Shown here: piece by piece, positions 1-64,000 of the stretch
How the letters are laid out: every line of letters begins with the position of its first letter
Position numbering within the stretch: the first letter of the stretch is position 1
Assembly: GCF_016405885.1 (NCBI RefSeq)
Contig: NZ_JAEKGC010000005.1
Coordinates: 186,001 to 250,000, forward strand
DNA length: 64,000 nt
Origin: Arthrobacter sp. MSA 4-2
GTDB taxonomy: Bacteria; Actinomycetota; Actinomycetes; Actinomycetales; Micrococcaceae
Direction of reading: 5' to 3'
Notes under the pieces: generated by a model
Seen by the model: the letters and a program-made list of their open reading frames with translations, nothing else
Databases searched by the model: none
What the model was told of the DNA's origin: nothing
Translations under genes and position numbers: made by a program

Positions 1-1329
1 TCACCGCCCGGACCGCCGATCGAAATCATCGGCGGGTTCGAGAGCACGTTCCTGCCCGCCCATGACCGCGACATCTTCGAAACCACCGAACACGACGTCC
101 GCTGGCGGGAGGACCTCGACCTGCTGCGTCGCTCGGGGATCACCCGGCTGCGCTACCCGGTCCGGTGGCACCGCGTCGAGGCGGTCCAGGGCGTGTTCGA
201 CTGGTCGGCGACGGACGAAGTGCTGAACCACCTGCGCGACAACGGCTTCCGGCCGATTGTCGATCTCGTACACCACACCAGCTATCCCACCTGGCTCGAG
301 GGCGGCTTCGCCGATTCCGGGTTCGGTCCCGCCTACCTGCGCTACGCCGAGGCCTTCGCCCGCCGCTATCCGTGGGTGGAGGAGTACACGCTTTTCAACG
401 AGCCCTTCTCAACCCTCTTCCTCTCCGGGCACGAAGCCATCTGGCCGCCCTACCACTCGGGACTCCAGGGCTTCATCGACCTCCTCGCCAACGTCCTGCC
501 CGCCGTCGCCGAGGCGAGCCGCCTCTACCGGGAGCTGCTGCCGGGCGCCCGGCATGTCTGGGTCGACACCTGCGAGTTCCACACCGGATCCGACGCCCCC
601 GGGCAGGCGTACGCGGACATGGCCAACGAGCGTCGGTTCCTGGTGATCGACAGCTTCCTCGGACGGGGCTACGACGCCGAAAGCCAGCTCGGCCGCGACC
701 TCGCTCCGGTGGGAGGGGAGCGGCTGCAGGGCCTCGAGCCCGGTTTCGTGGACGTGCTCGGCCTCGACTACTACGCCCACTGCCAGTGGAACTTCTCGGT
801 GGACGGCGGAACCGCGCCCACCCCAACGCCACTTCCGCTGGCCGACCAGATCGCGCAGTACTGGGAGCGCTACGGCCTTCCCTGCGCCATCACCGAAACG
901 AACGTTCGCGGGCATACCGGCGACCGGGCCAGCTGGCTCAAGTACGTCCTCGAACAATGCGAACACGCGCAGGAGCGCGGCGTCGCCGTCGAGGGCCTCT
1001 GCTGGTTCCCCGTCATCGACTCGACCGACTGGGACTCGCTGCTGTTCCGCTGCGACGGGCATATCGACCCCGTCGGGGTGTACTGGCTTGACGAACAGCT
1101 GGACCGCCGCGGCTCGGTCATGGCCACCTCCTATGCCCTCGCCGCAGGCGGCGCACGGGCCGTCGATCTGCCGGCGTACCGCTTCGCGGAGCCCGTGAAT
1201 ACCTGGCTTCGCGGGTACTTCCCGCAGATGTCCCACTGGAACTTCTCGATGCCCCCGACCACCGATATCGGTTCCAGCCTTCCCCGTACCACTACTCGAA
1301 TGGAATTGAGGATCGTCGATGCAAAGTGA
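1..1329 (+). CDS. Family 1 glycoside hydrolase-like protein, 5' end cut by window edge
   Basis: This is the 3' part of a GH1-like (clan GH-A, beta-glucosidase fold) protein expected to act on a beta-glycoside in the cytoplasm; the real substrate is not visible. The frame is open from base 1, and conserved TIM-barrel sequence precedes the internal GTG at 193, so the true start lies outside the window. The acid/base motif TLFNEP places a catalytic Glu at codon 134 of the visible frame, and ITETN gives the nucleophile Glu at codon 299. Classical GH1 enzymes have ITENG there, so this member is divergent. Its 3' end overlaps the next gene by 11 bases, which suggests translational coupling. Such GH1-like genes beside a glycosyltransferase usually belong to a surface-glycan locus (inference). 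Confidence 0.85.
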   Translation, partial: SPPGPPIEIIGGFESTFLPAHDRDIFETTEHDVRWREDLDLLRRSGITRLRYPVRWHRVEAVQGVFDWSATDEVLNHLRDNGFRPIVDLVHHTSYPTWLEGGFADSGFGPAYLRYAEAFARRYPWVEEYTLFNEPFSTLFLSGHEAIWPPYHSGLQGFIDLLANVLPAVAEASRLYRELLPGARHVWVDTCEFHTGSDAPGQAYADMANERRFLVIDSFLGRGYDAESQLGRDLAPVGGERLQGLEPGFVDVLGLDYYAHCQWNFSVDGGTAPTPTPLPLADQIAQYWERYGLPCAITETNVRGHTGDRASWLKYVLEQCEHAQERGVAVEGLCWFPVIDSTDWDSLLFRCDGHIDPVGVYWLDEQLDRRGSVMATSYALAAGGARAVDLPAYRFAEPVNTWLRGYFPQMSHWNFSMPPTTDIGSSLPRTTTRMELRIVDAK

Positions 1330-2449
1330 ACTCATCGTCCTGTCGCACCTGCGGTGGGATTGGGTCTGGCAGCGTCCGCAGCAGCTCATGTCGCGGCTCG
1401 GCAAGGCGCCCGCCCGCACCACCTGGTTTGTTGAGGAGCCCCTCACCCCCGCCGGAGTCGAGGTGACCCGTAACCGCCTCGGCACCTCCGAGATGGATGG
1501 GCTGACCCGCGTCTGGCTGGAAATTCCCGAGCAGGGAAGACACGTCGGCTTCTTCGACGAGGTGATGCCCGACTACGTCGAGCAGCTCCCGCAGCTGATG
1601 GGCGCCCCTACCGGAGAGCGGGTCGTCTGGATCTACACGCCGCTGGCACTCGAGGCCGCGCTGGCGCTCCAGCCCACGACACTCGTCTACGACGTGATGG
1701 ATGACCTGGCGGCGTTCAAGGACGCGGCACCGGAGCTCATCGTGCGCCAGCGCCAGGCGCTGCGCCGCGCCGACGTCGTCTTCGCCGGTGGCCGCTCACT
1801 TCACCGTTCTGTGGTGAGGCAGGGCCGTGAGGACGCGCACCTCGTGCCCAGCGGCGTTGCGGTCGAGCATTACGCCGCCGCCGGCCGGCACGCGAAGCGC
1901 GACCGGGAGCGCCCGGTGGCGGGATACGTCGGTGTCCTCGACGAGAGGCTCGACCTCGGGCTCCTGGCCGACCTCGCCGCCCGGCTGCCCCAGTGGGACA
2001 TCCACATGATCGGGCCGGTGTGCAAGATCGACCCGGCGGACCTGCCCCAGGCACCGAATATCTCCTACCTCGGGCAGCAGTCCTATGAGGACCTTCCCGG
2101 GCTGATGGCCGACCTCGACGTCGCCCTGATGCCCTTCGCCCTCAACGAGGCGACCCGCTCGATCAGCCCCACCAAGACCCTTGAGTACCTCGCGTGCGGC
2201 CTGCCGGTGGTGTCGACCCGGGTTCCCGACGTCGTCGCCGACTTCACCGGCGTCGTGGACCTTCAGGACGACGGTGAAGGGTTCGCCGGCGCATGCGGGC
2301 GGCTTGTGGGCCGGGCCGGCCGTGCGCCGTCGGCCGAGCTGAAGCGGCTGCTGAAACACCACCACTGGGACCGGATCGCCGGCTCGATGGAGAAGCTTGT
2401 ATTCTCGGGCCGGATGCATCCCGCCGAGACCGAGGAAGCAACCGCCTAA
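1319..2449 (+). CDS. Glycosyltransferase (GT-B, family 4-like)
   Basis: The 376-residue protein resembles GT-B retaining glycosyltransferases that move a sugar from a nucleotide donor onto a glycan or lipid at the cytoplasmic membrane face. The N-terminus contains [16 protein letters not shown], typical of bacterial family 1/4 glycosyltransferases. The second Rossmann half contains [20 protein letters not shown] and later [18 protein letters not shown], the usual nucleotide-sugar binding segment with a conserved Glu (EYLA). The ATG at 1319 overlaps the upstream glycosidase stop, so the two proteins are probably made together. Donor and acceptor cannot be read from sequence. No membrane segment is seen. 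The next gene follows after 16 bases, so the three genes look like one operon. Confidence 0.85.
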
Positions 2450-2465
2450 CCAGGAGGAGTATCAA

Positions 2466-3356
2466 TTGAGACCCGCGGTGTCGCGAGAACATCCACCGGC
2501 AGACCACGTCATCCTGCACCTTAGCGACACCCATCTCGTGGCGGACGGGCTGCTGTACGGCGGGGTTGACAGTGGGGCGCGGCTGGCCGCGCTCTTGGAG
2601 CAGATGGAGGCCTCCGGCGTCGAGCCGGAGGCCCTGATCTTCACCGGCGACCTGGCGGACAAGGGGCATCCGGAGGCGTATGCAAGGCTGCGCGGCATCG
2701 TCGAGCCGATCGCCGAACGCCTCGGTGCCCAGCCGATCTGGTTGATGGGAAACCACGACGACCGGGCCGGGATGCGCACCGGCCTGCTCGGGGAGCCCCC
2801 GGAGGAGGCGCCGCTCTACGGAAGCTACCGGCTGGGCGGACTGCGGGTGATCACGCTCGACACCTCGGTTCCGGGATACCACCACGGGGAGATCTGCGCC
2901 GAGCAGTTCGAGTGGCTGGCTGAGCAGCTCGCGCATCCCGCCCCCGAGGGCACCATCCTGGCCATGCACCACCCGCCGGTGCCGATGATCCAGGACCTCG
3001 CCGTCCTGACGGAACTGCGGCGCCAGGACCTGCTTGAGGCGGCGCTGCAGGATTCCGACGTTCGGCTGATCCTCGGCGGGCACCTCCACTTCTCCTCCGC
3101 CGGGACCTTCGCCGGGATCCCCGTCTCGGTGGCCTCGGCCACCTGCTACACGCAGGACCTCACCGTGGAGCTGGGCGGATCACGGGGGCGGGACGGTGCC
3201 CAGGCCCTCAACCTGGTGCATGTCTACCCGGTGACGATCATCAACTCGGTGGTGCCGATCGGCTCTTTTCCGACGGTGGGGCAGTACGTTTCCCCCGAGG
3301 AGGCGCAGCGGCTCCTGGGGATTGCGGGTGTGGGCGGCACGATCCGCAAACGGTGA
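2466..3356 (+). CDS. Metallophosphoesterase, CpdA-like cyclic-nucleotide phosphodiesterase family
   Basis: This 296-residue calcineurin-like phosphoesterase carries the whole dinuclear-metal signature: LSDTHL near the N-terminus, then GDLADKG, GNHDD, the MHHPP motif and the final GGHLH. The family includes class III cAMP phosphodiesterases (CpdA) but also other phosphodiesterases, so the substrate is uncertain. The start is set at the TTG at 2466 because a strong AGGAGG (2452-2457) sits upstream at good spacing; an in-frame ATG at 2397 lies inside the preceding gene and would add sequence with no family similarity. It is the last gene of the cluster and ends 13 bases before a convergent gene. 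A CRP/GlxR-type site elsewhere in the window shows that cAMP signalling is plausible in this organism (inference). Confidence 0.85.
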
Positions 3357-3369
3357 GGACGGCCGAGAA

Positions 3370-3624
3370 CTAGTTCCCGGGACTGCCTTGGTCGGGCCTT
3401 CCCTTGTGCTGTGCCCGGTAATGCCGAATCAGCGAGCCTGCGATGAAGAGAATGGTCAGCGGACCGGTTACTGCCAGGACTGCCCTCGGAGTGCTGTCTT
3501 CGTAGGGAAAAGCTTGGGCGGTCAACCAGACGAAGTACACGAGGGAGATCCATAGGAAGAGGGGCGAAGGACCGTATTTCCCGCTGGGTTCATCGGATTC
3601 AGCTGGCTCATCCGTCTCTGGCAT
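3370..3624 (-). CDS. Small hypothetical membrane protein
   Basis: I do not recognise a family for this 84-residue protein. It has an acidic N-terminus (residues 1-15), a first hydrophobic helix around 22-40 (LFLWISLVYFVWLTA), a second around 47-66 (AVLAVTGPLTILFIAGSLI) and a basic C-terminal tail (RHYRAQHKGR). That predicts two membrane segments with both ends on one side, probably cytoplasmic. A purine-rich AAGGA lies directly against the ATG, so the ribosome-binding site is poorly spaced. The amphipathic organisation and codon use make it likely to be real. It is convergent with the phosphoesterase gene. Confidence 0.6.
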   Translation of the reverse strand: MPETDEPAESDEPSGKYGPSPLFLWISLVYFVWLTAQAFPYEDSTPRAVLAVTGPLTILFIAGSLIRHYRAQHKGRPDQGSPGN

Positions 3625-3737
3625 TCCTTCAAGCCCCCATCCCCGTTGGAGCCCGCACCGAAAGAGCAGGTTCCGCCTGACTTATCAGGCGAGCATAGAG
3701 CCCCGCAGCGGACCGGGCCAGAGGCTGGAGCCGAGGT

Positions 3738-3980
3738 TCAGCTGTTGATATCTCCGCCGCGCCGGTCCAGTGACGTGACGTAGTCCTGGAAGTGCTCAGG
3801 CAGCTTGAGGTGTCCGGAGTCCCGGGACACGCTGGTCCACCAGTCCGCCCTGCCGATGTGGGTGAGCTCCTCGAGGGTGTCGGCATTCAGCGGAGCGTTC
3901 GGATCGGACTTGAGGAGGTCCTGGGTGCCTGGGGAAAGCTTCGCCCACACCTCGGCGTCGTTTGCGCGGTCATCTCTCAT
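3738..3980 (-). CDS. Small hypothetical soluble protein
   Basis: I do not recognise this 80-residue protein. It is hydrophilic, with a charged N-terminus (MRDDRANDAEVWAKLSP) and no signal peptide or membrane segment. Its composition (acidic, several Trp, PLNADTLEEL helix) looks like a folded small domain. The upstream ribosome-binding site is weak. It has no close partner: 113 bases separate it from the small membrane protein downstream and 179 bases from the divergent lipoprotein gene. A false ORF cannot be excluded. Confidence 0.5.
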   Translation of the reverse strand: MRDDRANDAEVWAKLSPGTQDLLKSDPNAPLNADTLEELTHIGRADWWTSVSRDSGHLKLPEHFQDYVTSLDRRGGDINS

Positions 3981-4159
3981 GGCGGAAGCCTACGCCCGTG
4001 GTTCCGAGGGCTTCAGCACGGTGGTTTCCTTGACAGGCGAGCCAGGGCGCGGTGTTCCTCCCGGTGAGCCGGGAAATGTAGGTGAAACGGGACGATCCGG
4101 AAATTAGAGTGTAGGTACGCTGCCACGGCCCCGTCAGCGGCTCCAGTGTCGGAGGAATC

Positions 4160-4702
4160 ATGAAAAACTCAATCGCCCTTACCGCTGCTCTATTGCTCGG
4201 AATCGGCCTGTCGGCCTGCAATGGTGCGGAGCCCACAGAATCACCCGGGGGCGTGCCTTCTGCGACCCAGGACGCAATTGGGGAAGCCCCCGCCAGTCAG
4301 AGTGCGGCGTTCGGCGACACCGTGACCTTCGAGGGGGACGTGGAGGTGACCGTCGAATCCCGAGGCTTCCAGTCCGCTTCCGGCAGTGCACCTGGTGCGG
4401 TTGAAGGCCGGTATGCGGTCTTTGAGATCACGGTGGTCAACAACGGACAGGAAGAAGTGGACGGCGGCCTGATGAACCTGCCCACGGTCCGCGCCGGCGA
4501 CGCCGGGACAGCGGTTCAGCCGGTGGTTGATTCGGACACCGGCATCGGCGGGGAGCTCCTTTCGACGATTCCACCCGGCGACACCCAAACGGCCCAGTTT
4601 GCCTACGGCATCGCCGCTGCCGATGCAGACATCATCCAGATGGAGATCGCGGATCCAACCGGAACCGGCGAGGACGCGATCTACCAGGGCGCCATCGAGT
4701 AG
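4160..4702 (+). CDS. Secreted lipoprotein with DUF4352-like domain
   Basis: This 180-residue exported lipoprotein has a typical signal peptide (residues 1-20, MKNSIALTAALLLGIGLSAC) ending in the lipobox LSAC, so Cys20 should be lipidated and the protein anchored outside the membrane. A low-complexity linker follows, then from about residue 50 a beta-rich domain with GRYAVFEITVVNNGQEEV and an IPPGDTQTAQFAYG segment, the pattern of DUF4352/Ig-like extracytoplasmic domains. Their role is not known; adhesion or immunoprotective functions are only suggested. GGAGGA sits just upstream of the ATG at 4160. It stands alone and converges on the sucrase/ferredoxin-like gene 40 bases downstream. Confidence 0.8.
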   Translation: MKNSIALTAALLLGIGLSACNGAEPTESPGGVPSATQDAIGEAPASQSAAFGDTVTFEGDVEVTVESRGFQSASGSAPGAVEGRYAVFEITVVNNGQEEVDGGLMNLPTVRAGDAGTAVQPVVDSDTGIGGELLSTIPPGDTQTAQFAYGIAAADADIIQMEIADPTGTGEDAIYQGAIE

Positions 4703-4742
4703 GAGCCTGAAGCTTCCGCCCGGTGGAAGAAGGGCCGAAGCT

Positions 4743-5639
4743 TCACTCTGCAGTGATCGAAACGGTTTCGTACACGATGACCGAGCCCGGCGCCGGTGCG
4801 CGGCAGGTCAACTGTTCCGGCGGGGCGCGGTAAGTCCGCAGTTCGACGTCGATCTGTGCGGGGTGGGGCGGGGGAGCGGTGAGGCGGATCCGCCAGCGGT
4901 CACCGTGGCGGGTGGTCCCGGCGACCGCATAGTCCAGCCGTCCCGCCGGACCGAAGCGTTCGAGCGCGGCAGCGACAGCGGCCTGTTGTGGTTGGAGGAG
5001 GTCGGTGTAGCCGCGCAGATGCTCCGCGTGGATGGAGTCGGCGAGGTGCCCTTCGACCGTGGCCACTGACGATGCGGCATCGAGGCCGCCGTAGTAGACG
5101 CCGTCGGGCGCGATGACGACGTTGGCCGCGAACCGGTCACCGCCGACGTGCGAGCATTCCCACACCAGCTCCGGCCAGCGCTCCTCCAGGGCACGTCCCA
5201 CGGGCCGTCCGCGGACCGCGCAGCAGGTGTCATGCAGGCCGTGGGCGCAGACGAGGAGGACCGGCGGGTGGCCGAGTTCGCCCGGTCTGCTGAGGGCCGC
5301 GGCAATCTCCGCCAGGTCTTCTTCCTGCGTCCACGACCCCCAAAGCTGCCGATGGGCACCGGACCCGTCATGGCGCAGGACGGCCCATCGCTGAGGTCCT
5401 TCGCGCCGCCGGCGGCCGTGCCGCCGCACCAGCAGCACCCGTGCCCGCGCGGCCTGGGCGGCGGCGATCACGAGGGCTTTCGTGTCGGGCTCAAGAGCGA
5501 GGCCGTCGAAGCTGTTGAACGGCCACCTGCCGCGGTATTCAATGAGGACCCAGACGACGTCGTTCGGCGCTGTGCCGGCCATCGAGTCGCCGCGCACCCG
5601 GGCACTGCTGGCGCAGAAAAAGCGTTCCGGAGCGGTCAC
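4743..5639 (-). CDS. Sucrase/ferredoxin-like family protein
   Basis: This roughly 298-residue protein matches the sucrase/ferredoxin-like family, a thioredoxin-fold group thought to bind an iron-sulfur cluster; despite the name, sucrase activity is not established. Family marks are an N-terminal Cys in RFFCASSARVRGD followed by MAGTAP and WVLIEYRGRW, and the central LLVCAHGLHDTCCAVRGRP with three cysteines. I place the start at GTG 5639, 8 bases past the upstream cupin stop; an ATG at 5702 would overlap the cupin gene by 56 bases and add atypical residues. It is third in an operon with the cupin dioxygenase and the GGAD-repeat protein, so it may be a redox partner (inference). Confidence 0.8.
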   Translation of the reverse strand: MTAPERFFCASSARVRGDSMAGTAPNDVVWVLIEYRGRWPFNSFDGLALEPDTKALVIAAAQAARARVLLVRRHGRRRREGPQRWAVLRHDGSGAHRQLWGSWTQEEDLAEIAAALSRPGELGHPPVLLVCAHGLHDTCCAVRGRPVGRALEERWPELVWECSHVGGDRFAANVVIAPDGVYYGGLDAASSVATVEGHLADSIHAEHLRGYTDLLQPQQAAVAAALERFGPAGRLDYAVAGTTRHGDRWRIRLTAPPPHPAQIDVELRTYRAPPEQLTCRAPAPGSVIVYETVSITAE

Positions 5640-5646
5640 CGCGGTG

Positions 5647-6840
5647 TCACGGATCCGCGGGAACGAGGACCCCGGCGCGCAGCAGCCTCCCGACCAGTTC
5701 ACCGCCCAGATCGTTCGCGGTGTGAGTCCCGCCGTCGAGCAGTCGCTCCACGGACGGCAGGTCGGTCGCGGGGAAATCGAGCCAGCCCACCCGGGTGCTC
5801 AGGCGCGATCCTTCCAGCCGTGCGTCAAGCGCACCACGCAGCTGCACTCTGGAGTCGGGGCGGAGGCCTTCGACGGCCGCGAGCTGAGCAAGCGGTCCCA
5901 GCGGGGCCGGGCGCCCCTGTCCCCGCCGGGTGCGGTGGAACAAGGGAGCGGAATCGGCTTCGGCGACGGCGGCGGCCAGGCGTTTCCGGACGACGTCGAC
6001 CTCCCCGGCCGGTCCGTCGACGCCCAGGGGAAGCGTCCGGCGCATCTCGGGATCGTCGCGGAGCAGCGCAAGCGCGGCCTGGGCGAGCTGTTCTGCCAAG
6101 GCGTAGCGGGTCCAGCTGTGGATGCCGAGCGTGAGGTGGATGGAGACCTCGCCCTGCGCCTGAGCGGCGTGCAGCCACCCGCGCGGCAGGTAGAGGACAT
6201 CGCCCGGCTCGAGCAGGGTGTCGATGTAGGCCTCGCCTTTCGCGGCGTCGGCGACTTCGGAGCGGCGGTCGGTCCACACCTGATCACGCAACGGATCGGG
6301 GAGGACCGGCTGGTGGATGATCCAGCGCTTGGTCCCCTCGATCTGCAGGACGAAGACGTCATGGACGTCGTAGTGATCGTCGAACCCGCGGTTCTGGGGC
6401 GGTGTGATGTAGGCGTTGGCCTGCACCGGATGTCCGAGCTCTGTACTCAGTTGCGCGTTGAACTCCTCGATGGGTTCCCAGGTACGGTGCAACGCCTGCA
6501 GGACCAGGGTGGCGCCGTCGGCGAACTTTCGCCAGAGGGCTGTGTCGTCGAGTTGGTCGGAGATGGTGGCGCCGACGCCGGCCGGGGCGGTGAAGGATGA
6601 GTCGGGGAAGGTCGTGCCCTCCTTGGCGACGCGGAGGAAGGGCGTGCGCAGGCCGCGGCGGGAGATTAGTTCGTCGACGGCGTCGGCTGAGAACAGGTCG
6701 GAGAAGTCGCCCGCGCCGCGCGTGAGCAACGCCGTCCGTCCCCAGACCTCGCGGGCGAATTTCTCGCGGTCGATGTCGATCAGGCGTGTCTCCAGAACCC
6801 CAGCGCCGGGACGCGTGGGCTCGTTAGGAGGAGCGCTCAA
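5647..6840 (-). CDS. JmjC/cupin-4 family 2-oxoglutarate-dependent oxygenase
   Basis: This 397-residue protein belongs to the cupin-4/JmjC group that includes the ribosomal-protein hydroxylase YcfD/RoxA. Such enzymes use Fe(II), O2 and 2-oxoglutarate to hydroxylate amino-acid side chains. The iron triad is visible as H156-Y-D158 in FDDHYDVHDVF and a distal His224 in LPRGWLHAA; QIEGTKRWIIH carries the conserved Gln and Lys-Trp of the barrel. The C-terminal region (about 250-397) is the helical/winged extension usual in the group. It starts 2 bases after the GGAD-repeat gene stop and runs into the sucrase/ferredoxin-like gene, so the three are one transcript. The substrate is unknown; the Asp-rich repeat protein next door is an obvious candidate (inference). 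Confidence 0.85.
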   Translation of the reverse strand: MSAPPNEPTRPGAGVLETRLIDIDREKFAREVWGRTALLTRGAGDFSDLFSADAVDELISRRGLRTPFLRVAKEGTTFPDSSFTAPAGVGATISDQLDDTALWRKFADGATLVLQALHRTWEPIEEFNAQLSTELGHPVQANAYITPPQNRGFDDHYDVHDVFVLQIEGTKRWIIHQPVLPDPLRDQVWTDRRSEVADAAKGEAYIDTLLEPGDVLYLPRGWLHAAQAQGEVSIHLTLGIHSWTRYALAEQLAQAALALLRDDPEMRRTLPLGVDGPAGEVDVVRKRLAAAVAEADSAPLFHRTRRGQGRPAPLGPLAQLAAVEGLRPDSRVQLRGALDARLEGSRLSTRVGWLDFPATDLPSVERLLDGGTHTANDLGGELVGRLLRAGVLVPADP

Positions 6841-6842
6841 GC

Positions 6843-7121
6843 TCAGATGCCCGCTCCGGCGTCGGCGCCGCCATCGGCACCGCCGTCTGCGCCTCCATCT
6901 GCGCCGCCGTCGGCACCCCCGTCAGCGCCGCCATCGGCTCCGCTATCTGCGCCTCCGTCTGCGCCCCCGTCAGCGCCGCCATCTGCGCCTCCGTCGGCAC
7001 CCCCGTCTGCTCCGCCGTCTGCGCCTCCGGTACCTCCGCCGTCTAGAACACTCGGCACACCGGTCGTGTCACCGCCCGCCGCGATTTCCTGCTCGTTGGG
7101 ATCCTGCTGTGGTTCAGTCAT
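6843..7121 (-). CDS. GGAD-repeat small protein (BatC-like)
   Basis: This 92-residue protein has a short acidic leader (MTEPQQDPNEQEIAAGGDTT, then GVPSVLDGGGT) followed by 14 near-perfect tetrapeptide repeats: seven GGAD, one SGAD, six GGAD, and the end AGAGI. It has no signal peptide, no membrane segment and almost no hydrophobic residues. Similar GGAD/GGTD proteins are sometimes annotated BatC with no known role. It is first gene of an operon with a JmjC-type oxygenase 2 bases downstream and a sucrase/ferredoxin-like protein after that. A ribosome-binding site AGGAGG lies upstream (7127-7132 on the complement). The regular spacing of Asp could bind metal or act as a hydroxylation substrate; both are inference. 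The repeat is coded by a 12-base tandem array. Confidence 0.75.
   Translation of the reverse strand: MTEPQQDPNEQEIAAGGDTTGVPSVLDGGGTGGADGGADGGADGGADGGADGGADGGADSGADGGADGGADGGADGGADGGADGGADAGAGI
6859..7037. repeat. 12-base tandem minisatellite inside the GGAD gene
   Basis: About fourteen imperfect copies of a 12-base unit (for example cgccgccatcgg, cgcctccatctg) code for the GGAD repeats. Third-position differences between copies show the array is not a recent perfect expansion, but copy-number change by slippage stays in frame and is likely to vary between strains. Confidence 0.9.
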
Positions 7122-7316
7122 ATTTCCTCCTGAGAGTCGAATACTCCTCGTACCTGATCACCCCACCGGGCGGTGCATGACGCTGAGATCACCCTATCGG
7201 CACAGATCAGCCGAGGGAACAGCCCGCAGATTCTCACTCACCAGGAATGGAAGTGCAGGAGGGGGAACCCGGACAGGGCGGGGCGTAGGGTGGAAGTCGG
7301 ACGAAAGGAGCACTTC

Positions 7317-8093
7317 ATGAAGAAAATCCTCATGGTACTGACCAGCGTTTCCGAGATCGGCGACACCGGGGAGAAGACCGGCTACAACGTGGCCGAAGCT
7401 GCACACCCCTGGAAGGTCTTCAAGGATTCCGGGCATTTCGTCGACTTTGCCTCAATTCAGGGCGGCCAGCCTCCGCGCGACGAGGTAGACAAGGATGATC
7501 CCATCCAGGTCGCTTTCACGGAGGATGAGACCACGCGTGCCGGGCTCTACAACACGGCCCGCGTCGATGTCGTCAATGCCGACCAGTACGACGGCGTCTA
7601 CCTCGTCGGAGGCCACGGCACCATGTGGGACTTCCCGGACAGCGAAGGCCTGCAGAACCTGGTGGCCAGCGTCTACAACGCCGGCGGCGTGGTGGGAGCG
7701 GTCTGCCATGGACCGGCCGGCCTGGTGAACGTGGAACTGGAGAACGGGTTCCGTCTCGTCGAGGGGCGGAGGGTTGCGGCCTTCACCAATGAGGAGGAGG
7801 TCGCCGCAGGGAAGGACAAGGTCATCCCATTCTTCCTGGCCGACCGGCTTGAGGAACAGGGCGCCACCCACGTTTCCGCCGATGTTTTCGAGGAGAAGGT
7901 CGTGGTCGACGAGCGGCTGGTGACCGGGCAGAACCCGGCCTCGGCCGCCGGCGTGGCCAAGGAGATGGAGAAGCTCCTAGCAGAGGTCATCCATCAGGAG
8001 AAGGCCGAGGAGCAGCACGAGGCGGCGGCTCTGCGTGCCGAGAAGGACGCGGAGAAAGAGGCCAAGAAGGCTGACGCAGCAGCGGAGCACTAG
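7317..8093 (+). CDS. DJ-1/PfpI (Hsp31-like) family protein with charged C-terminal tail
   Basis: This 258-residue protein is a type 1 glutamine-amidotransferase-like, DJ-1/PfpI superfamily member. The nucleophile elbow is VGAVCHGPAGL with Cys130 and His131, and the acidic partner region is near SVSEIGDTGEKTGYNVAE; GVYLVGGHGTMWDFP is the conserved loop of the Hsp31-like branch. Relatives are glyoxalases/deglycases or holding chaperones; which applies here is open. The start is the ATG at 7317, preceded by AAAGGAG. Residues from about 220 to the end are an unusual Lys/Glu/Ala-rich, probably helical extension beyond the usual family length. A GC-rich hairpin follows. It stands alone, upstream of the accessory island. 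Confidence 0.85.
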   Translation: MKKILMVLTSVSEIGDTGEKTGYNVAEAAHPWKVFKDSGHFVDFASIQGGQPPRDEVDKDDPIQVAFTEDETTRAGLYNTARVDVVNADQYDGVYLVGGHGTMWDFPDSEGLQNLVASVYNAGGVVGAVCHGPAGLVNVELENGFRLVEGRRVAAFTNEEEVAAGKDKVIPFFLADRLEEQGATHVSADVFEEKVVVDERLVTGQNPASAAGVAKEMEKLLAEVIHQEKAEEQHEAAALRAEKDAEKEAKKADAAAEH

Positions 8094-8133
8094 GCCTACA
8101 GCGCACCAACGCCTGCAGAGCACGGAAACCGGC

Positions 8134-8157
8134 GGCCGCCCCGAGAACGGGGCGGCC
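8134..8157 (+). terminator. Hairpin after the DJ-1/PfpI gene
   Basis: A perfect inverted repeat (GGCCGCCCCG-agaa-CGGGGCGGCC) lies 40 bases after the stop. It lacks a clear T-run, so it may slow rather than fully end transcription. Confidence 0.6.
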
Positions 8158-8222
8158 TCTAGGTGGCGTCCATGCGCTTGTGAGTCGAAGTCGTCGTGAA
8201 ACGTAGCGCCCATGCAGGGATT

Positions 8223-8811
8223 CTGTCCGTGTACGAGCAATTGTGCGAAGGTGAGCTGGTTCGCCGTCTCGAGGTCGCCCGCTGGGGGCTGGTCCCAGTA
8301 TGGTCTAAGGACTCGAACGCTGGCGCCAAAATGATTAACGCCGGCAGTGGGACGGTGACGGAGAAGCTGTCATTTCGAACAGCGGCCGATTATTGCTGCG
8401 CCCGATCCGCGAACGGATATCACGAGTGGCAGAAGAACGAGTACGGGGTCGAAGACCCCGTACTCCCTTCAAGGCCAGGCGGAGGACGAGGACCAGTTGC
8501 TGGGTCTTCCCCGGCTCGTACGAGTTCTGGCCCGACCCTACGAAGGATAAGGATAAGGATAAGAGGCTGGTGACCACGAGAACCCTCACCAGGGGCCGCA
8601 CCTGACGGACTTTGCTAGACCCACGATCGGACACCGTTGATCGTGCTGAAGGACCTGCAGGATCAGTTGCTCGACGCGACGATGGCGGAGCGGGACCTGG
8701 CCTAGCATCTCATCGATACAATTTCGCACCCAGCCTCGTGCCGGGAATCGTTGGAAAAGTGGTTGGATCAGTCCGTAGACCGTCCTCGCCTGATCGAGCC
8801 GATCGAACGGT
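8223..8811 (+). pseudogene. Decayed SRAP (SOS response-associated peptidase, YedK/HMCES) gene
   Basis: SRAP proteins crosslink to abasic sites in single-stranded DNA through a Cys at position 2. Here the frame from about 8223 reads VYEQLCEGELVRRLEVARWG then LVPVWSKD, MINAGSGTVTEKLSFR and ANGYHEWQK, a clear match to the family centre. After a frameshift between about 8450 and 8497 a second frame reads FPGSYEFWPDPTKDKD and LVTTRTLT. A third shift gives DRTPLIVLKDLQDQLLDATM, an in-frame TAG at about 8703, then HLIDTI and, in changing frames, VGKVVGSVR and LIEPIE. The N-terminal MCGR motif with the catalytic Cys is missing. The gene is therefore a truncated, multiply frameshifted relic. It marks the left edge of the island, 9 bases from the TIR gene stop. 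Confidence 0.8.
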
Positions 8812-8819
8812 GAACGTCG

Positions 8820-9236
8820 CTACTTTGCGTTTTTACCTAGGGTCATTGCTTGATCAATGGCCGCGCCAATGAGCGGCCAAGACCAGTCCATGGTTCGGTT
8901 GCGCTGCAGACCAGTGGGGAGAGTTGAGGAGGCATTGGCTCCGTCGACGTAAACACCGAACACTGGCACGTCAGCCCTGATAGCCATGGCAATCTCTTTT
9001 ACGACGCCTGTGGCCGTACCCATGGACTTGCCAACCAGAACGATCAGCATGTTCGTTGCGCTGATCTTCTGAGCAATCAGTGCTTCCCATTCAGCCTCCG
9101 GAAGCGCGGACTTGCTTGACCAGTCTTGGAGGGTGAAGGGGGTTGGGGAGTCATTCTTTGCTTGACCCGCGAACAGGATCTTCGGAACTAGATCGTGATC
9201 GAAGTCAAAACTCAAGAAAGCGCGGGGATCTGCCAT
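8820..9236 (-). CDS. TIR-like (ThsB-type) domain protein, distal
   Basis: This 138-residue protein has the single-domain TIR-like fold of Thoeris ThsB proteins (DUF1863-like). Visible elements are RAFLSFDFDHD at the N-terminus, PFTLQDWSSKS, EWEALIAQKISATNMLIVLV, and GVVKEIAMAIRADVPVFGVY, where Glu81 is the likely catalytic Glu of NAD-cleaving TIR domains. The start is ATG 9236, supported by AAAGGAG at good spacing; an upstream in-frame start at 9308 has no such signal. It lies 375 bases downstream of the Mrr-like gene, a gap long enough for its own promoter. Known ThsB proteins sense phage and make a cyclic ADP-ribose isomer; this role is inferred. Its base composition is AT-richer than core genes (50% GC in 8821-8880). 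Confidence 0.8.
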   Translation of the reverse strand: MADPRAFLSFDFDHDLVPKILFAGQAKNDSPTPFTLQDWSSKSALPEAEWEALIAQKISATNMLIVLVGKSMGTATGVVKEIAMAIRADVPVFGVYVDGANASSTLPTGLQRNRTMDWSWPLIGAAIDQAMTLGKNAK

Positions 9237-9611
9237 GACGTTTCTCCTTTGTAGATGGACCAATTCTATGCGCTGGTCCTGACAGTTTCCGTCGGGGGTC
9301 AGCAACATGGCTGATCTGGGCCGTAATGGCTTCAGGGATATGGCGGCTCACTATTTCATCCTGGATTTCTACTCAAGACATGCATTATTTCGCAACGCGG
9401 AGCAAAATATGACTCAAGCCGATGTCGCTAAGTGTCTCTCCTAAACCTGGACCAGCGATTGTGCAAAAGCACAGAATCCGCGCAAGGGCAACTCATCGCA
9501 GTGCTGGATGTATGAGTGCTCTCACGGTAATCTATCTAGCCGTTGTTGCAAGCTTGTCGTTGGTCTTTGATAGTTTTTATCTTTGCGCTCGGTTAACGGG
9601 ATTTCGCTCGC
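9237..9611. other. 375-base intergenic region between Mrr-like and distal TIR genes
   Basis: No convincing gene is seen. The plus-strand frame 9422-9778 has no family likeness and runs into the Mrr-like coding region on the other strand. The stretch is AT-rich (45% GC in 9541-9600), consistent with imported DNA and with a promoter for the distal TIR gene, though no clear -35/-10 pair was found. Confidence 0.5.
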
Positions 9612-10274
9612 TCAACCGTCTGTCTGCGGTTCTTCAAGGGTGCTGCGAAGTTGGCCGGCAGATGCGCTCTGTGTTCCTGAGACAAGAATCTTGGTTAGGT
9701 AGCTGGGGTACTCCTGGCTCGCGATGCTTACATTGGTCGCTCCGGTCTCCGGGTTCGCTGTGTAGATATGCCCAGTGAACTCAGGGAATCCCATTGCGCG
9801 TGCAAGCTCACGGGTTAGGGGAGGGGGCTTTGTGATGGACCGCGTCACGTAGGTGTACCGTCCCTCGGTCACCACTACAAGAGCGATGCTGTGAATTTTT
9901 GCGTAGTCTAGCGCTCCTCGCTGGAACGGCGCGGTCGAGAAGATGACACCCTTGTGTGATCCAGTGCTCAGAATTTTCTGGTGGAGAATCTGCACGATGT
10001 CCCGCTTGATTGGATGCGAGTGACGCTTCGCTTCGACGAGGACACGAAATTTCATGCCGCCGCTTTCAAAGGTCATGGTGCCGTCCATGTCATATGAGCC
10101 GTCGACGCCTTGAAGTACGTCGTGCAAGGTGACTTCGACGTTGTCGAGTTCCTTGTGGACACTTCGAAGGGTCTCTACGACGTACTCTTCGAACTCAGCG
10201 GCGGTAATGTCTGCCGCCGGGTATCGCAGCATTTCGAATGCTGGTGCGTCCTCGGCGTGTCGCTCATTGTTCAT
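9612..10274 (-). CDS. Mrr-like restriction endonuclease-fold protein
   Basis: This 220-residue protein resembles the Mrr/PD-(D/E)XK nuclease fold. The likely active site is Asp62 or Asp64 in SYDMDGTMTF, and Glu81-Ala-Lys83 in RVLVEAKRH. KGVIFSTAPFQRGALDYAKI matches the Mrr strand-helix that follows the active site. No methyltransferase or DNA-recognition partner is nearby, and no N-terminal winged-helix domain is evident. The start is ATG 10274; the frame continues upstream but without a ribosome-binding site, while a purine-rich GAGAGGGA precedes 10274. It lies 54 bases after the SLOG gene on the same strand, so it probably belongs to the same defence transcript. It could be a DNA-cleaving effector or an accessory module (inference). 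Confidence 0.7.
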   Translation of the reverse strand: MNNERHAEDAPAFEMLRYPAADITAAEFEEYVVETLRSVHKELDNVEVTLHDVLQGVDGSYDMDGTMTFESGGMKFRVLVEAKRHSHPIKRDIVQILHQKILSTGSHKGVIFSTAPFQRGALDYAKIHSIALVVVTEGRYTYVTRSITKPPPLTRELARAMGFPEFTGHIYTANPETGATNVSIASQEYPSYLTKILVSGTQSASAGQLRSTLEEPQTDG

Positions 10275-10328
10275 TTTCCCTCTCGGATGAGGCCCTACAG
10301 GCGGCCGCATGATGAATTGTCTATAGTT

Positions 10329-10805
10329 TTAGTCGCGGGTTACGCCTGGAGGCCAGATAATATGGACGGGCTTGCCGTTCTTTCGGGCGTGATCGACAGC
10401 ATCCGCGGTGCCTCCCTGTCCTTTGGCGCCTTTTCCGTCCCACACGGCGACCATGACGTCACACATCTCAGCAACTCGGCGCCCTGCCGCATCGAAGGCG
10501 TCCTCGGCGGGTTGGTCGTAGTTGAGCACGTCGACCTCAGTCGCCCGGCTCTTAAGATCGAAGTAGTGGGGGCGATCCTGCTCGGAGAAGGTTCTTTCGT
10601 ATCCGACGGAGGGAATGACGGCATGTAATGTGCCGCCTGTTGAGAGGAGCTCGTCGGCGAATAGCTGGTCTGCTCCAACTGCAAGGCTGCTTAGGCCGAT
10701 TAGGGGTGGGTCTTGATGCGCCAAAAATTCCCGGAGGCGTTCTGTAACGTACGCGCGAGCTTCGTTCGGCATGGACTGGTGGCCCGTGATTCCTACGATA
10801 GTCAT
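10329..10805 (-). CDS. SLOG-family nucleotide-binding protein
   Basis: This 158-residue Rossmann-like protein carries SLOG (Smf/DprA-LOG) marks: an N-terminal MTIVGITGHQ, the central GLSSLAVGADQLFADELL, and CDVMVAVWDGKGAKGQGGTA near the end. SLOG domains bind nucleotide-derived ligands; in type I Thoeris ThsA a SLOG domain binds the cyclic ADP-ribose isomer made by ThsB. Here it is a separate protein. Its ATG at 10805 overlaps the caspase stop in an ATGA arrangement, so the two are translationally coupled. The upstream in-frame ATG at 10862 lies deep in the caspase gene and is not preferred. Its role as receptor or processing enzyme of the signal is inference. Confidence 0.8.
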   Translation of the reverse strand: MTIVGITGHQSMPNEARAYVTERLREFLAHQDPPLIGLSSLAVGADQLFADELLSTGGTLHAVIPSVGYERTFSEQDRPHYFDLKSRATEVDVLNYDQPAEDAFDAAGRRVAEMCDVMVAVWDGKGAKGQGGTADAVDHARKNGKPVHIIWPPGVTRD

Positions 10806-11761
10806 ATGCGGCCCGCCGTGACCTGGCGCCAATAGTGCTTGCCGAGTGCTGTGAGTCGGCACCCTTTAGAGTGCATAGCGGCGAAGTACAGGTGTTCCTC
10901 ATCGATCGGCTCGATGAGCCGGCATGAGCGGAACTTCTGCAGCCCAGAGAAAACGTGTTCGTTTTCAGGGTGGTTAGGTTCCGCTGTCGGTTCGAATGAC
11001 GGGTCCAGGGCGAAGTCGTAGTCCGTGGCGGGGAACCACTCGGTAAGTTTCCGCAGGGTCTCGAGTGGAACGCGCGGGTCGCACTTACGGATGTCCTGAA
11101 GCCGATCAATGTTCGCTTTGAAGGTTGGTCGTTGTTCCCAAGGGCCAAAGGATTCTGAGAGGTACGCGTATAAGCCGGAGACGTTGACGTGACCTAAGAC
11201 GTCGGCAGCACCTGCGTCGAGTGCGCCCTCGAGGTACGTGGAGAACTGCCCCCGACCATGGATCGTTTCCATTGAAACCTGGTCGTTGCGGCTTGCGGTC
11301 AGCACCGAGAGACCCGGGCGAAGGTTAGCAAGTTGGTTCCCTAGAGCACCGATAGTTGTCGCTCCACCGGAGAAACAGCAGTCTAGGATCACAACGACTT
11401 CGTTGACAGGGCTGCTGTTGATGACTGTGAGAATCTCGGAGAACAACACGCCAGGAGTGGTTGTGGTCCCATTGGATGCTACGAGGGAGACGTCGCCGTT
11501 GACGGGCGCCCCATGACCGGCGAAGTAGAACAATGCGAAGGTGCCGCCGGGGCCGAGCAGTTCATGGATTTGCTCCAGAAGTGCATCTCGGGAAATCGGC
11601 TTGCGGGCGTCGCGAGCAGTGAGGGTGCGGCAGTCGAAGTTAGGGCTGTTGTCTTCGTTGCGGGCAAGTAGGGGTTCGAGGGCCTCGGCGTCGTTCGCGC
11701 ATCCGCCAAGATTGTTGAATGAGGTGTAGGAATCAATGCCGACTAGCAGGGCTCGTTTCAT
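10802..11761 (-). CDS. Caspase-like (peptidase C14) effector protein
   Basis: The 319-residue protein has an N-terminal caspase/metacaspase p20 domain. It begins MKRALLVGIDSYTSFNNLGG with CANDAEAL, carries the catalytic His83 in LFYFAGHGAP and the catalytic Cys129 in VVVILDCCFSGG, both at standard spacing. Cleavage preference cannot be read. The C-terminal part (about 200-319, including EWFPATDYDFALDPS and CRLTALGKHYWRQV) is an extra region not needed for catalysis and may sense a ligand or partner. ATG 11761 overlaps the TIR stop, and its own stop overlaps the SLOG start, both as ATGA. Bacterial caspase-like proteases in defence islands cause cell death, and one class is activated by TIR-made N7-cADPR (type IV Thoeris); assignment here is inference. 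Confidence 0.85.
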   Translation of the reverse strand: MKRALLVGIDSYTSFNNLGGCANDAEALEPLLARNEDNSPNFDCRTLTARDARKPISRDALLEQIHELLGPGGTFALFYFAGHGAPVNGDVSLVASNGTTTTPGVLFSEILTVINSSPVNEVVVILDCCFSGGATTIGALGNQLANLRPGLSVLTASRNDQVSMETIHGRGQFSTYLEGALDAGAADVLGHVNVSGLYAYLSESFGPWEQRPTFKANIDRLQDIRKCDPRVPLETLRKLTEWFPATDYDFALDPSFEPTAEPNHPENEHVFSGLQKFRSCRLIEPIDEEHLYFAAMHSKGCRLTALGKHYWRQVTAGRI

Positions 11762-12150
11762 CGGTTGCTGCCCTGCAGTGCGTCGATAAAGTCAGCGATT
11801 CCAGCCCAGGTCCATACTTTGCAGGGTGAGGAGCCCATTTCCCTTGGTTTCGTCCTGTAGCCGTCTTCGATCCAGATACCGAGGACGGGAACTCCCTCCT
11901 CGATGGCACAAGAGATCTCCCAGAGCTGACCTGTGGCCGCTGGGGTGTTGCTACTGATTAGCGCGATGACCCCATGGGAGCGGCGAATTCTCGTTCGGAC
12001 CTTCTCCTTCCAAGCGGAGGAGTAGGGCTCTTTGACTGACATATCGGTGAACTCGAACGGGGTCGAGGGGTTAACTCGCTGCCCAGTGAACAGGTTGCGG
12101 GTGGATTCGTCCTCTTTTGCGAAGGCGATGAAGACAACTTTGGTGGCCAT
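11758..12150 (-). CDS. TIR-like (ThsB-type) domain protein, promoter-proximal
   Basis: This 130-residue single-domain protein starts VVFIAFAKEDESTRNLFTGQ, continues PFEFTDMSVKEPYSSAWKEK, then HGVIALISSNT and GQLWEISCAIEEGVPVLGIW. Glu78 in QLWEIS is the likely catalytic Glu of a TIR NAD hydrolase/cyclase. It is the first gene of the leftward operon; its ATG is preceded by AGAAGGA at 8-base spacing, and its stop overlaps the caspase start. Known ThsB relatives are activated by phage proteins and convert NAD to a cyclic ADP-ribose isomer. Sequence identity with the distal TIR protein is low, so this is not a recent duplication. The signal made and the trigger are unknown. Confidence 0.82.
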   Translation of the reverse strand: MATKVVFIAFAKEDESTRNLFTGQRVNPSTPFEFTDMSVKEPYSSAWKEKVRTRIRRSHGVIALISSNTPAATGQLWEISCAIEEGVPVLGIWIEDGYRTKPREMGSSPCKVWTWAGIADFIDALQGSNR

Positions 12151-13027
12151 GAACTAAATCCTTCTATGATCGCTGAAATGACTTCTACGACGAAGCCTAA
12201 GTGTCAACACGGACATAATTGTACTTATGGTGTTGGTGTTGTCCGAATAGCATTCATTCGGAGTTTGACGATCCTGCGCATCGAGCAGGAAAGGATGAGT
12301 CGCCGAATCAACTTCCTCACTGGCAACCGTGACTCCATTGCCGCCTACCTCAAGGTTGCTAACTCCGCGCTCGAACGCCACACCGCTGGAATGCTGGAGT
12401 CGATGGCGGAGATACATTGGTATTGGAGCGACAGATTGAACGTTCAGCCGCCTGAGGGTGAGAGGGAAAGCCCCGGACTTTGGGGGACATATCTGCACGT
12501 CGTCGACATCGCGCCCGTTAGCCGGCTGATACTCTGCGGGGTCCGGTTTGAAGGTTCCCCAGGCTGGATCGGTCGATCGAGTCCTGTTCAGTCATCGTGG
12601 GTGGTGGCAGGGGGCGTGCGCAGGAAATCCCCAGCCCGGAGGACAGCATGTCCCGACGGCACCCGCCGCATTCGTTTCGCAGGGCCGCTTCCCGCGGGTT
12701 GTGACTACGGTGCGGTGGTGGTGGCGCCAGGTATCCAGCGGCCTGGGTCGTGCACGGGCGTCTCCGGCCTCGACCGGTAAGCGATGCTCACTCCGTCTTA
12801 GATCCGGCGTCCAGTGCGTGTTGTGCTGCTCGGCTACCGAAAGTTGGATCTATACGAGGGAGCTGACCCTGGAGCGGACAGCTTGAATACGCCCCCCGGG
12901 TCCACCTCCTGACCTGGTGGAAGAGTGTTGCGCGAAAAGTTCTCTCAGTTCCTCGCCAATGGAACATACCGGACAAAACGAAGGCCCCCACTTCCCTGCG
13001 ACATCGGGGAGTAGGGGCCTTCGGTAG
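12151..13027. other. Gene-poor right part of the accessory island
   Basis: This 877-base stretch separates the defence operon from tRNA-Ser. It should contain the operon promoter: on the minus strand a TACAAT (12218-12223) and a TTGACA (12202-12207) are visible but not at mutually correct spacing. A plus-strand frame 12166-12780 (204 codons) contains segments that look protein-like (MSRRINFLTGNRDSIAAYLK, HTAGMLESMAEIHWYWSDRL) but has no recognised family and turns low-complexity after about codon 125. I treat it as a doubtful or broken gene. No integrase, transposase or repeated tRNA end was found. Confidence 0.5.
12975..13022 (-). terminator. Terminator of tRNA-Ser(CGA)
   Basis: On the minus strand an imperfect hairpin with arms GAAGGCCCCTACTCCC and GGGAAGTGGGGGCCTTC is followed by CGTTTTG, directly downstream of the tRNA. 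Confidence 0.8.
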
Positions 13028-13117
13028 TGGCGGTGACGGTGGGATTTGAACCCACGTTGGCTTTTACACCAAACAACATTTCGAGTGTTGCACCTTCGGC
13101 CGCTCGGACACGTCACC
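13028..13117 (-). tRNA. tRNA-Ser (anticodon CGA)
   Basis: The minus strand folds into a class II tRNA: acceptor GGTGACG pairs with CGTCACC, anticodon stem-loop CAACA-CTCGAAA-TGTTG gives CGA, a long variable arm follows, and the T-loop is TTCAAAT. Discriminator G and an encoded CCA end the gene. It sits at the right edge of the accessory island with its 3' end facing the island. Confidence 0.95.
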
Positions 13118-13191
13118 AACGCCGCTACTTTACCGGGTTGAGGGGCCCGAACCCAAAACAGGACGCCGCACGGCCCGCGAAGCCGGGCGTG

Positions 13192-13677
13192 TCAGAGGTC
13201 GATGACCTCGTTCTTTCCCGTGTCCGGCTTGCTTCCGGTGACGAGCCCCTTCACCATCTTGACCGCCGACACGACCCGCGGGGCGTCCATCGACCAGTAC
13301 TCGGCGGTGTCAGCGTCGACCTTGATCAGGGCGACGGCGGGATCGTCCCTGCCGTTCTCAAACCAGGCCGACACCGTAGGGCCCCACAGCTCGTCAATCT
13401 TGGCCTGATCGCGGGTCAGTGAAGCGGTGCCGGCGATCGAGAGGTAGCCCTTACCGGTGCTGACCGACACGTTCACCTGCGGGTTGGCCCGGATCTCGTC
13501 GGCCTTCGGCGAGGGGTCCTCCGTGAAGAACCACAGGTCGCCGTCGAAGTCCTTGCCATGCACAGCCAGTGGGCGGCTGACCAGCTGCCCCTGCGCGTTG
13601 GTCGTGGTGAGGATGGCGATGTCGGCCTTGTCCAGGATCTTCCGCAGCTCCTGCATGCCTTCCTGCTGGGTATCCAT
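13192..13677 (-). CDS. Pyridoxamine 5'-phosphate oxidase-like general stress protein
   Basis: This 161-residue protein belongs to the flavin-binding split-barrel (general stress protein 26-like) family. Typical segments are ADIAILTTTNAQGQLVSRPL, DLWFFTEDPSPKADEI, NPQVNVSVSTGKGYLSIAGT and the C-terminal VALIKVDADTAEYWSMDAPR. Such proteins bind FMN or F420 and are linked to oxidative and general stress; true PNPOx activity is not implied. A GAAGGAGCAT-type ribosome-binding site precedes the ATG (GGAGCATCG). It is transcribed alone, 60 bases downstream of tadA on the same strand, so co-transcription is possible. Confidence 0.88.
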   Translation of the reverse strand: MDTQQEGMQELRKILDKADIAILTTTNAQGQLVSRPLAVHGKDFDGDLWFFTEDPSPKADEIRANPQVNVSVSTGKGYLSIAGTASLTRDQAKIDELWGPTVSAWFENGRDDPAVALIKVDADTAEYWSMDAPRVVSAVKMVKGLVTGSKPDTGKNEVIDL

Positions 13678-13737
13678 CGATGCTCCTTCGCTTTGCGGGC
13701 GCTCTGGAAGTTCCGTGCTGAACTTCCAGCCTAGGCA

Positions 13738-14250
13738 TTAGCCTTCGCCGGCGGAACCCGTCCGGTGGGCGGCAAAAAAGTCCTTGAGCAACGCGGCGCA
13801 TTCGGCTTCGCGTACGCCGGGGAAGACCTCGGTCCAGTGGTTCAACCGCCGCTCGCGCAGCACGTCGAACACCGATCCGGAGGCCCCCGCCTTGGGATCC
13901 CAGGCGCCGAAGACCACGCGGGGGATCCGGGCAAGCACCGAGGCCCCGGCGCACATCGCACACGGCTCCAGGGTCACCACCAGCGTGCAGCCCTCCAGCC
14001 GCCAGCTTCCCAGTACCCCGGCGGCCTGCCGGATGGCCTGGACCTCCGCGTGGGCGGTCGGGTCGCCCAGTTCCTCGCGCTGGTTCCACCCAATGCCGAC
14101 CACCGTGCCGTCCGGGTCGACGACGACGGCGCCGATCGGCACGTCGGCGCTGCCGGCGTCGGCGGCCAGCCCCGTCCGCCCGGCCGCGGCCAAGGCGAGG
14201 CCCATCCACCGCACATGATCGGAGTCAGCACCAGCCGAAGGGAGGGTCAT
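13738..14250 (-). CDS. tadA: tRNA adenosine(34) deaminase
   Basis: TadA converts wobble adenosine to inosine in tRNA-Arg(ACG), an essential step for reading CGN codons. The 170-residue protein shows the zinc deaminase signature: His67-Ala-Glu69 in DPTAHAEVQAI and Pro96-Cys97-x-x-Cys100 in LEPCAMCAG, with DVPIGAVVVDPDG before it. Its substrate tRNA-Arg(ACG) is encoded at 18205-18277 in this window. It is divergent from upp with 23 bases between the starts, so the two promoters must overlap or lie within the genes. Length is normal for the family. Confidence 0.92.
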   Translation of the reverse strand: MTLPSAGADSDHVRWMGLALAAAGRTGLAADAGSADVPIGAVVVDPDGTVVGIGWNQREELGDPTAHAEVQAIRQAAGVLGSWRLEGCTLVVTLEPCAMCAGASVLARIPRVVFGAWDPKAGASGSVFDVLRERRLNHWTEVFPGVREAECAALLKDFFAAHRTGSAGEG

Positions 14251-14273
14251 GCTCCCAATGGTACTTTTGACCT

Positions 14274-14909
14274 ATGCGCGTACTGGTAGTCGACCATCCC
14301 CTTGTGGCCCACAAACTGACCGTTCTCCGCGATAAGAACACGTCGTCGCCGGTGTTCCGGCTGCTGACCGAGGAACTCGTCACCCTCCTCGCCTATGAGG
14401 CCACCCGGGAGGTGCGGGTCGAACCCGTGCGCGTGGAGACCCCCGTCGAGACCGCTGTGGGCATCGGGCTGGTCAAGCCGACCCCGCTGGTGGTCCCCAT
14501 CCTCCGCGCCGGGCTCGGCATGCTCGAAGGCATGACCCGGCTCGTGCCCACCGCGGAGGTCGGCTTCCTGGGCATGGCCCGCAACGAGGAGACCCTCGAG
14601 GCGATCACCTACGCCGAGCGGCTGCCCGATGACCTCACCGGACGCCAGGTCTTCGTGCTCGATCCGATGCTCGCCACCGGCGGCACCCTGCGCGAGGCGA
14701 TCAAGTTCCTGTTCAAGCGCGGAGCCGCCGACGTCACGTGCATCTGCCTGCTTGCTGCTCCCGAAGGCCTCGCGGCTTTGAAGGAGGAACTCGAGGACAA
14801 AAATGTCACGATTGTACTTGCCTCGATAGACGAGAAACTCAACGACAAGTCCTATATTGTCCCGGGTCTGGGCGATGCCGGGGACCGCCTCTACGGCGTC
14901 GTCGGCTGA
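14274..14909 (+). CDS. upp: Uracil phosphoribosyltransferase
   Basis: The enzyme makes UMP from uracil and PRPP in pyrimidine salvage. The 211-residue protein matches the bacterial family closely: N-terminal [20 protein letters not shown], the uracil-contact loop [18 protein letters not shown], the PRPP-binding [14 protein letters not shown], and the C-terminal [15 protein letters not shown]. It uses ATG 14274, divergent from tadA. No leader peptide or PyrR-type attenuator is visible in the short upstream gap. Confidence 0.95.
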
Positions 14910-14965
14910 CTTTCCGCCGCCCCGACACGCCTAGATCCGCGCCATTCCGCGGAATTAGGGCCTTT

Positions 14966-14981
14966 GTTACTTGCGCGTAAC
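14966..14981. promoter_or_regulatory. Inverted repeat GTTAC-N6-GTAAC upstream of the orphan winged-helix regulator
   Basis: GTTACTTGCGCGTAAC is a perfect 5-6-5 inverted repeat just upstream of a possible -10 (TAATCT, 14998-15003). The AC-N9-AC spacing resembles GlnR-type operators of actinobacteria, but it could equally be an autoregulatory site of the downstream OmpR-type protein. Confidence 0.45.
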
Positions 14982-15008
14982 ACAATGTGACGTGCAATAA
15001 TCTCTCCT

Positions 15009-15101
15009 GTGAACACCAACTCAACAGCATCTGCAGCCGCAGTTGCCGCTGCGGAACCCTCGTCCGTTGTGGGATCGCGCTGTTGTCGAATGCACGCGTA
15101 A
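15009..15101 (+). CDS. Possible leaderless 30-codon upstream ORF ending in a Cys-Cys motif
   Basis: GTG 15009 opens a 30-codon frame ending SRCCRMHA and TAA at 15099-15101. There is no ribosome-binding site, but a -10-like TAATCT ends 5 bases before the GTG, so a leaderless mRNA could start at this codon. Small leaderless ORFs with consecutive Cys codons near their end attenuate sulfur genes in mycobacteria in response to cysteine; a similar role here is inference. It lies in the 318-base region (14910-15227) between upp and the winged-helix regulator, which otherwise shows no gene. Confidence 0.3.
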   Translation: MNTNSTASAAAVAAAEPSSVVGSRCCRMHA

Positions 15102-15227
15102 CAGATCTACCCCAACCTGTTTCTGCATCACCGGTCCACGGCGGGCACCACCCCAGCTTCGTCCGGGCCAGGCTTCCCCCCAGGCATTCGCGCCGTTACG
15201 ACGGCGACCCACTTTGAGGTTGTTTTC

Positions 15228-16049
15228 ATGTCAGTAACTTCGGGCTACGTCCACATCTCCCTCCGAACCCAGCAGAACCGCGGTGCGGCCAGGCCGCAGT
15301 ACGGCTCGGGCTACCCGTACGGCCCCGGCGCACCCACTGCCCCGCCGTCGTACCGGCCGCTTCAGGCCGTCGGCTCCGAGGCCCATCCGATTACTGCGCC
15401 CACCCCCGTCGTCACGCCTAACGGCGTTCCCGGGCCGCAGGCCGTTACCGGGGACACCAGTGCGCGGGGATTCGTCCTGTACGTCGCGCTCGACGAGGAG
15501 ACGGCCGCCGCCAACGGCACCACCCTCTCCCGGCTCGCCCAGGATGTGCGGTCCTACGTCCGTTCGCTGGTGCCCACCGCGGAAAGCCATGCGGCCGTGG
15601 CCCTCGCGCCGGCCGACGCGCCGGGTTCGGACATCGACGTCGTCCGTGCGGCCCTCGGTGACCCCACCGTCCGCCGCCCCCGCCCCGACCACCACGGTGT
15701 GCATCCCCACGCCCAGGCACCCCGGCCCACCGGGGTCCTGATCGACCTCTCACGCCGCGAGGTGCACCTCGACGGCCAGGCCCTGAACCTCACCTTCAAG
15801 GAGTTCGAGCTCCTCAACTACCTCGTGGAGAACGGTGCCCGCACCGTGTGCCGCGAGGAACTGCTCAGCGGGCTGTGGCGGAACGCCGACGAGGTGCCCA
15901 ACGAGCGGACCATCGACGTCCACATCCGGCGGCTGCGCTCCAAGCTCGGACGCCTCGCAAACACCGTCCGCACCGTCCGCGGCCAGGGGTACCGGTTCTA
16001 CGACCACCCCGAGGTCATCGTTTGGGCCGCCCCCGAATACTCCATCTAG
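15228..16049 (+). CDS. Orphan OmpR/PhoB-type winged-helix transcriptional regulator
   Basis: This 273-residue DNA-binding protein has a C-terminal OmpR-type effector domain (about residues 168-262) with LIDLSRREVHLDGQALNLTF, KEFELLNYLVENGARTVCRE, the recognition helix region NERTIDVHIRRLRSKLG, and VRTVRGQGYRF. There is no receiver domain. The first about 90 residues are Pro/Gly/Thr-rich and probably disordered, and a middle segment (GFVLYVALDEETAAANGTTL) looks like a small folded domain of unknown role. It is therefore not a classical response regulator. ATG 15228 is preceded by GAGGTTGT only, a weak site. Upstream sit an inverted repeat and a possible leader ORF, suggesting autoregulation or attenuation. 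Its regulon is unknown. Confidence 0.85.
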   Translation: MSVTSGYVHISLRTQQNRGAARPQYGSGYPYGPGAPTAPPSYRPLQAVGSEAHPITAPTPVVTPNGVPGPQAVTGDTSARGFVLYVALDEETAAANGTTLSRLAQDVRSYVRSLVPTAESHAAVALAPADAPGSDIDVVRAALGDPTVRRPRPDHHGVHPHAQAPRPTGVLIDLSRREVHLDGQALNLTFKEFELLNYLVENGARTVCREELLSGLWRNADEVPNERTIDVHIRRLRSKLGRLANTVRTVRGQGYRFYDHPEVIVWAAPEYSI

Positions 16050-16107
16050 GCGGGGACGGACGCCCGCACCCGGCCTCCCGGACCGGGAGGCCGATAGGAT
16101 TCGGCAT

Positions 16108-16647
16108 ATGGCATCCCATCACCTGAAACGGCTCATGCTGCTGCGCCACGCGAAGGCGGAGTGGGGGGCCGGAGTGGCCGACCACGAGCGTTCGCTCAGC
16201 TCACGCGGGCACCTTGATGCGCCGCTCGCCGGGCGCTGGATGGTGGAGAACGACGCCGTCCCCGACCTGATTCTGTGCTCCACGGCCCTGCGGGCCCGGC
16301 AGACGTGCACCTGGGTCAGCAAGGAGCTGGGAGACAAGGGACCGACCCCCAAGCTCGAGGAGGGGCTCTACGCGGCACGGGCGGTTGAGATCCTCGCCCT
16401 GATCAACGCGGTGCCTTCAACCGTGACGAGCCTACTGGTGGTGGCCCATATGCCCGGCGTGCAGGACCTGGCGATGCGCCTCGCCTCGGTCGATTCCAAT
16501 GAAGACGCCGTGATGGAGATGGCGACGCACTACCCCACAGCGGGCCTGACGGTCCTGGAGCACGACCGCGACTGGGCCGAACTCGACGGGCGGGACGCCG
16601 CCGTGACGGATTTCGTGGTCCGGCGGGCGCACTCCGCCAGCAGGTAG
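16108..16647 (+). CDS. SixA-like histidine phosphatase
   Basis: This 179-residue protein is a small histidine phosphatase of the SixA type. The catalytic RHG-like motif is MLLRHAKAEWG with His14 as phospho-acceptor; further marks are SSRGHLDAPLAGRWM, CSTALRARQT (second Arg) and the distal VVAHMPGVQDLA with the second His. SixA removes phosphate from phosphohistidine proteins in Escherichia coli; actinobacterial substrates are unknown. The start is ATG 16108 rather than the longer upstream frame, which overlaps the preceding gene. It converges on the disulfide reductase gene with only 3 bases between the stops and no terminator hairpin. Confidence 0.88.
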   Translation: MASHHLKRLMLLRHAKAEWGAGVADHERSLSSRGHLDAPLAGRWMVENDAVPDLILCSTALRARQTCTWVSKELGDKGPTPKLEEGLYAARAVEILALINAVPSTVTSLLVVAHMPGVQDLAMRLASVDSNEDAVMEMATHYPTAGLTVLEHDRDWAELDGRDAAVTDFVVRRAHSASR

Positions 16648-16650
16648 GTC

Positions 16651-18069
16651 CTACAGCCCGTACTTCTCGAGCAGCCGCAGCCACACCTCGCTGACCGTGG
16701 GATACGGCGGCACCGCATGCCACAGCCGGTCCAGGGGAACCTCCCCGACGACGGCGATGGTCGCCGAGTGCAGCAGTTCGGCCACGTCCGGGCCGGTGAA
16801 GGCGACGCCGACGATCACCTTGCGGTCCTCATCGACGACCATCGTGGCCCAGCCGGTGTACTTGTCGGAGTGGATCGAGGTTCCGGCGACATTGATGGGC
16901 AGCGAGGTCTCGGACACCCGGAGGCCGTCAGCCTGCGCCGCCTCGGCCGTCCGTCCGACCATGGCGATCTCCGGATCGGTGAAGACCACCTGGGGGACCG
17001 CGTACTTATTGGCCGTTGAGGTGTACTTGCTCCATTCCTCCGCGGTGTCGCCCAGCGTGCCCGCCGCACGTGCGACGATCGCGTCGGCGGTGACCCGCGC
17101 CTCGTATTTACCCTGGTGGGTAAGCAGCACCTGTCCTGCGGCATCCCCCACTGCATAGAGCCAGGCGGGCCCGTCCACGGCCCGCCCGGTGGGGTCGAAG
17201 GTCAGCGTCTTGGGATCCAGGCCTAGCTCCTCGAGGCCAAGGCCCCTCGTATTGGCGGTCCTGCCGGTGGAGACGAGCAGCTTGTCCCCGGTCGCGTGTC
17301 GGTTGCCGGCGAGGGTTAGGACGAAACGGCCGTCGTCGTCGAGCCGCACGGACTCGGTGGCCGTGTCGGTGAGGATTTCGACGTTGTCCCGCCGCAGGCC
17401 CTTCTCGACGAGCTTGACGCCCTCCGGCGGGTAGTTGCTGAGGAGCTTGTGGCGGGCCACCACAGTGACCCGGGAGCCGAGCCGGGCGAATGCCTGGGCG
17501 AGCTCCACCCCGGAGACCCCGCCGCCGAGGACGACAAGCCGCTCGGGCACCTCCTTGGCCGAGGTGGCTTCCCGGGTTCCCCAGTAGTCGAGGCCGGCGA
17601 GGCCTTCCACGGGCGGGACGTTCGGCGTCGAGCCGGTGGCGAAGACCACGGCGTGGCGGGCGGTGACGCTGGTGGTCTCGCCGTCGAGCTGCACCTCAAC
17701 CGTGCGCTCGCCCGAGACGCGGGCCGCGCCCCGCAGCAGCGTGATGCCGGCGCCGTTGACCCAGTCCACCTGCGAGGTATCGTCCCAGTTGTTGGTCATG
17801 CGGGTCCGCCGCTCGAGGACCTGCTGCGCGTCAAGCTTCCCGGTGACGGCCTCCTTGGCCCCGGAGACCTCGCGGGCGCGGTTGAGGACGGTCCCGGAGC
17901 GCAGCAGCGCCTTGGAGGGCATGCACGCCCAGTAGGAACACTCCCCGCCCACGAGCTCGGATTCCACCAGCACCGCGCTCAGCCCGGCGGCCACCACCCT
18001 TCCGGCGACGTTCTCGCCCGAAGATCCGGCCCCAATTACGATGACATCGGTTTCCTGCGCTTCGCTCAT
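16651..18069 (-). CDS. FAD-dependent pyridine nucleotide-disulfide oxidoreductase
   Basis: The 472-residue flavoprotein has the domain order of class I disulfide reductases. An FAD-binding motif VIVIGAGSSGENVAG starts at residue 8, the redox pair is in GGECSYWACMPSKALLR (Cys-x4-Cys), the NAD(P) motif is LVVLGGGVSGVELAQAF, then LYAVGDAAG for FAD, and a C-terminal dimerisation domain with VVFTDPEIAMVG. The active-site sequence CSYWAC differs from the CLNVGC of lipoamide dehydrogenase and mercuric reductase, so the substrate is probably different and unknown. The C-terminal HAVPPYPTVSEVWLRLLE carries the usual His-x-x-Pro-like segment. The start is ATG 18069; the 10 extra upstream codons lack family similarity. 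Confidence 0.85.
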   Translation of the reverse strand: MSEAQETDVIVIGAGSSGENVAGRVVAAGLSAVLVESELVGGECSYWACMPSKALLRSGTVLNRAREVSGAKEAVTGKLDAQQVLERRTRMTNNWDDTSQVDWVNGAGITLLRGAARVSGERTVEVQLDGETTSVTARHAVVFATGSTPNVPPVEGLAGLDYWGTREATSAKEVPERLVVLGGGVSGVELAQAFARLGSRVTVVARHKLLSNYPPEGVKLVEKGLRRDNVEILTDTATESVRLDDDGRFVLTLAGNRHATGDKLLVSTGRTANTRGLGLEELGLDPKTLTFDPTGRAVDGPAWLYAVGDAAGQVLLTHQGKYEARVTADAIVARAAGTLGDTAEEWSKYTSTANKYAVPQVVFTDPEIAMVGRTAEAAQADGLRVSETSLPINVAGTSIHSDKYTGWATMVVDEDRKVIVGVAFTGPDVAELLHSATIAVVGEVPLDRLWHAVPPYPTVSEVWLRLLEKYGL

Positions 18070-18162
18070 GTGCAGAGCTTTGCACCTGCTTGTGGGCAAG
18101 GCAATGGAGCGGCCGGAGCGGGCGGAACATTACGGTGCAGAAGATGGGCCATTGCGGGCACG

Positions 18163-18193
18163 AAAAAGCCCCGGCCAGTAGCCAGGGCTTTTT
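18163..18193. terminator. Terminator downstream of tRNA-Arg
   Basis: AAAAAGCCCCGGCC-agta-GCCAGGGCTTTTT is a hairpin with A/T tracts on both sides. It sits 12 bases past the tRNA 3' end on the minus strand. Confidence 0.85.
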
Positions 18194-18204
18194 GCGTTTT
18201 CCAG

Positions 18205-18277
18205 TGCGCGCGAAGGGATTCGAACCCCCAACCTTCTGATCCGTAGTCAGATGCTCTATCCGTTGAGCTACGCACGC
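18205..18277 (-). tRNA. tRNA-Arg (anticodon ACG)
   Basis: The minus strand folds as a cloverleaf: acceptor GCGTGCG with CGCGCGC (one G-T pair), D-arm AGCTCAACGGATAGAGC, anticodon stem-loop TCTGA-CTACGGA-TCAGA giving ACG, T-loop TTCGAAT, discriminator A. CCA is not encoded. The A34 is the target of TadA, encoded at 13738-14250. Confidence 0.95.
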
Positions 18278-18406
18278 ATCCGGCGGGCAGTTCAGCGGTG
18301 ACGCTGCTTGTCCTGCCGGGTGGCTGTTTGGCCTTGAACAACTTTACAGGCAAATTGCGGTACCGCCTAATTGCGCGGGAGCCCTCGTTTTGGCTAGACC
18401 GGTCTA

Positions 18407-18422
18407 TGTGACCTTAATCACA
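18407..18422. promoter_or_regulatory. CRP/GlxR-type operator upstream of pckG
   Basis: TGTGACCTTAATCACA is a perfect TGTGA-N6-TCACA palindrome, 148 bases before the pckG start. A -10-like TAGGAT lies at 18432-18437, so the site overlaps the -35 position. Position suggests that the cAMP-responsive regulator directly controls gluconeogenesis here; the direction (activation or repression) cannot be read. The surrounding 18278-18569 stretch otherwise holds no gene. Confidence 0.8.
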
Positions 18423-18569
18423 TAAGGCGCGTAGGATCTTTTTGTGATCCGCGTCATTACAGGGTTTTTGTTCGACGGGCGTCGGGGCGGTGGCGAAAAA
18501 AGGCCCCGGACGGCCCTTTACGCGCCTTTAGCATCGAAGCACATCTCGCACCCAACGGAGGGAAGACTA

Positions 18570-20456
18570 ATGGGCAATCCCGTGCGCCAGCAGGATCAGG
18601 GTCATCAGGGAGGTGCCGGCTCGGGCCGGCACGCCGCTTCGGCCACGGACGGCGCCGCTGCGCCGACCACCCACGCCCGCCTGCTCGCCTGGGTTGCCGA
18701 AACCGCCGAGCTCACGAAGCCCGACCGCGTGTACTGGGTGGATGGGTCCGAGGCCGAGAACACCCGGCTCACCGACGAGCTCGTCGAAGCCGGAACGCTG
18801 GTCCGCCTCAACCCCGACACTTTCCCGAATTCCTTTGCCGCTTTCTCCGACCCGAAGGACGTGGCCCGGGTCGAGGAGCAGACCTTCATCTGCTCCGAGG
18901 ACGAGCGTGAGGCCGGCTTCACCAATAACTGGATGGACCCGGCGGAGATGAAGGGCAAGCTGCGCACCCTCTTCAACGGCTCGATGCGCGGCCGGACGAT
19001 GTACGTCATTCCCTTCGTGATGGGCCACCTCGACGCCGAGGATCCCAAGTTCGGGGTGGAAATCACCGACAGCGCCTACGTGGTGGCCTCAATGCGCATC
19101 ATGGCCCGGATCGGCACGGACGTGCTGAACCGCATGACCGAGCTCGACGCAGACTTCGTCCCCGCCCTTCACTCCCTGGGCGCGCCGCTGGCCGAGGGTG
19201 AGGCCGATGTCCCCTGGCCGTGCAACGACGATAAGTGGATCGTCCACTTCCCCGAGGAGCGTTCGATCTGGTCCTTCGGCTCCGGCTACGGCGGCAACGC
19301 CCTGCTGGGCAAGAAGTGCTATTCCCTCCGAATCGCCTCGGTCATGGCCCGTGACGAGGGCTGGCTGGCCGAGCACATGCTGATCCTCAAGCTCACCTCT
19401 CCACAGAACAAGAGCTACTACCTGTCGGCGGCCTTCCCCTCGGCGTGCGGGAAGACGAACCTCGCACTCCTCGACCCCACCATCGAGGGATGGAAGGTCG
19501 AAACCCTCGGCGACGACATCACCTGGATGCGCTTCGGCAAGGAGGGGGAGCTTCGGGCGGTCAATCCCGAGGCCGGCCTGTTCGGCGTCGCGCCGGGCAC
19601 CGGCTGGGGGACCAACCCGAACGCCATGCGCGCCATCGCCAAGGGCAACTCGATCTTCACCAATGTCGCGCTCACCGATGACGGCGGCGTCTGGTGGGAG
19701 GGCATGACCGACGAGACGCCCGCGCACCTCACCGACTGGCGGGGCAACGACTGGACCCCCGAATCCGGAGAGCCCGCGGCGCACCCCAACTCCCGGTTCT
19801 GCACCCCCATCGACCAGATCGACATGCTGGCCGAGGAATACTACCGGCCCGACGGCGTCGAACTCTCGGCCATCCTCTTCGGTGGCCGGCGCAAGACCAC
19901 CGTGCCGCTGGTCACCCAGTCGCGCGACTGGGCGAACGGCATCTTCATGGGTTCGACGCTCTCCTCCGAGACCACGGCGGCGGCCGCCGGCGAGGTCGGG
20001 CTGGTGCGCCGTGACCCGATGGCCATGCTTCCCTTCATCGGCTACGACGCCGGTGACTACCTGAAGCACTGGATCACCCTGAGCTCCAAGGCGGACCAGG
20101 AGCGGCTGCCCAAGATCTTCCTCGTCAACTGGTTCCGGCGCACGGCCGACGGCGGATTCGCATGGCCCGGATTTGGGGACAACTCCCGGGTGCTCAAGTG
20201 GGTCATCGAACGCATCGAGGGAACCGCCGACGCGATCGAGACCCCGATCGGGTTCGTTCCCACCCCTGACGCCCTTGACCTGACCGGGCTGGATATGACC
20301 CCGGCGGAGGTGGAGGCGGCCGTCCACGTCGACTCCGCCGAATGGGCCGCGGAACTCCAGGGGATCGAGGAGTGGTACGACCGCTTCGGCGAATCCCTGC
20401 CCGATGAACTGCGAGGCCAGCTGACCGAGCTCAAGGAACGCTTCCAGCTGAGCTGA
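18570..20456 (+). CDS. pckG: Phosphoenolpyruvate carboxykinase (GTP)
   Basis: PckG converts oxaloacetate and GTP to phosphoenolpyruvate, CO2 and GDP, the first step of gluconeogenesis in actinobacteria. The 628-residue protein has [20 protein letters not shown], the P-loop [13 protein letters not shown], the metal-binding [10 protein letters not shown], and the mobile-loop region [15 protein letters not shown], all diagnostic of the GTP-dependent class. The start is ATG 18570, with GGAGGGAAG upstream; an upstream ATG-less extension from 18444 is not supported. The N-terminus has a Gln/Gly/His-rich leader (residues 1-30). A CRP/GlxR-type site lies upstream. A strong hairpin separates it from the convergent thioredoxin gene. 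Confidence 0.95.
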
Positions 20457-20485
20457 ACCCTCGGCTGAGGCTCAGCCGAACACGA

Positions 20486-20522
20486 CGAAGCCCCCGTCTC
20501 CATTCCGGAGACGGGGGCTTCG
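20486..20522. terminator. Bidirectional hairpin between pckG and the thioredoxin gene
   Basis: A 16-base perfect stem (CGAAGCCCCCGTCTCC / GGAGACGGGGGCTTCG) with a 5-base loop lies between the two convergent stops. A smaller hairpin (20461-20479) precedes it. Confidence 0.85.
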
Positions 20523-20551
20523 TGGTGTTGAACCGGCGCGGGTGAGGCGGG

Positions 20552-20932
20552 TCAGTTGGCGTTCTGCTCGGCGGCCTGCTGCTGGGCGACCTGCTCGTGG
20601 ACTGCCTTCATGTCCAGGCCCTTGACGGCGTCGACGAGCTCGGAGAACTGCGAGGAGTTCAGCGCGCCGGGCTGGGAGAAGACGAGCACGTTCTCGCGGA
20701 ACGCCATCAAGGTCGGGATCGAGGTGATCCCCGCGGCGGCCGCGAGGGACTGCTCGGCCTCGGTGTCGACCTTGGCGAAGACGACGTCCTCATGCTCCTT
20801 GGAGGCGGCGTCGTAGACGGGGGCGAACCGGGTGCACGGGGCGCACCAACCGGCCCAGAAATCGACGAACACAATGTCGTTGTTCTCGATGGTCTCGGGG
20901 AAGCTTGCCTCGGTGATGTCGATGGTTGCCAT
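20552..20932 (-). CDS. trxA: Thioredoxin
   Basis: The 126-residue protein is a thioredoxin: VFVDFWAGWCAPCTRFAPVY holds the redox pair Cys30 and Cys33, and GITSIPTLMAFREN carries the cis-proline. It reduces protein disulfides in the cytoplasm using electrons from thioredoxin reductase, which is not in this window. The last 20 residues (EQVAQQQAAEQNAN region) are a Gln/Ala-rich tail longer than in Escherichia coli TrxA. GGAGTTCCCCC precedes the ATG on the minus strand. The 216 bases upstream (20933-21148) hold no gene and presumably the promoter. Confidence 0.9.
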   Translation of the reverse strand: MATIDITEASFPETIENNDIVFVDFWAGWCAPCTRFAPVYDAASKEHEDVVFAKVDTEAEQSLAAAAGITSIPTLMAFRENVLVFSQPGALNSSQFSELVDAVKGLDMKAVHEQVAQQQAAEQNAN

Positions 20933-21148
20933 GGGGGAACTCCTTGGGTGGGGTGGATAGGTGCGGCTGCAGCGGTGGCGGCCCGGGTGCTGCCCGAGGA
21001 GCCCGCAGATTTCGGAATCCGGGCGGAAACGCGGATACCTGCGTCCCGCCGCACACAGGAGACAGCTGAAACTGCATCAAAGATTATCCGGTTCTCACGA
21101 CTTAAGCAAATCCCAAGCGTGAGGTCGATTCGAGGTTGCTTGCCGGAC

Positions 21149-22162
21149 TCAGCGGATCCGCCGCCCGCCGTCCCCCTGCCGTGGGCGCAGGCGCGAGGTG
21201 GGAAGCACCGGCGCAGGGAGGGGCCGCAGCCCGTGTTCCTCGGGAAGACCGAAGCGCGGCGCGCCGTCCGCGGGCGCCGTGCCGGCCTCGACTTCGGCGG
21301 TCCACGCGGCCCGAAACTCCACGATCTCCTCGTGGGTCCGGCCGACGAAGTTCCACCACATCACGATGTCCTCGCCGAACGGCTCCCCGCCGATGACGAG
21401 CAGCCGGGCCGGCCCATCCGCCGTGGCGGTGAGCTCCACGGCTGCCTCCCCGGGGGCGAGGTAGGCGAGTTCGCCCGCCGCGACCGGCGTGCCATTGATC
21501 TCAAGGCCTCCGCTGTCGAGGAGGATGCCGTGCTCGAACTCCGGGGAAACGTCGAAGGAGACTCTCCGCCCCGCCGCGAGCCGGAGCTCGGCGCCCAGCA
21601 GGGGCGAGTAGGTGGTGACGGGTGATGTAGACCCACCGAAGCTGCCCAGGAACACCGAGAGCGTGTAGCCGTCGCCGGAGACCGGTTCCGGGGCGTAGTG
21701 CTCGAAGCCGCGTCCGGTGTGCCGGAAGGCGTCGGGAAGGGCAAGCCACAGCTGGACGCCGTGCATCACCGGGGCCGCGGAGGTCGCCACCTCCGAGTGG
21801 GAGATCCCCGACCCCGCGGTCATGAGGTTCAGCTCGCCCGGCCGGATGAACGCGTGGTTGGCGGCGCTGTCGCGGTGCTCGATCTCGCCGGCGAAGAGCC
21901 AGCTTACGGTCTGGAGCCCGGTGTGCGGGTGCGGGGGGACCGACATCCCGCCCGCTTCGCGCACCGGCTCGGGCCCGTAGTGGTCAAGGAAGCACCAGGC
22001 GCCGATCAGTGACCGGTTCCGCTGGGGCAGCGTGCGCCGCACGCCCATGGCGCGGGGACCCCCGAGCGGGACCTCGCGCGGCTGCAGGATGTCGACGCGG
22101 CATCGCGCGTCATCCCCGCTGCTGCACACAACGGGCGTTGGATCGAGTTCGAGGTTGCTCAT
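21149..22162 (-). CDS. Pirin family protein
   Basis: This 337-residue bicupin belongs to the pirin family. The N-terminal cupin has the metal-binding set HPHTGLQTVSWLFAGEIEHR (two His plus a later Glu/His), then LMTAGSGISHSE, and HGVQLWLALP. The C-terminal cupin includes VTTYSPLLGAELRLAAGRRV. Bacterial pirins bind Fe or other metals and some are quercetin dioxygenases; the function here is not known. The last 20 residues are Arg-rich (LRPRQGDGGRR), which is unusual. The gene lies 65 bases after the phosphohexomutase stop on the same strand and could share its transcript. Confidence 0.88.
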   Translation of the reverse strand: MSNLELDPTPVVCSSGDDARCRVDILQPREVPLGGPRAMGVRRTLPQRNRSLIGAWCFLDHYGPEPVREAGGMSVPPHPHTGLQTVSWLFAGEIEHRDSAANHAFIRPGELNLMTAGSGISHSEVATSAAPVMHGVQLWLALPDAFRHTGRGFEHYAPEPVSGDGYTLSVFLGSFGGSTSPVTTYSPLLGAELRLAAGRRVSFDVSPEFEHGILLDSGGLEINGTPVAAGELAYLAPGEAAVELTATADGPARLLVIGGEPFGEDIVMWWNFVGRTHEEIVEFRAAWTAEVEAGTAPADGAPRFGLPEEHGLRPLPAPVLPTSRLRPRQGDGGRRIR

Positions 22163-22227
22163 TGGTGTTCTCCATCAGGGGTGCGAAGCGGCCGCCTGAG
22201 GGCCGTCCGCTTCCGGGTGCCGCCGGT

Positions 22228-23634
22228 TCAGCGGCGGACCAGGGCCAGAACCCGGTCGGCGAGATCGTGGAGCGTTTCCGGATCCACCGCTTCGGCATTG
22301 AGCCGAAGATAGGGCTCAGTGTTTGAGGGGCGCAGGTTGAACCACCACTTCCCGGAGGAGGCGGTGAAGGTGACGCCGTCAAGCGTGTCGACGCTGACGC
22401 CGTCGTTCTCGAACTCGGCACGGACGCGGGCGATGGCCGCGGGCACGTCGGCGACCTTCGAGTTGACCTCGCCCGTGGAGAAATACGGTTCGTACTCGCG
22501 GCCCAGGTCGGACAGCGGGCCATCCTGCTCGCCAAGGGCCGCCAGGACGTGCATTGCGGCGAGCATTCCGGTGTCGGCGAACCAAAAATCACGGAAGTAG
22601 TAGTGGGCCGAATGTTCTCCGCCGAACACCGCACCCTCCTGGGCCATGAGCGCCTTGATGAAGGAATGGCCCACCCGGGTGCGGACCGGCCGGCCGCCTT
22701 CACGGAGCACAAGTTCCGGGACGGCGCGCGAGGTGATCAGGTTGTGGATGATGACGGGGGTCTCTTCGCCGTCGGCCCGGGCCCGCGCGATCTCGCGCCG
22801 GGCGACCATCGCGGTGATGGCGCTCGGTGAGACCGGCTCGCCCTTCTCGTCGATGACGAAGCAGCGGTCGGCGTCGCCGTCGAACGCGAGGCCGATGTCG
22901 GCGCCGTGCGCGACCACGGCGGCCTGCAGGTCCCTCAGGTTCTCGGGTTCCAGCGGATTCGCGGGGTGGTTCGGGAAGGTCCCGTCGAGCTCAAAGTAGA
23001 GCGGGACGATCTCAAGCGGCAGGGCCGGCAGCAGCGTGTCCCCAAGCACGGCAGGCGTGGTCAGCCCGGCCATCCCGTTGCCGGCGTCGACCACCACCTT
23101 CAGCGGACGCGAGGCGGAAAGGTCGACCTGCGCGCGCAGGAACCGAGAGTACTCCTCGAGGACGTCGCGGACCCCGATCGAGCCCGGCTCCTCGACGGCG
23201 GGGATGAAGCCGCGGTCGAGGTACTGCTCGGCGAGGGCCTGCACCTCGTACAGGCCGGTCTCCGAGGAGACCGGGACGGCGCCCGGGCGGGTCATCTTCA
23301 TCCCGTTGTACTGGGCGGGATTGTGGCTTGCGGTGAAGGTCACCCCGGCGGCGTTGAGCATCCCGCTGGCGAAGTACAGCTCATCCGTGGAAATCAGGTC
23401 GAGCAGCAGGACATCCGCCCCGCGCCGGGTGGCGCCCTTGGCGAAGGCGCTGCAGAACTCGGGGGAGGAGGGCCGCATGTCCCCGCCGACGAGGACGGTC
23501 TGTCCGGCGAGACCGAGGGAATCCACGAAGGCCGCACCGACCGCCGTGACCGTCTCGACGGTGATCGTCTCCCCGACGATGCCGCGCACGTCGTAGGCCT
23601 TGAAGGACGCTGAGAGATCCGAGGAAGTGTTCAC
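22228..23634 (-). CDS. manB: Phosphomannomutase/phosphoglucomutase
   Basis: The enzyme interconverts hexose 6- and 1-phosphates, supplying mannose-1-P or glucose-1-P for cell-envelope glycans and glycogen. The 468-residue protein has all four phosphohexomutase loops: the phosphoserine Ser103 in FTASHNPAQYNGMK, the Mg loop FDGDADRCF, the sugar loop GGEHSAHYYF, and the phosphate loop RPSNTEPYLRL. It starts at the ATG 23634, divergent from the RecQ gene 98 bases away. The symbol follows common actinobacterial usage; the sugar preference is not visible. Confidence 0.92.
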   Translation of the reverse strand: MNTSSDLSASFKAYDVRGIVGETITVETVTAVGAAFVDSLGLAGQTVLVGGDMRPSSPEFCSAFAKGATRRGADVLLLDLISTDELYFASGMLNAAGVTFTASHNPAQYNGMKMTRPGAVPVSSETGLYEVQALAEQYLDRGFIPAVEEPGSIGVRDVLEEYSRFLRAQVDLSASRPLKVVVDAGNGMAGLTTPAVLGDTLLPALPLEIVPLYFELDGTFPNHPANPLEPENLRDLQAAVVAHGADIGLAFDGDADRCFVIDEKGEPVSPSAITAMVARREIARARADGEETPVIIHNLITSRAVPELVLREGGRPVRTRVGHSFIKALMAQEGAVFGGEHSAHYYFRDFWFADTGMLAAMHVLAALGEQDGPLSDLGREYEPYFSTGEVNSKVADVPAAIARVRAEFENDGVSVDTLDGVTFTASSGKWWFNLRPSNTEPYLRLNAEAVDPETLHDLADRVLALVRR

Positions 23635-23732
23635 GCCCGAAGTCTATCGGCTGGCCCGCCGCCCCTCACCAGAGTTGTGCAGATACCTGCCGCCGGTCTT
23701 TTTCCGGGGGTGGCGGCTGGAATACTTGGCCC

Positions 23733-25847
23733 ATGGCCGACACGATCACCCTGTATGACCAGGCGACAGCAATTCTCCGCACCCTCGTGGGCCGTGAGGA
23801 TGCCCGCTTCCACGACGGACAGTTCGAGGCGATTCAGGCGCTGGTCGAGGGTGGCCGCCGCGCGCTGGTGGTCCAGCGCACCGGTTGGGGCAAGTCCGCC
23901 GTCTACTTCGTGGCGAGCCTGCTGCTGCGCTCGCGCGGTGCCGGGCCCACACTTATCGTGTCCCCGCTGCTCGCCCTGATGCGCGACCAGGTGGCCGCCG
24001 CCGCCCGGGCCGGTGTCCGCGCGGAGGTGATCAACTCGGCCAACCAGACGGAGTGGCAGGAGGTGACGGCGCGGCTCGAGGCGAACCAGGTCGACGTCCT
24101 GCTGGTCTCACCCGAGCGCCTGAACAACCCCGCCTTCCGGGAACGGCAGCTTCCCGAACTGATCCGGCGCACCGGGCTCCTGGTGATCGACGAGGCCCAC
24201 TGCATCTCGGACTGGGGCCATGACTTCCGTCCCGACTACCGCCGCCTGCGCGATCTCATTGGAACCCTTCCGCAGGGGGTGCCGGTGCTTGCCACCACGG
24301 CCACCGCGAACACCCGGGTGGTGCACGACGTCGAGGAGCAGCTGGGCACAGGCGGCACCGAGGTCTTCACGCTGCGCGGCAGGCTCTCGAGGGATTCCCT
24401 GCGGCTGGGCGTGCTCCGCCTGCCGAGCCCGCGTTCCCGCCTGGCCTGGCTGCTCACCCACCTCGACGACCTGCCCGGCAGCGGCATCATCTACACCCTC
24501 ACCGTCTCGGCGGCCGAGGACACCGCCCGCCTGCTGCGGGAGAACGGCCACCCCGTGCGGGCCTACACCGGCCGCACCGACCCGGCGGACCGGGAGGCGG
24601 CCGAAGCGGCCCTGAAGAACAACGAGGTCAAGGCGCTGATCGCCACCAGCGCCCTGGGGATGGGCTTCGACAAGCCCGACCTCGGATTCGTCGTCCATCT
24701 CGGTGCGCCCTCCTCGCCGGTGGCGTACTACCAGCAGGTGGGCCGTGCCGGGCGCGGCACCCCGAACGCGGATGTGCTGCTGCTGCCCGGGCCCGAGGAC
24801 CGCGACATCTGGGAGTACTTCGCCACCGCCTCAATGCCCTCCGAGCATGCCGCCCAGCGGGTCCTTGCCGCCCTGGAGCCGGGCACCGTGCTGTCCACGC
24901 CGGCGCTTGAGGCGCGGGTCAACCTCAAACGGTCACCGCTCGAGCTGCTGCTGAAGGTGCTCGACGTCGACGGAGCGGTCCGCAAGGTCACCGGCGGGTG
25001 GGAGAGCACCGGGCAGCCCTGGGGCTACGACGCCGACCGCTACACCCGCATCCAGCAGGCGCGCGTCGCTGAACAACGCTCAATGCTCGACTACGAGAAC
25101 ACCTCCGGGTGCCGGATGGAGTTCCTCGCCCACGCCCTCGACGACCCGACGGCCGCCCCCTGCGGGCGCTGCGACAACTGCGCCGGCCGGTGGTACTCCG
25201 ACGAGGTGAACCATGACGCCTCCGATAACGCCCAGCAGGCCCTGAGCAGGGTCGGTGTGGAGCTCGAACCGCGCGGGCAGTGGCCCTCGGGCATGGACAA
25301 GCTCGGCGTGCCGGTGAAGGGCAAGCTCAAGGCCGACGAGGTCAGTGCCCCGGGCAGGTCCTTGGCGCGTATGACCGACCTCGGCTGGGGAACCCAGCTG
25401 CGCACCCTGCTTGCGGACACCACCCCGGATGCCCCGCTGGAGCCCGGCGTCATCGAAGCGTGCATCAAGGTCCTCGCCCAGTGGAACTGGGAGGCCCGGC
25501 CGGTCGCCGTCGTGGGGATGCCGTCCCGGCGGCACCCCGAGCTGATCGGGTCCCTCGCCCAGGCCCTCGCCGGGGTCGGCCGGATCCCGTATCTGGGGAC
25601 GCTGGGCACGCCCAACGGCTGGCCCGAGGGTGGGCCCGGCGGGAACAGCGCCTTCCGGCTCGCCTCGGTGTGGGACCGCTTCCAGGTGCCGGCGGAGGGG
25701 TCGGCCTGGTTCGCCGCGAATCCCGGGCCCGTGCTGCTGGTCGACGACCTCGCGGACAGCCGGTGGACCCTCACCGTGGCCGGGCGGGCCCTTCGGCAGG
25801 CCGGTGCCGAAGCGGTGCTGCCCTTCGCGCTGGCGCTGCGCGCCTGA
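23733..25847 (+). CDS. RecQ-type helicase with C-terminal phosphoribosyltransferase-like domain
   Basis: This 704-residue protein is a superfamily 2 helicase of the RecQ branch. Motif I is QRTGWGKSAVYF (residues 48-59), motif II VIDEAHCISDWGHDFRPDYR, motif III LATTATAN, motif VI YYQQVGRAGRG, and a zinc-binding segment contains CRMEF and CGRCDNC. Motif I has GWGKS instead of GxGKS. After the helicase part (about 500 residues), the C-terminus carries PVAVVGMPSRRHPELIGSLA and PVLLVDDLADSRWTLTVAGR, the PRPP-loop pattern of type I phosphoribosyltransferases. The fusion suggests repair coupled to nucleotide chemistry, or a PRTase fold reused for DNA binding (inference). The gene is divergent from the phosphohexomutase. 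Confidence 0.9.
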   Translation: MADTITLYDQATAILRTLVGREDARFHDGQFEAIQALVEGGRRALVVQRTGWGKSAVYFVASLLLRSRGAGPTLIVSPLLALMRDQVAAAARAGVRAEVINSANQTEWQEVTARLEANQVDVLLVSPERLNNPAFRERQLPELIRRTGLLVIDEAHCISDWGHDFRPDYRRLRDLIGTLPQGVPVLATTATANTRVVHDVEEQLGTGGTEVFTLRGRLSRDSLRLGVLRLPSPRSRLAWLLTHLDDLPGSGIIYTLTVSAAEDTARLLRENGHPVRAYTGRTDPADREAAEAALKNNEVKALIATSALGMGFDKPDLGFVVHLGAPSSPVAYYQQVGRAGRGTPNADVLLLPGPEDRDIWEYFATASMPSEHAAQRVLAALEPGTVLSTPALEARVNLKRSPLELLLKVLDVDGAVRKVTGGWESTGQPWGYDADRYTRIQQARVAEQRSMLDYENTSGCRMEFLAHALDDPTAAPCGRCDNCAGRWYSDEVNHDASDNAQQALSRVGVELEPRGQWPSGMDKLGVPVKGKLKADEVSAPGRSLARMTDLGWGTQLRTLLADTTPDAPLEPGVIEACIKVLAQWNWEARPVAVVGMPSRRHPELIGSLAQALAGVGRIPYLGTLGTPNGWPEGGPGGNSAFRLASVWDRFQVPAEGSAWFAANPGPVLLVDDLADSRWTLTVAGRALRQAGAEAVLPFALALRA

Positions 25848-25939
25848 ACCGGGGCGCTGCGCCGCAAGGGCGTTGCGCCCTGCCTCAAACGCGAGGTCCG
25901 GGCTGGGGGAACATTTTTCGCTGCTGTGGGAACACAAAC

Positions 25940-25968
25940 AAAAAGACCCCCGTAAACACGGGGGTCTT
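25940..25968 (-). terminator. Terminator of tRNA-Ser(GCT)
   Basis: On the minus strand AAGACCCCCGTG-tttac-GGGGGTCTTTTTG forms a strong hairpin followed by a T-run, immediately after the tRNA. Confidence 0.88.
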
Positions 25969-25972
25969 CAAG

Positions 25973-26060
25973 CGGAGACGGGGGGATTTGAACCCCCGGT
26001 AGGCTTTAGGCCCACACTTCATTAGCAGTGAAGCCCATTCGGCCGCTCTGGCACGTCTCC
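25973..26060 (-). tRNA. tRNA-Ser (anticodon GCT)
   Basis: The minus strand has acceptor GGAGACG pairing with CGTCTCC, anticodon stem-loop CTTCA-CTGCTAA-TGAAG giving GCT, a long variable arm (GTGGGCCTAAAGCCTAC) and T-arm GGGGG-TTCAAAT-CCCCC. Discriminator G; CCA not encoded. Confidence 0.95.
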
Positions 26061-26168
26061 AGCGGCTATTGCTAGCCACCCAAGGTTACCCAGAAGGGGC
26101 ATCCACAAGCAAAACAGTCCCGTGCTGCCCGGACAGCGCGGCCGACGGGCGGCGGACCGGACTTCTTG

Positions 26169-28250
26169 CTACAGGGATTTGGTCAGCGCCTTCCACAGGA
26201 ACTCGTACGACATCACGTGCATGCGGGCGGCCTGGCGGTTGTCCGAGGCCCCGGCGTGGCCGCCCTCGAGCGCCTCGTGGAACCAGACGTCCTTCACGCC
26301 CAGGGCCTCCATCCGAGCCGCCATCTTGCGGGCCTGCACCGGCCCCACCCGGTCATCGCTCGTCGCGGTCCAGATCAGGGTCTTGGGGTAGTCCACCCCC
26401 TCGCGCAGCAGGTGGTAGGGGGAGAAGGTGCGGATGAACTCCCACTGCTCAGGCTGATCCGGGTCGCCGTACTCGGCGATCCAGGAAAACCCGGCGGAGA
26501 GCTTGGTGTAGCGGCGCATGTCCAGCAGCGGCACGCCGCAGGAGATCGCGCCGAACAGCTCCGGGTAGCTGGTGAGCATGTTGCCCACCAGCAGGCCGCC
26601 GTTGCTGCGGCCGGTGCAGCCCAGCAGCGCCGGCACGGTGACGCCCCGCTCCACCAGGTCGCGGGCGATGGCGGCGAAGTCCTCGTAGGCACGGTGCCGA
26701 TTCTCCCGCAGCGCCGCGGCATGCCAGCCGGGGCCGTACTCGCCGCCGCCGCGGATGTTCGCCAGCACGTACACCCCGGCGCGGCCGTCGGGCGTGCGGC
26801 GCTCGAGCCAGCCCCTGCCGATGACCCCGCTGTAGGCAGGAGTCAGGGCGTGCTCGAAGCCGCCGTAGCCCGAGAGGAGTGTCGGATTCGCGCCGTCGAG
26901 CACCAGGTCCTTCGCCGCGACCTGGAAGTAGGGGACCTTGGTGCCGTCCGCGGACAGCGCGAAGTGCTGCTCCACGGCGTACGCCTCCTCGTCGAAGAAG
27001 GAGGGGGTGGCCTTCACCGGCCGGTGGGCCGAGCCGATGGTGCCGCGGCTCAGGGTGGACGGGGTGAGGAAACCTGTCGAGACCAGCCAGTAGTCGTCGC
27101 CGGCCTCCTCGTCCTCGTCGTCCACGGCATAGGCGTCGACCGTGTGGAGGGCCGGGGCGTCGAGGGACTCCGCGGACCACCCGTCGGCCGGGTTCAGGAT
27201 GAGGATCTCCGAAGAGACATCGCGGAGCAGGTTCAGCAGGAGGTAGTTCCGGGTCCAGCTCCAGGACTGCAGCGACGTGGAGGCGTCGGGCGTGAAGAGC
27301 ACCCGCAGTGACCGGTCACCGGCGAGGAAGTCCTCGAGGCCGATGACGAGCAGTGATCCGGCCGGGAACGTGGTGCCGGCGACGGTCCAGTCGGTCCGCG
27401 GACGCAGCACCATCCACTCGCGGTGGAGCGAGACGTTGACGTCGTCGGGCAGGTCCAGCTGCACCCACTCCCCGCCGCGCCGGATGTGGGTGCGGTGGGA
27501 GTAGAAGTCGATGGTGTCCATGGCGATGTCCCGCTCGAACCCGGGTGTCGAATCGTGGACCACGACCGCCATCATGTGCTCGGCGGGAATCTCGAAGTAG
27601 AGCTCGGCGTCGGAGAGGTCGGAGCCGCGGGTGAGGGTGCGCACGGTGCGCGGGTAGGAACTCGACGTCATGGAGCCCGGGCCGAAGTCCGTGCCCACGT
27701 ACAGCGCATCCGGGCCGGCCCAGCTGATCCGGCTCTTCGCCGTCGGAATGTCGAAGCCGCCCTCGATAAAGGACCGGGTCACGACGTCGTACTCCCGGTA
27801 GCGGGCGGCGTCGCCGCCGTCGGGGGAGAGCACGACCAGCGCGCGGTTGTACTCCTGCCCCTCCGGGGGGCGGAGGAAGAGGGCCCCGCCCCACACCCAC
27901 TCGGTCCCCTCGGACGCACTCAGGGCATCGACGTCGAGCAGGATCTCCCACTCGGGGTCCTCGGTGCTGTAGCTCTCCCAGCTGGTGCGCCGCCACAGGC
28001 CTTTGGGGTGGGCGGCATCGCGCCAGAAGTTGTAGTAGTGGTTGCCGCGCTTGGCCACCATCGGGATCCGGTCGGTGGAGTCGAGAACCTCGAGCACGCC
28101 GCCCTCAAGCGTGAGGAAACCCGGATCGATGAGCATTCCCTCGGTGACCGCGTTCTGTGACCGCACCCACTCGAGCGGGCGCTCGCCGTAGATGTCCTCG
28201 AGCCACATGAACTCGTCGTCGGCGGTGGTCTGCTCGGGTTCGCTGTTCAT
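26169..28250 (-). CDS. Prolyl oligopeptidase family (S9) peptidase
   Basis: This 693-residue protein has an N-terminal beta-propeller (about 1-420) and a C-terminal alpha/beta hydrolase domain. The nucleophile is in GCTGRSNGGLLVGNML (Ser of GRSNGG), the Asp lies in TATSDDRVGPVQARKMAARM and the His in ALEGGHAGASDNRQAA. DGANPTLLSGYGGFE and VLANIRGGGEYGPGWH are typical of prolyl oligopeptidase/oligopeptidase B. It should hydrolyse short peptides in the cytoplasm; no signal peptide is seen. The start MNSEPEQTTADDEFMWLED fits family N-termini. It is divergent from the FAD-binding protein gene. Confidence 0.92.
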   Translation of the reverse strand: MNSEPEQTTADDEFMWLEDIYGERPLEWVRSQNAVTEGMLIDPGFLTLEGGVLEVLDSTDRIPMVAKRGNHYYNFWRDAAHPKGLWRRTSWESYSTEDPEWEILLDVDALSASEGTEWVWGGALFLRPPEGQEYNRALVVLSPDGGDAARYREYDVVTRSFIEGGFDIPTAKSRISWAGPDALYVGTDFGPGSMTSSSYPRTVRTLTRGSDLSDAELYFEIPAEHMMAVVVHDSTPGFERDIAMDTIDFYSHRTHIRRGGEWVQLDLPDDVNVSLHREWMVLRPRTDWTVAGTTFPAGSLLVIGLEDFLAGDRSLRVLFTPDASTSLQSWSWTRNYLLLNLLRDVSSEILILNPADGWSAESLDAPALHTVDAYAVDDEDEEAGDDYWLVSTGFLTPSTLSRGTIGSAHRPVKATPSFFDEEAYAVEQHFALSADGTKVPYFQVAAKDLVLDGANPTLLSGYGGFEHALTPAYSGVIGRGWLERRTPDGRAGVYVLANIRGGGEYGPGWHAAALRENRHRAYEDFAAIARDLVERGVTVPALLGCTGRSNGGLLVGNMLTSYPELFGAISCGVPLLDMRRYTKLSAGFSWIAEYGDPDQPEQWEFIRTFSPYHLLREGVDYPKTLIWTATSDDRVGPVQARKMAARMEALGVKDVWFHEALEGGHAGASDNRQAARMHVMSYEFLWKALTKSL

Positions 28251-28335
28251 GATGCCATCCTAAGCAGTGCCATCCCCGGCGGGTGGCGGTGGCGGCCCGC
28301 CGGGACCACCCCGGCCGGTTCGATAGGCTTGGACC

Positions 28336-30300
28336 ATGATCAGCATGGAGGGCGCGGAAGTTGCCGTTATCGGTGGCGGGCCCCGCGGCACCTCCGTCCT
28401 GGAGCGCCTCATAGCGCATCGGAAGGCCTTTGTGGGCCCCCAGGAGCCCCTCACCATCCACGTTGTGGACCCGTTCGACCCGGGGCCGGGGCACGTCTGG
28501 CGAACCGATCAGTCGCGACTGTCCCTGATGAACACCCCCTCCCTTTTTCCCACGGTGGTGCCGGTCGGCGAGGCGGCGGCGGAGGTTCCGGCGTCGCCCG
28601 TGCCGTTCGACTTCGACTCCTGGCGCGCACTGGCTGCGGCCGGCGGCGTTGAGGGCCTGACCCCGGAGGAGACCGCCGAAGCCGCGCGGGTCGGCAGCGC
28701 CGGGTTCCCCAGCCGCGCGCTTTACGGGCGCTACCTCGCCTGGGTCTATGCGGCGCTGACCGCCGATCCCGGCGAGGGCGTGACGGTGATCCACCACCGG
28801 CGGGAGGCGCTTTCGCTGCGCCGTGCCGGTGTCCGGTGGGAGCTGGAGCTCGACGGGGGAGAGGTCCTCGGCGTCGACGGGGTCGTCCTTGCCCTCGGGC
28901 ACCTACCCGCACGCCTCAACCCCGAGCAGGGCGTGCTGCAGGACGGCGCGGCGCGGTTCGGGCTTCAATATTGGCCGCCCGCCGTGCCGGGGGATCTTGA
29001 CTGGAAGCGGCTGCCCGCAGGCAAGAACGTGCTCGTGCGGGGGCTTGGGCTCAACTTCTTCGACATCATGATCCAGCTGACCGAAGGCCGCGGCGGCCGG
29101 TTCACCGACTACGGGAGCGGCCGGCTCGCCTACACGCCGTCAGGGCGCGAGCCGGTGCTGATCGCGGCCTCCCGCCGCGGCGTCCCCTACCGGGCGAAGG
29201 CCGCCATTACGAGCTACATCCCCCGCAGCGTGAACCTCTCCTACTGCACCGTCGAGACCCTCGGCGCCTTTGCGGAGGCCGGCATTCAGCCCGGATTCGA
29301 CCACGACGTCTGGCCGCTGCTGCACCGCGACGTCCTCGCGGCGTACTACCGCACCCTCGCCCGCGTCCGGCCCGACGCCTTCCTCCGCCCGGCCGACGCC
29401 GCGCTGGACGAGCTGCGGACCGCCCTGGATATCGCCGGTCCGGGGTGGCTGCCCGCACTTCAGGAGTTCCTTGACCGGAACGTGCCGGCGGAGCTGCAGC
29501 TGAACGTCGAAGCCCTGGCGCAGCCGTTCGCCGGCCGGCACTTCGCCGACAGCGCCGCCCTGACCGAGGCAGTGCTGGAGTACCTCGATGAGGACGCCGC
29601 CGGTTCCGCCCGCGGGGAGGACGACCCGCTCAAGATGGCGATCGGGGCGATGAACGCCGGCCGGACCGTAATCAAGCAGGTCGTCGCCGACGGCGGGCTC
29701 ACCGATTCCGGCTGGTACGCCGAGCTGCGCGGCTGGTTCGAGCCGCTCGTCGAGGGCCTTGCCAGCGGGCCGCCGCCGCTTCGCATCGCGCAGCTCGCGG
29801 CCCTGGTCCGGGCCGACCTGGTGCGGTTCGTCGGGCCCAACCCGCTGTTCGCCCTCGACCCCGACGACGGGGTTTTCCGGGCCTCCTCGCCGTGGGTCGG
29901 CGACCCGGGATTCACTGCCGGGTATCTGGTCGAGGCGATGATGCCGGCGAACCAGGTGTCGACGAGCCTGTCCGTGCTGATGCGGCAGATGCTCGAGGAG
30001 GGCGTGGTGCGTCCCCACCTGCGGATGGCCGAGGATGGGGTGCCCGTCGTCTCGGCCGGACTGGATGTGACGCTGCCGCCCTACCGGCCGCTGAGCGGCA
30101 CCGGCGAAGCGCAGCCCGGGCTGTACGTGTGCGGGCTGCAGCTCGCCTCGGTGCAGTGGGGCACGGCGATCGCCGCCGAGGCCGGGGCCTCCCTCAATGC
30201 GGGAGCACGCACCCTGCAGGACGCCGACGCGATTGCGGAGGCGCTGATCGCCTCCTTCCGGGACTCCCCGGACCTGCAGGCGGCGGATTCCCGCGCCTAG
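28336..30300 (+). CDS. FAD/NAD(P)-binding protein (NAD_binding_9 type)
   Basis: This 654-residue protein starts with a dinucleotide-binding fold, VAVIGGGPRGTSVLERLIAH, followed by LTIHVVDPFDPGPGHVWRTD and SLMNTPSLFP, the pattern of large FAD-NAD(P)-binding proteins often seen near siderophore or amino-acid metabolism genes. A second motif, NVLVRGLGLNFFDIMIQLTE, is in the middle, and GLYVCGLQLASVQWGTAIAA closes the FAD-site at the C-terminus. Reaction and substrate are unknown; related proteins are lysine or ornithine N-hydroxylase-like, but that is not shown. No partner gene is adjacent. Two palindromic repeats follow its stop. Confidence 0.82.
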   Translation: MISMEGAEVAVIGGGPRGTSVLERLIAHRKAFVGPQEPLTIHVVDPFDPGPGHVWRTDQSRLSLMNTPSLFPTVVPVGEAAAEVPASPVPFDFDSWRALAAAGGVEGLTPEETAEAARVGSAGFPSRALYGRYLAWVYAALTADPGEGVTVIHHRREALSLRRAGVRWELELDGGEVLGVDGVVLALGHLPARLNPEQGVLQDGAARFGLQYWPPAVPGDLDWKRLPAGKNVLVRGLGLNFFDIMIQLTEGRGGRFTDYGSGRLAYTPSGREPVLIAASRRGVPYRAKAAITSYIPRSVNLSYCTVETLGAFAEAGIQPGFDHDVWPLLHRDVLAAYYRTLARVRPDAFLRPADAALDELRTALDIAGPGWLPALQEFLDRNVPAELQLNVEALAQPFAGRHFADSAALTEAVLEYLDEDAAGSARGEDDPLKMAIGAMNAGRTVIKQVVADGGLTDSGWYAELRGWFEPLVEGLASGPPPLRIAQLAALVRADLVRFVGPNPLFALDPDDGVFRASSPWVGDPGFTAGYLVEAMMPANQVSTSLSVLMRQMLEEGVVRPHLRMAEDGVPVVSAGLDVTLPPYRPLSGTGEAQPGLYVCGLQLASVQWGTAIAAEAGASLNAGARTLQDADAIAEALIASFRDSPDLQAADSRA

Positions 30301-30303
30301 CTT

Positions 30304-30389
30304 CGCCGAGTGTGCAGCTAACCACGCTTTGCGCCGCCCAGAGGGTGGTTAGCTGCAGTTTCGGCGGTGGTACGGACGGCCCGACGGCG
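30304..30389. repeat. Palindromic interspersed repeat, copy 1
   Basis: The unit starts CGCCGAGTGTGCAG and contains perfect 12-base inverted arms GCAGCTAACCAC (30314-30325) and GTGGTTAGCTGC (30345-30356), then CAGTTTCGGCGGTGGT. It lies just after the FAD-binding protein gene. The 30301-30606 stretch holds no gene, only copies 1 and 2 and a hairpin. Confidence 0.85.
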
Positions 30390-30443
30390 GAGCCCCAGAC
30401 CGCCCCGATGCCCCCGCACGGCGGCATTGCCCTCCCCGCACCT

Positions 30444-30529
30444 CGCCGAGTGTGCAGATCACCACGCTTCGCGCCGCCCGAAGGGTGGTTAGCTGCAGTT
30501 TCGGCGGTGGTGCGAGCGGCCCGACGGCG
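30444..30529. repeat. Palindromic interspersed repeat, copy 2
   Basis: Same orientation as copy 1 and nearly identical over about 85 bases, including the downstream GCGGCCCGACGGCG. The left arm has changed to GCAGATCACCAC while the right arm is still GTGGTTAGCTGC. Confidence 0.85.
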
Positions 30530-30547
30530 TGGCCCGGCCCTTAAACA

Positions 30548-30585
30548 CCTCCGGGCCTGCACGGATCACCGCGCAGGCCCGGAGG
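30548..30585. terminator. Bidirectional hairpin between FAD-binding gene and secreted nuclease gene
   Basis: CCTCCGGGCCTGC and GCAGGCCCGGAGG form a 13-base perfect stem, followed by TTT on the plus strand. It lies 21 bases after the nuclease stop on the minus strand. Confidence 0.8.
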
Positions 30586-30606
30586 TTTACGTCAGGGCTG
30601 GAACCG

Positions 30607-33600
30607 TCAGCTGCGGCCCGGAGGGGTGCACTTCTTGCTGCCCGACTTGTCGTCGCCCTTGACCGGCTTGTCGGTCTTGGGCCCATCGCCCTTGCCGCAC
30701 ACCGGCTTCTCGACGACGACGGGTTCGGCCGTGACGAACAGCGTCACCGTGGTCTTCGATTCAGCGGCGGTGAGGACGATCCGCCCGGCTCCGTTCGCCG
30801 TCGTCGGGATGGTGACCGTGACGGCGGCCGCCCCGGCCGTGACCGGGGTGTTCCCGAGGTCGACGCGGACGCCGTCAGCTCCGACATACGCCGCGTTGAG
30901 CGAAGTGTTCACGGGGCTTCCGAGTGAGGTCAGGTCCAGCTTCGACACCGTGAAGGAGGCCTGGCCACCGGCCTGGACCGTCGTCGGCGCGTTCTGCACG
31001 ATCACGCCGCGGCGGTCGAAGGACGGCGACAGCGGGCTGTTGGACTTCAGGTAGGAAATCCAGGCGTCGCGGTCAACCAGACCCGAGTCGCGCACATCGG
31101 TGCCCTCCTTGAAGGCGGTGAAGTTGTCGCCGCCCTGCGCCAGGAAGCTGAACGTGCCGATCCGGTAGCCGCGGGCCGGGTCGAGGGGTTCCCCGTTCAC
31201 GGTGACCGAGGTGATCCGTGAGCCGCGCTCGCGGGCCGGGTCGTAGGTGTAGCTCACGTTGTCCGAAAGGCCCAGGGCCAGGAACGACCGTGAGCTGCCC
31301 TCGGGCTGCCACTGCTGTTCGAGCAGCGCGGTGAGCTGCGCTCCCGTCAGCGTGGTGGTCCAGAGGTTGTTGACGAACGGCAGCACCGCGTTGGCCTCGG
31401 CGTAGGTGATGACGCCGTCGGCTCCGTAGTACAGCTCGTTGCGCAGTCCACCGGGGTTCGAGATTCCGATCTCGGCACCGCCACGCTCGGGGGCGGAGAG
31501 GCTCGCCTTGAGGGAGTCAGCGACGAGGTTGCCCAGCGTCGATTCCGAGGACCGGTCGTCACGGGTGGTCCCGGTGAAGGCGGTCGTGATGTCCGCCGTC
31601 ACGGATGCCACCGGCTGGCTGCCGATGACGGCCGCCTGGGCCAGGGCCGCATCGACGATGCGCTTGACCTCCGCGACCCGCGGGTAGGTGGCGACGAGGG
31701 TGTCGTTCGCCTCCGTGGTGCGGGCGACGTTGCGGGCCGTGTACGACTCGACGTCGCCGGTCGCGCTGTCGACGGTCAGGGTGATCTGACCGATGAACTC
31801 GCCGTAGGACCCGGTCTGCAGGATCGGGCGGGTCTTGCCCTCGACGCCCGGAATGGGTGCATCCCACGCGTACTGCTTGTGGGTGTGCCCGGTGTAGATG
31901 GCATCGACGAGCGGGTCCGTGAGGGTGACGATGTCGGCGAACGCTCCGCCGGCCGCGACCTCCTCCTCGATGGTCCCGCCCTCGACGACGCCGTCCCCGG
32001 CGCCGTCGTGGTACTCGGCGATGATGACGTCGGCGAGATCCTGCGCCTCGATCTCCTTCGCGACGCGGTTGACGGCTTCAACCGGGTCCCCGAATTCGAT
32101 GTCGGCGATGCCGCCCGGGCTCACCAGGGTGGCCGTGGATTCGGTGACGGCACCGATGACGGCGACGTCGACCCCGTCGAGCTCAAGCAGGGTGAACTCG
32201 TCGAGCACCGGGTCCTGGGTGCCCTTGGCGTAGACGTTCGCGCCGAGGTACGGGAAGTCAGCGGCGTCGTCGACCCGGCCGAGAAGATCCTGCAGGCCGC
32301 CGTCGAACTCGTGGTTGCCGACGGCGGAGGCGCGCAGGTCGAGGGCGTTGAGGACGTCCAGGGTCGGCTTGTCCTGCTGCAGCGACGAGGCGAACAGCGA
32401 CGCGCCGATGTTGTCTCCGGCCGAGAGGAACGCCGAGCTGCCTTCGGGGAAGGCCGCCTTCAGTTTCTCCACGGTGCCGGCGAAGCGCACGGTGTTGGCG
32501 TCGATGCGCCCGTGGAAATCGTTGATGTTGAGCAGGTTCAGCTCGCTCGTGCCGTCGCCCAGGTCCATTCCGACGATCACCGGGTCGTGGTCGCTGGAGC
32601 GGTAGGGATCGGGCGCGTAGTAGTTGGTGATGTTGTTGTTGTAGCGGCTGTACTCAAGCGCGACGGATTCGACGGCGTTGATGTTCCAGGTGTCCACTCC
32701 TGCCACGGTGGCGTCGGCCGCCGGGGAGGCGAGGATGTGGTCGAGCGAGCCGACCAGTCCGCCGAACACGTACGAGTGGCCGCCGGTCTTGATGCCCTGG
32801 TTGACGTATCCGGCGTCGTAGAGCACCCGCATCGGGTCCTCGGCGGAGTAGGAATTGAAGTCTCCGGTCAGGAACACCTTGTCGGTGCCGGCCTCGGTCT
32901 TGAGCCGGTCGGCGAACTCGACGAGGGCGCGGGCCTGAAGGACGCGGGCGGCGTTCCAGGCGCCCTGGCCGTCACCGGAGTCGGCGTTCTCCCCGGTCCG
33001 CGGGCCGGAGCCCTTGGATTTGAAGTGGTTGGTGATGGCGAGGAAGCGGCTCTCCTCGCCGCCGTCGACGGTCTCGAAGGCCTGCGCGAGGGGCTTGCGG
33101 GCGTTTGCGAAGGCGGTGTTGTCATCGAGGATGACCGAGTCGCCGATGGGCTTGGCCGCGGCCAACTTGTAAATGAAGGCGGTGCGGATGACGTCCTCGT
33201 TCTCCAGCGCCGGCAGCGCCGCGGGGGAGCGGACGTAGTCCCAGACCCCCGGCGTCTGCTCGTTCAGCGCCGCGGTCAGCGTCGCCAGGGCGCTGTCGCG
33301 GTCCTTGCCGAACTTGGCCGAGTTCTCGACCTCGGCGAGGCTCACGACGTCGGCGCCGAGACCGGTGATCGCCTTGACGATCTTGGCTTCCTGGCGCTCG
33401 AAGTTCTCGGCGTTCGCCGCGCCGCGCACGTCGCAGCCCCCGCGCACCGTAATGGGGTTGCCCGAGCGGTCGTTGTTGAAGGTGCAGCCGGCGACCTGGT
33501 CCCCTGTGGTGGAGAAGTAGTTGAGCACATTGAACGACGCGAGCTTCAGCGAGCCCTTGACGTCCTTCGGGCTCGCCGGGCGCTCGCCGGTAAAGGCCAC

Positions 33601-35058
33601 CGGCTGGACGGCGCCGGCGTTGGCGGGCGTCAGTTCCGTGAGCGGCTGGAACTTCCAGGCGGTGTTGCGGTAGTCGAGCACGACGGGCGAGGTGAACTTG
33701 GCGTTCGACGTCACCCGGACCGGCTGGTCCACGGTGAGGTACGGAAGCGGCTTGCCGCGGTTGGCGTCGTTGAAGAAGTTCGTCGTCGCGCCGTCGTCGA
33801 GCGCGATCCGGCGGGCGGCGTTGTCCGCGGCGATGGCGGCGTTCTCCGGCGTTCCCGGTGCCGCGGCCTCGGTGGGCTGCAGCAGCGGTGTGGTGCCGGC
33901 GGCGAGGGTGATTTCGCCGTACTGGTTGAGCGCGTAGTTGTCGGTGACCGTGAAGTCGCCGGCGGGCTGGAAGAGCATGCCCTCGTAGGCTTCGCGTGCG
34001 GCGTCGGTGGCGGGCAGCGGCAGTGCCGCGGCCTTGACCTCCTCGGCCGGTTCGGCGAGCTTCGTGGTTCCACCGGCCGCGACGGTGAGCTGGGTCAGGC
34101 CGAAGAACTCGCCGGCCGTTCCGGTGACCTCGACGAAGTCGCCGGCGGCAACGGAGCCGACGGTGGCCGGGGAGTAGACGAAGATGGCGTCCGAGGCGTT
34201 CTGCCCCTCGGCCGCTGAGGTTCCCGCGGTCTGCAGGTAGAAGCCGGCGAGACCGCCGGTGGGGTAGGCGGCGGTGACCTTGCCGCGGGTCGTCACCGTG
34301 GTCCCCTTGAGCGGGGTTTCGGTGCCCGTGCCCTGGATCTCGCGGATGGGGACGACCTGCCCCGGTACCGGAGGTTCGACCGGCGGATCCACGGGAGGCG
34401 GCGTCGCCGTCCCGGTGGAGTTGGTGGGCGTCACCGTCGTCGCCAGGGTGAAGTCGGTGGCGTTGCTGTTGGTGTCGGCACCGTTGGTGCGGTTCATCGA
34501 GCTCTGTCCGCCGCTCGGGCCGGTCGCCCGAGCGCCCTCGAAGGTGTTGGAGGTCCCGTAACCCAGCAGGTCCACCACTGCGGCGTGGCCGACGACGGAC
34601 TCGGTGGGCAGCGGGTTCACGGTGGTGGCCTGGCGGGCCAGGAGGATCGTGCCGGAGCTTCCGCTGGTGTTGATTGAGCCCTTGATGTCCGGAGCGGGGA
34701 GGGCCTGGCCGGCCGTTCCATTGCTCGAGCCCTGTACCAGGAAGTACCCCTTGGCGGGGATGGTGCCGGTCAGTGGAGTAATGCCGGTGGGTGCGGCGGT
34801 GCCGGTCGCGGACCGGTACTGCAGGGACCACCCGTCGACGGTGACGGGGGCATTGGTGGGGTTGTACAGCTCAACGAACTTGTTGACGTACGGCGCGCCG
34901 GTGCTGCCGCCTGTCACATACGCTTCGTTGATGACGACGCCGCCCGTGCTGGCCGGGGTCGTTTCCTCGGCGCTTGCCGGGAGTGCTGCTGCGGGCGCGG
35001 CGAGCAGTCCCACCGTCAGCACCGAGCACAGCGCGCCTTTCCATGGCGAATTGATCAT
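30607..35058 (-). CDS. Secreted ExeM/NucH-family endonuclease fused to 5'-nucleotidase
   Basis: This 1483-residue exported protein combines nucleic-acid and nucleotide degradation. A signal peptide (about 1-30, ending ALPASAEE) is followed by a lamin-tail domain (about 38-180, VVINEAYVTGGSTG), an OB-fold segment (about 240-340, TVTTRGKVTAAYPTGGLAGF), an endonuclease/exonuclease/phosphatase domain (about 500-860, KLASFNVLNYFSTTG, LTGDFNSYSAEDP, YRSSDHDPVIVG), and a UshA-like 5'-nucleotidase (about 865-1370, NLLNINDFHGRID, VGNHEFDGG, YTGHTHK). An Ig-like domain and a Lys-rich tail with CGKGDG and KKCTPPGRS end it; no LPXTG is seen. It probably releases phosphate and nucleosides from extracellular DNA. 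AAGGAGAG precedes the ATG. The gene is flanked by palindromic repeats. Confidence 0.9.
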   Translation of the reverse strand: MINSPWKGALCSVLTVGLLAAPAAALPASAEETTPASTGGVVINEAYVTGGSTGAPYVNKFVELYNPTNAPVTVDGWSLQYRSATGTAAPTGITPLTGTIPAKGYFLVQGSSNGTAGQALPAPDIKGSINTSGSSGTILLARQATTVNPLPTESVVGHAAVVDLLGYGTSNTFEGARATGPSGGQSSMNRTNGADTNSNATDFTLATTVTPTNSTGTATPPPVDPPVEPPVPGQVVPIREIQGTGTETPLKGTTVTTRGKVTAAYPTGGLAGFYLQTAGTSAAEGQNASDAIFVYSPATVGSVAAGDFVEVTGTAGEFFGLTQLTVAAGGTTKLAEPAEEVKAAALPLPATDAAREAYEGMLFQPAGDFTVTDNYALNQYGEITLAAGTTPLLQPTEAAAPGTPENAAIAADNAARRIALDDGATTNFFNDANRGKPLPYLTVDQPVRVTSNAKFTSPVVLDYRNTAWKFQPLTELTPANAGAVQPVAFTGERPASPKDVKGSLKLASFNVLNYFSTTGDQVAGCTFNNDRSGNPITVRGGCDVRGAANAENFERQEAKIVKAITGLGADVVSLAEVENSAKFGKDRDSALATLTAALNEQTPGVWDYVRSPAALPALENEDVIRTAFIYKLAAAKPIGDSVILDDNTAFANARKPLAQAFETVDGGEESRFLAITNHFKSKGSGPRTGENADSGDGQGAWNAARVLQARALVEFADRLKTEAGTDKVFLTGDFNSYSAEDPMRVLYDAGYVNQGIKTGGHSYVFGGLVGSLDHILASPAADATVAGVDTWNINAVESVALEYSRYNNNITNYYAPDPYRSSDHDPVIVGMDLGDGTSELNLLNINDFHGRIDANTVRFAGTVEKLKAAFPEGSSAFLSAGDNIGASLFASSLQQDKPTLDVLNALDLRASAVGNHEFDGGLQDLLGRVDDAADFPYLGANVYAKGTQDPVLDEFTLLELDGVDVAVIGAVTESTATLVSPGGIADIEFGDPVEAVNRVAKEIEAQDLADVIIAEYHDGAGDGVVEGGTIEEEVAAGGAFADIVTLTDPLVDAIYTGHTHKQYAWDAPIPGVEGKTRPILQTGSYGEFIGQITLTVDSATGDVESYTARNVARTTEANDTLVATYPRVAEVKRIVDAALAQAAVIGSQPVASVTADITTAFTGTTRDDRSSESTLGNLVADSLKASLSAPERGGAEIGISNPGGLRNELYYGADGVITYAEANAVLPFVNNLWTTTLTGAQLTALLEQQWQPEGSSRSFLALGLSDNVSYTYDPARERGSRITSVTVNGEPLDPARGYRIGTFSFLAQGGDNFTAFKEGTDVRDSGLVDRDAWISYLKSNSPLSPSFDRRGVIVQNAPTTVQAGGQASFTVSKLDLTSLGSPVNTSLNAAYVGADGVRVDLGNTPVTAGAAAVTVTIPTTANGAGRIVLTAAESKTTVTLFVTAEPVVVEKPVCGKGDGPKTDKPVKGDDKSGSKKCTPPGRS

Positions 35059-35292
35059 TCGGTAGAACTCTCCTTGAGACTGGCTGGTGTTCAGCCGGTG
35101 AGTCCGCGGGCCCGCACTGATGGTCCGGACGGCGGTTGGTGATGGCTTAGACAGTATGGGTCACCTGTGACATGCGTGACTAGTGATAATCCAACCAACC
35201 AAGGATGAACAAGAGGTGACCTCCGGGGAAGGGGCGGGGAGGCAATTACTGGACTTTTCGCGGAGCGTATTGACAGTGCACGCCGCCCGTCG

Positions 35293-35362
35293 CAGCGAGT
35301 TGGCAGGTAACCACGCCATGGCTCCTCTGAAGGGTGGTGAGCTGCAGTTTCGGGGGGAAGGT
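35293..35362. repeat. Palindromic interspersed repeat, copy 3 (diverged)
   Basis: GCGAGTTGGCAGGTAACCAC at 35293-35312 begins it; AAGGGTGGTGAGCTGCAGTT (35331-35350) completes the arm. It matches copies 1 and 2 in the AACCACGC and TGCAGTTTCGG parts. It lies upstream of the nuclease gene in the otherwise gene-free stretch 35059-35468. Confidence 0.7.
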
Positions 35363-35392
35363 GGGAGCGGGACGCGACGCCGACCGCCCCTG

Positions 35393-35457
35393 CGTCGAGT
35401 TGGCAGGTAACCACGCTTTGGGGCGGGCAAAGGGTGGTGAGCTGCAATTTCGGCGGA
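35393..35457. repeat. Palindromic interspersed repeat, copy 4 (diverged)
   Basis: TGCGTCGAGTTGGCAGGTAA opens the copy at about 35391, followed by CCACGCTTTGGGG; the return arm is GGGTGGTGAGCTGC and CAATTTCGGCGG ends it. It is in the same orientation as copy 3 and the pair is spaced like copies 1 and 2. Confidence 0.7.
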
Positions 35458-35468
35458 ATCCGACCCAT

Positions 35469-35507
35469 GAAAAAAGGAACGGCCCCGGCTGCTGCCGGGA
35501 CCGTTCC
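35469..35507 (-). terminator. Terminator of tRNA-Ser(TGA)
   Basis: On the minus strand GGAACGGTCCCGGC and GCCGGGGCCGTTCC form a near-perfect stem followed by TTTTTT. Confidence 0.88.
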
Positions 35508-35516
35508 TTCAGGGAG

Positions 35517-35604
35517 CGGAAGGTAAGGGATTCGAACCCTTGAGACGGGGTAACCGCCCACTGGTTTTCAAGACCAGCTCCTTCGGCCGCTCGGACAACC
35601 TTCC
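35517..35604 (-). tRNA. tRNA-Ser (anticodon TGA)
   Basis: The minus strand has acceptor GGAAGGT with ACCTTCC, anticodon stem-loop CTGGT-CTTGAAA-ACCAG giving TGA, a long variable arm and T-arm AAGGG-TTCGAAT-CCCTT. Discriminator G; CCA not encoded. Confidence 0.95.
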
Positions 35605-35667
35605 CCACTGAGTAGTGTTTCATGGGAACCTGCCCCACCCAAATCCCAAATCGAACGGAGAACGCCC

Positions 35668-36639
35668 GTGAAAGCAGTCGTCATCCGCGGTCCGGGAGGA
35701 CCGGAAATGCTCGAACTGCGGGAGGTTCCGGACCCGGAACCGAAGCCGGGCGAGGTGGTGATCGACGTCGTCGCCGCCGGCCTGAACCGGGCCGACGTGC
35801 AGCAGCGCCGCGGGGTCTACCCTCCGCCGCCCGGTGCCTCCGAATACCCGGGCCTCGAGGTCTCCGGCAGGATCTCCGACCCGAACGGATCCGCCCTTCC
35901 CGCCGGCACCGAAGTGGTGGCGCTGCTCTCCGGCGGAGGCTACGCGGAGAAGGTCGCTGTGCCGGCCGGCCAGGTCCTGGGGGTGCCGGACGGAGTGGGG
36001 TTGGTCGAGGCCGCCGCCCTCCCGGAGACCGCGGCCACGGTGTACTCGAACCTGTTCTCGACGGCGGGCCTTAAGGCCGGGGAGACCGTGCTGATCCACG
36101 GAGGCGCCGGCGGTATCGGCACCATGGCCATCCAGCTCGCCAGGGCCTTCGGCGCAGTGCCGCTGGTGACCGCGGGGTCGCCGGACAAGCTGCGGCTGGC
36201 GGCGTCCCTTGGTGCGGCCGCCACCATCAACTACCGCGAGCAGGACTTCGTCGAAGAGGTCCGGGCGGCGACCGGAGGCGCGGGCGCCGACGTGATCCTC
36301 GACGTCGTCGGGGCGAGGTACCTGGAGCGGAACATCCAGGCGCTCGCCGTCGGCGGCCGCCTCGTGGTGATCGGCCTGCAGGGTGGCGCGACGGCCGAGG
36401 TGAACCTTGGAGCCCTGATGACCAAGCGGGCCAGCATCGCCGGATCCACCCTGCGGGTCCGGCCGCCGAAGCAAAAGGCGGAGATCATGGCCGCCGTGGA
36501 ACGGGAGGTCTGGCCGCTGGTCGCGGCCGGACGCGTACGGCCCCTGGTGGGCCGCACCTTCCCCCTCGCCGAGGCTGCCGCCGCCCATGAGTACTTCGAT
36601 TCCGGAGATCATACGGGCAAGATCCTCCTGACCATCTAG
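35668..36639 (+). CDS. NAD(P)H-quinone oxidoreductase (zinc-independent MDR family)
   Basis: This 323-residue medium-chain dehydrogenase/reductase of the quinone oxidoreductase/PIG3 type reduces quinones or reactive carbonyls with NADPH. Features are MKAVVIRGPGGPEMLELREV, AAGLNRADVQQRRGVYPPPP, and the NADPH motif VLIHGGAGGIGTMAIQLARA; catalytic-zinc Cys/His residues are missing as expected. INYREQDFVEEVRAATGGAG and VIGLQGGATAEVNLGALM are typical. The start is ATG 35668 following CGGAGAACGCCC. It stands alone after the tRNA, followed by a small acidic protein gene. Confidence 0.9.
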   Translation: MKAVVIRGPGGPEMLELREVPDPEPKPGEVVIDVVAAGLNRADVQQRRGVYPPPPGASEYPGLEVSGRISDPNGSALPAGTEVVALLSGGGYAEKVAVPAGQVLGVPDGVGLVEAAALPETAATVYSNLFSTAGLKAGETVLIHGGAGGIGTMAIQLARAFGAVPLVTAGSPDKLRLAASLGAAATINYREQDFVEEVRAATGGAGADVILDVVGARYLERNIQALAVGGRLVVIGLQGGATAEVNLGALMTKRASIAGSTLRVRPPKQKAEIMAAVEREVWPLVAAGRVRPLVGRTFPLAEAAAAHEYFDSGDHTGKILLTI

Positions 36640-36728
36640 TCAACCTCCGCAGGGACGATAAGCATGCTTCCTTCGGTGCGGCGGATGTGCGACCCTTGAG
36701 GCGTCCAATCGGACCGAGGAGGAAACGA

Positions 36729-36938
36729 ATGACATCCAGTGCCAACGACGACGCGGGTCAGGACAAGAGTGGCCTGGCGAAGGCCGCGGACAGCTTCACC
36801 GAAAACCTTGCGGACCAGGTTCCCGACGGCGTCGACAGCGGCCCCCAGGACACGGCCAACGAGGGAGAAGACCCCCGCACGCACACCCATGCTTCCCTGA
36901 GCGAAGGGTCGAACGCGCGGGACAACGACGGCCGCTGA
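36729..36938 (+). CDS. Small acidic hydrophilic protein, unknown
   Basis: I do not recognise a family for this 69-residue protein. It is rich in Asp, Gly, Asn and Ser with no hydrophobic segment, and looks disordered. The start is ATG 36729 because GAGGAGGAAACGA is an excellent ribosome-binding site; the upstream frame from 36687 is not needed. The strong translation signal makes the gene likely real. It sits between the quinone oxidoreductase gene and cstA. A stress or desiccation role is only a guess from composition. Confidence 0.6.
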   Translation: MTSSANDDAGQDKSGLAKAADSFTENLADQVPDGVDSGPQDTANEGEDPRTHTHASLSEGSNARDNDGR

Positions 36939-37002
36939 GGCCGGACCGCTCACCGCACCGGCGGTGCCCTTCGGCGACGAAAGCCCCGTCGGTGCCTTGA
37001 GA

Positions 37003-37018
37003 TGTGACGTGCACCTCA
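37003..37018 (+). promoter_or_regulatory. Possible degenerate CRP/GlxR half-site upstream of cstA
   Basis: TGTGACGTGCACCTCA keeps the left TGTGA but only three of five bases on the right. A second short palindrome GTGTGCATCACAC follows at 37035-37047, in the likely 5' leader. CstA is CRP-controlled in enterobacteria, which makes the site plausible but not secure. Confidence 0.3.
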
Positions 37019-37070
37019 GTAGGTTGCTACCTTCGTGTGCATCACACCACTCGTATTCCAAGGGAGCATC

Positions 37071-39347
37071 ATGAGTGAGAAGCACAACGGGGCGCACGGG
37101 CACAAAGGTGTGCTCGTGACTGACCCCGATCTTCCGCCCACCGCGATCGATCCAGCGGTGGCCGATGCGGAGGACCGCCGGTGGACACCGGCTAAAATCG
37201 CCATCTGGCTGGGCATCGCCCTGCTGGGCGGCATCGCGTGGGTCATGCTGGCCATCGTCCGCGGTGAGACGGTCAACGCCATCTGGTTCGTCTTCGCGGC
37301 GGTCAGCACCTACCTCATCGCCTACCGGTTCTACTCCAAGTTCATCGAGCGCAAACTGCTGCAGCCCGATGACCGCCGGGCCACCCCCGCCGAGTACAAG
37401 GCGGACGGCAAGGATTACGTGGCCACCGACCGCCGAGTGCTCTACGGACACCACTTCGCGGCAATCGCCGGCGCCGGCCCGCTCGTCGGTCCGGTCCTCG
37501 CCGCCCAGATGGGCTACCTCCCCGGCACGTTGTGGATCATCGTCGGGGTGATCCTCGCCGGCGCGGTGCAGGACTACCTCGTCATGTTCTTCTCAATGCG
37601 CCGCGGCGGCCGCTCGCTGGGCCAGATGGCCCGCGAGGAACTCGGCGTCATCGGCGGGACGGCGGCGCTGCTCGCGACCCTGACCATCATGATCATCATC
37701 GTGGCCATCCTCGCCCTGGTCGTCGTGAACGCCCTCGGCGAGAGCCCGTGGGGCGTGTTCTCGGTCTCCATGACCATCCCCATCGCGCTGTTCATGGGCG
37801 TCTACCTGCGCTTCATTCGGCCGGGCAAGGTCACAGAGGTCTCCCTGATCGGCTTCGCCTTGCTGATGCTCGCCATCGTCGCCGGCGGCTGGATCGCCGA
37901 AACGGAATGGGGCGTCGCGCTCTTCACCCTCGACCGCGTCACCATCGCGTGGGGCATCATCATCTACGGGTTCATCGCCGCGGTCCTGCCGGTCTGGCTG
38001 CTCCTTGCACCCCGTGACTACCTGTCGACCTTCATGAAGATCGGCACGATCGTGCTGCTGGCCGTGGCCATCATCATCACCCGCCCCGAGATCAGCGTTC
38101 CCGCCATCAGCGAGTTCGCCGCAACGGGCACGGGCCCGGTGGTCCCCGGCCCGCTCTTCCCCTTCCTGTTCGTCACCATCGCCTGCGGTGCCCTCTCCGG
38201 CTTCCACGCTCTGATCTCCTCGGGGACGACGCCGAAACTGATCGAGAAGGAACGCCAGGCCCGCTTTATCGGCTACGGGGGCATGCTCATGGAGTCCTTC
38301 GTCGCGATCATGGCGCTCGTTGCGGCCCTGTCGATCGACCGGGGCATCTACTTCGCCATGAACACCTCTGCGGCGGCCACCGGAGGCACCGTCGAGGGCG
38401 CCGTCGCCTTCGTCAACGGCCTGGGCCTGACCGGAGTGAACCTCGCCCCCGAGGCGCTGACCTCACTGGCCGGCAACGTCGGTGAGGAATCGATTGTCTC
38501 CCGCACCGGCGGGGCGCCCACCCTTGCCGTCGGCATTGCCCAGATCATGCAGGGCCTGTTCGGCGGATCGGGAGCCATGGCGTTTTGGTACCACTTCGCC
38601 ATCATGTTCGAGGCGCTGTTCATCCTGACCGCCGTCGACGCCGGAACCCGCGTGGCGCGGTTCATGCTGCAGGACAGCATCGGCAACTTCATCCCCCGCT
38701 TCCGCGACACCTCGTGGCGGGTCGGGGCATGGGTCTGCACGGCGATCATGGTCGCCGGCTGGGGCGCGATCCTCATCATGGGTGTCACCGATCCGCTCGG
38801 CGGCATCAACACCCTGTTCCCGCTGTTCGGCATCGCCAACCAGCTGCTGGCCGCCATCGCGCTCGCGGTGTGCATGGCGATCTGCGCGAAGAAGGGGGCC
38901 TTCAAGTACCTGTGGATCCCCGCGCTTCCGCTGGCCTTCGCCGCAGTGGTGACCATTTCGGCGTCGTTCCTGAAGATCTTCTCCCCGGTGCCCGCCATCG
39001 GCTACTGGGCGCAGCACAACGCGTTCAAGGACGCCCTCGCCGCTGGTGAGGAGAGCTTCGGCAACGCCCCGACGGTTGAGGCGATGGAGAAGGTGGTGAC
39101 CAACACCTTCATCCAGGGCACCCTGTCCATCGTCTTCGTGACGCTGGCGATCATTGTGATCATCACGGCGATCCTCGCCACGATTCGGGCCTACCGCAAC
39201 GGTGGGGGCGACGAGACGGAGGACGCTCCGGTGCCTTCACGCATCTACGCGCCGGCCGGTCTGATCCCGACCCCGCCCGAGAAGGAGCTGGAGGCGAAGT
39301 GGAACGCGCTCGGGCCGGTCAAGCGCCCGGCAAGGTCCGGTCACTGA
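37071..39347 (+). CDS. cstA: Carbon starvation protein CstA (peptide/pyruvate transporter family)
   Basis: This 758-residue polytopic membrane protein takes up peptides or pyruvate during carbon starvation in characterised relatives. It has an N-terminal cytoplasmic leader (1-40), about 16-18 hydrophobic helices beginning with WLGIALLGGIAWVMLAIV, the family core YGHHFAAIAGAGPLVGPVLA and AQMGYLPGTLWIIVGVILAG, the loop CGALSGFHALISSGTTPKLI, and GTRVARFMLQDSIGNF near the end. The start is ATG 37071, with AAGGGAGC upstream. Its stop overlaps the start of the YbdD-type gene in a TGATG arrangement. Upstream CRP-like sequences hint at catabolite control. Confidence 0.93.
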   Translation: MSEKHNGAHGHKGVLVTDPDLPPTAIDPAVADAEDRRWTPAKIAIWLGIALLGGIAWVMLAIVRGETVNAIWFVFAAVSTYLIAYRFYSKFIERKLLQPDDRRATPAEYKADGKDYVATDRRVLYGHHFAAIAGAGPLVGPVLAAQMGYLPGTLWIIVGVILAGAVQDYLVMFFSMRRGGRSLGQMAREELGVIGGTAALLATLTIMIIIVAILALVVVNALGESPWGVFSVSMTIPIALFMGVYLRFIRPGKVTEVSLIGFALLMLAIVAGGWIAETEWGVALFTLDRVTIAWGIIIYGFIAAVLPVWLLLAPRDYLSTFMKIGTIVLLAVAIIITRPEISVPAISEFAATGTGPVVPGPLFPFLFVTIACGALSGFHALISSGTTPKLIEKERQARFIGYGGMLMESFVAIMALVAALSIDRGIYFAMNTSAAATGGTVEGAVAFVNGLGLTGVNLAPEALTSLAGNVGEESIVSRTGGAPTLAVGIAQIMQGLFGGSGAMAFWYHFAIMFEALFILTAVDAGTRVARFMLQDSIGNFIPRFRDTSWRVGAWVCTAIMVAGWGAILIMGVTDPLGGINTLFPLFGIANQLLAAIALAVCMAICAKKGAFKYLWIPALPLAFAAVVTISASFLKIFSPVPAIGYWAQHNAFKDALAAGEESFGNAPTVEAMEKVVTNTFIQGTLSIVFVTLAIIVIITAILATIRAYRNGGGDETEDAPVPSRIYAPAGLIPTPPEKELEAKWNALGPVKRPARSGH

Positions 39348-39556
39348 TGAGCACCGGAACTGCCCTCGGCAGGGCACGGGACGCGGCACGCGGGGTGGCG
39401 TGGTTCTTCAAGGGCGTGATGGGCGAGAACGCCTACGCGGCGTACCTTGAACACCACGAGGCGTCGCACTGCTCCGAGCCGCCCATGACTGAGCGGCAGT
39501 TCTGGCGGGACCGGACGGACCGCCAGGACGCCAACCCCGAGGGGCGCTGCTGCTAG
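39347..39556 (+). CDS. YbdD/YjiX family small protein
   Basis: This 69-residue protein is the usual partner of CstA. Family marks are VAWFFKGVMGENAYAAYLEH and HHEASHCSEPPMTERQFWRD. The ATG overlaps the cstA stop (TGATG), so the pair is translationally coupled. In Escherichia coli the partner is needed for pyruvate transport by the related BtsT. The C-terminal Cys-Cys end (EGRCC) is typical of actinobacterial members. A strong terminator follows. Confidence 0.92.
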   Translation: MSTGTALGRARDAARGVAWFFKGVMGENAYAAYLEHHEASHCSEPPMTERQFWRDRTDRQDANPEGRCC

Positions 39557-39572
39557 GCGCCCCCGAAAGACC

Positions 39573-39622
39573 GGACCGGCCGGAGATGCCCTTGGGGGGA
39601 CATCTCCGGCCGGTCCTTTTTT
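39573..39622 (+). terminator. Rho-independent terminator after cstA-ybdD
   Basis: GGACCGGCCGGAGATG and CATCTCCGGCCGGTCC form a perfect 16-base stem followed by TTTTTT. Confidence 0.92.
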
Positions 39623-39692
39623 CATTGGGCGGCACGCGCGGAGCCGGCGGCGTCACCAGCGCCCCTCCGGCCGCCCGTGAGAACATAAACCC

Positions 39693-40331
39693 ATGACCGA
39701 ACAGCAGCCAGGCAGTTCTTCATCCGGTGTGCCCACCCCCGGGCCTGTGCCCTCCCCCGGGAACGCACCCGCCGATGCGCCCTCCGCGCCGCCGCCCGCC
39801 CCCGGTGCGGGGAAGTTCGCCGCGGACACGCTGGGTTCGGGCCGGGCATCGCTCGCCGACCTCGTTGACCAGCCGGCCAAGGTCATGCGCATTGGGACGA
39901 TGCTGAAGCAGCTGCTCGAGGAGGTGCGCTCCGCACCGCTCGACGACGCCGGCCGCACCCGCCTCGCCGAAATCCACGAACGCTCGGTCAAGGAACTCGA
40001 GGATGGTCTTGCCCCTGAATTGGTGCAGGAACTCCACCGCATCAACCTGCCCTTCGAGGAGGATTCCGTCCCCACCGACGCAGAGCTGCGGGTGGCCCAA
40101 GCGCAGCTCGTCGGCTGGCTCGAGGGGCTCTTCCACGGTATCCAGGCGGCCCTTGCGGCTCAGCAGATGGCCAACCAGCAGCTTGCCGCCAAGCTCCAGC
40201 TCCGTCAGCTTCCGCCCGGTACCGTCATCGCCCCCGGCGTCGTCGTCGGCGAGGACGGGGAACCCGTGCGGGCCCCCGGCAAGCAGGCACCGGCGGACCC
40301 GGAGCATCGCGGGCCCGGCCAGTACCTCTAG
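39693..40331 (+). CDS. bpa: Bacterial proteasome activator
   Basis: Bpa (PafE) is an ATP-independent ring that opens the 20S proteasome gate and feeds it damaged proteins. The 212-residue protein has a Pro-rich disordered N-terminus (1-45), the conserved helical core (QPAKVMRIGTMLKQLLEEVR, LAEIHERSVKELEDGL, LVGWLEGLFHGIQAALAAQQ) and ends in GQYL, the C-terminal proteasome-docking motif of Mycobacterium tuberculosis Bpa. The proteasome subunit genes are not in this window. The next gene begins 6 bases downstream and probably belongs to the same transcript. Confidence 0.9.
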   Translation: MTEQQPGSSSSGVPTPGPVPSPGNAPADAPSAPPPAPGAGKFAADTLGSGRASLADLVDQPAKVMRIGTMLKQLLEEVRSAPLDDAGRTRLAEIHERSVKELEDGLAPELVQELHRINLPFEEDSVPTDAELRVAQAQLVGWLEGLFHGIQAALAAQQMANQQLAAKLQLRQLPPGTVIAPGVVVGEDGEPVRAPGKQAPADPEHRGPGQYL

Positions 40332-40337
40332 CGGGCG

Positions 40338-40787
40338 ATGGGACTGTTTGCTGCGGCCCGGCAGGGCCGCAAGGATGACGCCGATCTGGGGAACGGCGTG
40401 TGGCGCCGCGCCCATGACCGGTTCCGCCGCGGCCTCGACCGGTACCACCAGATCCTTGAGGGCGTCGAGGACGACGACGTGTACAACGAACTCGTCGCCG
40501 TCGCCAACCAGCTGGGGGACCTGCTGCCGCGGGTGCGCGCCGTGTGCGCCCGGGCGCAGGCGCAGTGGCCCAGCGAGGGCCTCGATATCCCCGGCGCCGT
40601 AATTGCGGTCCATCGGGCCCTTTCCCGCGCCGGCAATACCCTTGCCACGACGGCGGAGGCCGCGGCCATGACGCGCCTGGACGGGGAGCGGTGGGGCGTG
40701 GCCTCGGCCGGGCTCGACAACGTGCGGCGCCGGGCGGAACTTGTGGTCGAGGATGTGCTCGAAGCCGAACGCCAGCTTCCGGGCTAG
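40338..40787 (+). CDS. Conserved hypothetical protein downstream of bpa
   Basis: I do not recognise a named family for this 149-residue protein. It is almost wholly alpha-helical and charged: RRAHDRFRRGLDRYHQILEG, VYNELVAVANQLGDLLPRVR, and VIAVHRALSRAGNTLATTAE. No signal or membrane segment is present. It begins 6 bases after the bpa stop, so the genes are likely co-translated and the protein could act with the proteasome activator (inference). The 75 bases to the aldo/keto reductase gene contain no obvious terminator. Confidence 0.75.
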   Translation: MGLFAAARQGRKDDADLGNGVWRRAHDRFRRGLDRYHQILEGVEDDDVYNELVAVANQLGDLLPRVRAVCARAQAQWPSEGLDIPGAVIAVHRALSRAGNTLATTAEAAAMTRLDGERWGVASAGLDNVRRRAELVVEDVLEAERQLPG

Positions 40788-40861
40788 GCCGACTGCAAGT
40801 GCTAAGGGTGCTGAAGATTGACGTTGTGAAATGGATGCCCGGTGTGGTTAGTTGTTTCCCT

Positions 40862-41701
40862 ATGACTACATCACCAGAACTGAAATTCAACGACGGACTT
40901 TCGATCCCCCAGCTCGGCTTTGGCGTGTGGCAGGTTGAAGACGATACGGCCGAGAAGGTGGTGGGCCAGGCATTCCAGGCCGGCTACCGCCACATCGACA
41001 CCGCGAAGATCTACGGGAACGAAGCCGGGGTAGGACGCGCGATCGCGGCCTCGGGCATCCCCACCGAAAATCTGTTCATCACGACCAAACTCTGGAACTC
41101 CGACCAGGGCTACGAAAGCACCCTTGCGGCGTTCGATAAGTCAATGGAGAAGCTGGGCCTCGAAACCCTCGACCTGTACCTGATCCACTGGCTCCAGCCG
41201 AAGCAGGGCAAGTACCTCGACACCTGGAAGGCGCTCATCGAGCTGCAGGAGCAGGGGCGCGTGCGCAGCATCGGCGTCTCCAACTTCACCATCGAGGCGC
41301 TGCAGGAGATCATCGACGAGACCGGCGTCGTGCCGGTCATCAACCAGGTCGAGTCCCACCCTTACTTCAGCCAGCCCGAGCTCCGGGCCTTCCACGCGGA
41401 GAAGGGCATCCTGCACCAGGCCTACTCGCCGCTGGGCTCCGGCAAGGGCCTCCTCGAGGACCCGGTGCTGAAGGACATCGCCGGCAAGCACGGCGCGACC
41501 CCCGGGCAGGTTGTCCTGGCCTGGCACCTCGCCCTCGGCAATGTCGTGATCCCCAAGACGGTCACCGAGTCCCGCATCGCGGAGAACTGGGACGCACTCG
41601 ACGTACAGCTCGCCGACGAGGACATCGAGGCGATCTCAGCGCTCGACAAGGGCGAAGCGGGCCGTATCGGCTCCGACCCTGCAACGGCGGACTTCGCCTG
41701 A
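40862..41701 (+). CDS. Aldo/keto reductase
   Basis: This 279-residue NADPH-dependent reductase of the AKR family (2,5-diketo-D-gluconate reductase-like) reduces aldehydes or ketones. The catalytic tetrad is visible: Asp in HIDTAKIYGNE, Tyr in the same motif, Lys in FITTKLWNSD, and His in LYLIHWLQP. GVSNFTIEALQEI and the C-terminal NVVIPKTVTESRIAENWDAL (NADPH phosphate contact) are standard. The ATG at 40862 lacks a clear ribosome-binding site, but upstream extension has no family similarity. A hairpin follows. Confidence 0.92.
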   Translation: MTTSPELKFNDGLSIPQLGFGVWQVEDDTAEKVVGQAFQAGYRHIDTAKIYGNEAGVGRAIAASGIPTENLFITTKLWNSDQGYESTLAAFDKSMEKLGLETLDLYLIHWLQPKQGKYLDTWKALIELQEQGRVRSIGVSNFTIEALQEIIDETGVVPVINQVESHPYFSQPELRAFHAEKGILHQAYSPLGSGKGLLEDPVLKDIAGKHGATPGQVVLAWHLALGNVVIPKTVTESRIAENWDALDVQLADEDIEAISALDKGEAGRIGSDPATADFA

Positions 41702-41782
41702 TTCCGGTCAGGCGCCGCGCGTCGGCCAAGTCCGCGCGTAGCTCCGTCGGCTAAGCCGCAGGAAGGGACGCTGTCCCTCAGA

Positions 41783-41814
41783 GGAAGGCCACCCGGCCCG
41801 CCGGGTGGCCTTCC
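41783..41814. terminator. Hairpin between aldo/keto reductase and AraC-type regulator genes
   Basis: GGAAGGCCACCCGGC and GCCGGGTGGCCTTCC make a perfect stem with a two-base loop between the two convergent genes. No T-run is present. The rest of 41702-41914 shows nothing. Confidence 0.7.
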
Positions 41815-41914
41815 TGCGTCCGGAACTGTGGGGCGTCCGACAGTGCCCCTGATGCGCTCCGGCCAGGCCGGGTCCGCGATGAGCTGAAGCCAGCGCGCCC
41901 CGGCCGGGGCTGCG

Positions 41915-42727
41915 TCAGGTCCCGGCCGAGGCGAGCGCCGGCACGGCGAGGAGCACCGGCAGCTGCCATTCCTCGGCCGGCTCCAGCTCGATGGCGACAT
42001 GGTGGTGCGGTGCGTCCCGCCCCACAAGGATTGGGCGCATCGTCCTGCCGTACACGCTTCGCAGCGGGACCAGCTGCCGCAGCGGCTCGGCCGCACCGGG
42101 CAGGGCCGAGGCGAGCACCCAGAACCGCCCCGGCGGGACATTGACGAACGCGAAGGTATCGACGCCGTCGAGTAGTGAACTGGTCACGGGCCGGCCCTTC
42201 GCGGAGGGTGTGGTGAACAGCCCCACGTACAGGGCGGGGTTGGGTCCGACGGCGTCCCTGGCCGCGCGGCTCAGGACGGTCACCCCGGAGATGGTTCCTC
42301 CGCTGGTGAGTCCGGTGGGCAGGTGGAGCGGACGCGGTGGATGGTCCGCGAGGATGTGGGGCAGCACCCGGAAGCGCCCGGGACTGTACCCGACGCCCTC
42401 GGCGAAACGCCGGCTGAAGGTGCCCAGCGAGGTGAAGCCGACCTCGAAGCAGATGTCGCGCACCGGCTCTCCGCTGGTGAGCAGCAGGGTCTTGGCGCGT
42501 TCGAAGCGCAATTGGGCAAGGTAGCGTCCCGGCGGCACTCCCACGACGGATTCGAAGAGGCGCACGAGGTGGGATGGGCTGTACCCGACGTGGTCGGCGA
42601 CGTCGCCGAGGGAGATGGGATCGGACGACTTGGCGCCGAGGAACTGGGCGGCGGTCAGCGCTGCGCCGTCGATGGTGTTTCGAGTCTTTTCCACATCAGC
42701 TCCCGCAGTCGATGATCCCTCCAACAC
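41915..42727 (-). CDS. AraC-family transcriptional regulator
   Basis: This 270-residue regulator has its two-helix DNA-binding domain near the N-terminus (about 20-125) rather than at the end: SLGDVADHVGYSPSHLVRLF, then LRFERAKTLLLTSGEPVRDI and CFEVGFTSLGTFSRRF with the typical GYSPGRFR. The C-terminal half (about 140-260, ALYVGLFTTPSAKGRPVTSS) is a beta-rich domain of unknown ligand. It probably controls a neighbouring or distant metabolic gene; convergence with the aldo/keto reductase gene suggests no direct operon link. Its starting ATG is 42727; an internal Met is not seen before the domain. Confidence 0.87.
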   Translation of the reverse strand: MLEGSSTAGADVEKTRNTIDGAALTAAQFLGAKSSDPISLGDVADHVGYSPSHLVRLFESVVGVPPGRYLAQLRFERAKTLLLTSGEPVRDICFEVGFTSLGTFSRRFAEGVGYSPGRFRVLPHILADHPPRPLHLPTGLTSGGTISGVTVLSRAARDAVGPNPALYVGLFTTPSAKGRPVTSSLLDGVDTFAFVNVPPGRFWVLASALPGAAEPLRQLVPLRSVYGRTMRPILVGRDAPHHHVAIELEPAEEWQLPVLLAVPALASAGT

Positions 42728-42779
42728 CGCCGGGCGTAAAGGCGTTTCCCTGAGGACGTGATCGCGGGAGCGGATACAG

Positions 42780-42811
42780 AAAACCCCGCGGCTTCGTCGA
42801 AGCGCGGGGTT
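42780..42811 (-). terminator. Terminator of tRNA-Thr
   Basis: On the minus strand AACCCCGCGCTTCG and CGAAGCCGCGGGGTT form a hairpin followed by TTTT. Confidence 0.88.
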
Positions 42812-42815
42812 CCGG

Positions 42816-42891
42816 TGGAGCCTCCTGCCAGAGTCGAACTGGCGACCTTCTCATTACGAGTGAGACGCTCTACCGACTGAGCTAAGGAGGC
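42816..42891 (-). tRNA. tRNA-Thr (anticodon CGT)
   Basis: The minus strand has acceptor GCCTCCT with AGGAGGC, D-arm AGCTCAGTCGGTAGAGC, anticodon stem-loop TCTCA-CTCGTAA-TGAGA giving CGT, and T-arm CCAG-TTCGACT-CTGG. The discriminator T and an encoded CCA complete it. Confidence 0.95.
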
Positions 42892-42999
42892 ACGCTTCAT
42901 GAGCCGGACCGATTGGTCCCTCAATCCACAAGAAGCAACTCTATAAGAGCCTGCGCCCGGTGGTCAAAAGCGCACCCACCTGCGCCCGGTCCTGCCCTT

Positions 43000-44571
43000 T
43001 CAGCAGCGGACCCCGTCCTCGGGGACGGCGCCCTCAAGGAAGTAGCTGTCGACGATGTCCAGGATGCAGTCGTTGGAACGGCCATAGGCCGTGTGCCCCT
43101 CGCCCTCCCAGGTCACATGGATGGCCGACTCGAGCTGATCCGCCAGGGCCAGCGACCACTCGTAGGGGGTGGCGGGGTCCCCGGTGGTCCCGATCACCAG
43201 GAGCGGGTCGGCCCCCGGGGCGCTGGCGGGCGCCGGTTCGCGCACAGGCCCGTACTTCCACGGCTCGCAGGTCAGCCCTCCGTAGGCGAGAAGCTCACCG
43301 AAGGTCGGTGAGGCCGCCACCAGCTCCGCCTCGTCGCGGCGCAGCTGCTCGGGGTCCGTCACCATCGGGTAATCGAGGCAGTTCACGGAGAGGAAGGCGT
43401 CGGTCGCATTGGTGCTGTAGGTGCCGTCGGCTTCCCGCTCGAACGAGAGATCCGCAAGGTACATCATGTCGGTGTAGTCGCCCTCAAGGGCGGTGGTCAG
43501 CGCGTCGGTGAGCGTCGGCCAGCTCGAGTCGTCGTACAGGGGAAGGATGAAGCCCTGCACGAAGCTGCCGATGGTGACGAGGCGCCCGTCCTCGGCCGGC
43601 TTCGGCTCCTCCTTGACCGCGGTGAAGAGGTTCTGGACGGCGGCCACGCCGGCGTCGACGTCACCGGGCAGCGGGCAGCCCTCCCGGGCCTGGCAGTCGG
43701 CGACATAGGCACGCAGGGCCTTCTCGAAGGCTGCCGCCTGCGCGAGCGTCACCTGCTCATTGCTGAGGGCCGGGTTCAGGGCGCCGTCGAACACGAGGCG
43801 GCCGGAACGCTCGGGGAACAGCCCGGCATAGGCGGCGCCCAGCAGGGTGCCGTAGGAGAAGCCGAGGTAGTTGAGCTTGGGGTCCCCGACCAGGGCCCTG
43901 AGGATGTCCATGTCGCGTGCGGCGCTGTTGGTGTCGACGAAGCCGAGCAGCTCTCCGGTCCGCTCCGCGCACAGGTCGGCAAACTCCCGGGCCTCGGCGC
44001 GCAGCAGCTCGAGCGCTTCCTCGTCGGGAGTGTCGGGCGGAATGAACTCCTCGCGGGCGGCGTCCTGCTCCTTATCGGTGCGGCACTCGACCGCCGTGGA
44101 ACGGTTGACCCCGCGCGGGTCGAACCCGAGGATGTCGTAGTCCGCACGGACCCGGTCGCTGGCCACCCGCTGCAGGGCGTCCCGCACGATGTTGTACCCG
44201 GATCCACCCGGGCCGCCGGGGTTGACCAGGATCGTCCCCTGCGGCTCGCCCTTCGTCGCGTCGGCGCGGATTGCCGCGATCTCGATGGTCGCCCGTCCCG
44301 GGTCGCTGTAGTCAAGGGGAACCTCGACCCGGGCGCAGGCGAAGTCCTCCTCGCACGGCTCCCACTCCACCTCCTGGCTGTAGAAGGGCTCAAGGCCGGC
44401 CGGGACGTCACCGATCGCGTCCGGGTCCGCCGTCACGACTCCGGTGTCCGGGGCCTTGTCCGCCGACGGCCCGGGCAGCAGCGTGCAGCCCGAGAGCAGG
44501 AGGGCGGCGGCTGCGCCCGAGGCCACCCAGCGGCGCAGCCGGCGCAGGCCTGGAGCGGTCTTCGGGCTCAC
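43000..44571 (-). CDS. Secreted alpha/beta-hydrolase lipoprotein, tripeptidyl aminopeptidase family
   Basis: This 523-residue exported serine hydrolase resembles Streptomyces tripeptidyl aminopeptidases (SlpD/SlpE). A basic signal peptide ends in the lipobox LLLSGC, so it should be membrane-anchored outside. The oxyanion region is ILVNPGGPGGSGYN, the nucleophile Ser is in YLGFSYGTLLGAAYA, Asp in LLVIGTTGDPATPYEW and His in WEGEGHTAYGRS; the last two are in the family's C-terminal TAP-like domain. It probably trims peptides for uptake. The GTG start overlaps the holB stop as GTGA, so it is coupled to tmk-holB, an unusual partner. Confidence 0.9.
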   Translation of the reverse strand: MSPKTAPGLRRLRRWVASGAAAALLLSGCTLLPGPSADKAPDTGVVTADPDAIGDVPAGLEPFYSQEVEWEPCEEDFACARVEVPLDYSDPGRATIEIAAIRADATKGEPQGTILVNPGGPGGSGYNIVRDALQRVASDRVRADYDILGFDPRGVNRSTAVECRTDKEQDAAREEFIPPDTPDEEALELLRAEAREFADLCAERTGELLGFVDTNSAARDMDILRALVGDPKLNYLGFSYGTLLGAAYAGLFPERSGRLVFDGALNPALSNEQVTLAQAAAFEKALRAYVADCQAREGCPLPGDVDAGVAAVQNLFTAVKEEPKPAEDGRLVTIGSFVQGFILPLYDDSSWPTLTDALTTALEGDYTDMMYLADLSFEREADGTYSTNATDAFLSVNCLDYPMVTDPEQLRRDEAELVAASPTFGELLAYGGLTCEPWKYGPVREPAPASAPGADPLLVIGTTGDPATPYEWSLALADQLESAIHVTWEGEGHTAYGRSNDCILDIVDSYFLEGAVPEDGVRC

Positions 44572-45728
44572 GAGGCGAGGTCCTTCCGGGACAGGAGGCC
44601 GACGGCCATCGCCTCGATCGCCAGCAGCGGTGAGACGTTGGTGCTGACGAGGCGTTCGCGCACCTCGTTGATCGTGTCGATGCGCCGCAGGGTGTCCTCC
44701 GCCGATTCCCGCCGCGCGAAGGCCTCGAGCTCGGGGCGCAGCGGTTCATTGACGAGGTCTCGGCCGCTGGAGACCTGGAGCATCAGCACATCCCGGTAGA
44801 AGGAGATCAGGTCGGTCAAGGCGCGGTCGAAGTAGTCGTTCTTCGACCGCTTGGCCCGCCGCGTCTGGTCCTCTTCGAGGCGCTTGACCTGGCTGCGCAT
44901 CGAGGGGGGAAGGGTTCCCGATTCCGGTGCGCCCAGGGCGGTGAGCAGTGCGGCACGCTCGGAGGCGTCGCGCTGCTCGAAGGAACTCTGCGCCTCCGCC
45001 TCGGCAAGTTTCACCAGGTCGGCTGCGGCCTGCATGGCCCCGGAGACCGAGCGCAGGGTCAGCGGCAGCCGCACAATCTGGTTGCGGCGCTCGCGGGCGC
45101 CGTCGTCGGTGGCGAGGCGCTTGGCGACACCGATATGGCTCTGGGCGGCCCGTGCCGCCGCCTCCGCTGTGGCCGGGTCGATCCCGTCGCGGTGCACCAG
45201 CAGGTCCGCGACGTCGCGCACGGGGGGCAGGCGCAGGCTCACGCTGCGGCAGCGCGAGCGGATCGTCACCAGGACGTCGCCCGGGCTCGGGGCGCACAGC
45301 AGCCAGATGGTCCGCGGGGGCGGTTCCTCGATGGCCTTCAGCAGCACGTTGGTGCTGCGTTCCTGCATGCGGTCGGCGTCCTCGACGATGATCACGCGCC
45401 ACCGGCCGGTCGAGGGCTTGTCCTGGGCCTTGCGCACCAGCTCCCGCGCCTCGTCAATGGTGATGGTGACCTTCTCGGTCGTGACGTTGGTCAGGTCGGC
45501 GTGCGAGCCGGCGAGCACGGTGCGGCAGGACTTGCAGGTGCCGCAGCCACGCTCCGCCACGTCCCGGTCGCACAGCAGGGCCGCGGCGAACGCCCGCGCC
45601 GCGTTTGAACGGCCGGAGCCGGGCGGGCCGGTGAACAGCCAGGCGTGCGTGGGCGCGCCGGACCGGGAGGCCCGCTGCAGCTGCTCCACCACGGGTTCCT
45701 GCCCGCGCAGGTCGGTCCAGACGCTCAC
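44568..45728 (-). CDS. holB: DNA polymerase III subunit delta'
   Basis: This 386-residue clamp-loader subunit helps open the sliding clamp during replication. AAA+ marks are HAWLFTGPPGSGRSNAARAF, the zinc module CGTCKSC, VIIVEDADRMQERSTNVLLK, AIEEPPPRTIWLLCAPS, and the SRC-like TIRSRCRSVSLRLP. The P-loop ends GSGRS, with Arg instead of Lys, in line with delta' not being an ATPase. The GTG start at 45728 overlaps the tmk stop (GTGA). A much longer upstream frame to 45986 lies inside tmk and is rejected. The order tmk-holB is conserved in actinobacteria. Confidence 0.92.
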   Translation of the reverse strand: MSVWTDLRGQEPVVEQLQRASRSGAPTHAWLFTGPPGSGRSNAARAFAAALLCDRDVAERGCGTCKSCRTVLAGSHADLTNVTTEKVTITIDEARELVRKAQDKPSTGRWRVIIVEDADRMQERSTNVLLKAIEEPPPRTIWLLCAPSPGDVLVTIRSRCRSVSLRLPPVRDVADLLVHRDGIDPATAEAAARAAQSHIGVAKRLATDDGARERRNQIVRLPLTLRSVSGAMQAAADLVKLAEAEAQSSFEQRDASERAALLTALGAPESGTLPPSMRSQVKRLEEDQTRRAKRSKNDYFDRALTDLISFYRDVLMLQVSSGRDLVNEPLRPELEAFARRESAEDTLRRIDTINEVRERLVSTNVSPLLAIEAMAVGLLSRKDLAS

Positions 45729-46372
45729 GCGAGGCGCTCCCGGACGGCGGTCAGCACGCGCTGGGCGAGGTCGCCGACGGGCGAGGCGGCGGGGAGCACC
45801 AGGTAGCGGGCGGGGTCGCGGTCGGCCGCCTCGAGGAACGCGCTGCGGATCCGCGCGTGGAAGTCGTCGGGCTCGGACTCCATCCGGTCCTCGGGGGCAT
45901 CGCCCGCGGTGCGCCGGTTGCGGCCCTCCCGCGGCTCCACATCGAGCAGCACCGTGAGGTCCGGCCGGAGCCCCTCGACCGCCCACAGGTTGAGGTCCTC
46001 GACATCCCGGGCGCCCAGCCCGCGTCCGGAGCCCTGGTAGGCCACGGAGGAGTCGATGTACCGGTCGCAGACGACGACGTCGCCGCGCCGCAGGGCGGGC
46101 AGGATCACCTGCTGCACGTGGGCCGCGCGCGAGGCGGCGAACAGCAGCGCTTCGGTCCGGGCGTCAATCTCGCCGTGCCCGTGTTCGAGCACCAGGGCGC
46201 GCAGCTTTTCGCCCACCGGCGTCCCGCCGGGCTCGCGGGTCCTCACCACGGGGACGCCGTCGGCCTCCAGCGCCCGGCACAGTGCGCCCACCTGGGTCGA
46301 CTTGCCCGCGCCGTCGCCGCCCTCGAAAGCAATAAAGAGCCCCGGCAGCGGATGCGGATTCGACAGAGTCAC
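45725..46372 (-). CDS. tmk: Thymidylate kinase
   Basis: Tmk phosphorylates dTMP to dTDP for DNA synthesis. The 215-residue protein has the P-loop FIAFEGGDGAGKSTQVGALC, the dTMP-site VVRTREPGGTPVGEKLR, and VVCDRYIDSSVAYQGSGRGL. The start is a GTG at 46372. A lid region NRRTAGDAPEDRMESEPDDF is typical. It is divergent from the PLP enzyme gene, with 82 bases between the starts, and leads the tmk-holB-peptidase operon in which each stop overlaps the next start. Confidence 0.94.
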   Translation of the reverse strand: MTLSNPHPLPGLFIAFEGGDGAGKSTQVGALCRALEADGVPVVRTREPGGTPVGEKLRALVLEHGHGEIDARTEALLFAASRAAHVQQVILPALRRGDVVVCDRYIDSSVAYQGSGRGLGARDVEDLNLWAVEGLRPDLTVLLDVEPREGRNRRTAGDAPEDRMESEPDDFHARIRSAFLEAADRDPARYLVLPAASPVGDLAQRVLTAVRERLA

Positions 46373-46454
46373 ACGCCCAGCCTACCGAGTGCCGCCCCCA
46401 CTTGCCGACGCCGCCGGTGCGGCAGGGATCAACCCTCCGGGCTACCCTTTCCCC

Positions 46455-47621
46455 ATGGCTAATTCCGACCCCGATCTGGCTCCCGATACCGTCGTCGTCG
46501 CGGCAGGCAGGCCCGCCCGGGAGCATGACGCCCCGGCCAACCCGCCGCTGGTGCTGTCGACGACCTTCCACGAGACCCGGGCGCCGGAGCCGGGCGACCG
46601 GGTTTATGGGCGCATGTCCAACCCGAGCTGGGACCCCTTCGAAGAGGCTCTGGGCCGGCTAGAGGCCGCAGCCCTCCCGGCCCTGGTGTTCAGCTCCGGG
46701 CTCGGGGCCGCAGCCGCGGCGCTGTCCCTCGTGCCGGCCGGGGGCACCGTGATCATGCCACGCCACGCCTACGCCGGTTCGGTCAGTCTCGCCACGGCCG
46801 AGGCAGCCTCCGGCAGGTTCACCCTTCGCACCGTTGACATCGCCGACACCGATGCCGTCCTGCGGGAGATCGACGCGCTGCCCGCCTCACCGGCAGGCAT
46901 GCTCTGGCTGGAGAGCCCCACCAACCCCATGCTCGAGGTGGCCGAGACCGCGCGCCTGGCCGACGCCGCGCGCGCCGCCGGAGCGCTCGTCGTCTCCGAC
47001 AACACCTTCAACACCCCGCTGCTCTCCCGGCCGCTGGAAACCGGGGCCGACGTGGTGCTGCACTCGGTGACCAAGTACCTGTCGGGCCACTCCGACGTCG
47101 TCCTGGGGGCGCTCGCCACCTCCGATCCTGGCCTGCGCGAGCGGCTGCTGGCCCACCGGACCCTGCACGGCGCCGTCGCCGGTCCCTTCGAGGTGTGGCT
47201 GGCCCTGCGCGGGCTGCGCACCCTGGCGGTGCGGATGGAGCGGGCGCAGGCCAACGCGGCCGAACTCGCCGGCCGGCTCGCCGGCCACCCGGCGGTCGAC
47301 CGCGTCCGTTTCCCCGGACTGCCGCAGGATCCAGGCCACGAACGGGCCAAGGCGCAGCTGAGCGGGTTCGGGGCCATCGTCTGCATCGAGCCCGCCGGGG
47401 GAGTCGAAGCCGCAGAGGCGCTGGTCGGGGCGGTGCGCCTGTGGCTGCCGGCAACCTCACTCGGCGGGGTTGAATCCCTCATCGAACGCCGGCGCCGCCA
47501 GCCCGGGGAGCCCGCCACGGTCCCCGAGGCCCTCGTGCGGCTCTCGGTGGGTATCGAAAATGTCGAAGATCTGTGGGCGGACCTCGAAAACGCGCTCAAG
47601 GCATCCCAGCGGCTAAGCTAA
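46455..47621 (+). CDS. Cys/Met metabolism PLP-dependent enzyme (cystathionine gamma-synthase/lyase type)
   Basis: This 388-residue fold type I PLP enzyme belongs to the trans-sulfuration family. The PLP lysine is in LHSVTKYLSGHSDVVLGAL, the phosphate-binding loop is LVFSSGLGAAAAALSLVPAG, and VVSDNTFNTPLLSRPLETG carries the Asp. YGRMSNPSWDPFEEAL and SLGGVESLIERRRRQ are typical, the latter differing from the usual SLG-GxETL-xxHP. Synthase, lyase or sulfhydrylase activity cannot be separated. The start is ATG 46455, because the upstream frame overlaps tmk. No SAM riboswitch is seen in the short leader. Confidence 0.88.
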   Translation: MANSDPDLAPDTVVVAAGRPAREHDAPANPPLVLSTTFHETRAPEPGDRVYGRMSNPSWDPFEEALGRLEAAALPALVFSSGLGAAAAALSLVPAGGTVIMPRHAYAGSVSLATAEAASGRFTLRTVDIADTDAVLREIDALPASPAGMLWLESPTNPMLEVAETARLADAARAAGALVVSDNTFNTPLLSRPLETGADVVLHSVTKYLSGHSDVVLGALATSDPGLRERLLAHRTLHGAVAGPFEVWLALRGLRTLAVRMERAQANAAELAGRLAGHPAVDRVRFPGLPQDPGHERAKAQLSGFGAIVCIEPAGGVEAAEALVGAVRLWLPATSLGGVESLIERRRRQPGEPATVPEALVRLSVGIENVEDLWADLENALKASQRLS

Positions 47622-47625
47622 CTCC

Positions 47626-47946
47626 GTGGGTATCATCCTGACTTTCGAGTTCTACCTGTACCTCGTTCTTGGCTACGTTGCGCTGGGTCTCGAGCTGTGG
47701 GCCTTTGCCGACTGCGTGCGGCGCCCGGCGGCGTCCTTTGAGGCGACCCTCAAGCGCACCAAGGGCTTCTGGATGGCCATCACCGGCGGCGCCGTGGTCG
47801 TCGGCATCTTCAGCGCACTCAGCCCGGGATTCGGCCTGTTCAAGCTGGTCGCCGTCGTCGCCGCGTGCGTCTACCTCGCCGACGTGAAACCGGCCGTCAG
47901 CGAGATCCGCGGCCGCGGCAACCAGGGCCCCTACGGCCCCTGGTAA
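47626..47946 (+). CDS. DUF2516 family membrane protein
   Basis: This 106-residue protein has two or three hydrophobic segments: about 5-27 (LTFEFYLYLVLGYVALGLEL), 48-66 (FWMAITGGAVVVGIFSALS) and 70-86 (FGLFKLVAVVAACVYLADV), and the typical WAFADCVRRPAASFEA loop of DUF2516. The role is unknown. A GTG start at 47626 lies 4 bases after the PLP enzyme stop, so the two genes are probably co-transcribed. The C-terminal RGRGNQGPYGPW is a conserved family end. Confidence 0.87.
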   Translation: MGIILTFEFYLYLVLGYVALGLELWAFADCVRRPAASFEATLKRTKGFWMAITGGAVVVGIFSALSPGFGLFKLVAVVAACVYLADVKPAVSEIRGRGNQGPYGPW

Positions 47947-47987
47947 AGCGCTGCGGGAAGTAAAATCCAGCGGGCATCCACCTGCCC

Positions 47988-48809
47988 TTACGCTGCCCGC
48001 CGAGCGGTGTCGGCCGGCTCGACGGCGCTCCACGCCACGGTGATCTCGCCGAGGCGCCAGCGGGACGGCGAGTCGAGCAGGGGCCAGCCGGCCTTCGCCA
48101 GCACCGCGCACATCGCCGTCCACCGCTGGCGTGCCCCGAAGGCGGCCAGCGGAGCCGCATCAAGCCAGGCCCGGTCCATCGCGAGCAGGAAGCGGTGAAC
48201 GTTTTCGCCGGGAACATTGCGGTGGATCAGGGCCTTTGGAAGGCGTTCGGCGACGTCGGAGGGCAGGGTGAAGGACCCGAAGCGCATGGAGATGCTCAGC
48301 GACACCGGGCCGTGCCGGTCGATGGCGGCCCAGGTTGACCGCCTGCCGATCTCATCGCACGTCCCGTCGATGAACAGCCCGTCCTCCGAGAGCCGGGACC
48401 GTACCGTGTCCCAGTGCGCCAGGTAGTCCTCCTCGTCGTACTGGCGGAGCACATTGAATGCACGCACCAGTACGGGGCGGCGCCCGGGCACCGGTACTTC
48501 GAAACCGCCCTGGCGGAAGCTGAGGCCCGCCCGCTCCAGCGGCCGCGCCGCCTCGACCCGGGCCGGGTCGATCTCGATGCCGATCAGTTCGCTGTCGGGG
48601 CGCACCGGGCGCAGCCGGCCGAACAGTTCGACGGCGGTCACCGGTGCTGCGCCGTAGCCGAGGTCGACGACGAGGGGGTCCTCCGCGCGGCGCAGGCGCC
48701 ACGCCTGCGGCCCGGCCAGCCACCGGTCGACCCGACGGAGCCGGTTGGGATTCGTTGTTCCGCGTGTGATGCTGCCCATGGGTTTCCCGGCGCGGAGGTG
48801 AAAGTGCAC
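47988..48809 (-). CDS. Class I SAM-dependent methyltransferase-like protein
   Basis: This 273-residue protein has a Rossmann SAM-binding start, [20 protein letters not shown], followed by the acidic strand end [17 protein letters not shown] and the later [20 protein letters not shown]. The second half, with [20 protein letters not shown], is seen in actinobacterial relatives next to gpmA. The methyl acceptor is unknown. An upstream Met pair ([13 protein letters not shown]) leaves two possible starts; I keep the longer one, but the second Met at residue 11 is equally likely. It is convergent with DUF2516 and divergent from gpmA. Confidence 0.8.
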
Positions 48810-48877
48810 CGTCCAAGGGTACTCGCACCGCCGGCGCCCGGATGCCCGCCGGCGCGGGATACGGCAGACTAGGACCC

Positions 48878-49627
48878 ATGACTTCTCACAAACTGATTCT
48901 GCTGCGCCATGGACAGAGCGAGTGGAACGAAAAGAACCTGTTCACCGGCTGGGTCGACGTGGCACTGACGGAGAAGGGCCGGAAGGAAGCGATCCGCGGC
49001 GGTGAACTCCTCGTCGAGGAGGGTCTCCTCCCTGACATCGTCTACACCTCGCGGCAGAAGCGCGCGATCATCACGGCCAACCTCGCCCTCGAGGCCGCGG
49101 ACCGCACCTGGATCGACGTCAAGCGCAACTGGCGCCTCAACGAGCGCCACTACGGCGCCCTCCAGGGCAAGGACAAGGCTCAGACCCTCGCCGAGTTTGG
49201 CGAAGACCAGTTCATGCTGTGGCGCCGCTCCTACGACACCCCGCCGCCCCCGCTCGAGGACTCCAGCGAGTACTCCCAGAGCAACGATCCGCGGTACGCG
49301 GACCTCGGCGAGGACCTGCCCCGCACCGAGTGCCTCAAGGATGTCCTCGACCGGTTCCTTCCGTACTGGGAGTCGGACATCAGCAAGGACCTGCTGGCCG
49401 GCAAGACGGTGCTCGTCGCCGCGCACGGCAACTCGCTGCGCGCCCTCGTGAAGCACCTGGACGGGATCAGCGACAAGGACATCGCCGCCCTGAACATCCC
49501 CACGGGCATCCCGCTGGTGTACGAACTTGACGAGAACCTCACCCCGATCAAGGCCGGAGGCACCTACCTCGACGCCGAGGCCGCCGCTGCCTCAATCCAG
49601 GCCGTGGCCAACCAGGGCAAGCACTAG
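48878..49627 (+). CDS. gpmA: 2,3-bisphosphoglycerate-dependent phosphoglycerate mutase
   Basis: The glycolytic enzyme interconverts 3- and 2-phosphoglycerate through a phosphohistidine. The 249-residue protein has [20 protein letters not shown] with catalytic His11, [20 protein letters not shown], and [19 protein letters not shown] with the second His. The start is ATG 48878; an upstream ATG at 48842 adds 12 codons of non-family sequence. It is followed by a strong hairpin and converges on phoU. Confidence 0.95.
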
Positions 49628-49659
49628 GCACCGCAGCTTGAACCACCGGAGCTTAAACG

Positions 49660-49691
49660 CGACGGCGGCTTCCTTCCGGAAGCCGCCGTCG
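49660..49691. terminator. Bidirectional hairpin between gpmA and phoU
   Basis: CGACGGCGGCTTCC and GGAAGCCGCCGTCG make a perfect 14-base stem with a TTCC loop between the convergent genes. Confidence 0.85.
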
Positions 49692-49713
49692 TCGTCTGTT
49701 GAGTTCGCGCCGC

Positions 49714-50373
49714 TCAGTTGAGCGGGGCGCTGGGCTGCCACTCGCCGGTGACGAGGTAGGTGACCTTGCGGGCCACGGAGACCCCGTGGTCGGCGAAGCG
49801 CTCGAAGTACCGGCTGGCGAGGGTGACGTCAACGGTGGTCGGCGCCGTCTCGTTCCAGTCGGCGGCGGCGACGGCCTTAAACACTCCTGCGTGAAGCTCG
49901 TTCACCCGGGCGTTGGCGGCGTTGATCTCGTTGGTGAGGTCGAGGTTCCGCGTCTCCAGCAGCTCGGTGACCTTGCCGGCGATCTGGATGTCCAGGACGG
50001 CAAGCTCATCGAAGGTCGGGCGGATCTTCTCGGGGATGACGTGGGCCGGGTACCGCAGGCGCGCCAGCTGGGCAACGTGACGGGCCAGATCGCCCATCCG
50101 CTCGAGGGAGGCGCTCATGCGCAGGGCCCCGACGATCATGCGCAGGTCGCTGGCCACCGGCCCCTGCAGCGCGAGAATGTCGATCGCCCGCTCGTCGAGG
50201 GAGTTCTGCAGGAAGTCGATGCGGGCATCGGCCGCGATCACTTCCTGGGCAAGCTCGGTATCGGCACCCTGGAAAGCGCTGTTGGCTTTTTGGATGGCCT
50301 CCGACACCAGCTGCGAGATCTCAATCAGTTCCTCGCCAATCTGGTGGAGTTCGGCCTGAAAAACCTTACGCAC
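49714..50373 (-). CDS. phoU: Phosphate signalling protein PhoU
   Basis: PhoU links the phosphate transporter to the sensor kinase and keeps the Pho response off when phosphate is plentiful. The 219-residue all-helical protein has the two repeated metal-binding segments, ISQLVSEAIQKANSAFQGAD with AADARIDFLQ, and RMSASLERMGDLARHVAQLA followed by the second helical half (NEINAANARVNELHAGVF, ASRYFERFADHGVSVARKVT). It lies divergently from senX3-regX3, 166 bases away, the usual actinobacterial arrangement. A Pho box is expected in between but I could not single one out. Confidence 0.94.
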   Translation of the reverse strand: MRKVFQAELHQIGEELIEISQLVSEAIQKANSAFQGADTELAQEVIAADARIDFLQNSLDERAIDILALQGPVASDLRMIVGALRMSASLERMGDLARHVAQLARLRYPAHVIPEKIRPTFDELAVLDIQIAGKVTELLETRNLDLTNEINAANARVNELHAGVFKAVAAADWNETAPTTVDVTLASRYFERFADHGVSVARKVTYLVTGEWQPSAPLN

Positions 50374-50539
50374 GTGGGCGTCCTTTCCGTTGGAAGTTTC
50401 TACTCACCTGCGGGAACAGGTCCGCGGGCCAGCTTTTCAGCCCCTCATGAACGTTCGCGCAGCTTTAGGTGAACGTTAGTTGAACCACCCGCCTATTGCC
50501 ACCGGATGCGGGTCCGGCCGGGATTCCAGCGCATAAGCT

Positions 50540-51784
50540 ATGACCGTGGACCCCGTACTGCTCAGCCTGGTCACCGGGCTCGTCGGCCTGGCCCTTGGCG
50601 TGTTCGGGATGCTGGCCTACCGGGCCAGCGAGGCCAAGCACAGCCAGCTGCTATTCGATGACGAGCCGACCCTGCCGGAGGGTGCGGCGGAGGTGCTCTC
50701 CATCATCGGACGCGCCTACGTGATCGTCGACGCCATCGACGGCGTCGTCCGCGCCAGTCCCGCGGCCTACGCCTTCGGGCTCGTCAGGGGACACACGGTG
50801 GTGCACGAGGAACTGCTGAACCTGACGGCGCGCGTCCGCCGTGATGGCGTGATCGAGCAGGAGCAGCTCGAACTGCCGCGCGGCCCGCTGGGCAAGGGCA
50901 CCATCATCCTGCAGGTGCGCGTCGCCTCCCTCGGCGCCGAGTACATCCTGATCCTGGCCGACGACCGGACCGAGATCACGCGCACCGAGGAAATCCGCAA
51001 CGACTTCGTCGCCAACGTCTCGCATGAACTGAAGACCCCGGTGGGCGCCATTTCCCTGCTGGCCGAGGCCATCGACGACGCCGCCGAGGACGAGGTGGCG
51101 GTCCGCCGGTTCGCCCAGCGGATGCATAAGGAATCGGGGCGGCTCTCCGCCCTGGTCCAGGACATCATCGAGCTCTCCCGGCTGCAGGGCGCCGACATCG
51201 TGCGCAAGGGCAAGCCGGTGAACCTCAACACCGTCATCCAGGAGGCGGTCGACCGGAACCGGCTCCCGGCAGAGAGCAACTCCATCGAGATCGTCGTACG
51301 CGGCACCGTCGACGAGCCGGTCTTCGGCGACCCCGACCAGCTGATGACCGCCTTCCGTAACCTGATCGACAACGCCATCCGCTACTCGCCGGAGGGGACC
51401 CGGGTCGGCATCGGCCTGCGCTCCCGGGACGGGCTGGCCGAAGTCTCGGTCACCGACCAGGGCACCGGGATCACGGCCGAGGAACAGGAACGCATCTTCG
51501 AACGCTTCTACCGCATCGACGCGGCGCGTTCGCGGTCGACCGGCGGCACGGGCCTGGGACTGAGCATCGTCAAGCATGTGGTGTCCAACCACGGCGGCGA
51601 GGTGACGGTCTGGTCGATGGCCGGGCAGGGCAGCACCTTCACCGTCCGGCTTCCCGAGATGGAATCGGCCGACGAGGCGCACGGCGCCGAAGCCCAGCCG
51701 GCCGCCCATGCGACGCCGCAGCCTGATTCAAAGCCAGAGAAAAAGGGCGGAACCAACGCCCAGGAGCAGGGAGTAAGCGCTTGA
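50540..51784 (+). CDS. senX3: Sensor histidine kinase SenX3
   Basis: SenX3 phosphorylates RegX3 in response to phosphate limitation. The 414-residue protein has one N-terminal membrane segment (about 5-27, LSLVTGLVGLALGVFGMLAY), a PAS-like region (about 55-140, AYVIVDAIDGVVRASPAAYA), the H-box FVANVSHELKTPVGAISLLA, the N-box FRNLIDNAIRYSPEGTRV and the G-boxes VTDQGTGITAEEQERIFERF and STGGTGLGLSIVKHVV. The stop overlaps the regX3 TTG start (TTGA), so kinase and regulator are coupled. Confidence 0.92.
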   Translation: MTVDPVLLSLVTGLVGLALGVFGMLAYRASEAKHSQLLFDDEPTLPEGAAEVLSIIGRAYVIVDAIDGVVRASPAAYAFGLVRGHTVVHEELLNLTARVRRDGVIEQEQLELPRGPLGKGTIILQVRVASLGAEYILILADDRTEITRTEEIRNDFVANVSHELKTPVGAISLLAEAIDDAAEDEVAVRRFAQRMHKESGRLSALVQDIIELSRLQGADIVRKGKPVNLNTVIQEAVDRNRLPAESNSIEIVVRGTVDEPVFGDPDQLMTAFRNLIDNAIRYSPEGTRVGIGLRSRDGLAEVSVTDQGTGITAEEQERIFERFYRIDAARSRSTGGTGLGLSIVKHVVSNHGGEVTVWSMAGQGSTFTVRLPEMESADEAHGAEAQPAAHATPQPDSKPEKKGGTNAQEQGVSA

Positions 51785-52461
51785 CCCGGATCTTGATTGT
51801 CGAGGACGAAGAGTCCTTCAGCGACCCGCTGTCGTACTTGCTGGGAAAGGAGGGCTTCGAGGTCGCCGTCGTCGACAACGGGCTCGACGCGGTCACCGAA
51901 TTCGACCGGGCGGGAGCGGACCTCGTGCTGCTGGACCTCCAGCTGCCAGGGCTTTCCGGGACCGAGGTGTGCCGCCAGCTCCGGCAGCGCTCAAGCGTCC
52001 CCGTGATCATGCTGACAGCAAAGGACTCGGAGATCGACAAGGTGGTGGGGCTCGAGCTCGGCGCCGACGACTACGTCACGAAGCCCTACTCGTCCCGGGA
52101 GCTCGTCGCCCGGGTCCGGGCGGTCCTGCGCCGGCAGGGGGAGCCCGAGGAGCTCGTCTCCGGCACTGTCTCGGCCGGTCCGGTCCGCATGGACGTCGAA
52201 CGGCACGTCGTGAGCGTCGAGGGCACCCAGGTGGCGCTGCCGCTCAAGGAGTTCGAACTGCTGGAGATGCTCCTGCGCAACTCCGGCCGGGTGCTCACCC
52301 GCGGCCAGCTGATCGACCGGGTGTGGGGCGCAGACTATGTCGGCGACACGAAGACCCTCGATGTCCACATCAAGCGGCTGCGGGGAAAGATTGAGCCCGA
52401 CTCCTCGGCGCCGCGCCACCTGATCACCGTGCGCGGCCTCGGGTACAAGTTCGAGCCCTGA
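51781..52461 (+). CDS. regX3: Response regulator RegX3
   Basis: RegX3 is the DNA-binding partner of SenX3 and controls phosphate-starvation genes. The 226-residue protein has a receiver domain (ILIVEDEESFSDPLSYLLGK, phospho-acceptor Asp52 in LVLLDLQLPGLSG, conserved Lys in ADDYVTKPYSSREL) and an OmpR winged helix (LPLKEFELLEMLLRNSGRVL, DTKTLDVHIKRLRGKI, TVRGLGYKFEP). TTG 51781 overlaps the kinase stop. Hairpin CCGGGGCCC-ggatc-GGGCCCCGG follows at 52511. Confidence 0.93.
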   Translation: MTRILIVEDEESFSDPLSYLLGKEGFEVAVVDNGLDAVTEFDRAGADLVLLDLQLPGLSGTEVCRQLRQRSSVPVIMLTAKDSEIDKVVGLELGADDYVTKPYSSRELVARVRAVLRRQGEPEELVSGTVSAGPVRMDVERHVVSVEGTQVALPLKEFELLEMLLRNSGRVLTRGQLIDRVWGADYVGDTKTLDVHIKRLRGKIEPDSSAPRHLITVRGLGYKFEP

Positions 52462-52510
52462 GCGGTTCGGAGACCCCGCCGGGGTCCTGCTCCGGGGTTA
52501 ACGTGCTGAG

Positions 52511-52533
52511 CCGGGGCCCGGATCGGGCCCCGG
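52511..52533. terminator. Hairpin between regX3 and the convergent lipoprotein gene
   Basis: CCGGGGCCC-ggatc-GGGCCCCGG is a perfect 9-base stem located 50 bases after the regX3 stop and 25 before the lipoprotein stop. It has no T-run. Confidence 0.65.
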
Positions 52534-52557
52534 CTCGGGGTGCACGGCGGTCGGGAG

Positions 52558-53088
52558 CTACTCGCCCCCGTGGGCCTCTTCGGTAGCGGCCGGCTCGCTG
52601 GGCTCCGGGGTGTATCCGCCGGGGACGAAGTCGCGGTATTCCGCAAGGGTTCCATCGACCACCGGTACGCCATAGGTTTCAGTCTCGGACTCGACGGTGA
52701 AGTCGACGTCGACGAGGGATCCGGGGATCTCGCTGATGCCCTGGAGGGTGCCGTCGTCGTCGACCTCATCTTCGAAGACGTACTTGTCGCCGCCGTCGAT
52801 GGTGATCTCGGAGGTCTCGTTCTCACCCTCGATGGTGAGCTGGACCGGCTCCTCGCTGTTGTTGAACACGGTGCCCAGCAGGGTCCCGGGCTCGCCCTCG
52901 TCGGTGGAGACGATCAGGATGTTCCGCAGTTCCACCGGGCCGAGGTTCTCGACAATGCCGTCGGACGCCGCGTACTGGCGGGTGGTTGACTGCTCGTTGA
53001 TCACGCTGCAGCCGGTGATCCCCAGCATGGACAGCACGACGCCGGCGACGGCGGCCTGCTGCACTCGGCGGTGCGGTGCAATTCTCAC
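52558..53088 (-). CDS. Secreted lipoprotein, unknown
   Basis: This 176-residue exported protein has a basic N-terminus, a hydrophobic stretch and the lipobox GITGC at about residue 27, so it should be lipid-anchored. The mature part (about 45-150) is acidic and beta-rich: GPVELRNILIVSTDEGEPGT, LLGTVFNNSEEPVQLTIEGE. That pattern, a small copper-chaperone-like or Ig-like beta-sandwich, resembles LpqE-type actinobacterial lipoproteins, but the function is not known. It uses a GTG start at 53088 with GGAGTTTGAGCT upstream. The tail (YTPEPSEPAATEEAHGGE) is disordered. It diverges from carD. Confidence 0.8.
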   Translation of the reverse strand: MRIAPHRRVQQAAVAGVVLSMLGITGCSVINEQSTTRQYAASDGIVENLGPVELRNILIVSTDEGEPGTLLGTVFNNSEEPVQLTIEGENETSEITIDGGDKYVFEDEVDDDGTLQGISEIPGSLVDVDFTVESETETYGVPVVDGTLAEYRDFVPGGYTPEPSEPAATEEAHGGE

Positions 53089-53312
53089 AGCTCAAACTCC
53101 TGGGGGTCTTCCGGCACGGCGCCGGGGGGTCGGGTGGTGAAACTAGGAAACACACTATCGCCAAAGGGCCCGTTTGGCGGAGTCCGTTTCGCGGCGCATG
53201 ACAAGGCCCGATCACCGATTCCCCGCCGCGTCAAGAGGCGAATGATAGCTAAACCGGTCCGTTGGAGCCCGCTGACCTGCGAAAACGCGCCGTCGGCGTG
53301 TCGCCGCCGTGA

Positions 53313-53318
53313 TAAACT
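53313..53318 (+). promoter_or_regulatory. Possible -10 element of carD
   Basis: TAAACT lies 27 bases before the carD ATG; the same hexamer precedes rlmB at 56723. No good -35 is found at 16-18 bases, as is common for actinobacterial promoters. The surrounding 53089-53344 stretch holds no gene. Confidence 0.35.
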
Positions 53319-53344
53319 GACTTGCGGGAAAGGGGAAAGTCCAC

Positions 53345-53827
53345 ATGGTTTTTGAGGTTGGCGAAACAGTTGTTTACCCTCACCACGGCGCAGCGAAGAT
53401 CGAAGAGATCAAGATGCGCGTCGTCAAGGGCGAAGAGAAGATGTATCTCAAGCTCAAGGTGGCACAGGGTGATCTAACGATCGAAGTACCAGCAGAAAAC
53501 GTCGACCTTGTCGGGGTTCGTGATGTGGTGGGCAAAGAAGGCCTGGAGCACGTCTTTGACGTACTGCGTGCCGAGTTCACCGAGGAGCCGACCAACTGGT
53601 CGCGCCGATACAAGGCGAACCTGGAGAAGCTTGCATCCGGCGACGTCATCAAGGTGGCCGAGGTCGTCCGCGACCTCTGGCGCCGGGATCACGACCGCGG
53701 GCTGTCGGCCGGGGAGAAGAGGATGCTCGCCAAGGCGCGGCAGATCCTGATCTCCGAACTCGCACTGGCGGAGAAGACCGACGAAGAGAAGGCCGCAAGC
53801 GTTCTCGACGAGGTCCTCGCCTCCTAG
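53345..53827 (+). CDS. carD: CarD family RNA-polymerase-binding transcription regulator
   Basis: CarD binds the RNA polymerase beta subunit and stabilises open promoter complexes, especially at rRNA promoters; it is essential in mycobacteria. The 160-residue protein has the Tudor-like RNAP-interacting domain (1-55, [30 protein letters not shown]) and the helical DNA-binding domain (60-160) with the wedge Trp in [31 protein letters not shown] precedes the ATG. It heads the conserved carD-ispDF-cysS-rlmB order, but a terminator separates it from ispDF. Confidence 0.95.
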
Positions 53828-53850
53828 GCGGCAGGTCAACAAGCACAAAG

Positions 53851-53881
53851 AGAAGGGCTCCCTCAGGGGGGTCCTTCTTTT
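53851..53881 (+). terminator. Terminator after carD
   Basis: AGAAGG-gct-CCC and GGG-ggt-CCTTCT form a hairpin followed by TTTT, 24 bases after the carD stop. Confidence 0.8.
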
Positions 53882-53907
53882 GCGTGCGGCTGCCGTAGGG
53901 TAATTTC

Positions 53908-55197
53908 GTGTCCTCCCGCCCCACACCCTCCCCGGAAGTGTCCTTTCCCAGCACCCCTGCCGCCGGAACGGCGGGCGTGGTGATCGTCGCTGCCGGTTCC
54001 GGGCAACGGCTGGGACATGGAATCCCCAAGGCCCGCGTCCTCTGCGGGGGCCTCACCCTCCTTGAGCGGTCCCTGCGCGCGGTGCTCGACTCCGGTGTCG
54101 CCGCGGAAATCGCCGTCGTCATCCCCGCCGGTGACGACGTCCTGCGGTCGGTGGCGGAAGGCCTGTCGGGCACCGTCCCCGTGCGGGTCGTCGCCGGCGG
54201 GGCCAGCCGGGCCGGCTCGGTGCGGGCAGGCATCGCCGCACTCTCAACCGACGCTCCGGTCATCCTCGTCCACGACGCGGCACGCGCCCTGACCCCGCCG
54301 GAGGTCTTCCGACGCGTGGTGTCCCGCCTCGCGGCGGGCGCGGATGCCGTGATCCCGGTGGTCCCCGTGGCCGACACCGTCAAGACCGTGCGCGGCGGCG
54401 AGGTTGAAGGCACCCCTGACCGGAACGGCCTGCGCGCCGTCCAGACTCCCCAGGGCTTCACCGCGCGCCTGCTGCGGGAGGCGCATGCGGGCGCCCGCGC
54501 GGAGGACCCGCTGATCACCGACGACGCGATGCTCATCGAGACCACGGGAACCCCCGTCGTCACCGTCGAGGGTGACCCGTCCGCCTTCAAGGTCACCACC
54601 CCGCTGGACCTGATGCTCGCCGAAACGCTCGTTCAAGGCGCCGGCACGCCTTCGGCAGCCACCACCGCCCCCGAGGAGGCCCCCATGACCGAAAGCGCAC
54701 TGCCCCCGGCGGCGCCCCTGCCCCGGACCGGTATCGGCACCGACATCCATGCCTATTCCCCGGAGGATGCACCCGCCCCCCTGTGGCTCGCGGGCCTATT
54801 CTGGGAGGGCGAGCGAGGGCTGGCGGGTCATTCCGACGGCGACGTCGTCGCCCACGCCGCCGCCGATGCCCTCTTCTCCGCCGCGGGCCTTGGCGACCTC
54901 GGCACGCACTTCGGCACCGACCGCCCCGAACTCGCCGGGGCCTCCGGGGTGACGATCCTCCAGGAGGCGGCCGCGATCGTCCGCGGGGCGGGCTTCCGCA
55001 TCGGCAACATCGCCGTGCAGCTGATCGGCAACCGTCCCCGGTTCGCCGCCCGCCGCAGCGAGGCCGAAGCGGTCCTCTCGGAGGCAGCCGGCGCGCCAGT
55101 GAGCGTCTCGGCGACGACCACCGACGGCCTTGGCCTGACCGGGCGTGGCGAGGGCATCGCCGCGCTGGCCACCGCCGTCGTCATCTCTGCCGCATAA
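53908..55197 (+). CDS. ispDF: Bifunctional IspD/IspF (MEP isoprenoid pathway)
   Basis: The 429-residue fusion performs the third and fifth steps of the MEP pathway: 2-C-methyl-D-erythritol 4-phosphate cytidylyltransferase (IspD, about 20-245) and 2,4-cyclodiphosphate synthase (IspF, about 270-429). IspD marks are [30 protein letters not shown]-like [14 protein letters not shown], and [16 protein letters not shown]. IspF marks are [13 protein letters not shown] with the metal Asp-x-His, [20 protein letters not shown], and the C-terminal [20 protein letters not shown]. An Ala/Pro linker containing [13 protein letters not shown] joins them. The start is GTG 53908. Confidence 0.94.
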
Positions 55198-55235
55198 CAG
55201 CAGGCGGCAGGCGGCGGTTCGGCTAATCTGGTGCA

Positions 55236-56678
55236 GTGAGCCTGAGACTGTATGACACCGCCACCGCCGAGGTACGGGACTTCGTCCCCCTGACCCCGGG
55301 AGCCGTCAGCCTCTACTACTGCGGTGCCACCGTTCAGGGCATGCCGCACGTGGGCCACGTCCGCTCGGCCATCGTGTTCGACCAGCTGACCCGCTGGCTC
55401 GAGGCACGCGGGTTCCGGGTGACCTCGGTCCGGAACGTCACCGACATCGATGACAAGATCCTCGAAAAGTCGAAGGCCTCCTTTACCGACGAGGAACCGG
55501 CGCCGGGCGGGATCCGGAACGAGGAGTGGTGGGCGCTGGCCTACCGCTATGAGCTCGAGTTCAACCGGGCCTACGACACCCTCGGGGTGCGCCGGCCCAC
55601 CTACGAACCGCGGGCCACCGGCCACATCCCGGAGATGCAGGCCCTGATCCAGGAACTCATCGACACCGGCTACGCGTATCCCGCCCCCGACGGATCGGGG
55701 GATGTGTACTTCGATGTCCGCTCCTGGCCGGAGTACGGCGCCCTCACCCACCAGAACATCGACGACATGCAGGCCGCCACCGACGCCGACCCGCGCGGCA
55801 AGCGCGACCCGCGGGACTTCGCCCTGTGGAAGGGCCACAAGGACACCGACCCTGCCTCATCGTCATGGCCCAGCCCCTGGGGTGCCGGACGGCCCGGCTG
55901 GCACACCGAGTGCTGCGCAATGACCCACAAGTACCTCGGGGAGCAGTTCGACATTCACGGCGGTGGGCTCGACCTGCGCTTCCCGCACCACGAGAACGAG
56001 CTGGCGCAGGCGCGCGCCGCGAAGCGCGGGTATGCGCAGTACTGGATGCACAACGGCCTCGTCACCTTCGAGGGCGAGAAGATGTCCAAGTCGATCGGCA
56101 ACACGGTCAGCCCCGAGGAGATGATCGCCCGCGCCCGGCCGCGCGTGGTGCGGTACTACCTGGGTCAGGCCCACTACCGGTCGGTGCTCGATTACCGCCC
56201 GTCCTCGCTTGAGGAGGCCGCGGCCGCCGTCGAGCGCATCGACGGATTCCTGGGCAAGGCCCTTGCCCGTTTCGGGCCGGCCGCCGGTGCGCCGTCGGAC
56301 CTGCCGGAGGCCTTCGGCGACGCGATGGATGACGACCTGAACATCCCGCAGGCCCTCGCCGTCCTTCACGAAACCGTGAGGGCCGGCAATACAGCCCTGG
56401 CGGCGGGTAACGCCGAGGGGGCGCGCACCGCGCAGGCGGGGGTCGCGGCGATGGTCCGCGTCCTCGGCCTCGATGATGCCACCGACACCGGAACGGCCGA
56501 CGTTAAGCAGACCGCCGCGCTCGACGCCCTGATCCGGTCCTCTCTGCGCGAGCGGGAGGCGGCCCGCGCCGCCAAGGACTGGGCGCGCGCCGACGCCATC
56601 CGGGACGCGCTGGCCGGCGCCGGGATCGCCGTCGAGGATTCCGCCGACGGTGCCGAGTGGAGCATCGCCGGCCGCTGA
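55236..56678 (+). CDS. cysS: Cysteine--tRNA ligase
   Basis: The class I synthetase charges tRNA-Cys. The 480-residue protein has the zinc/cysteine site [20 protein letters not shown] (with the HIGH-like motif), [40 protein letters not shown] and the KMSKS loop [18 protein letters not shown]. It uses a GTG start at 55236, 38 bases after the ispDF stop. The C-terminal region (about 400-480) is the anticodon-binding helical part. Length is normal. Confidence 0.95.
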
Positions 56679-56722
56679 ACGCGCCTGTTTTCCTCCGGGA
56701 ACGCCTCCGGGCGCCGTCCGCG

Positions 56723-56728
56723 TAAACT
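56723..56728 (+). promoter_or_regulatory. Possible -10 element of rlmB
   Basis: TAAACT lies 37 bases before the rlmB ATG, in the 86-base gap after cysS, matching the hexamer upstream of carD. No -35 is recognisable. Confidence 0.3.
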
Positions 56729-56764
56729 GGTGGAGACTTTTCCTCTATATAAAGGTGTTTCCCC

Positions 56765-57745
56765 ATGGCCAGTCACGGACGTCCAGGCGCGGTGCGCAAG
56801 TTGAAAAAGGGCCCCACCATCGGCACGGGGGGCCACGGTCGCAAGTCCCTCGAAGGCAGGGGCCCCACCCCGAAGGCGGAGGACCGCCCGTACCACAAGG
56901 CGTACAAGAATAAGGAGCTGGCCGAACGCTCCGCAGCCAAGCGCGGCGGCGGCAAGAACCCCGGTTCGGGCCGGAAGGGCAAGGCCACCGAGGAAATCGT
57001 GACGGGCCGCAACTCGGTGGTTGAGGCGCTCCGCGCGAGCATCCCCGCCAAGGCGCTCCATGTGGCTATCCGCGTCGAGATGGACGACCGGGTCCGGGAG
57101 GCGCTCAAGCTCGCCACCGAACGCGGCGTCCCCGTGATGGAAACCGGCAAGCCCGAACTTGACCGGATGACCGAAGGTGCGGTGCACCAGGGGCTGATGC
57201 TGCAGATCCCGCCCTACGAATACGCCGATGCGCTCGACCTTGTCGACGAGACGGTGGACAAGTTCAAGCGCGGCCACATTGCGAACGCACCCCTGTTCAT
57301 CGCGCTCGACGGGATCACCGATCCGCGCAACCTCGGCGCCATCATCCGGTCTGCCTCGGCCTTCAGCGCCCACGGCGTCATCGTGCCGGAGCGGCGTTCC
57401 GTCGGCGTGACCGCCTCGGCGTGGAAGACCAGCGCGGGAGCCGCCGTCCGCGTGCCCGTGGCCCGGGTGGGCAACCTCAACTCGGCCCTGAAGTCGTTCA
57501 AGGACAAGGGCATCTTCGTGCTCGGTCTAGACGGCGACGGCGACATCTCGCTGCCGGAGCTGACACTCGGCAAGGACCCGGTGTGCCTGGTGGTGGGGTC
57601 GGAGGGCAAGGGGCTGTCGCGGCTGGTGCGCGAGAACTGCGACCAGATCGTCTCGATCCCGATCGATTCCGCCATGGAATCGCTCAACGCCTCAATGGCG
57701 GTGGGAATCAGCCTTTACGAAATTTCCCGCCAGCGCTCCGCCTGA
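56765..57745 (+). CDS. rlmB: 23S rRNA (guanosine-2'-O-)-methyltransferase, SpoU family
   Basis: RlmB methylates the 2'-oxygen of G2251 in the 23S rRNA P-loop. The 326-residue protein has a Lys/Gly-rich N-terminal tail (1-75, GTGGHGRKSLEGRGPTPKAE), an L30e-like substrate domain (ATEEIVTGRNSVVEALRASI), and the SPOUT knot: FIALDGITDPRNLGAIIRSA, LVVGSEGKGLSRLVRENCDQ and VSIPIDSAMESLNASMAVGI. The basic tail is the usual actinobacterial extension. AAAGGTGTTTCCCC precedes the ATG. Confidence 0.93.
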   Translation: MASHGRPGAVRKLKKGPTIGTGGHGRKSLEGRGPTPKAEDRPYHKAYKNKELAERSAAKRGGGKNPGSGRKGKATEEIVTGRNSVVEALRASIPAKALHVAIRVEMDDRVREALKLATERGVPVMETGKPELDRMTEGAVHQGLMLQIPPYEYADALDLVDETVDKFKRGHIANAPLFIALDGITDPRNLGAIIRSASAFSAHGVIVPERRSVGVTASAWKTSAGAAVRVPVARVGNLNSALKSFKDKGIFVLGLDGDGDISLPELTLGKDPVCLVVGSEGKGLSRLVRENCDQIVSIPIDSAMESLNASMAVGISLYEISRQRSA

Positions 57746-57767
57746 TCGCGCCGAGCTGGATCCCGTC

Positions 57768-59894
<2,127 letters not shown>

Positions 59895-59967
59895 ACGGGG
59901 TCCGTCAGCCTGACCAGCACACCGACCCAGCCTCGCCAGTGGGCGGGACGCCGGTTTAGGGTGCCTT

Positions 59968-60528
59968 ATGCCCAGCCGCAACGGACTCATTGCGTTGATC
60001 CTCAAGGTGGCACTACTGGTTGCCGCCGTTGTCGCCGTGCCCGTCATTGCCCATCAGGACGCGATAACCACCTCGCTATTGCCGTTCCTGGGAGCCGTTG
60101 CAGGAGCGACCGCCGTATCACTGCTGCGGGGCTACTTCCGGAGGGGCGACATCCGGCTGCGGGCGGTGCGGGGGCAGGTCGTTGGCTTTCTTCGGTCGGG
60201 CGTGAGTGGAGCGGAGGGTGTACCGCGCCGGTGGAAGCCCGGACTTGCGACGCCGTCGGCCGGGCGGCTGGATTTTCAACCCCAGATCGATGGGCGCGGC
60301 GATGAATATGGCGAACCGCTCGAACTAGAGGTGATGTCTGTCGGCAGCGAGCGCGACATTCCACTATCCCAGGCGCTTTTCCGGATGGGCCCGACCTGGC
60401 GCGTCGTTGAGCTGTCGACGCCCGGGGGAGCGGTCGAACTTGCGGGGCCGGCCCGCGACCTCCGGAAGACAGCAGCGGTTCTGCGGCGGTCCGTCACGGA
60501 AACGGGCGGCACCACGTCGACCGGCTGA
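59968..60528 (+). CDS. Hypothetical membrane protein
   Basis: I do not recognise this 186-residue protein. Two hydrophobic segments lie at about 7-28 (LIALILKVALLVAAVVAVPV) and 36-54 (TSLLPFLGAVAGATAVSLL), followed by a basic loop (RGYFRRGDIRLRAVRGQ) and a soluble C-terminal domain of about 120 residues. No ribosome-binding site is evident before the ATG. The codon pattern is less biased than in neighbours, so it could be a recently acquired or poorly expressed gene. It converges on the GDSL hydrolase gene. Confidence 0.55.
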   Translation: MPSRNGLIALILKVALLVAAVVAVPVIAHQDAITTSLLPFLGAVAGATAVSLLRGYFRRGDIRLRAVRGQVVGFLRSGVSGAEGVPRRWKPGLATPSAGRLDFQPQIDGRGDEYGEPLELEVMSVGSERDIPLSQALFRMGPTWRVVELSTPGGAVELAGPARDLRKTAAVLRRSVTETGGTTSTG

Positions 60529-60562
60529 ACGGATCCGCCGGAATGCCGTTCGCCACCAGACC

Positions 60563-60606
60563 CGGCCGGTCGGTGGCCAGCTCGGGAGCTGCCCACCGAC
60601 CGGCCG
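60563..60606. terminator. Bidirectional hairpin
   Basis: CGGCCGGTCGGTGG and CCACCGACCGGCCG form a perfect 14-base stem with an inner CAGCTC/GAGCTG helix, between the convergent genes. Confidence 0.8.
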
Positions 60607-60646
60607 CGGCCACTGGGTTACAGCAGCGCGGGAACTTCCTTCGCAG

Positions 60647-61510
60647 CTACTTCCGCAGTTGTGCGAGGTTTACCTCGCTGCGCACGGCCTTGAGGTAGCC
60701 CTCCGAGTACCCGGTGGCCGTCGGATGCAGGTCATCGGGAGCGGTGAACCCGGTGAAGGTGATCCAGGGATCCGGCGATCCGACGCCGTGTCCGGCAAAT
60801 TCGTCGACGACGTCCACATAGGTGAAGCCGGCGGCAGCGGCCCGGGACGCGATGACCGTGTTCAACGTGTCGGTGGCGTCATTGAAAAGCTGCTGGGCCA
60901 CGGCCGGGAACGGGGCCGGGCCGGAGGACTCCGGTGAGAAGAGGTGGGGATAACCGGTCACCACAACCACGGCATTGGGGGCTGCGGCCCGAAGCTGGGC
61001 ATATGCGGCGTCGAGTTTAGGCGCAACGGTCGTCTGCGCGGCGGCGGAACTCAGCTGGAGCGCCCGGGCGCAGGCTTCAAGGGGCTGGACGGCGCAGGCG
61101 CCGGCCACGGTCGAGAAACCGGCGTCATTTCCACCGACCGAGAGGGTCACGAGTTTCGTTCCGGCACCGAGTTTGCCGAGGGCTACAAGCCCTGCAATCT
61201 GTTCTGGAACATCGACGGCTCCACCGGGCACCACGGTGGCGGCCGCACCCGCGCAGGTGCCGTTGGCCGTCAGTTCCACCTTTTTGTTCGAATCCAGCAC
61301 CCCGGGAAGGCCAAGCAGCGACTGGCCGCACGCAGTGTAGGTTCCCGCACCGAAGCCCGAGGCGTAGGAATCACCGAGTGCGACGTAATCGGCGGGGGCC
61401 TTGGGTGCCGCGGCGGCCGGAACGGCGGCAGGAGCAGCGGCGAGTGCCACAGTGAGGGCGGCGAGCAGGGAAAAGCGGGTCCTGAGCTGGGTGCGGTGAG
61501 TAGTAGTCAT
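60647..61510 (-). CDS. Secreted SGNH/GDSL hydrolase
   Basis: This 287-residue exported esterase/lipase has a signal peptide (about 1-34, LAALTVALAAAPAAVPAAAA) and the SGNH blocks: the nucleophile in YVALGDSYASGFGAGTYTAC, LVTLSVGGNDAGFSTVAGAC (block III Asn), and DLHPTATGYSEGYLKAV (Asp-x-x-His). Several Cys pairs suggest disulfides, as in Streptomyces extracellular lipases. It probably releases fatty acids or other acyl groups outside the cell. It is on the same strand as glgP, 162 bases downstream, but a hairpin separates them. Confidence 0.9.
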   Translation of the reverse strand: MTTTHRTQLRTRFSLLAALTVALAAAPAAVPAAAAPKAPADYVALGDSYASGFGAGTYTACGQSLLGLPGVLDSNKKVELTANGTCAGAAATVVPGGAVDVPEQIAGLVALGKLGAGTKLVTLSVGGNDAGFSTVAGACAVQPLEACARALQLSSAAAQTTVAPKLDAAYAQLRAAAPNAVVVVTGYPHLFSPESSGPAPFPAVAQQLFNDATDTLNTVIASRAAAAGFTYVDVVDEFAGHGVGSPDPWITFTGFTAPDDLHPTATGYSEGYLKAVRSEVNLAQLRK

Positions 61511-61634
61511 GCCCTCAAGCTACTCCGCATACCGCTCCGGCGGTCCTATCTGTCCCGAGCGGTTCATTATTCTGCCGTCGGGCCGGAACGGACGGGGGAA
61601 GGCATTCGCCGCGAAGCCGGTCCGGTAGCCGGCG

Positions 61635-61667
61635 GGTGGGCAGCGCCGCCAGGCGGCGCTGCCCACC
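61635..61667 (-). terminator. Hairpin after the glycogen phosphorylase gene
   Basis: GGTGGGCAGCGCCGCC and GGCGGCGCTGCCCACC form a perfect 16-base stem 5 bases past the stop on the minus strand. No T-run follows. Confidence 0.75.
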
Positions 61668-61672
61668 GGAGG

Positions 61673-64000
61673 TCAGGCGTTGACGACCAGCCCGAGTTCG
61701 GCACTGGAGGCCAGGGTCGCGTGCCGCGGCAGCACCCGGACCGTGTAGCCGAACGAACCCGAGTGCTCGATCCGGGTGTCCCCGGTGAAGAGGTACCGCC
61801 CGCTGCCCAGGTTCTCCGCGACCCGCAGTTCCGCAAGCGTCACGTCGCTGAGCTCGTCGTCACCGGCGGCCCGGCCGTACGCAACCTCCACCGCGACATC
61901 GGCGGGATCGAGGTTGCCGAGGGCGACGTAGGCGTTGACCGTGAGCGCGTCACCGATCTGCGGATCCTCGCTCACGCCGAGGGAGTCGACGTGCTCGACC
62001 TGGACGGCGGGCCAGCCACCCTGGATGCGGGTGCGCCACGCGGCCGTGCGCCGCGCCAGGGCATACCGGTCCTCGGTGGCGTCCCGGCCGGCCCGCCAGG
62101 CCGGCTGGTACAGGTGGCCCACGTAGTCCTGGAGCATGCGCTCGGCCGAGACGGCCGGGCCGAGGGTCGCCATGGTGTGCTTGATCATCGCGATCCACTG
62201 GTGCGGAATGCCGTCGTGCGACGGCTCCGACGGGCCGGCCGACCCGGCTGCGGCAGCGGTCACCGAACCGTAGAACCGCGGAGCGACCTGGTTCTCGAGC
62301 AGGTCATAGAGCGCCGCCGCCTCGATGTCGTCGCGCTCGTCGGCTGAGGCCCCGTTGTTGGCGGTCGGGATGGACCACCCGTTGTCGCCGTCGTACATCT
62401 CATCCCACCAGCCATCGAGCACCGAGAGGTTGAGTCCGCCGTTGATCGCCGCCTTCATGCCCGAGGTGCCGCAGGCCTCCAGCGGGCGCAGTGGGTTGTT
62501 CAGCCAGACATCGCAGCCCGGGAACAGAATGCGTGCCATCGCGATGTCGTAGTTGGGCAGGAAGACGATGCGGTGGCGGACCTCCGGATCATCGGTGAAG
62601 CGCACCATGTCCTGGATCATGCGCTTGCCCTGCTCGTCCGCTGGGTGGGACTTGCCCGCGACCACGAGCTGGATCGGGTGCTCGGGGTGGAGCAGCAGGG
62701 CCTTGAGCCGGGCGGGGTCTCGCAGCATGAGGGTGAGGCGCTTGTAGGTGGGGACGCGGCGGGCGAACCCGATGGTCAGCACGTCGGGGTCGAGCACCGT
62801 ATCGGTCCACGCCAGTTCGGCGTCGGCGGCTCCGCGCTTCTTCCAGGAGGAGCGCAGGCGGCCGCGGACGTCGTCGACGAGGTTGGAGCGCATGCTCCGC
62901 CGCAGCGCCCAGATCTTCTCGTCGGCGACGTCGTACACGCGGGCCCATCGCTGGTCGAGGACCGATTCGGCCCCGAAGTTCTCGCGGGCGAAGTCGGCGA
63001 TCAGCGGGTCGACCCAGGAGGGGACGTGCACGCCGTTCGTCACCGAGGTGATGGGAACCTCGCTGGTGTCGAAGCCCGGCCAGAGCCCGGAGAACATGCC
63101 GCGGGACACCTCGCCGTGGAGCTTGGAGACGCCGTTGGCCCGCTGCGCCAGCCGCAGGCCCATGACGGCCATGTTGAACTTGGCCGGGTCGCCGCCCTCG
63201 TAGTTCTCTGCGCCCAGCGCCAGGACCTTGTCGGTCGGCACGGACGGGGCCAGGCCCGCGTTGAAGAAGTGCTCGATCTGCGCCCGCTCGAAGCGGTCGA
63301 TGCCGGCCGGCACCGGGGTGTGGGTGGTGAAAACCGTGGAGGCGCGGCCAGCGGTGAGGGCCTCCTCCCAGCTCATGGGTGATTCGCTGGCCGAATCCAT
63401 CAGTTCGCGGATCCGCTCGATGCCGAGGAAACCGGCGTGGCCTTCATTGGTGTGGAACACCTCGGGCGCCGGGGCGCCGGTGAGGCGCTGGAAGATGCGC
63501 AGCGCCTTGACCCCGCCCATGCCCAGCAGGAGTTCCTGCTGGAGGCGCTGGTCCCCGCCGCCGCCGTACAGCCGGTCGGTGACGGTGCGCGCCGCCTCGT
63601 CGTTGGCAGGCAGGTTGGAGTCGAGCAGCAGCAGCGGAACGCGGCCGACGTCGGCGCGCCAGATGTGCGCGATCAGCTGTCGCCCGTTGGGCAGCGGGAG
63701 GACCACGCGTGCCGGCGTGCCGTCCTCCTCGCGGAGCAGAGTGAGGGGAAGCCCGTCCGGGTCAAGCACCGGATAGGTTTCCTGCTGCCAGGCATCGCGG
63801 GAGAGCGACTGCATGAAGTAGCCGGCCTGGTACAGCAGCCCGACACCGACGAGGGGCACCCCGAGGTCCGAGGCCGCCTTGAGGTGGTCACCGGCGAGGA
63901 TGCCGAGGCCGCCGGAGTACTGGGGCAGCACGGCGCTGATGCCGTACTCGGGTGAGAAGTAGGCGATGGAGCGGGGAGCGTCCGCGCCGAGGGACTGGTA
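61673..64000 (-). CDS. glgP: Alpha-glucan (glycogen) phosphorylase, 5' end cut by window edge
   Basis: The enzyme removes glucose-1-phosphate from glycogen using PLP and phosphate. About 775 codons are visible; the frame is open to base 64000, and the sequence SIAYFSPEYGIS before the internal GTG at 63931 is the conserved family start region, so the true start lies outside. Marks are LPQYSGGLGILAGDHLK, VFHTNEGHAGFLGIERI, and CGTSGMKAAINGGLNLSVLD with the phosphate loop. This is the short GT35 branch (alpha-glucan family phosphorylase), often found in actinobacteria. It works with GlgX, encoded convergently at 57768-59894. Confidence 0.92.
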   Translation of the reverse strand, partial: YQSLGADAPRSIAYFSPEYGISAVLPQYSGGLGILAGDHLKAASDLGVPLVGVGLLYQAGYFMQSLSRDAWQQETYPVLDPDGLPLTLLREEDGTPARVVLPLPNGRQLIAHIWRADVGRVPLLLLDSNLPANDEAARTVTDRLYGGGGDQRLQQELLLGMGGVKALRIFQRLTGAPAPEVFHTNEGHAGFLGIERIRELMDSASESPMSWEEALTAGRASTVFTTHTPVPAGIDRFERAQIEHFFNAGLAPSVPTDKVLALGAENYEGGDPAKFNMAVMGLRLAQRANGVSKLHGEVSRGMFSGLWPGFDTSEVPITSVTNGVHVPSWVDPLIADFARENFGAESVLDQRWARVYDVADEKIWALRRSMRSNLVDDVRGRLRSSWKKRGAADAELAWTDTVLDPDVLTIGFARRVPTYKRLTLMLRDPARLKALLLHPEHPIQLVVAGKSHPADEQGKRMIQDMVRFTDDPEVRHRIVFLPNYDIAMARILFPGCDVWLNNPLRPLEACGTSGMKAAINGGLNLSVLDGWWDEMYDGDNGWSIPTANNGASADERDDIEAAALYDLLENQVAPRFYGSVTAAAAGSAGPSEPSHDGIPHQWIAMIKHTMATLGPAVSAERMLQDYVGHLYQPAWRAGRDATEDRYALARRTAAWRTRIQGGWPAVQVEHVDSLGVSEDPQIGDALTVNAYVALGNLDPADVAVEVAYGRAAGDDELSDVTLAELRVAENLGSGRYLFTGDTRIEHSGSFGYTVRVLPRHATLASSAELGLVVNA

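Follow-up and report, generated by a model that had tools for sequence, protein, structure and literature searches.

Do five neighbouring genes in the DNA analysed here (the window, a stretch of 64,000 nucleotides) form one new defence system, or do some of them extend a known one? The initial annotation had proposed the former, a combination of a TIR protein, a caspase-like protease, a SLOG protein, an Mrr-like nuclease and a second TIR protein. All five genes proved real, and they lie on one strand, close to a tRNA gene.

11758..12150, minus strand: TIR-a, ThsB-family TIR protein, 130 aa; leading gene of the coupled operon and presumed signal maker
10802..11761, minus strand: caspase-like protease, 319 aa, with His83/Cys129; presumed effector
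10329..10805, minus strand: SLOG protein, 158 aa; third in the operon, presumed to bind an ADPR ligand and to regulate the caspase as a subunit
9612..10274, minus strand: Mrr-like PD-(D/E)XK protein; co-directional, probably outside the conserved system
8820..9236, minus strand: TIR-b, ThsB-family TIR protein, 138 aa; presumed to give the same caspase an alternative sensor
13028..13117, minus strand: tRNA-Ser(CGA), found with ARAGORN; edge of a variable island

Gene content and Thoeris type

The caspase gene shares 4-bp overlaps with both the TIR-a gene and the SLOG gene, and the Mrr-like gene starts ~54 bp past the SLOG gene on the same strand. A promoter and terminator scan of the locus gave matches no more numerous than in shuffles. 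The island beside tRNA-Ser(CGA) is variable, as, of 25 genomes searched, 11 others carry flanks matching its two sides at a spacing of 0.1-13.8 kb. Since SLOG is present in one of the 295 genomes of the family, the one that holds the window, the locus seems to be a recent acquisition, and other families were therefore used to test recurrence.

Both TIR proteins match Pfam ThsB_TIR above the cut-off (TIR-a at 7.1e-9, TIR-b at 3.3e-6), and TIR-a keeps the conserved Glu. TIR-a is 47-54% identical to the TIRs upstream of homologous caspases in four of eight plasmid loci and 31-37% identical in the other four. TIR-b is 63-65% identical to caspase-adjoining TIRs on Proteus, Plesiomonas and Providencia plasmids (among the matches listed) and shares 62-65% identity with the TIRs that lie downstream of the caspase-SLOG pair in loci L014 and L015; the TIR preceding caspase-SLOG in L093 resembles the TIR-b type by eye. 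Judged by sequence, TIR-a and TIR-b both belong to the family that partners the same kind of caspase elsewhere, in agreement with the second TIR of the initial annotation.

The protease matches Pfam Peptidase_C14 (1.5e-11) and the PADLOC caspase model (5.9e-19), and it retains most of its own conserved positions. Loss of the catalytic residues had been named in the initial annotation as grounds for giving up its proposal; these residues are kept, and 38 of 38 caspase sequences have both H83 and C129. Searched as a single sequence against solved structures, the caspase had no relative; its profile matched metacaspases and MALT1 only, among the 20 matches listed.

Type IV Thoeris (Rousset et al. 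2025), as partially described in citing papers (PMC12847820, PMC13373217), consists of a TIR and a caspase-like protease, and N7-cADPR made by the TIR activates the caspase. Our locus likewise presents a ThsB-family TIR gene in one operon with an effector gene (the TIR-a/caspase overlap of 4 bp), the effector is caspase-like with its catalytic His and Cys kept, and homologous pairs are widespread elsewhere. The core is very probably type IV Thoeris-like. Compared with the descriptions in those citing papers, the locus differs by its coupled SLOG gene and second TIR, and its caspase forms part of a separate lineage within the sampled family. Because TIR plus caspase is the make-up already published, as far as the partial descriptions go, only the SLOG addition is unfamiliar, and the claim of an undescribed combination may hold for that addition but not for the pair. 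We read the locus as a variant of type IV Thoeris and not as a five-gene system.

Type I Thoeris was also considered and rejected. It shares with our locus a ThsB-type TIR and a SLOG of the fold that reads cADPR isomers, whereas its ThsA is a SIR2-SLOG fusion; here no Pfam match to SIR2 was found among the five proteins, and the SLOG is a stand-alone, single-domain protein whose nearest solved folds are YpsA and DprA.

Recurrence of SLOG beside the caspase

The SLOG fold reads NAD-derived alarm molecules in other systems. The predicted model of our 158-aa protein is Rossmann-like; YpsA and DprA are its best matches, and the match to the cADPR-binding SLOG of ThsA is weaker. A single-sequence search of solved structures with the SLOG protein returned chance-level matches only.

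SLOG adjoins a homologous caspase in 11 of 80 genome loci, these being the best 80 of 513 confirmed relatives and therefore a set that leans towards the window's own kind. It does so as well in 8 of 42 plasmid records with caspase homologues at a coverage of at least 80% (42 from the best 60 of 71 caspase matches), where adjacency was taken from record coordinates by eye across 40 of 40 rows of SLOG matches. The eight include near-copies (four Agrobacterium), and in one of them, Methylorubrum, the SLOG gene lies upstream with a TIR gene in between. The cuts for a strong SLOG (bit score >120) and a full-length caspase (bit score >300) were chosen after the tables had been seen, and weaker rows were left out; G681, in which the caspase is split across two frames, was left out of the counts. 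SLOG-caspase adjacency with gene overlap recurs across many genera. The initial annotation would have been undone by genes never found together elsewhere; TIR, caspase and SLOG genes do co-occur in other genomes, and the separate SLOG gene that it described recurs as a partner in Thoeris-like TIR/caspase loci.

In caspase trees that were quick and without bootstrap, SLOG accompanies 15 of the 24 rows of one lineage vs 1 of 65 elsewhere. Distances correlate at r 0.78 for SLOG with the caspase, and r for the TIR is 0.31. SLOG is also retained in some caspase loci without a detected ThsB-type TIR. The hypothesis that SLOG originated only once within the caspase family was rejected (AU p 0.0006) in a test on 15 of the 16 rows that carry SLOG, with L009 left out.

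A proposed third slot and the role of SLOG

A recurrent third gene with an ADPR-linked fold is a specific and testable candidate for the control that keeps a type IV Thoeris caspase silent before a genuine signal, and defining type IV Thoeris by two genes may leave a regulator unnoticed in some of the family.

We lean, by a modest measure, towards reading the whole locus as an abortive-infection operon of type IV Thoeris-like kind, to which a lineage-linked SLOG subunit has been added and in which two TIRs serve as alternative inputs. We observed gene content, overlaps, recurrence, co-divergence, the modelled SLOG fold and the kept catalytic residues; the signal, ligand binding by SLOG, any contact of SLOG with the caspase and the anti-phage action we infer. 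On phage infection, TIR-a or TIR-b would use NAD+ to make an isomer of cyclic ADP-ribose (N7-cADPR is the one made by the type IV system as published), and this ligand would switch on the caspase, so that cell proteins would be degraded and phage growth halted. Translational coupling would have SLOG produced in step with the caspase, and SLOG may bind this ADPR ligand or one related to it and set the caspase threshold or the ligand specificity. The TIRs would be exchangeable input modules, with caspase plus SLOG as the steadier unit. We put the odds that SLOG binds a ligand and regulates the caspase as its subunit at about even.

In another caspase clade, a RyR-domain mini-protein fills the SLOG position. 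It is present in 19 of the 42 plasmid records (from the best 60 of 71 caspase matches; 21 of 21 rows of RyR matches; adjacency again taken from record coordinates by eye), none of the 19 with SLOG, and near-copies are among them, four records from Rhizobium and two from Sphingomonas with equal match scores. Eight of nine rows of RyR-linked caspases fall in a clade other than the SLOG-linked one; the RyR model had no match in the 69 SLOG-less genome loci of the best 80 of 513. Operons of this kind (for example Paenarthrobacter L152, Pseudarthrobacter L162 and Citrobacter L164) have the same TIR and caspase families and carry a small gene in the corresponding third position; they differ in that the third protein is a RyR-domain protein and not a SLOG, and in the clade of their caspases. 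That the slot is filled in related operons by another fold linked to NAD-derived alarm molecules suggests an overlooked regulator. Tentatively, we propose that type IV Thoeris has an unrecognised third slot directly 3' of the caspase, occupied by either of two ADPR-linked folds that are unrelated to each other, SLOG or host RyR, according to lineage and never by both in the records seen, and that the third protein could be a dedicated ligand-handling subunit timing caspase firing. If this is true, SLOG would be a movable regulator common to protease and membrane effectors, and phage RyR evasion proteins and host RyR regulators would be two sides of one conflict. A host RyR in the slot links to the phage RyR proteins, which cleave or sequester 2'/3'cADPR signals according to the accessible part of PMC13232231, and suggests where phages could acquire such a domain.

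This phage activity, together with the RyR-domain protein in the same slot, also favours an alternative that we consider unlikely, in which SLOG would be an off-switch that hydrolyses or soaks up TIR-made cyclic ADPR and limits leaky or prolonged caspase activation, a host counterpart of the phage RyR-domain and sponge proteins. The caspase's retention of most of its own conserved positions would suit it, and LOG-clade SLOGs are N-glycosidases, with cADPR degradation by viral SLOGs proposed (PMC9503650, accessible in part). However, SLOG divergence tracks the caspase, not the TIR, and SLOG persists where a ThsB-type TIR is undetected. The motif of LOG phosphoribohydrolases is PGGxGTxxE, whereas our SLOG alignment (A4) presents GxGGTxD at this position by eye; this speaks against the off-switch, and a LOG identity was rejected on the same ground.

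It is quite unlikely that SLOG acts as an antitoxin-like brake, keeping the caspase inactive without ligand in the manner of the DprA-like antitoxin ShosA, which the model does match: DprA itself matches equally well, and 69 of the 80 caspase genome loci (best 80 of 513) are without SLOG and blank for the RyR model too. The same SLOG subfamily also adjoins, or is fused to, unrelated putative effectors that are membrane proteins (8xMP; DUF4231) and not proteases, and a TIR gene lies near the SLOG/membrane-protein pair in L153 and L189. Ligand sensing by SLOG, as in the regulatory subunit that we propose, therefore fits better than a brake. We found no paper that uses 'type III Thoeris' as a name for 8xMP-TIR pairs.

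The Mrr-like gene and the island

The Mrr-like protein matches Pfam Mrr_cat (2.6e-11). The five-gene unit of the initial annotation was rejected because this nuclease has no relative in 88 of 88 caspase loci, some of them cut by contig ends (phmmer, and tblastn with E up to 1, the window's own locus serving as positive control); the unit is not conserved. By sequence, the gene is probably a neighbour and not part of the conserved system. A functional tie between nuclease and caspase appears very improbable. The gene is indeed downstream on the same strand at a gap of ~54 bp, and bacterial caspase-activated nucleases exist, with the nuclease gene likewise after the caspase gene in Canu systems (PMC12799240, accessible in part). 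But the pairing here recurs in 0 of 88 caspase loci, and the Canu nuclease is, in that source, an MBL-fold pro-nuclease whose partner caspase bears an Ig-like fold, whereas Pfam gave an Mrr_cat nuclease and neither of those domains in our proteins.

If defence genes had merely piled up by chance in a tRNA hotspot, with SLOG and caspase functionally unlinked, this would suit the variable island and the one gene of five, the nuclease, that seems unlinked. Such a reading is exceedingly unlikely, and for SLOG it is largely refuted by the recurrence: many genera show the adjacency to the caspase, together with gene overlap and co-divergence. Relatives of the Mrr-like protein occur in 7 of 296 genomes of the phylum, the window's own included, and in 2 of 72,556 plasmid records.

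The cluster and its island

Five minus-strand genes occupy positions 8820–12150 of the window, as the initial annotation had read them, transcribed in the order TIR-a, caspase, SLOG, Mrr-like nuclease and TIR-b. Read directly, the sequence has an ATGA overlap that joins TIR-a to the caspase gene and another that joins the caspase gene to SLOG. A gap of approximately 54 bp lies between the caspase–SLOG block and the Mrr-like gene, and a further 375 bp between that gene and TIR-b.

6843–7121, minus strand: ORF with a long GGAD-like repeat run, of low complexity
8196–8573, plus strand: partial gene for an SRAP protein (SOS-response-associated peptidase), on the edge of the island (SRAP match 2.2e-14, profile positions 50–114 of 214)
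8820–9236, minus strand: TIR-b, the second ThsB-family TIR protein
9612–10274, minus strand: Mrr-like nuclease
10329–10805, minus strand: SLOG, a protein of 158 residues
10802–11761, minus strand: caspase-like protease with His83 and Cys129
11758–12150, minus strand: TIR-a, a ThsB-family TIR protein

The claim of AT-richer DNA at the cluster agrees with a G+C of 53–59% in the 9–13 kb bins, compared with 62–74% from 13 kb onward; a tRNA-Ser gene adjoins the low-G+C stretch. Both matching flanks lie on one contig, less than 14 kb apart, in 11 other genomes (25 of the genus sample searched). The flank spacing, in distances taken by eye, is 4.9 kb in the window, and its extremes are about 0.1 kb in genomes G689, G695 and G248 and 13.8 kb in G203. 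As this spacing differs among genomes of the genus, the five-gene stretch is a variable island beside the tRNA gene. The hotspot on the side of tRNA-Ser(CGA) corresponds to window 8100–13028. Within the family, SLOG was found in one of 295 genomes, that of the window itself.

The Mrr-like nuclease had been counted into a five-gene system, a membership that did not hold: no relative of it was found in any of 88 caspase loci. Such relatives are few (two of 72,556 plasmids; seven of 296 genomes of the phylum, the window's own counted), and in the sole relative locus opened, on a Pseudomonas syringae plasmid (L154), no TIR or caspase is annotated within 4 kb of the relative. We treat the gene as an island neighbor of the TIR–caspase–SLOG operon.

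A TIR–caspase core with SLOG as third gene

Both TIR proteins match the Pfam family ThsB_TIR, and the caspase matches Peptidase_C14 and also the PADLOC caspase model. A ThsB-type TIR adjoins a full-length caspase homologue in all eight plasmid loci opened first. TIR-b is 63–65% identical to the caspase-adjacent TIRs of Proteus, Plesiomonas and Providencia plasmids. TIR-a is 47–54% identical to the plasmid TIRs of Shewanella, Sinorhizobium, Rhizobium ruizarguesonis and Agrobacterium, and 31–37% identical to those of the remaining four loci. For genomes we took one per species and the best 80 of 513 confirmed caspase relatives. A ThsB-type TIR (E 1e-3 or better) is present anywhere in the locus in 66 of these 80, and two strong ones (E under 1e-20) are near the caspase in six (L024, L039, L042, L066, L067 and L078); a second TIR is thus a recurrent but minority feature.

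In type IV Thoeris, as citing papers describe it, N7-cADPR made by the TIR activates a caspase-like protease, which degrades the proteins of the cell (PMC12847820), and 12 such operons are preceded by CapK/CapS regulators (PMC13373217). Judged from sequence and from these accounts, the predicted make-up of the window's core, a TIR and a caspase-like protease, is that of type IV Thoeris. The initial annotation knew of no description of the whole combination. TIR and caspase together are already described, and what is unfamiliar is the addition of SLOG, as the open-licence PubMed Central literature searched, seen in part, yielded no mention of a SLOG or RyR gene within a TIR–caspase operon. Our verdict, within that literature, is that the SLOG-bearing form is a variant of the known system.

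The co-occurrence that the initial annotation looked to is borne out for SLOG, which recurs beside the caspase in 11 of the 80 genome loci (best 80 of 513) and in four of the eight plasmid loci opened first. On the caspase tree (89 rows), SLOG is present in 15 of the 24 rows of one lineage and in one of the 65 others; in the starred clade that holds the window it is present in 11 of 12. The SLOG label needs five changes on this tree versus a mean of 15.0 after shuffling, with none of 500 shuffles that low. A single clade of SLOG-bearing caspases is rejected by the AU test (p 0.0006; 15 rows, with the sixteenth, L009, left out), so SLOG was gained or lost more than once. Where SLOG lies directly downstream of the caspase, the genes overlap by 4 bp in 10 of 14 loci. 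In one lineage of caspases, SLOG recurs as the third gene.

In a phylum sample of 396 genomes, chosen independently of SLOG, the gene directly after the six full-length caspases is SLOG in four (window included), RyR in one and neither in one. Strong SLOG matches adjoin a caspase in four of 10 cases in this sample, and SLOG-bearing plasmid records place SLOG beside a caspase in eight of 40. The subfamily therefore has other partners too.

Co-divergence and the possible role of SLOG

Over 16 pairs, the pairwise distances among caspases go with those among their SLOG proteins (r 0.78, permutation p 0.0002). Within 12 of the SLOG-bearing loci, r is again 0.78 for caspase–SLOG, 0.31 for caspase–TIR (p 0.028) and 0.34 for SLOG–TIR, in a TIR set that mixes two subtypes and so has a wider spread. 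SLOG follows the caspase more than the TIR. By eye, TIR types mix with caspase–SLOG (TIR-b type in genome G530, L093; TIR-a type in G428, L094). No ThsB-type TIR was detected beside the caspase–SLOG pairs of Frankia, Pseudofrankia and Dactylosporangium (L019–L022; for L019–L021, around 4200–7935). In L020 the gene upstream of the pair carries CATRA-N, CATRA-C and EAD1 (Pfam); in L021 the downstream gene matches CATASP below its cut-off; L019 has the same kind of arrangement, judged by eye only.

The caspase of the SLOG lineage retains 56 positions conserved in 64 canonical caspases, spread over both halves of the protein; there is thus no need for SLOG to stand in for sensing by the caspase itself. 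Another 17 canonical-conserved positions are altered in the SLOG lineage, 15 of them before residue 222. The same SLOG subfamily stands beside an 8xMP putative effector in L011 and L153, the latter with a TIR of TIR-b type, and in L189 a protein annotated as DUF4231, a putative effector, begins with a SLOG match and is followed by a TIR protein. We favor, with about an even chance of being right, SLOG as a regulatory subunit of the caspase that would bind a ligand. That SLOG would instead switch the signal off ranks second and is rather unlikely.

RyR mini-proteins and other neighbors

In other TIR–caspase operons the slot of SLOG holds a protein of approximately 90 residues, as after the caspase of Paenarthrobacter plasmid pYJN5-2 (L152) and of Rhizobium ruizarguesonis (L006), with weak Pfam RyR matches below cut-off (0.0022 and 0.00032, respectively). 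The mini-proteins that directly follow TIR–caspase pairs are:

L152, 3280–3564
L006, 4972–5241
also in L160–L164 and L116

With the mini-protein as query, 21 plasmid records matched. The caspase is at most 300 bp away in 19 (RyR upstream in one of these) and 3 kb away on the same plasmid in one; one has no caspase among the matches listed. All five RyR loci opened afterwards have the order TIR–caspase–RyR. Among the matches listed, 42 plasmid records, several of them near-copies, have a caspase of at least 80% coverage, with RyR beside it in 19, SLOG in eight and both in none. The mini-protein is absent from all 80 genome caspase loci (best 80 of 513). RyR-bearing caspases form a clade of their own (eight of nine rows, support 94).

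According to a preprint (PMC13232231), phage RyR-domain proteins cleave or sequester 2'/3'cADPR; their ligand residues are two histidines, an aspartate and a tryptophan that stands three positions after the first histidine. The preprint notes bacterial members of the family; a text search of it returned neither "type IV" nor "SLOG". By eye, the mini-proteins retain H-x-x-W and the Asp of a late SD motif, whereas the second histidine of the phage site is seemingly not retained. They are candidate host counterparts of the phage RyDEP proteins.

A different second TIR of approximately 160 residues lies downstream of the caspase or SLOG in L008 (5439–5948), L009 (5011–5487) and L010 (4945–5421; Pfam TIR_2), and similar ones were seen by eye in L065, L073, L082 and L091. 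A TIR of TIR-b type occurs with an 8xMP (PF24838) membrane protein in L153 (4001–5473, SLOG also present) and L152 (5001–5878), which has the look of a further Thoeris-like pair whose effector is a membrane protein; 8xMP occurs together with SLOG in Streptomyces L011 (3407–4501). DUF6338 membrane proteins recur near TIR–caspase loci (L005, 2728–3312; L013, 7421–8071; L152, 3929–4657; L160, 358–1032).
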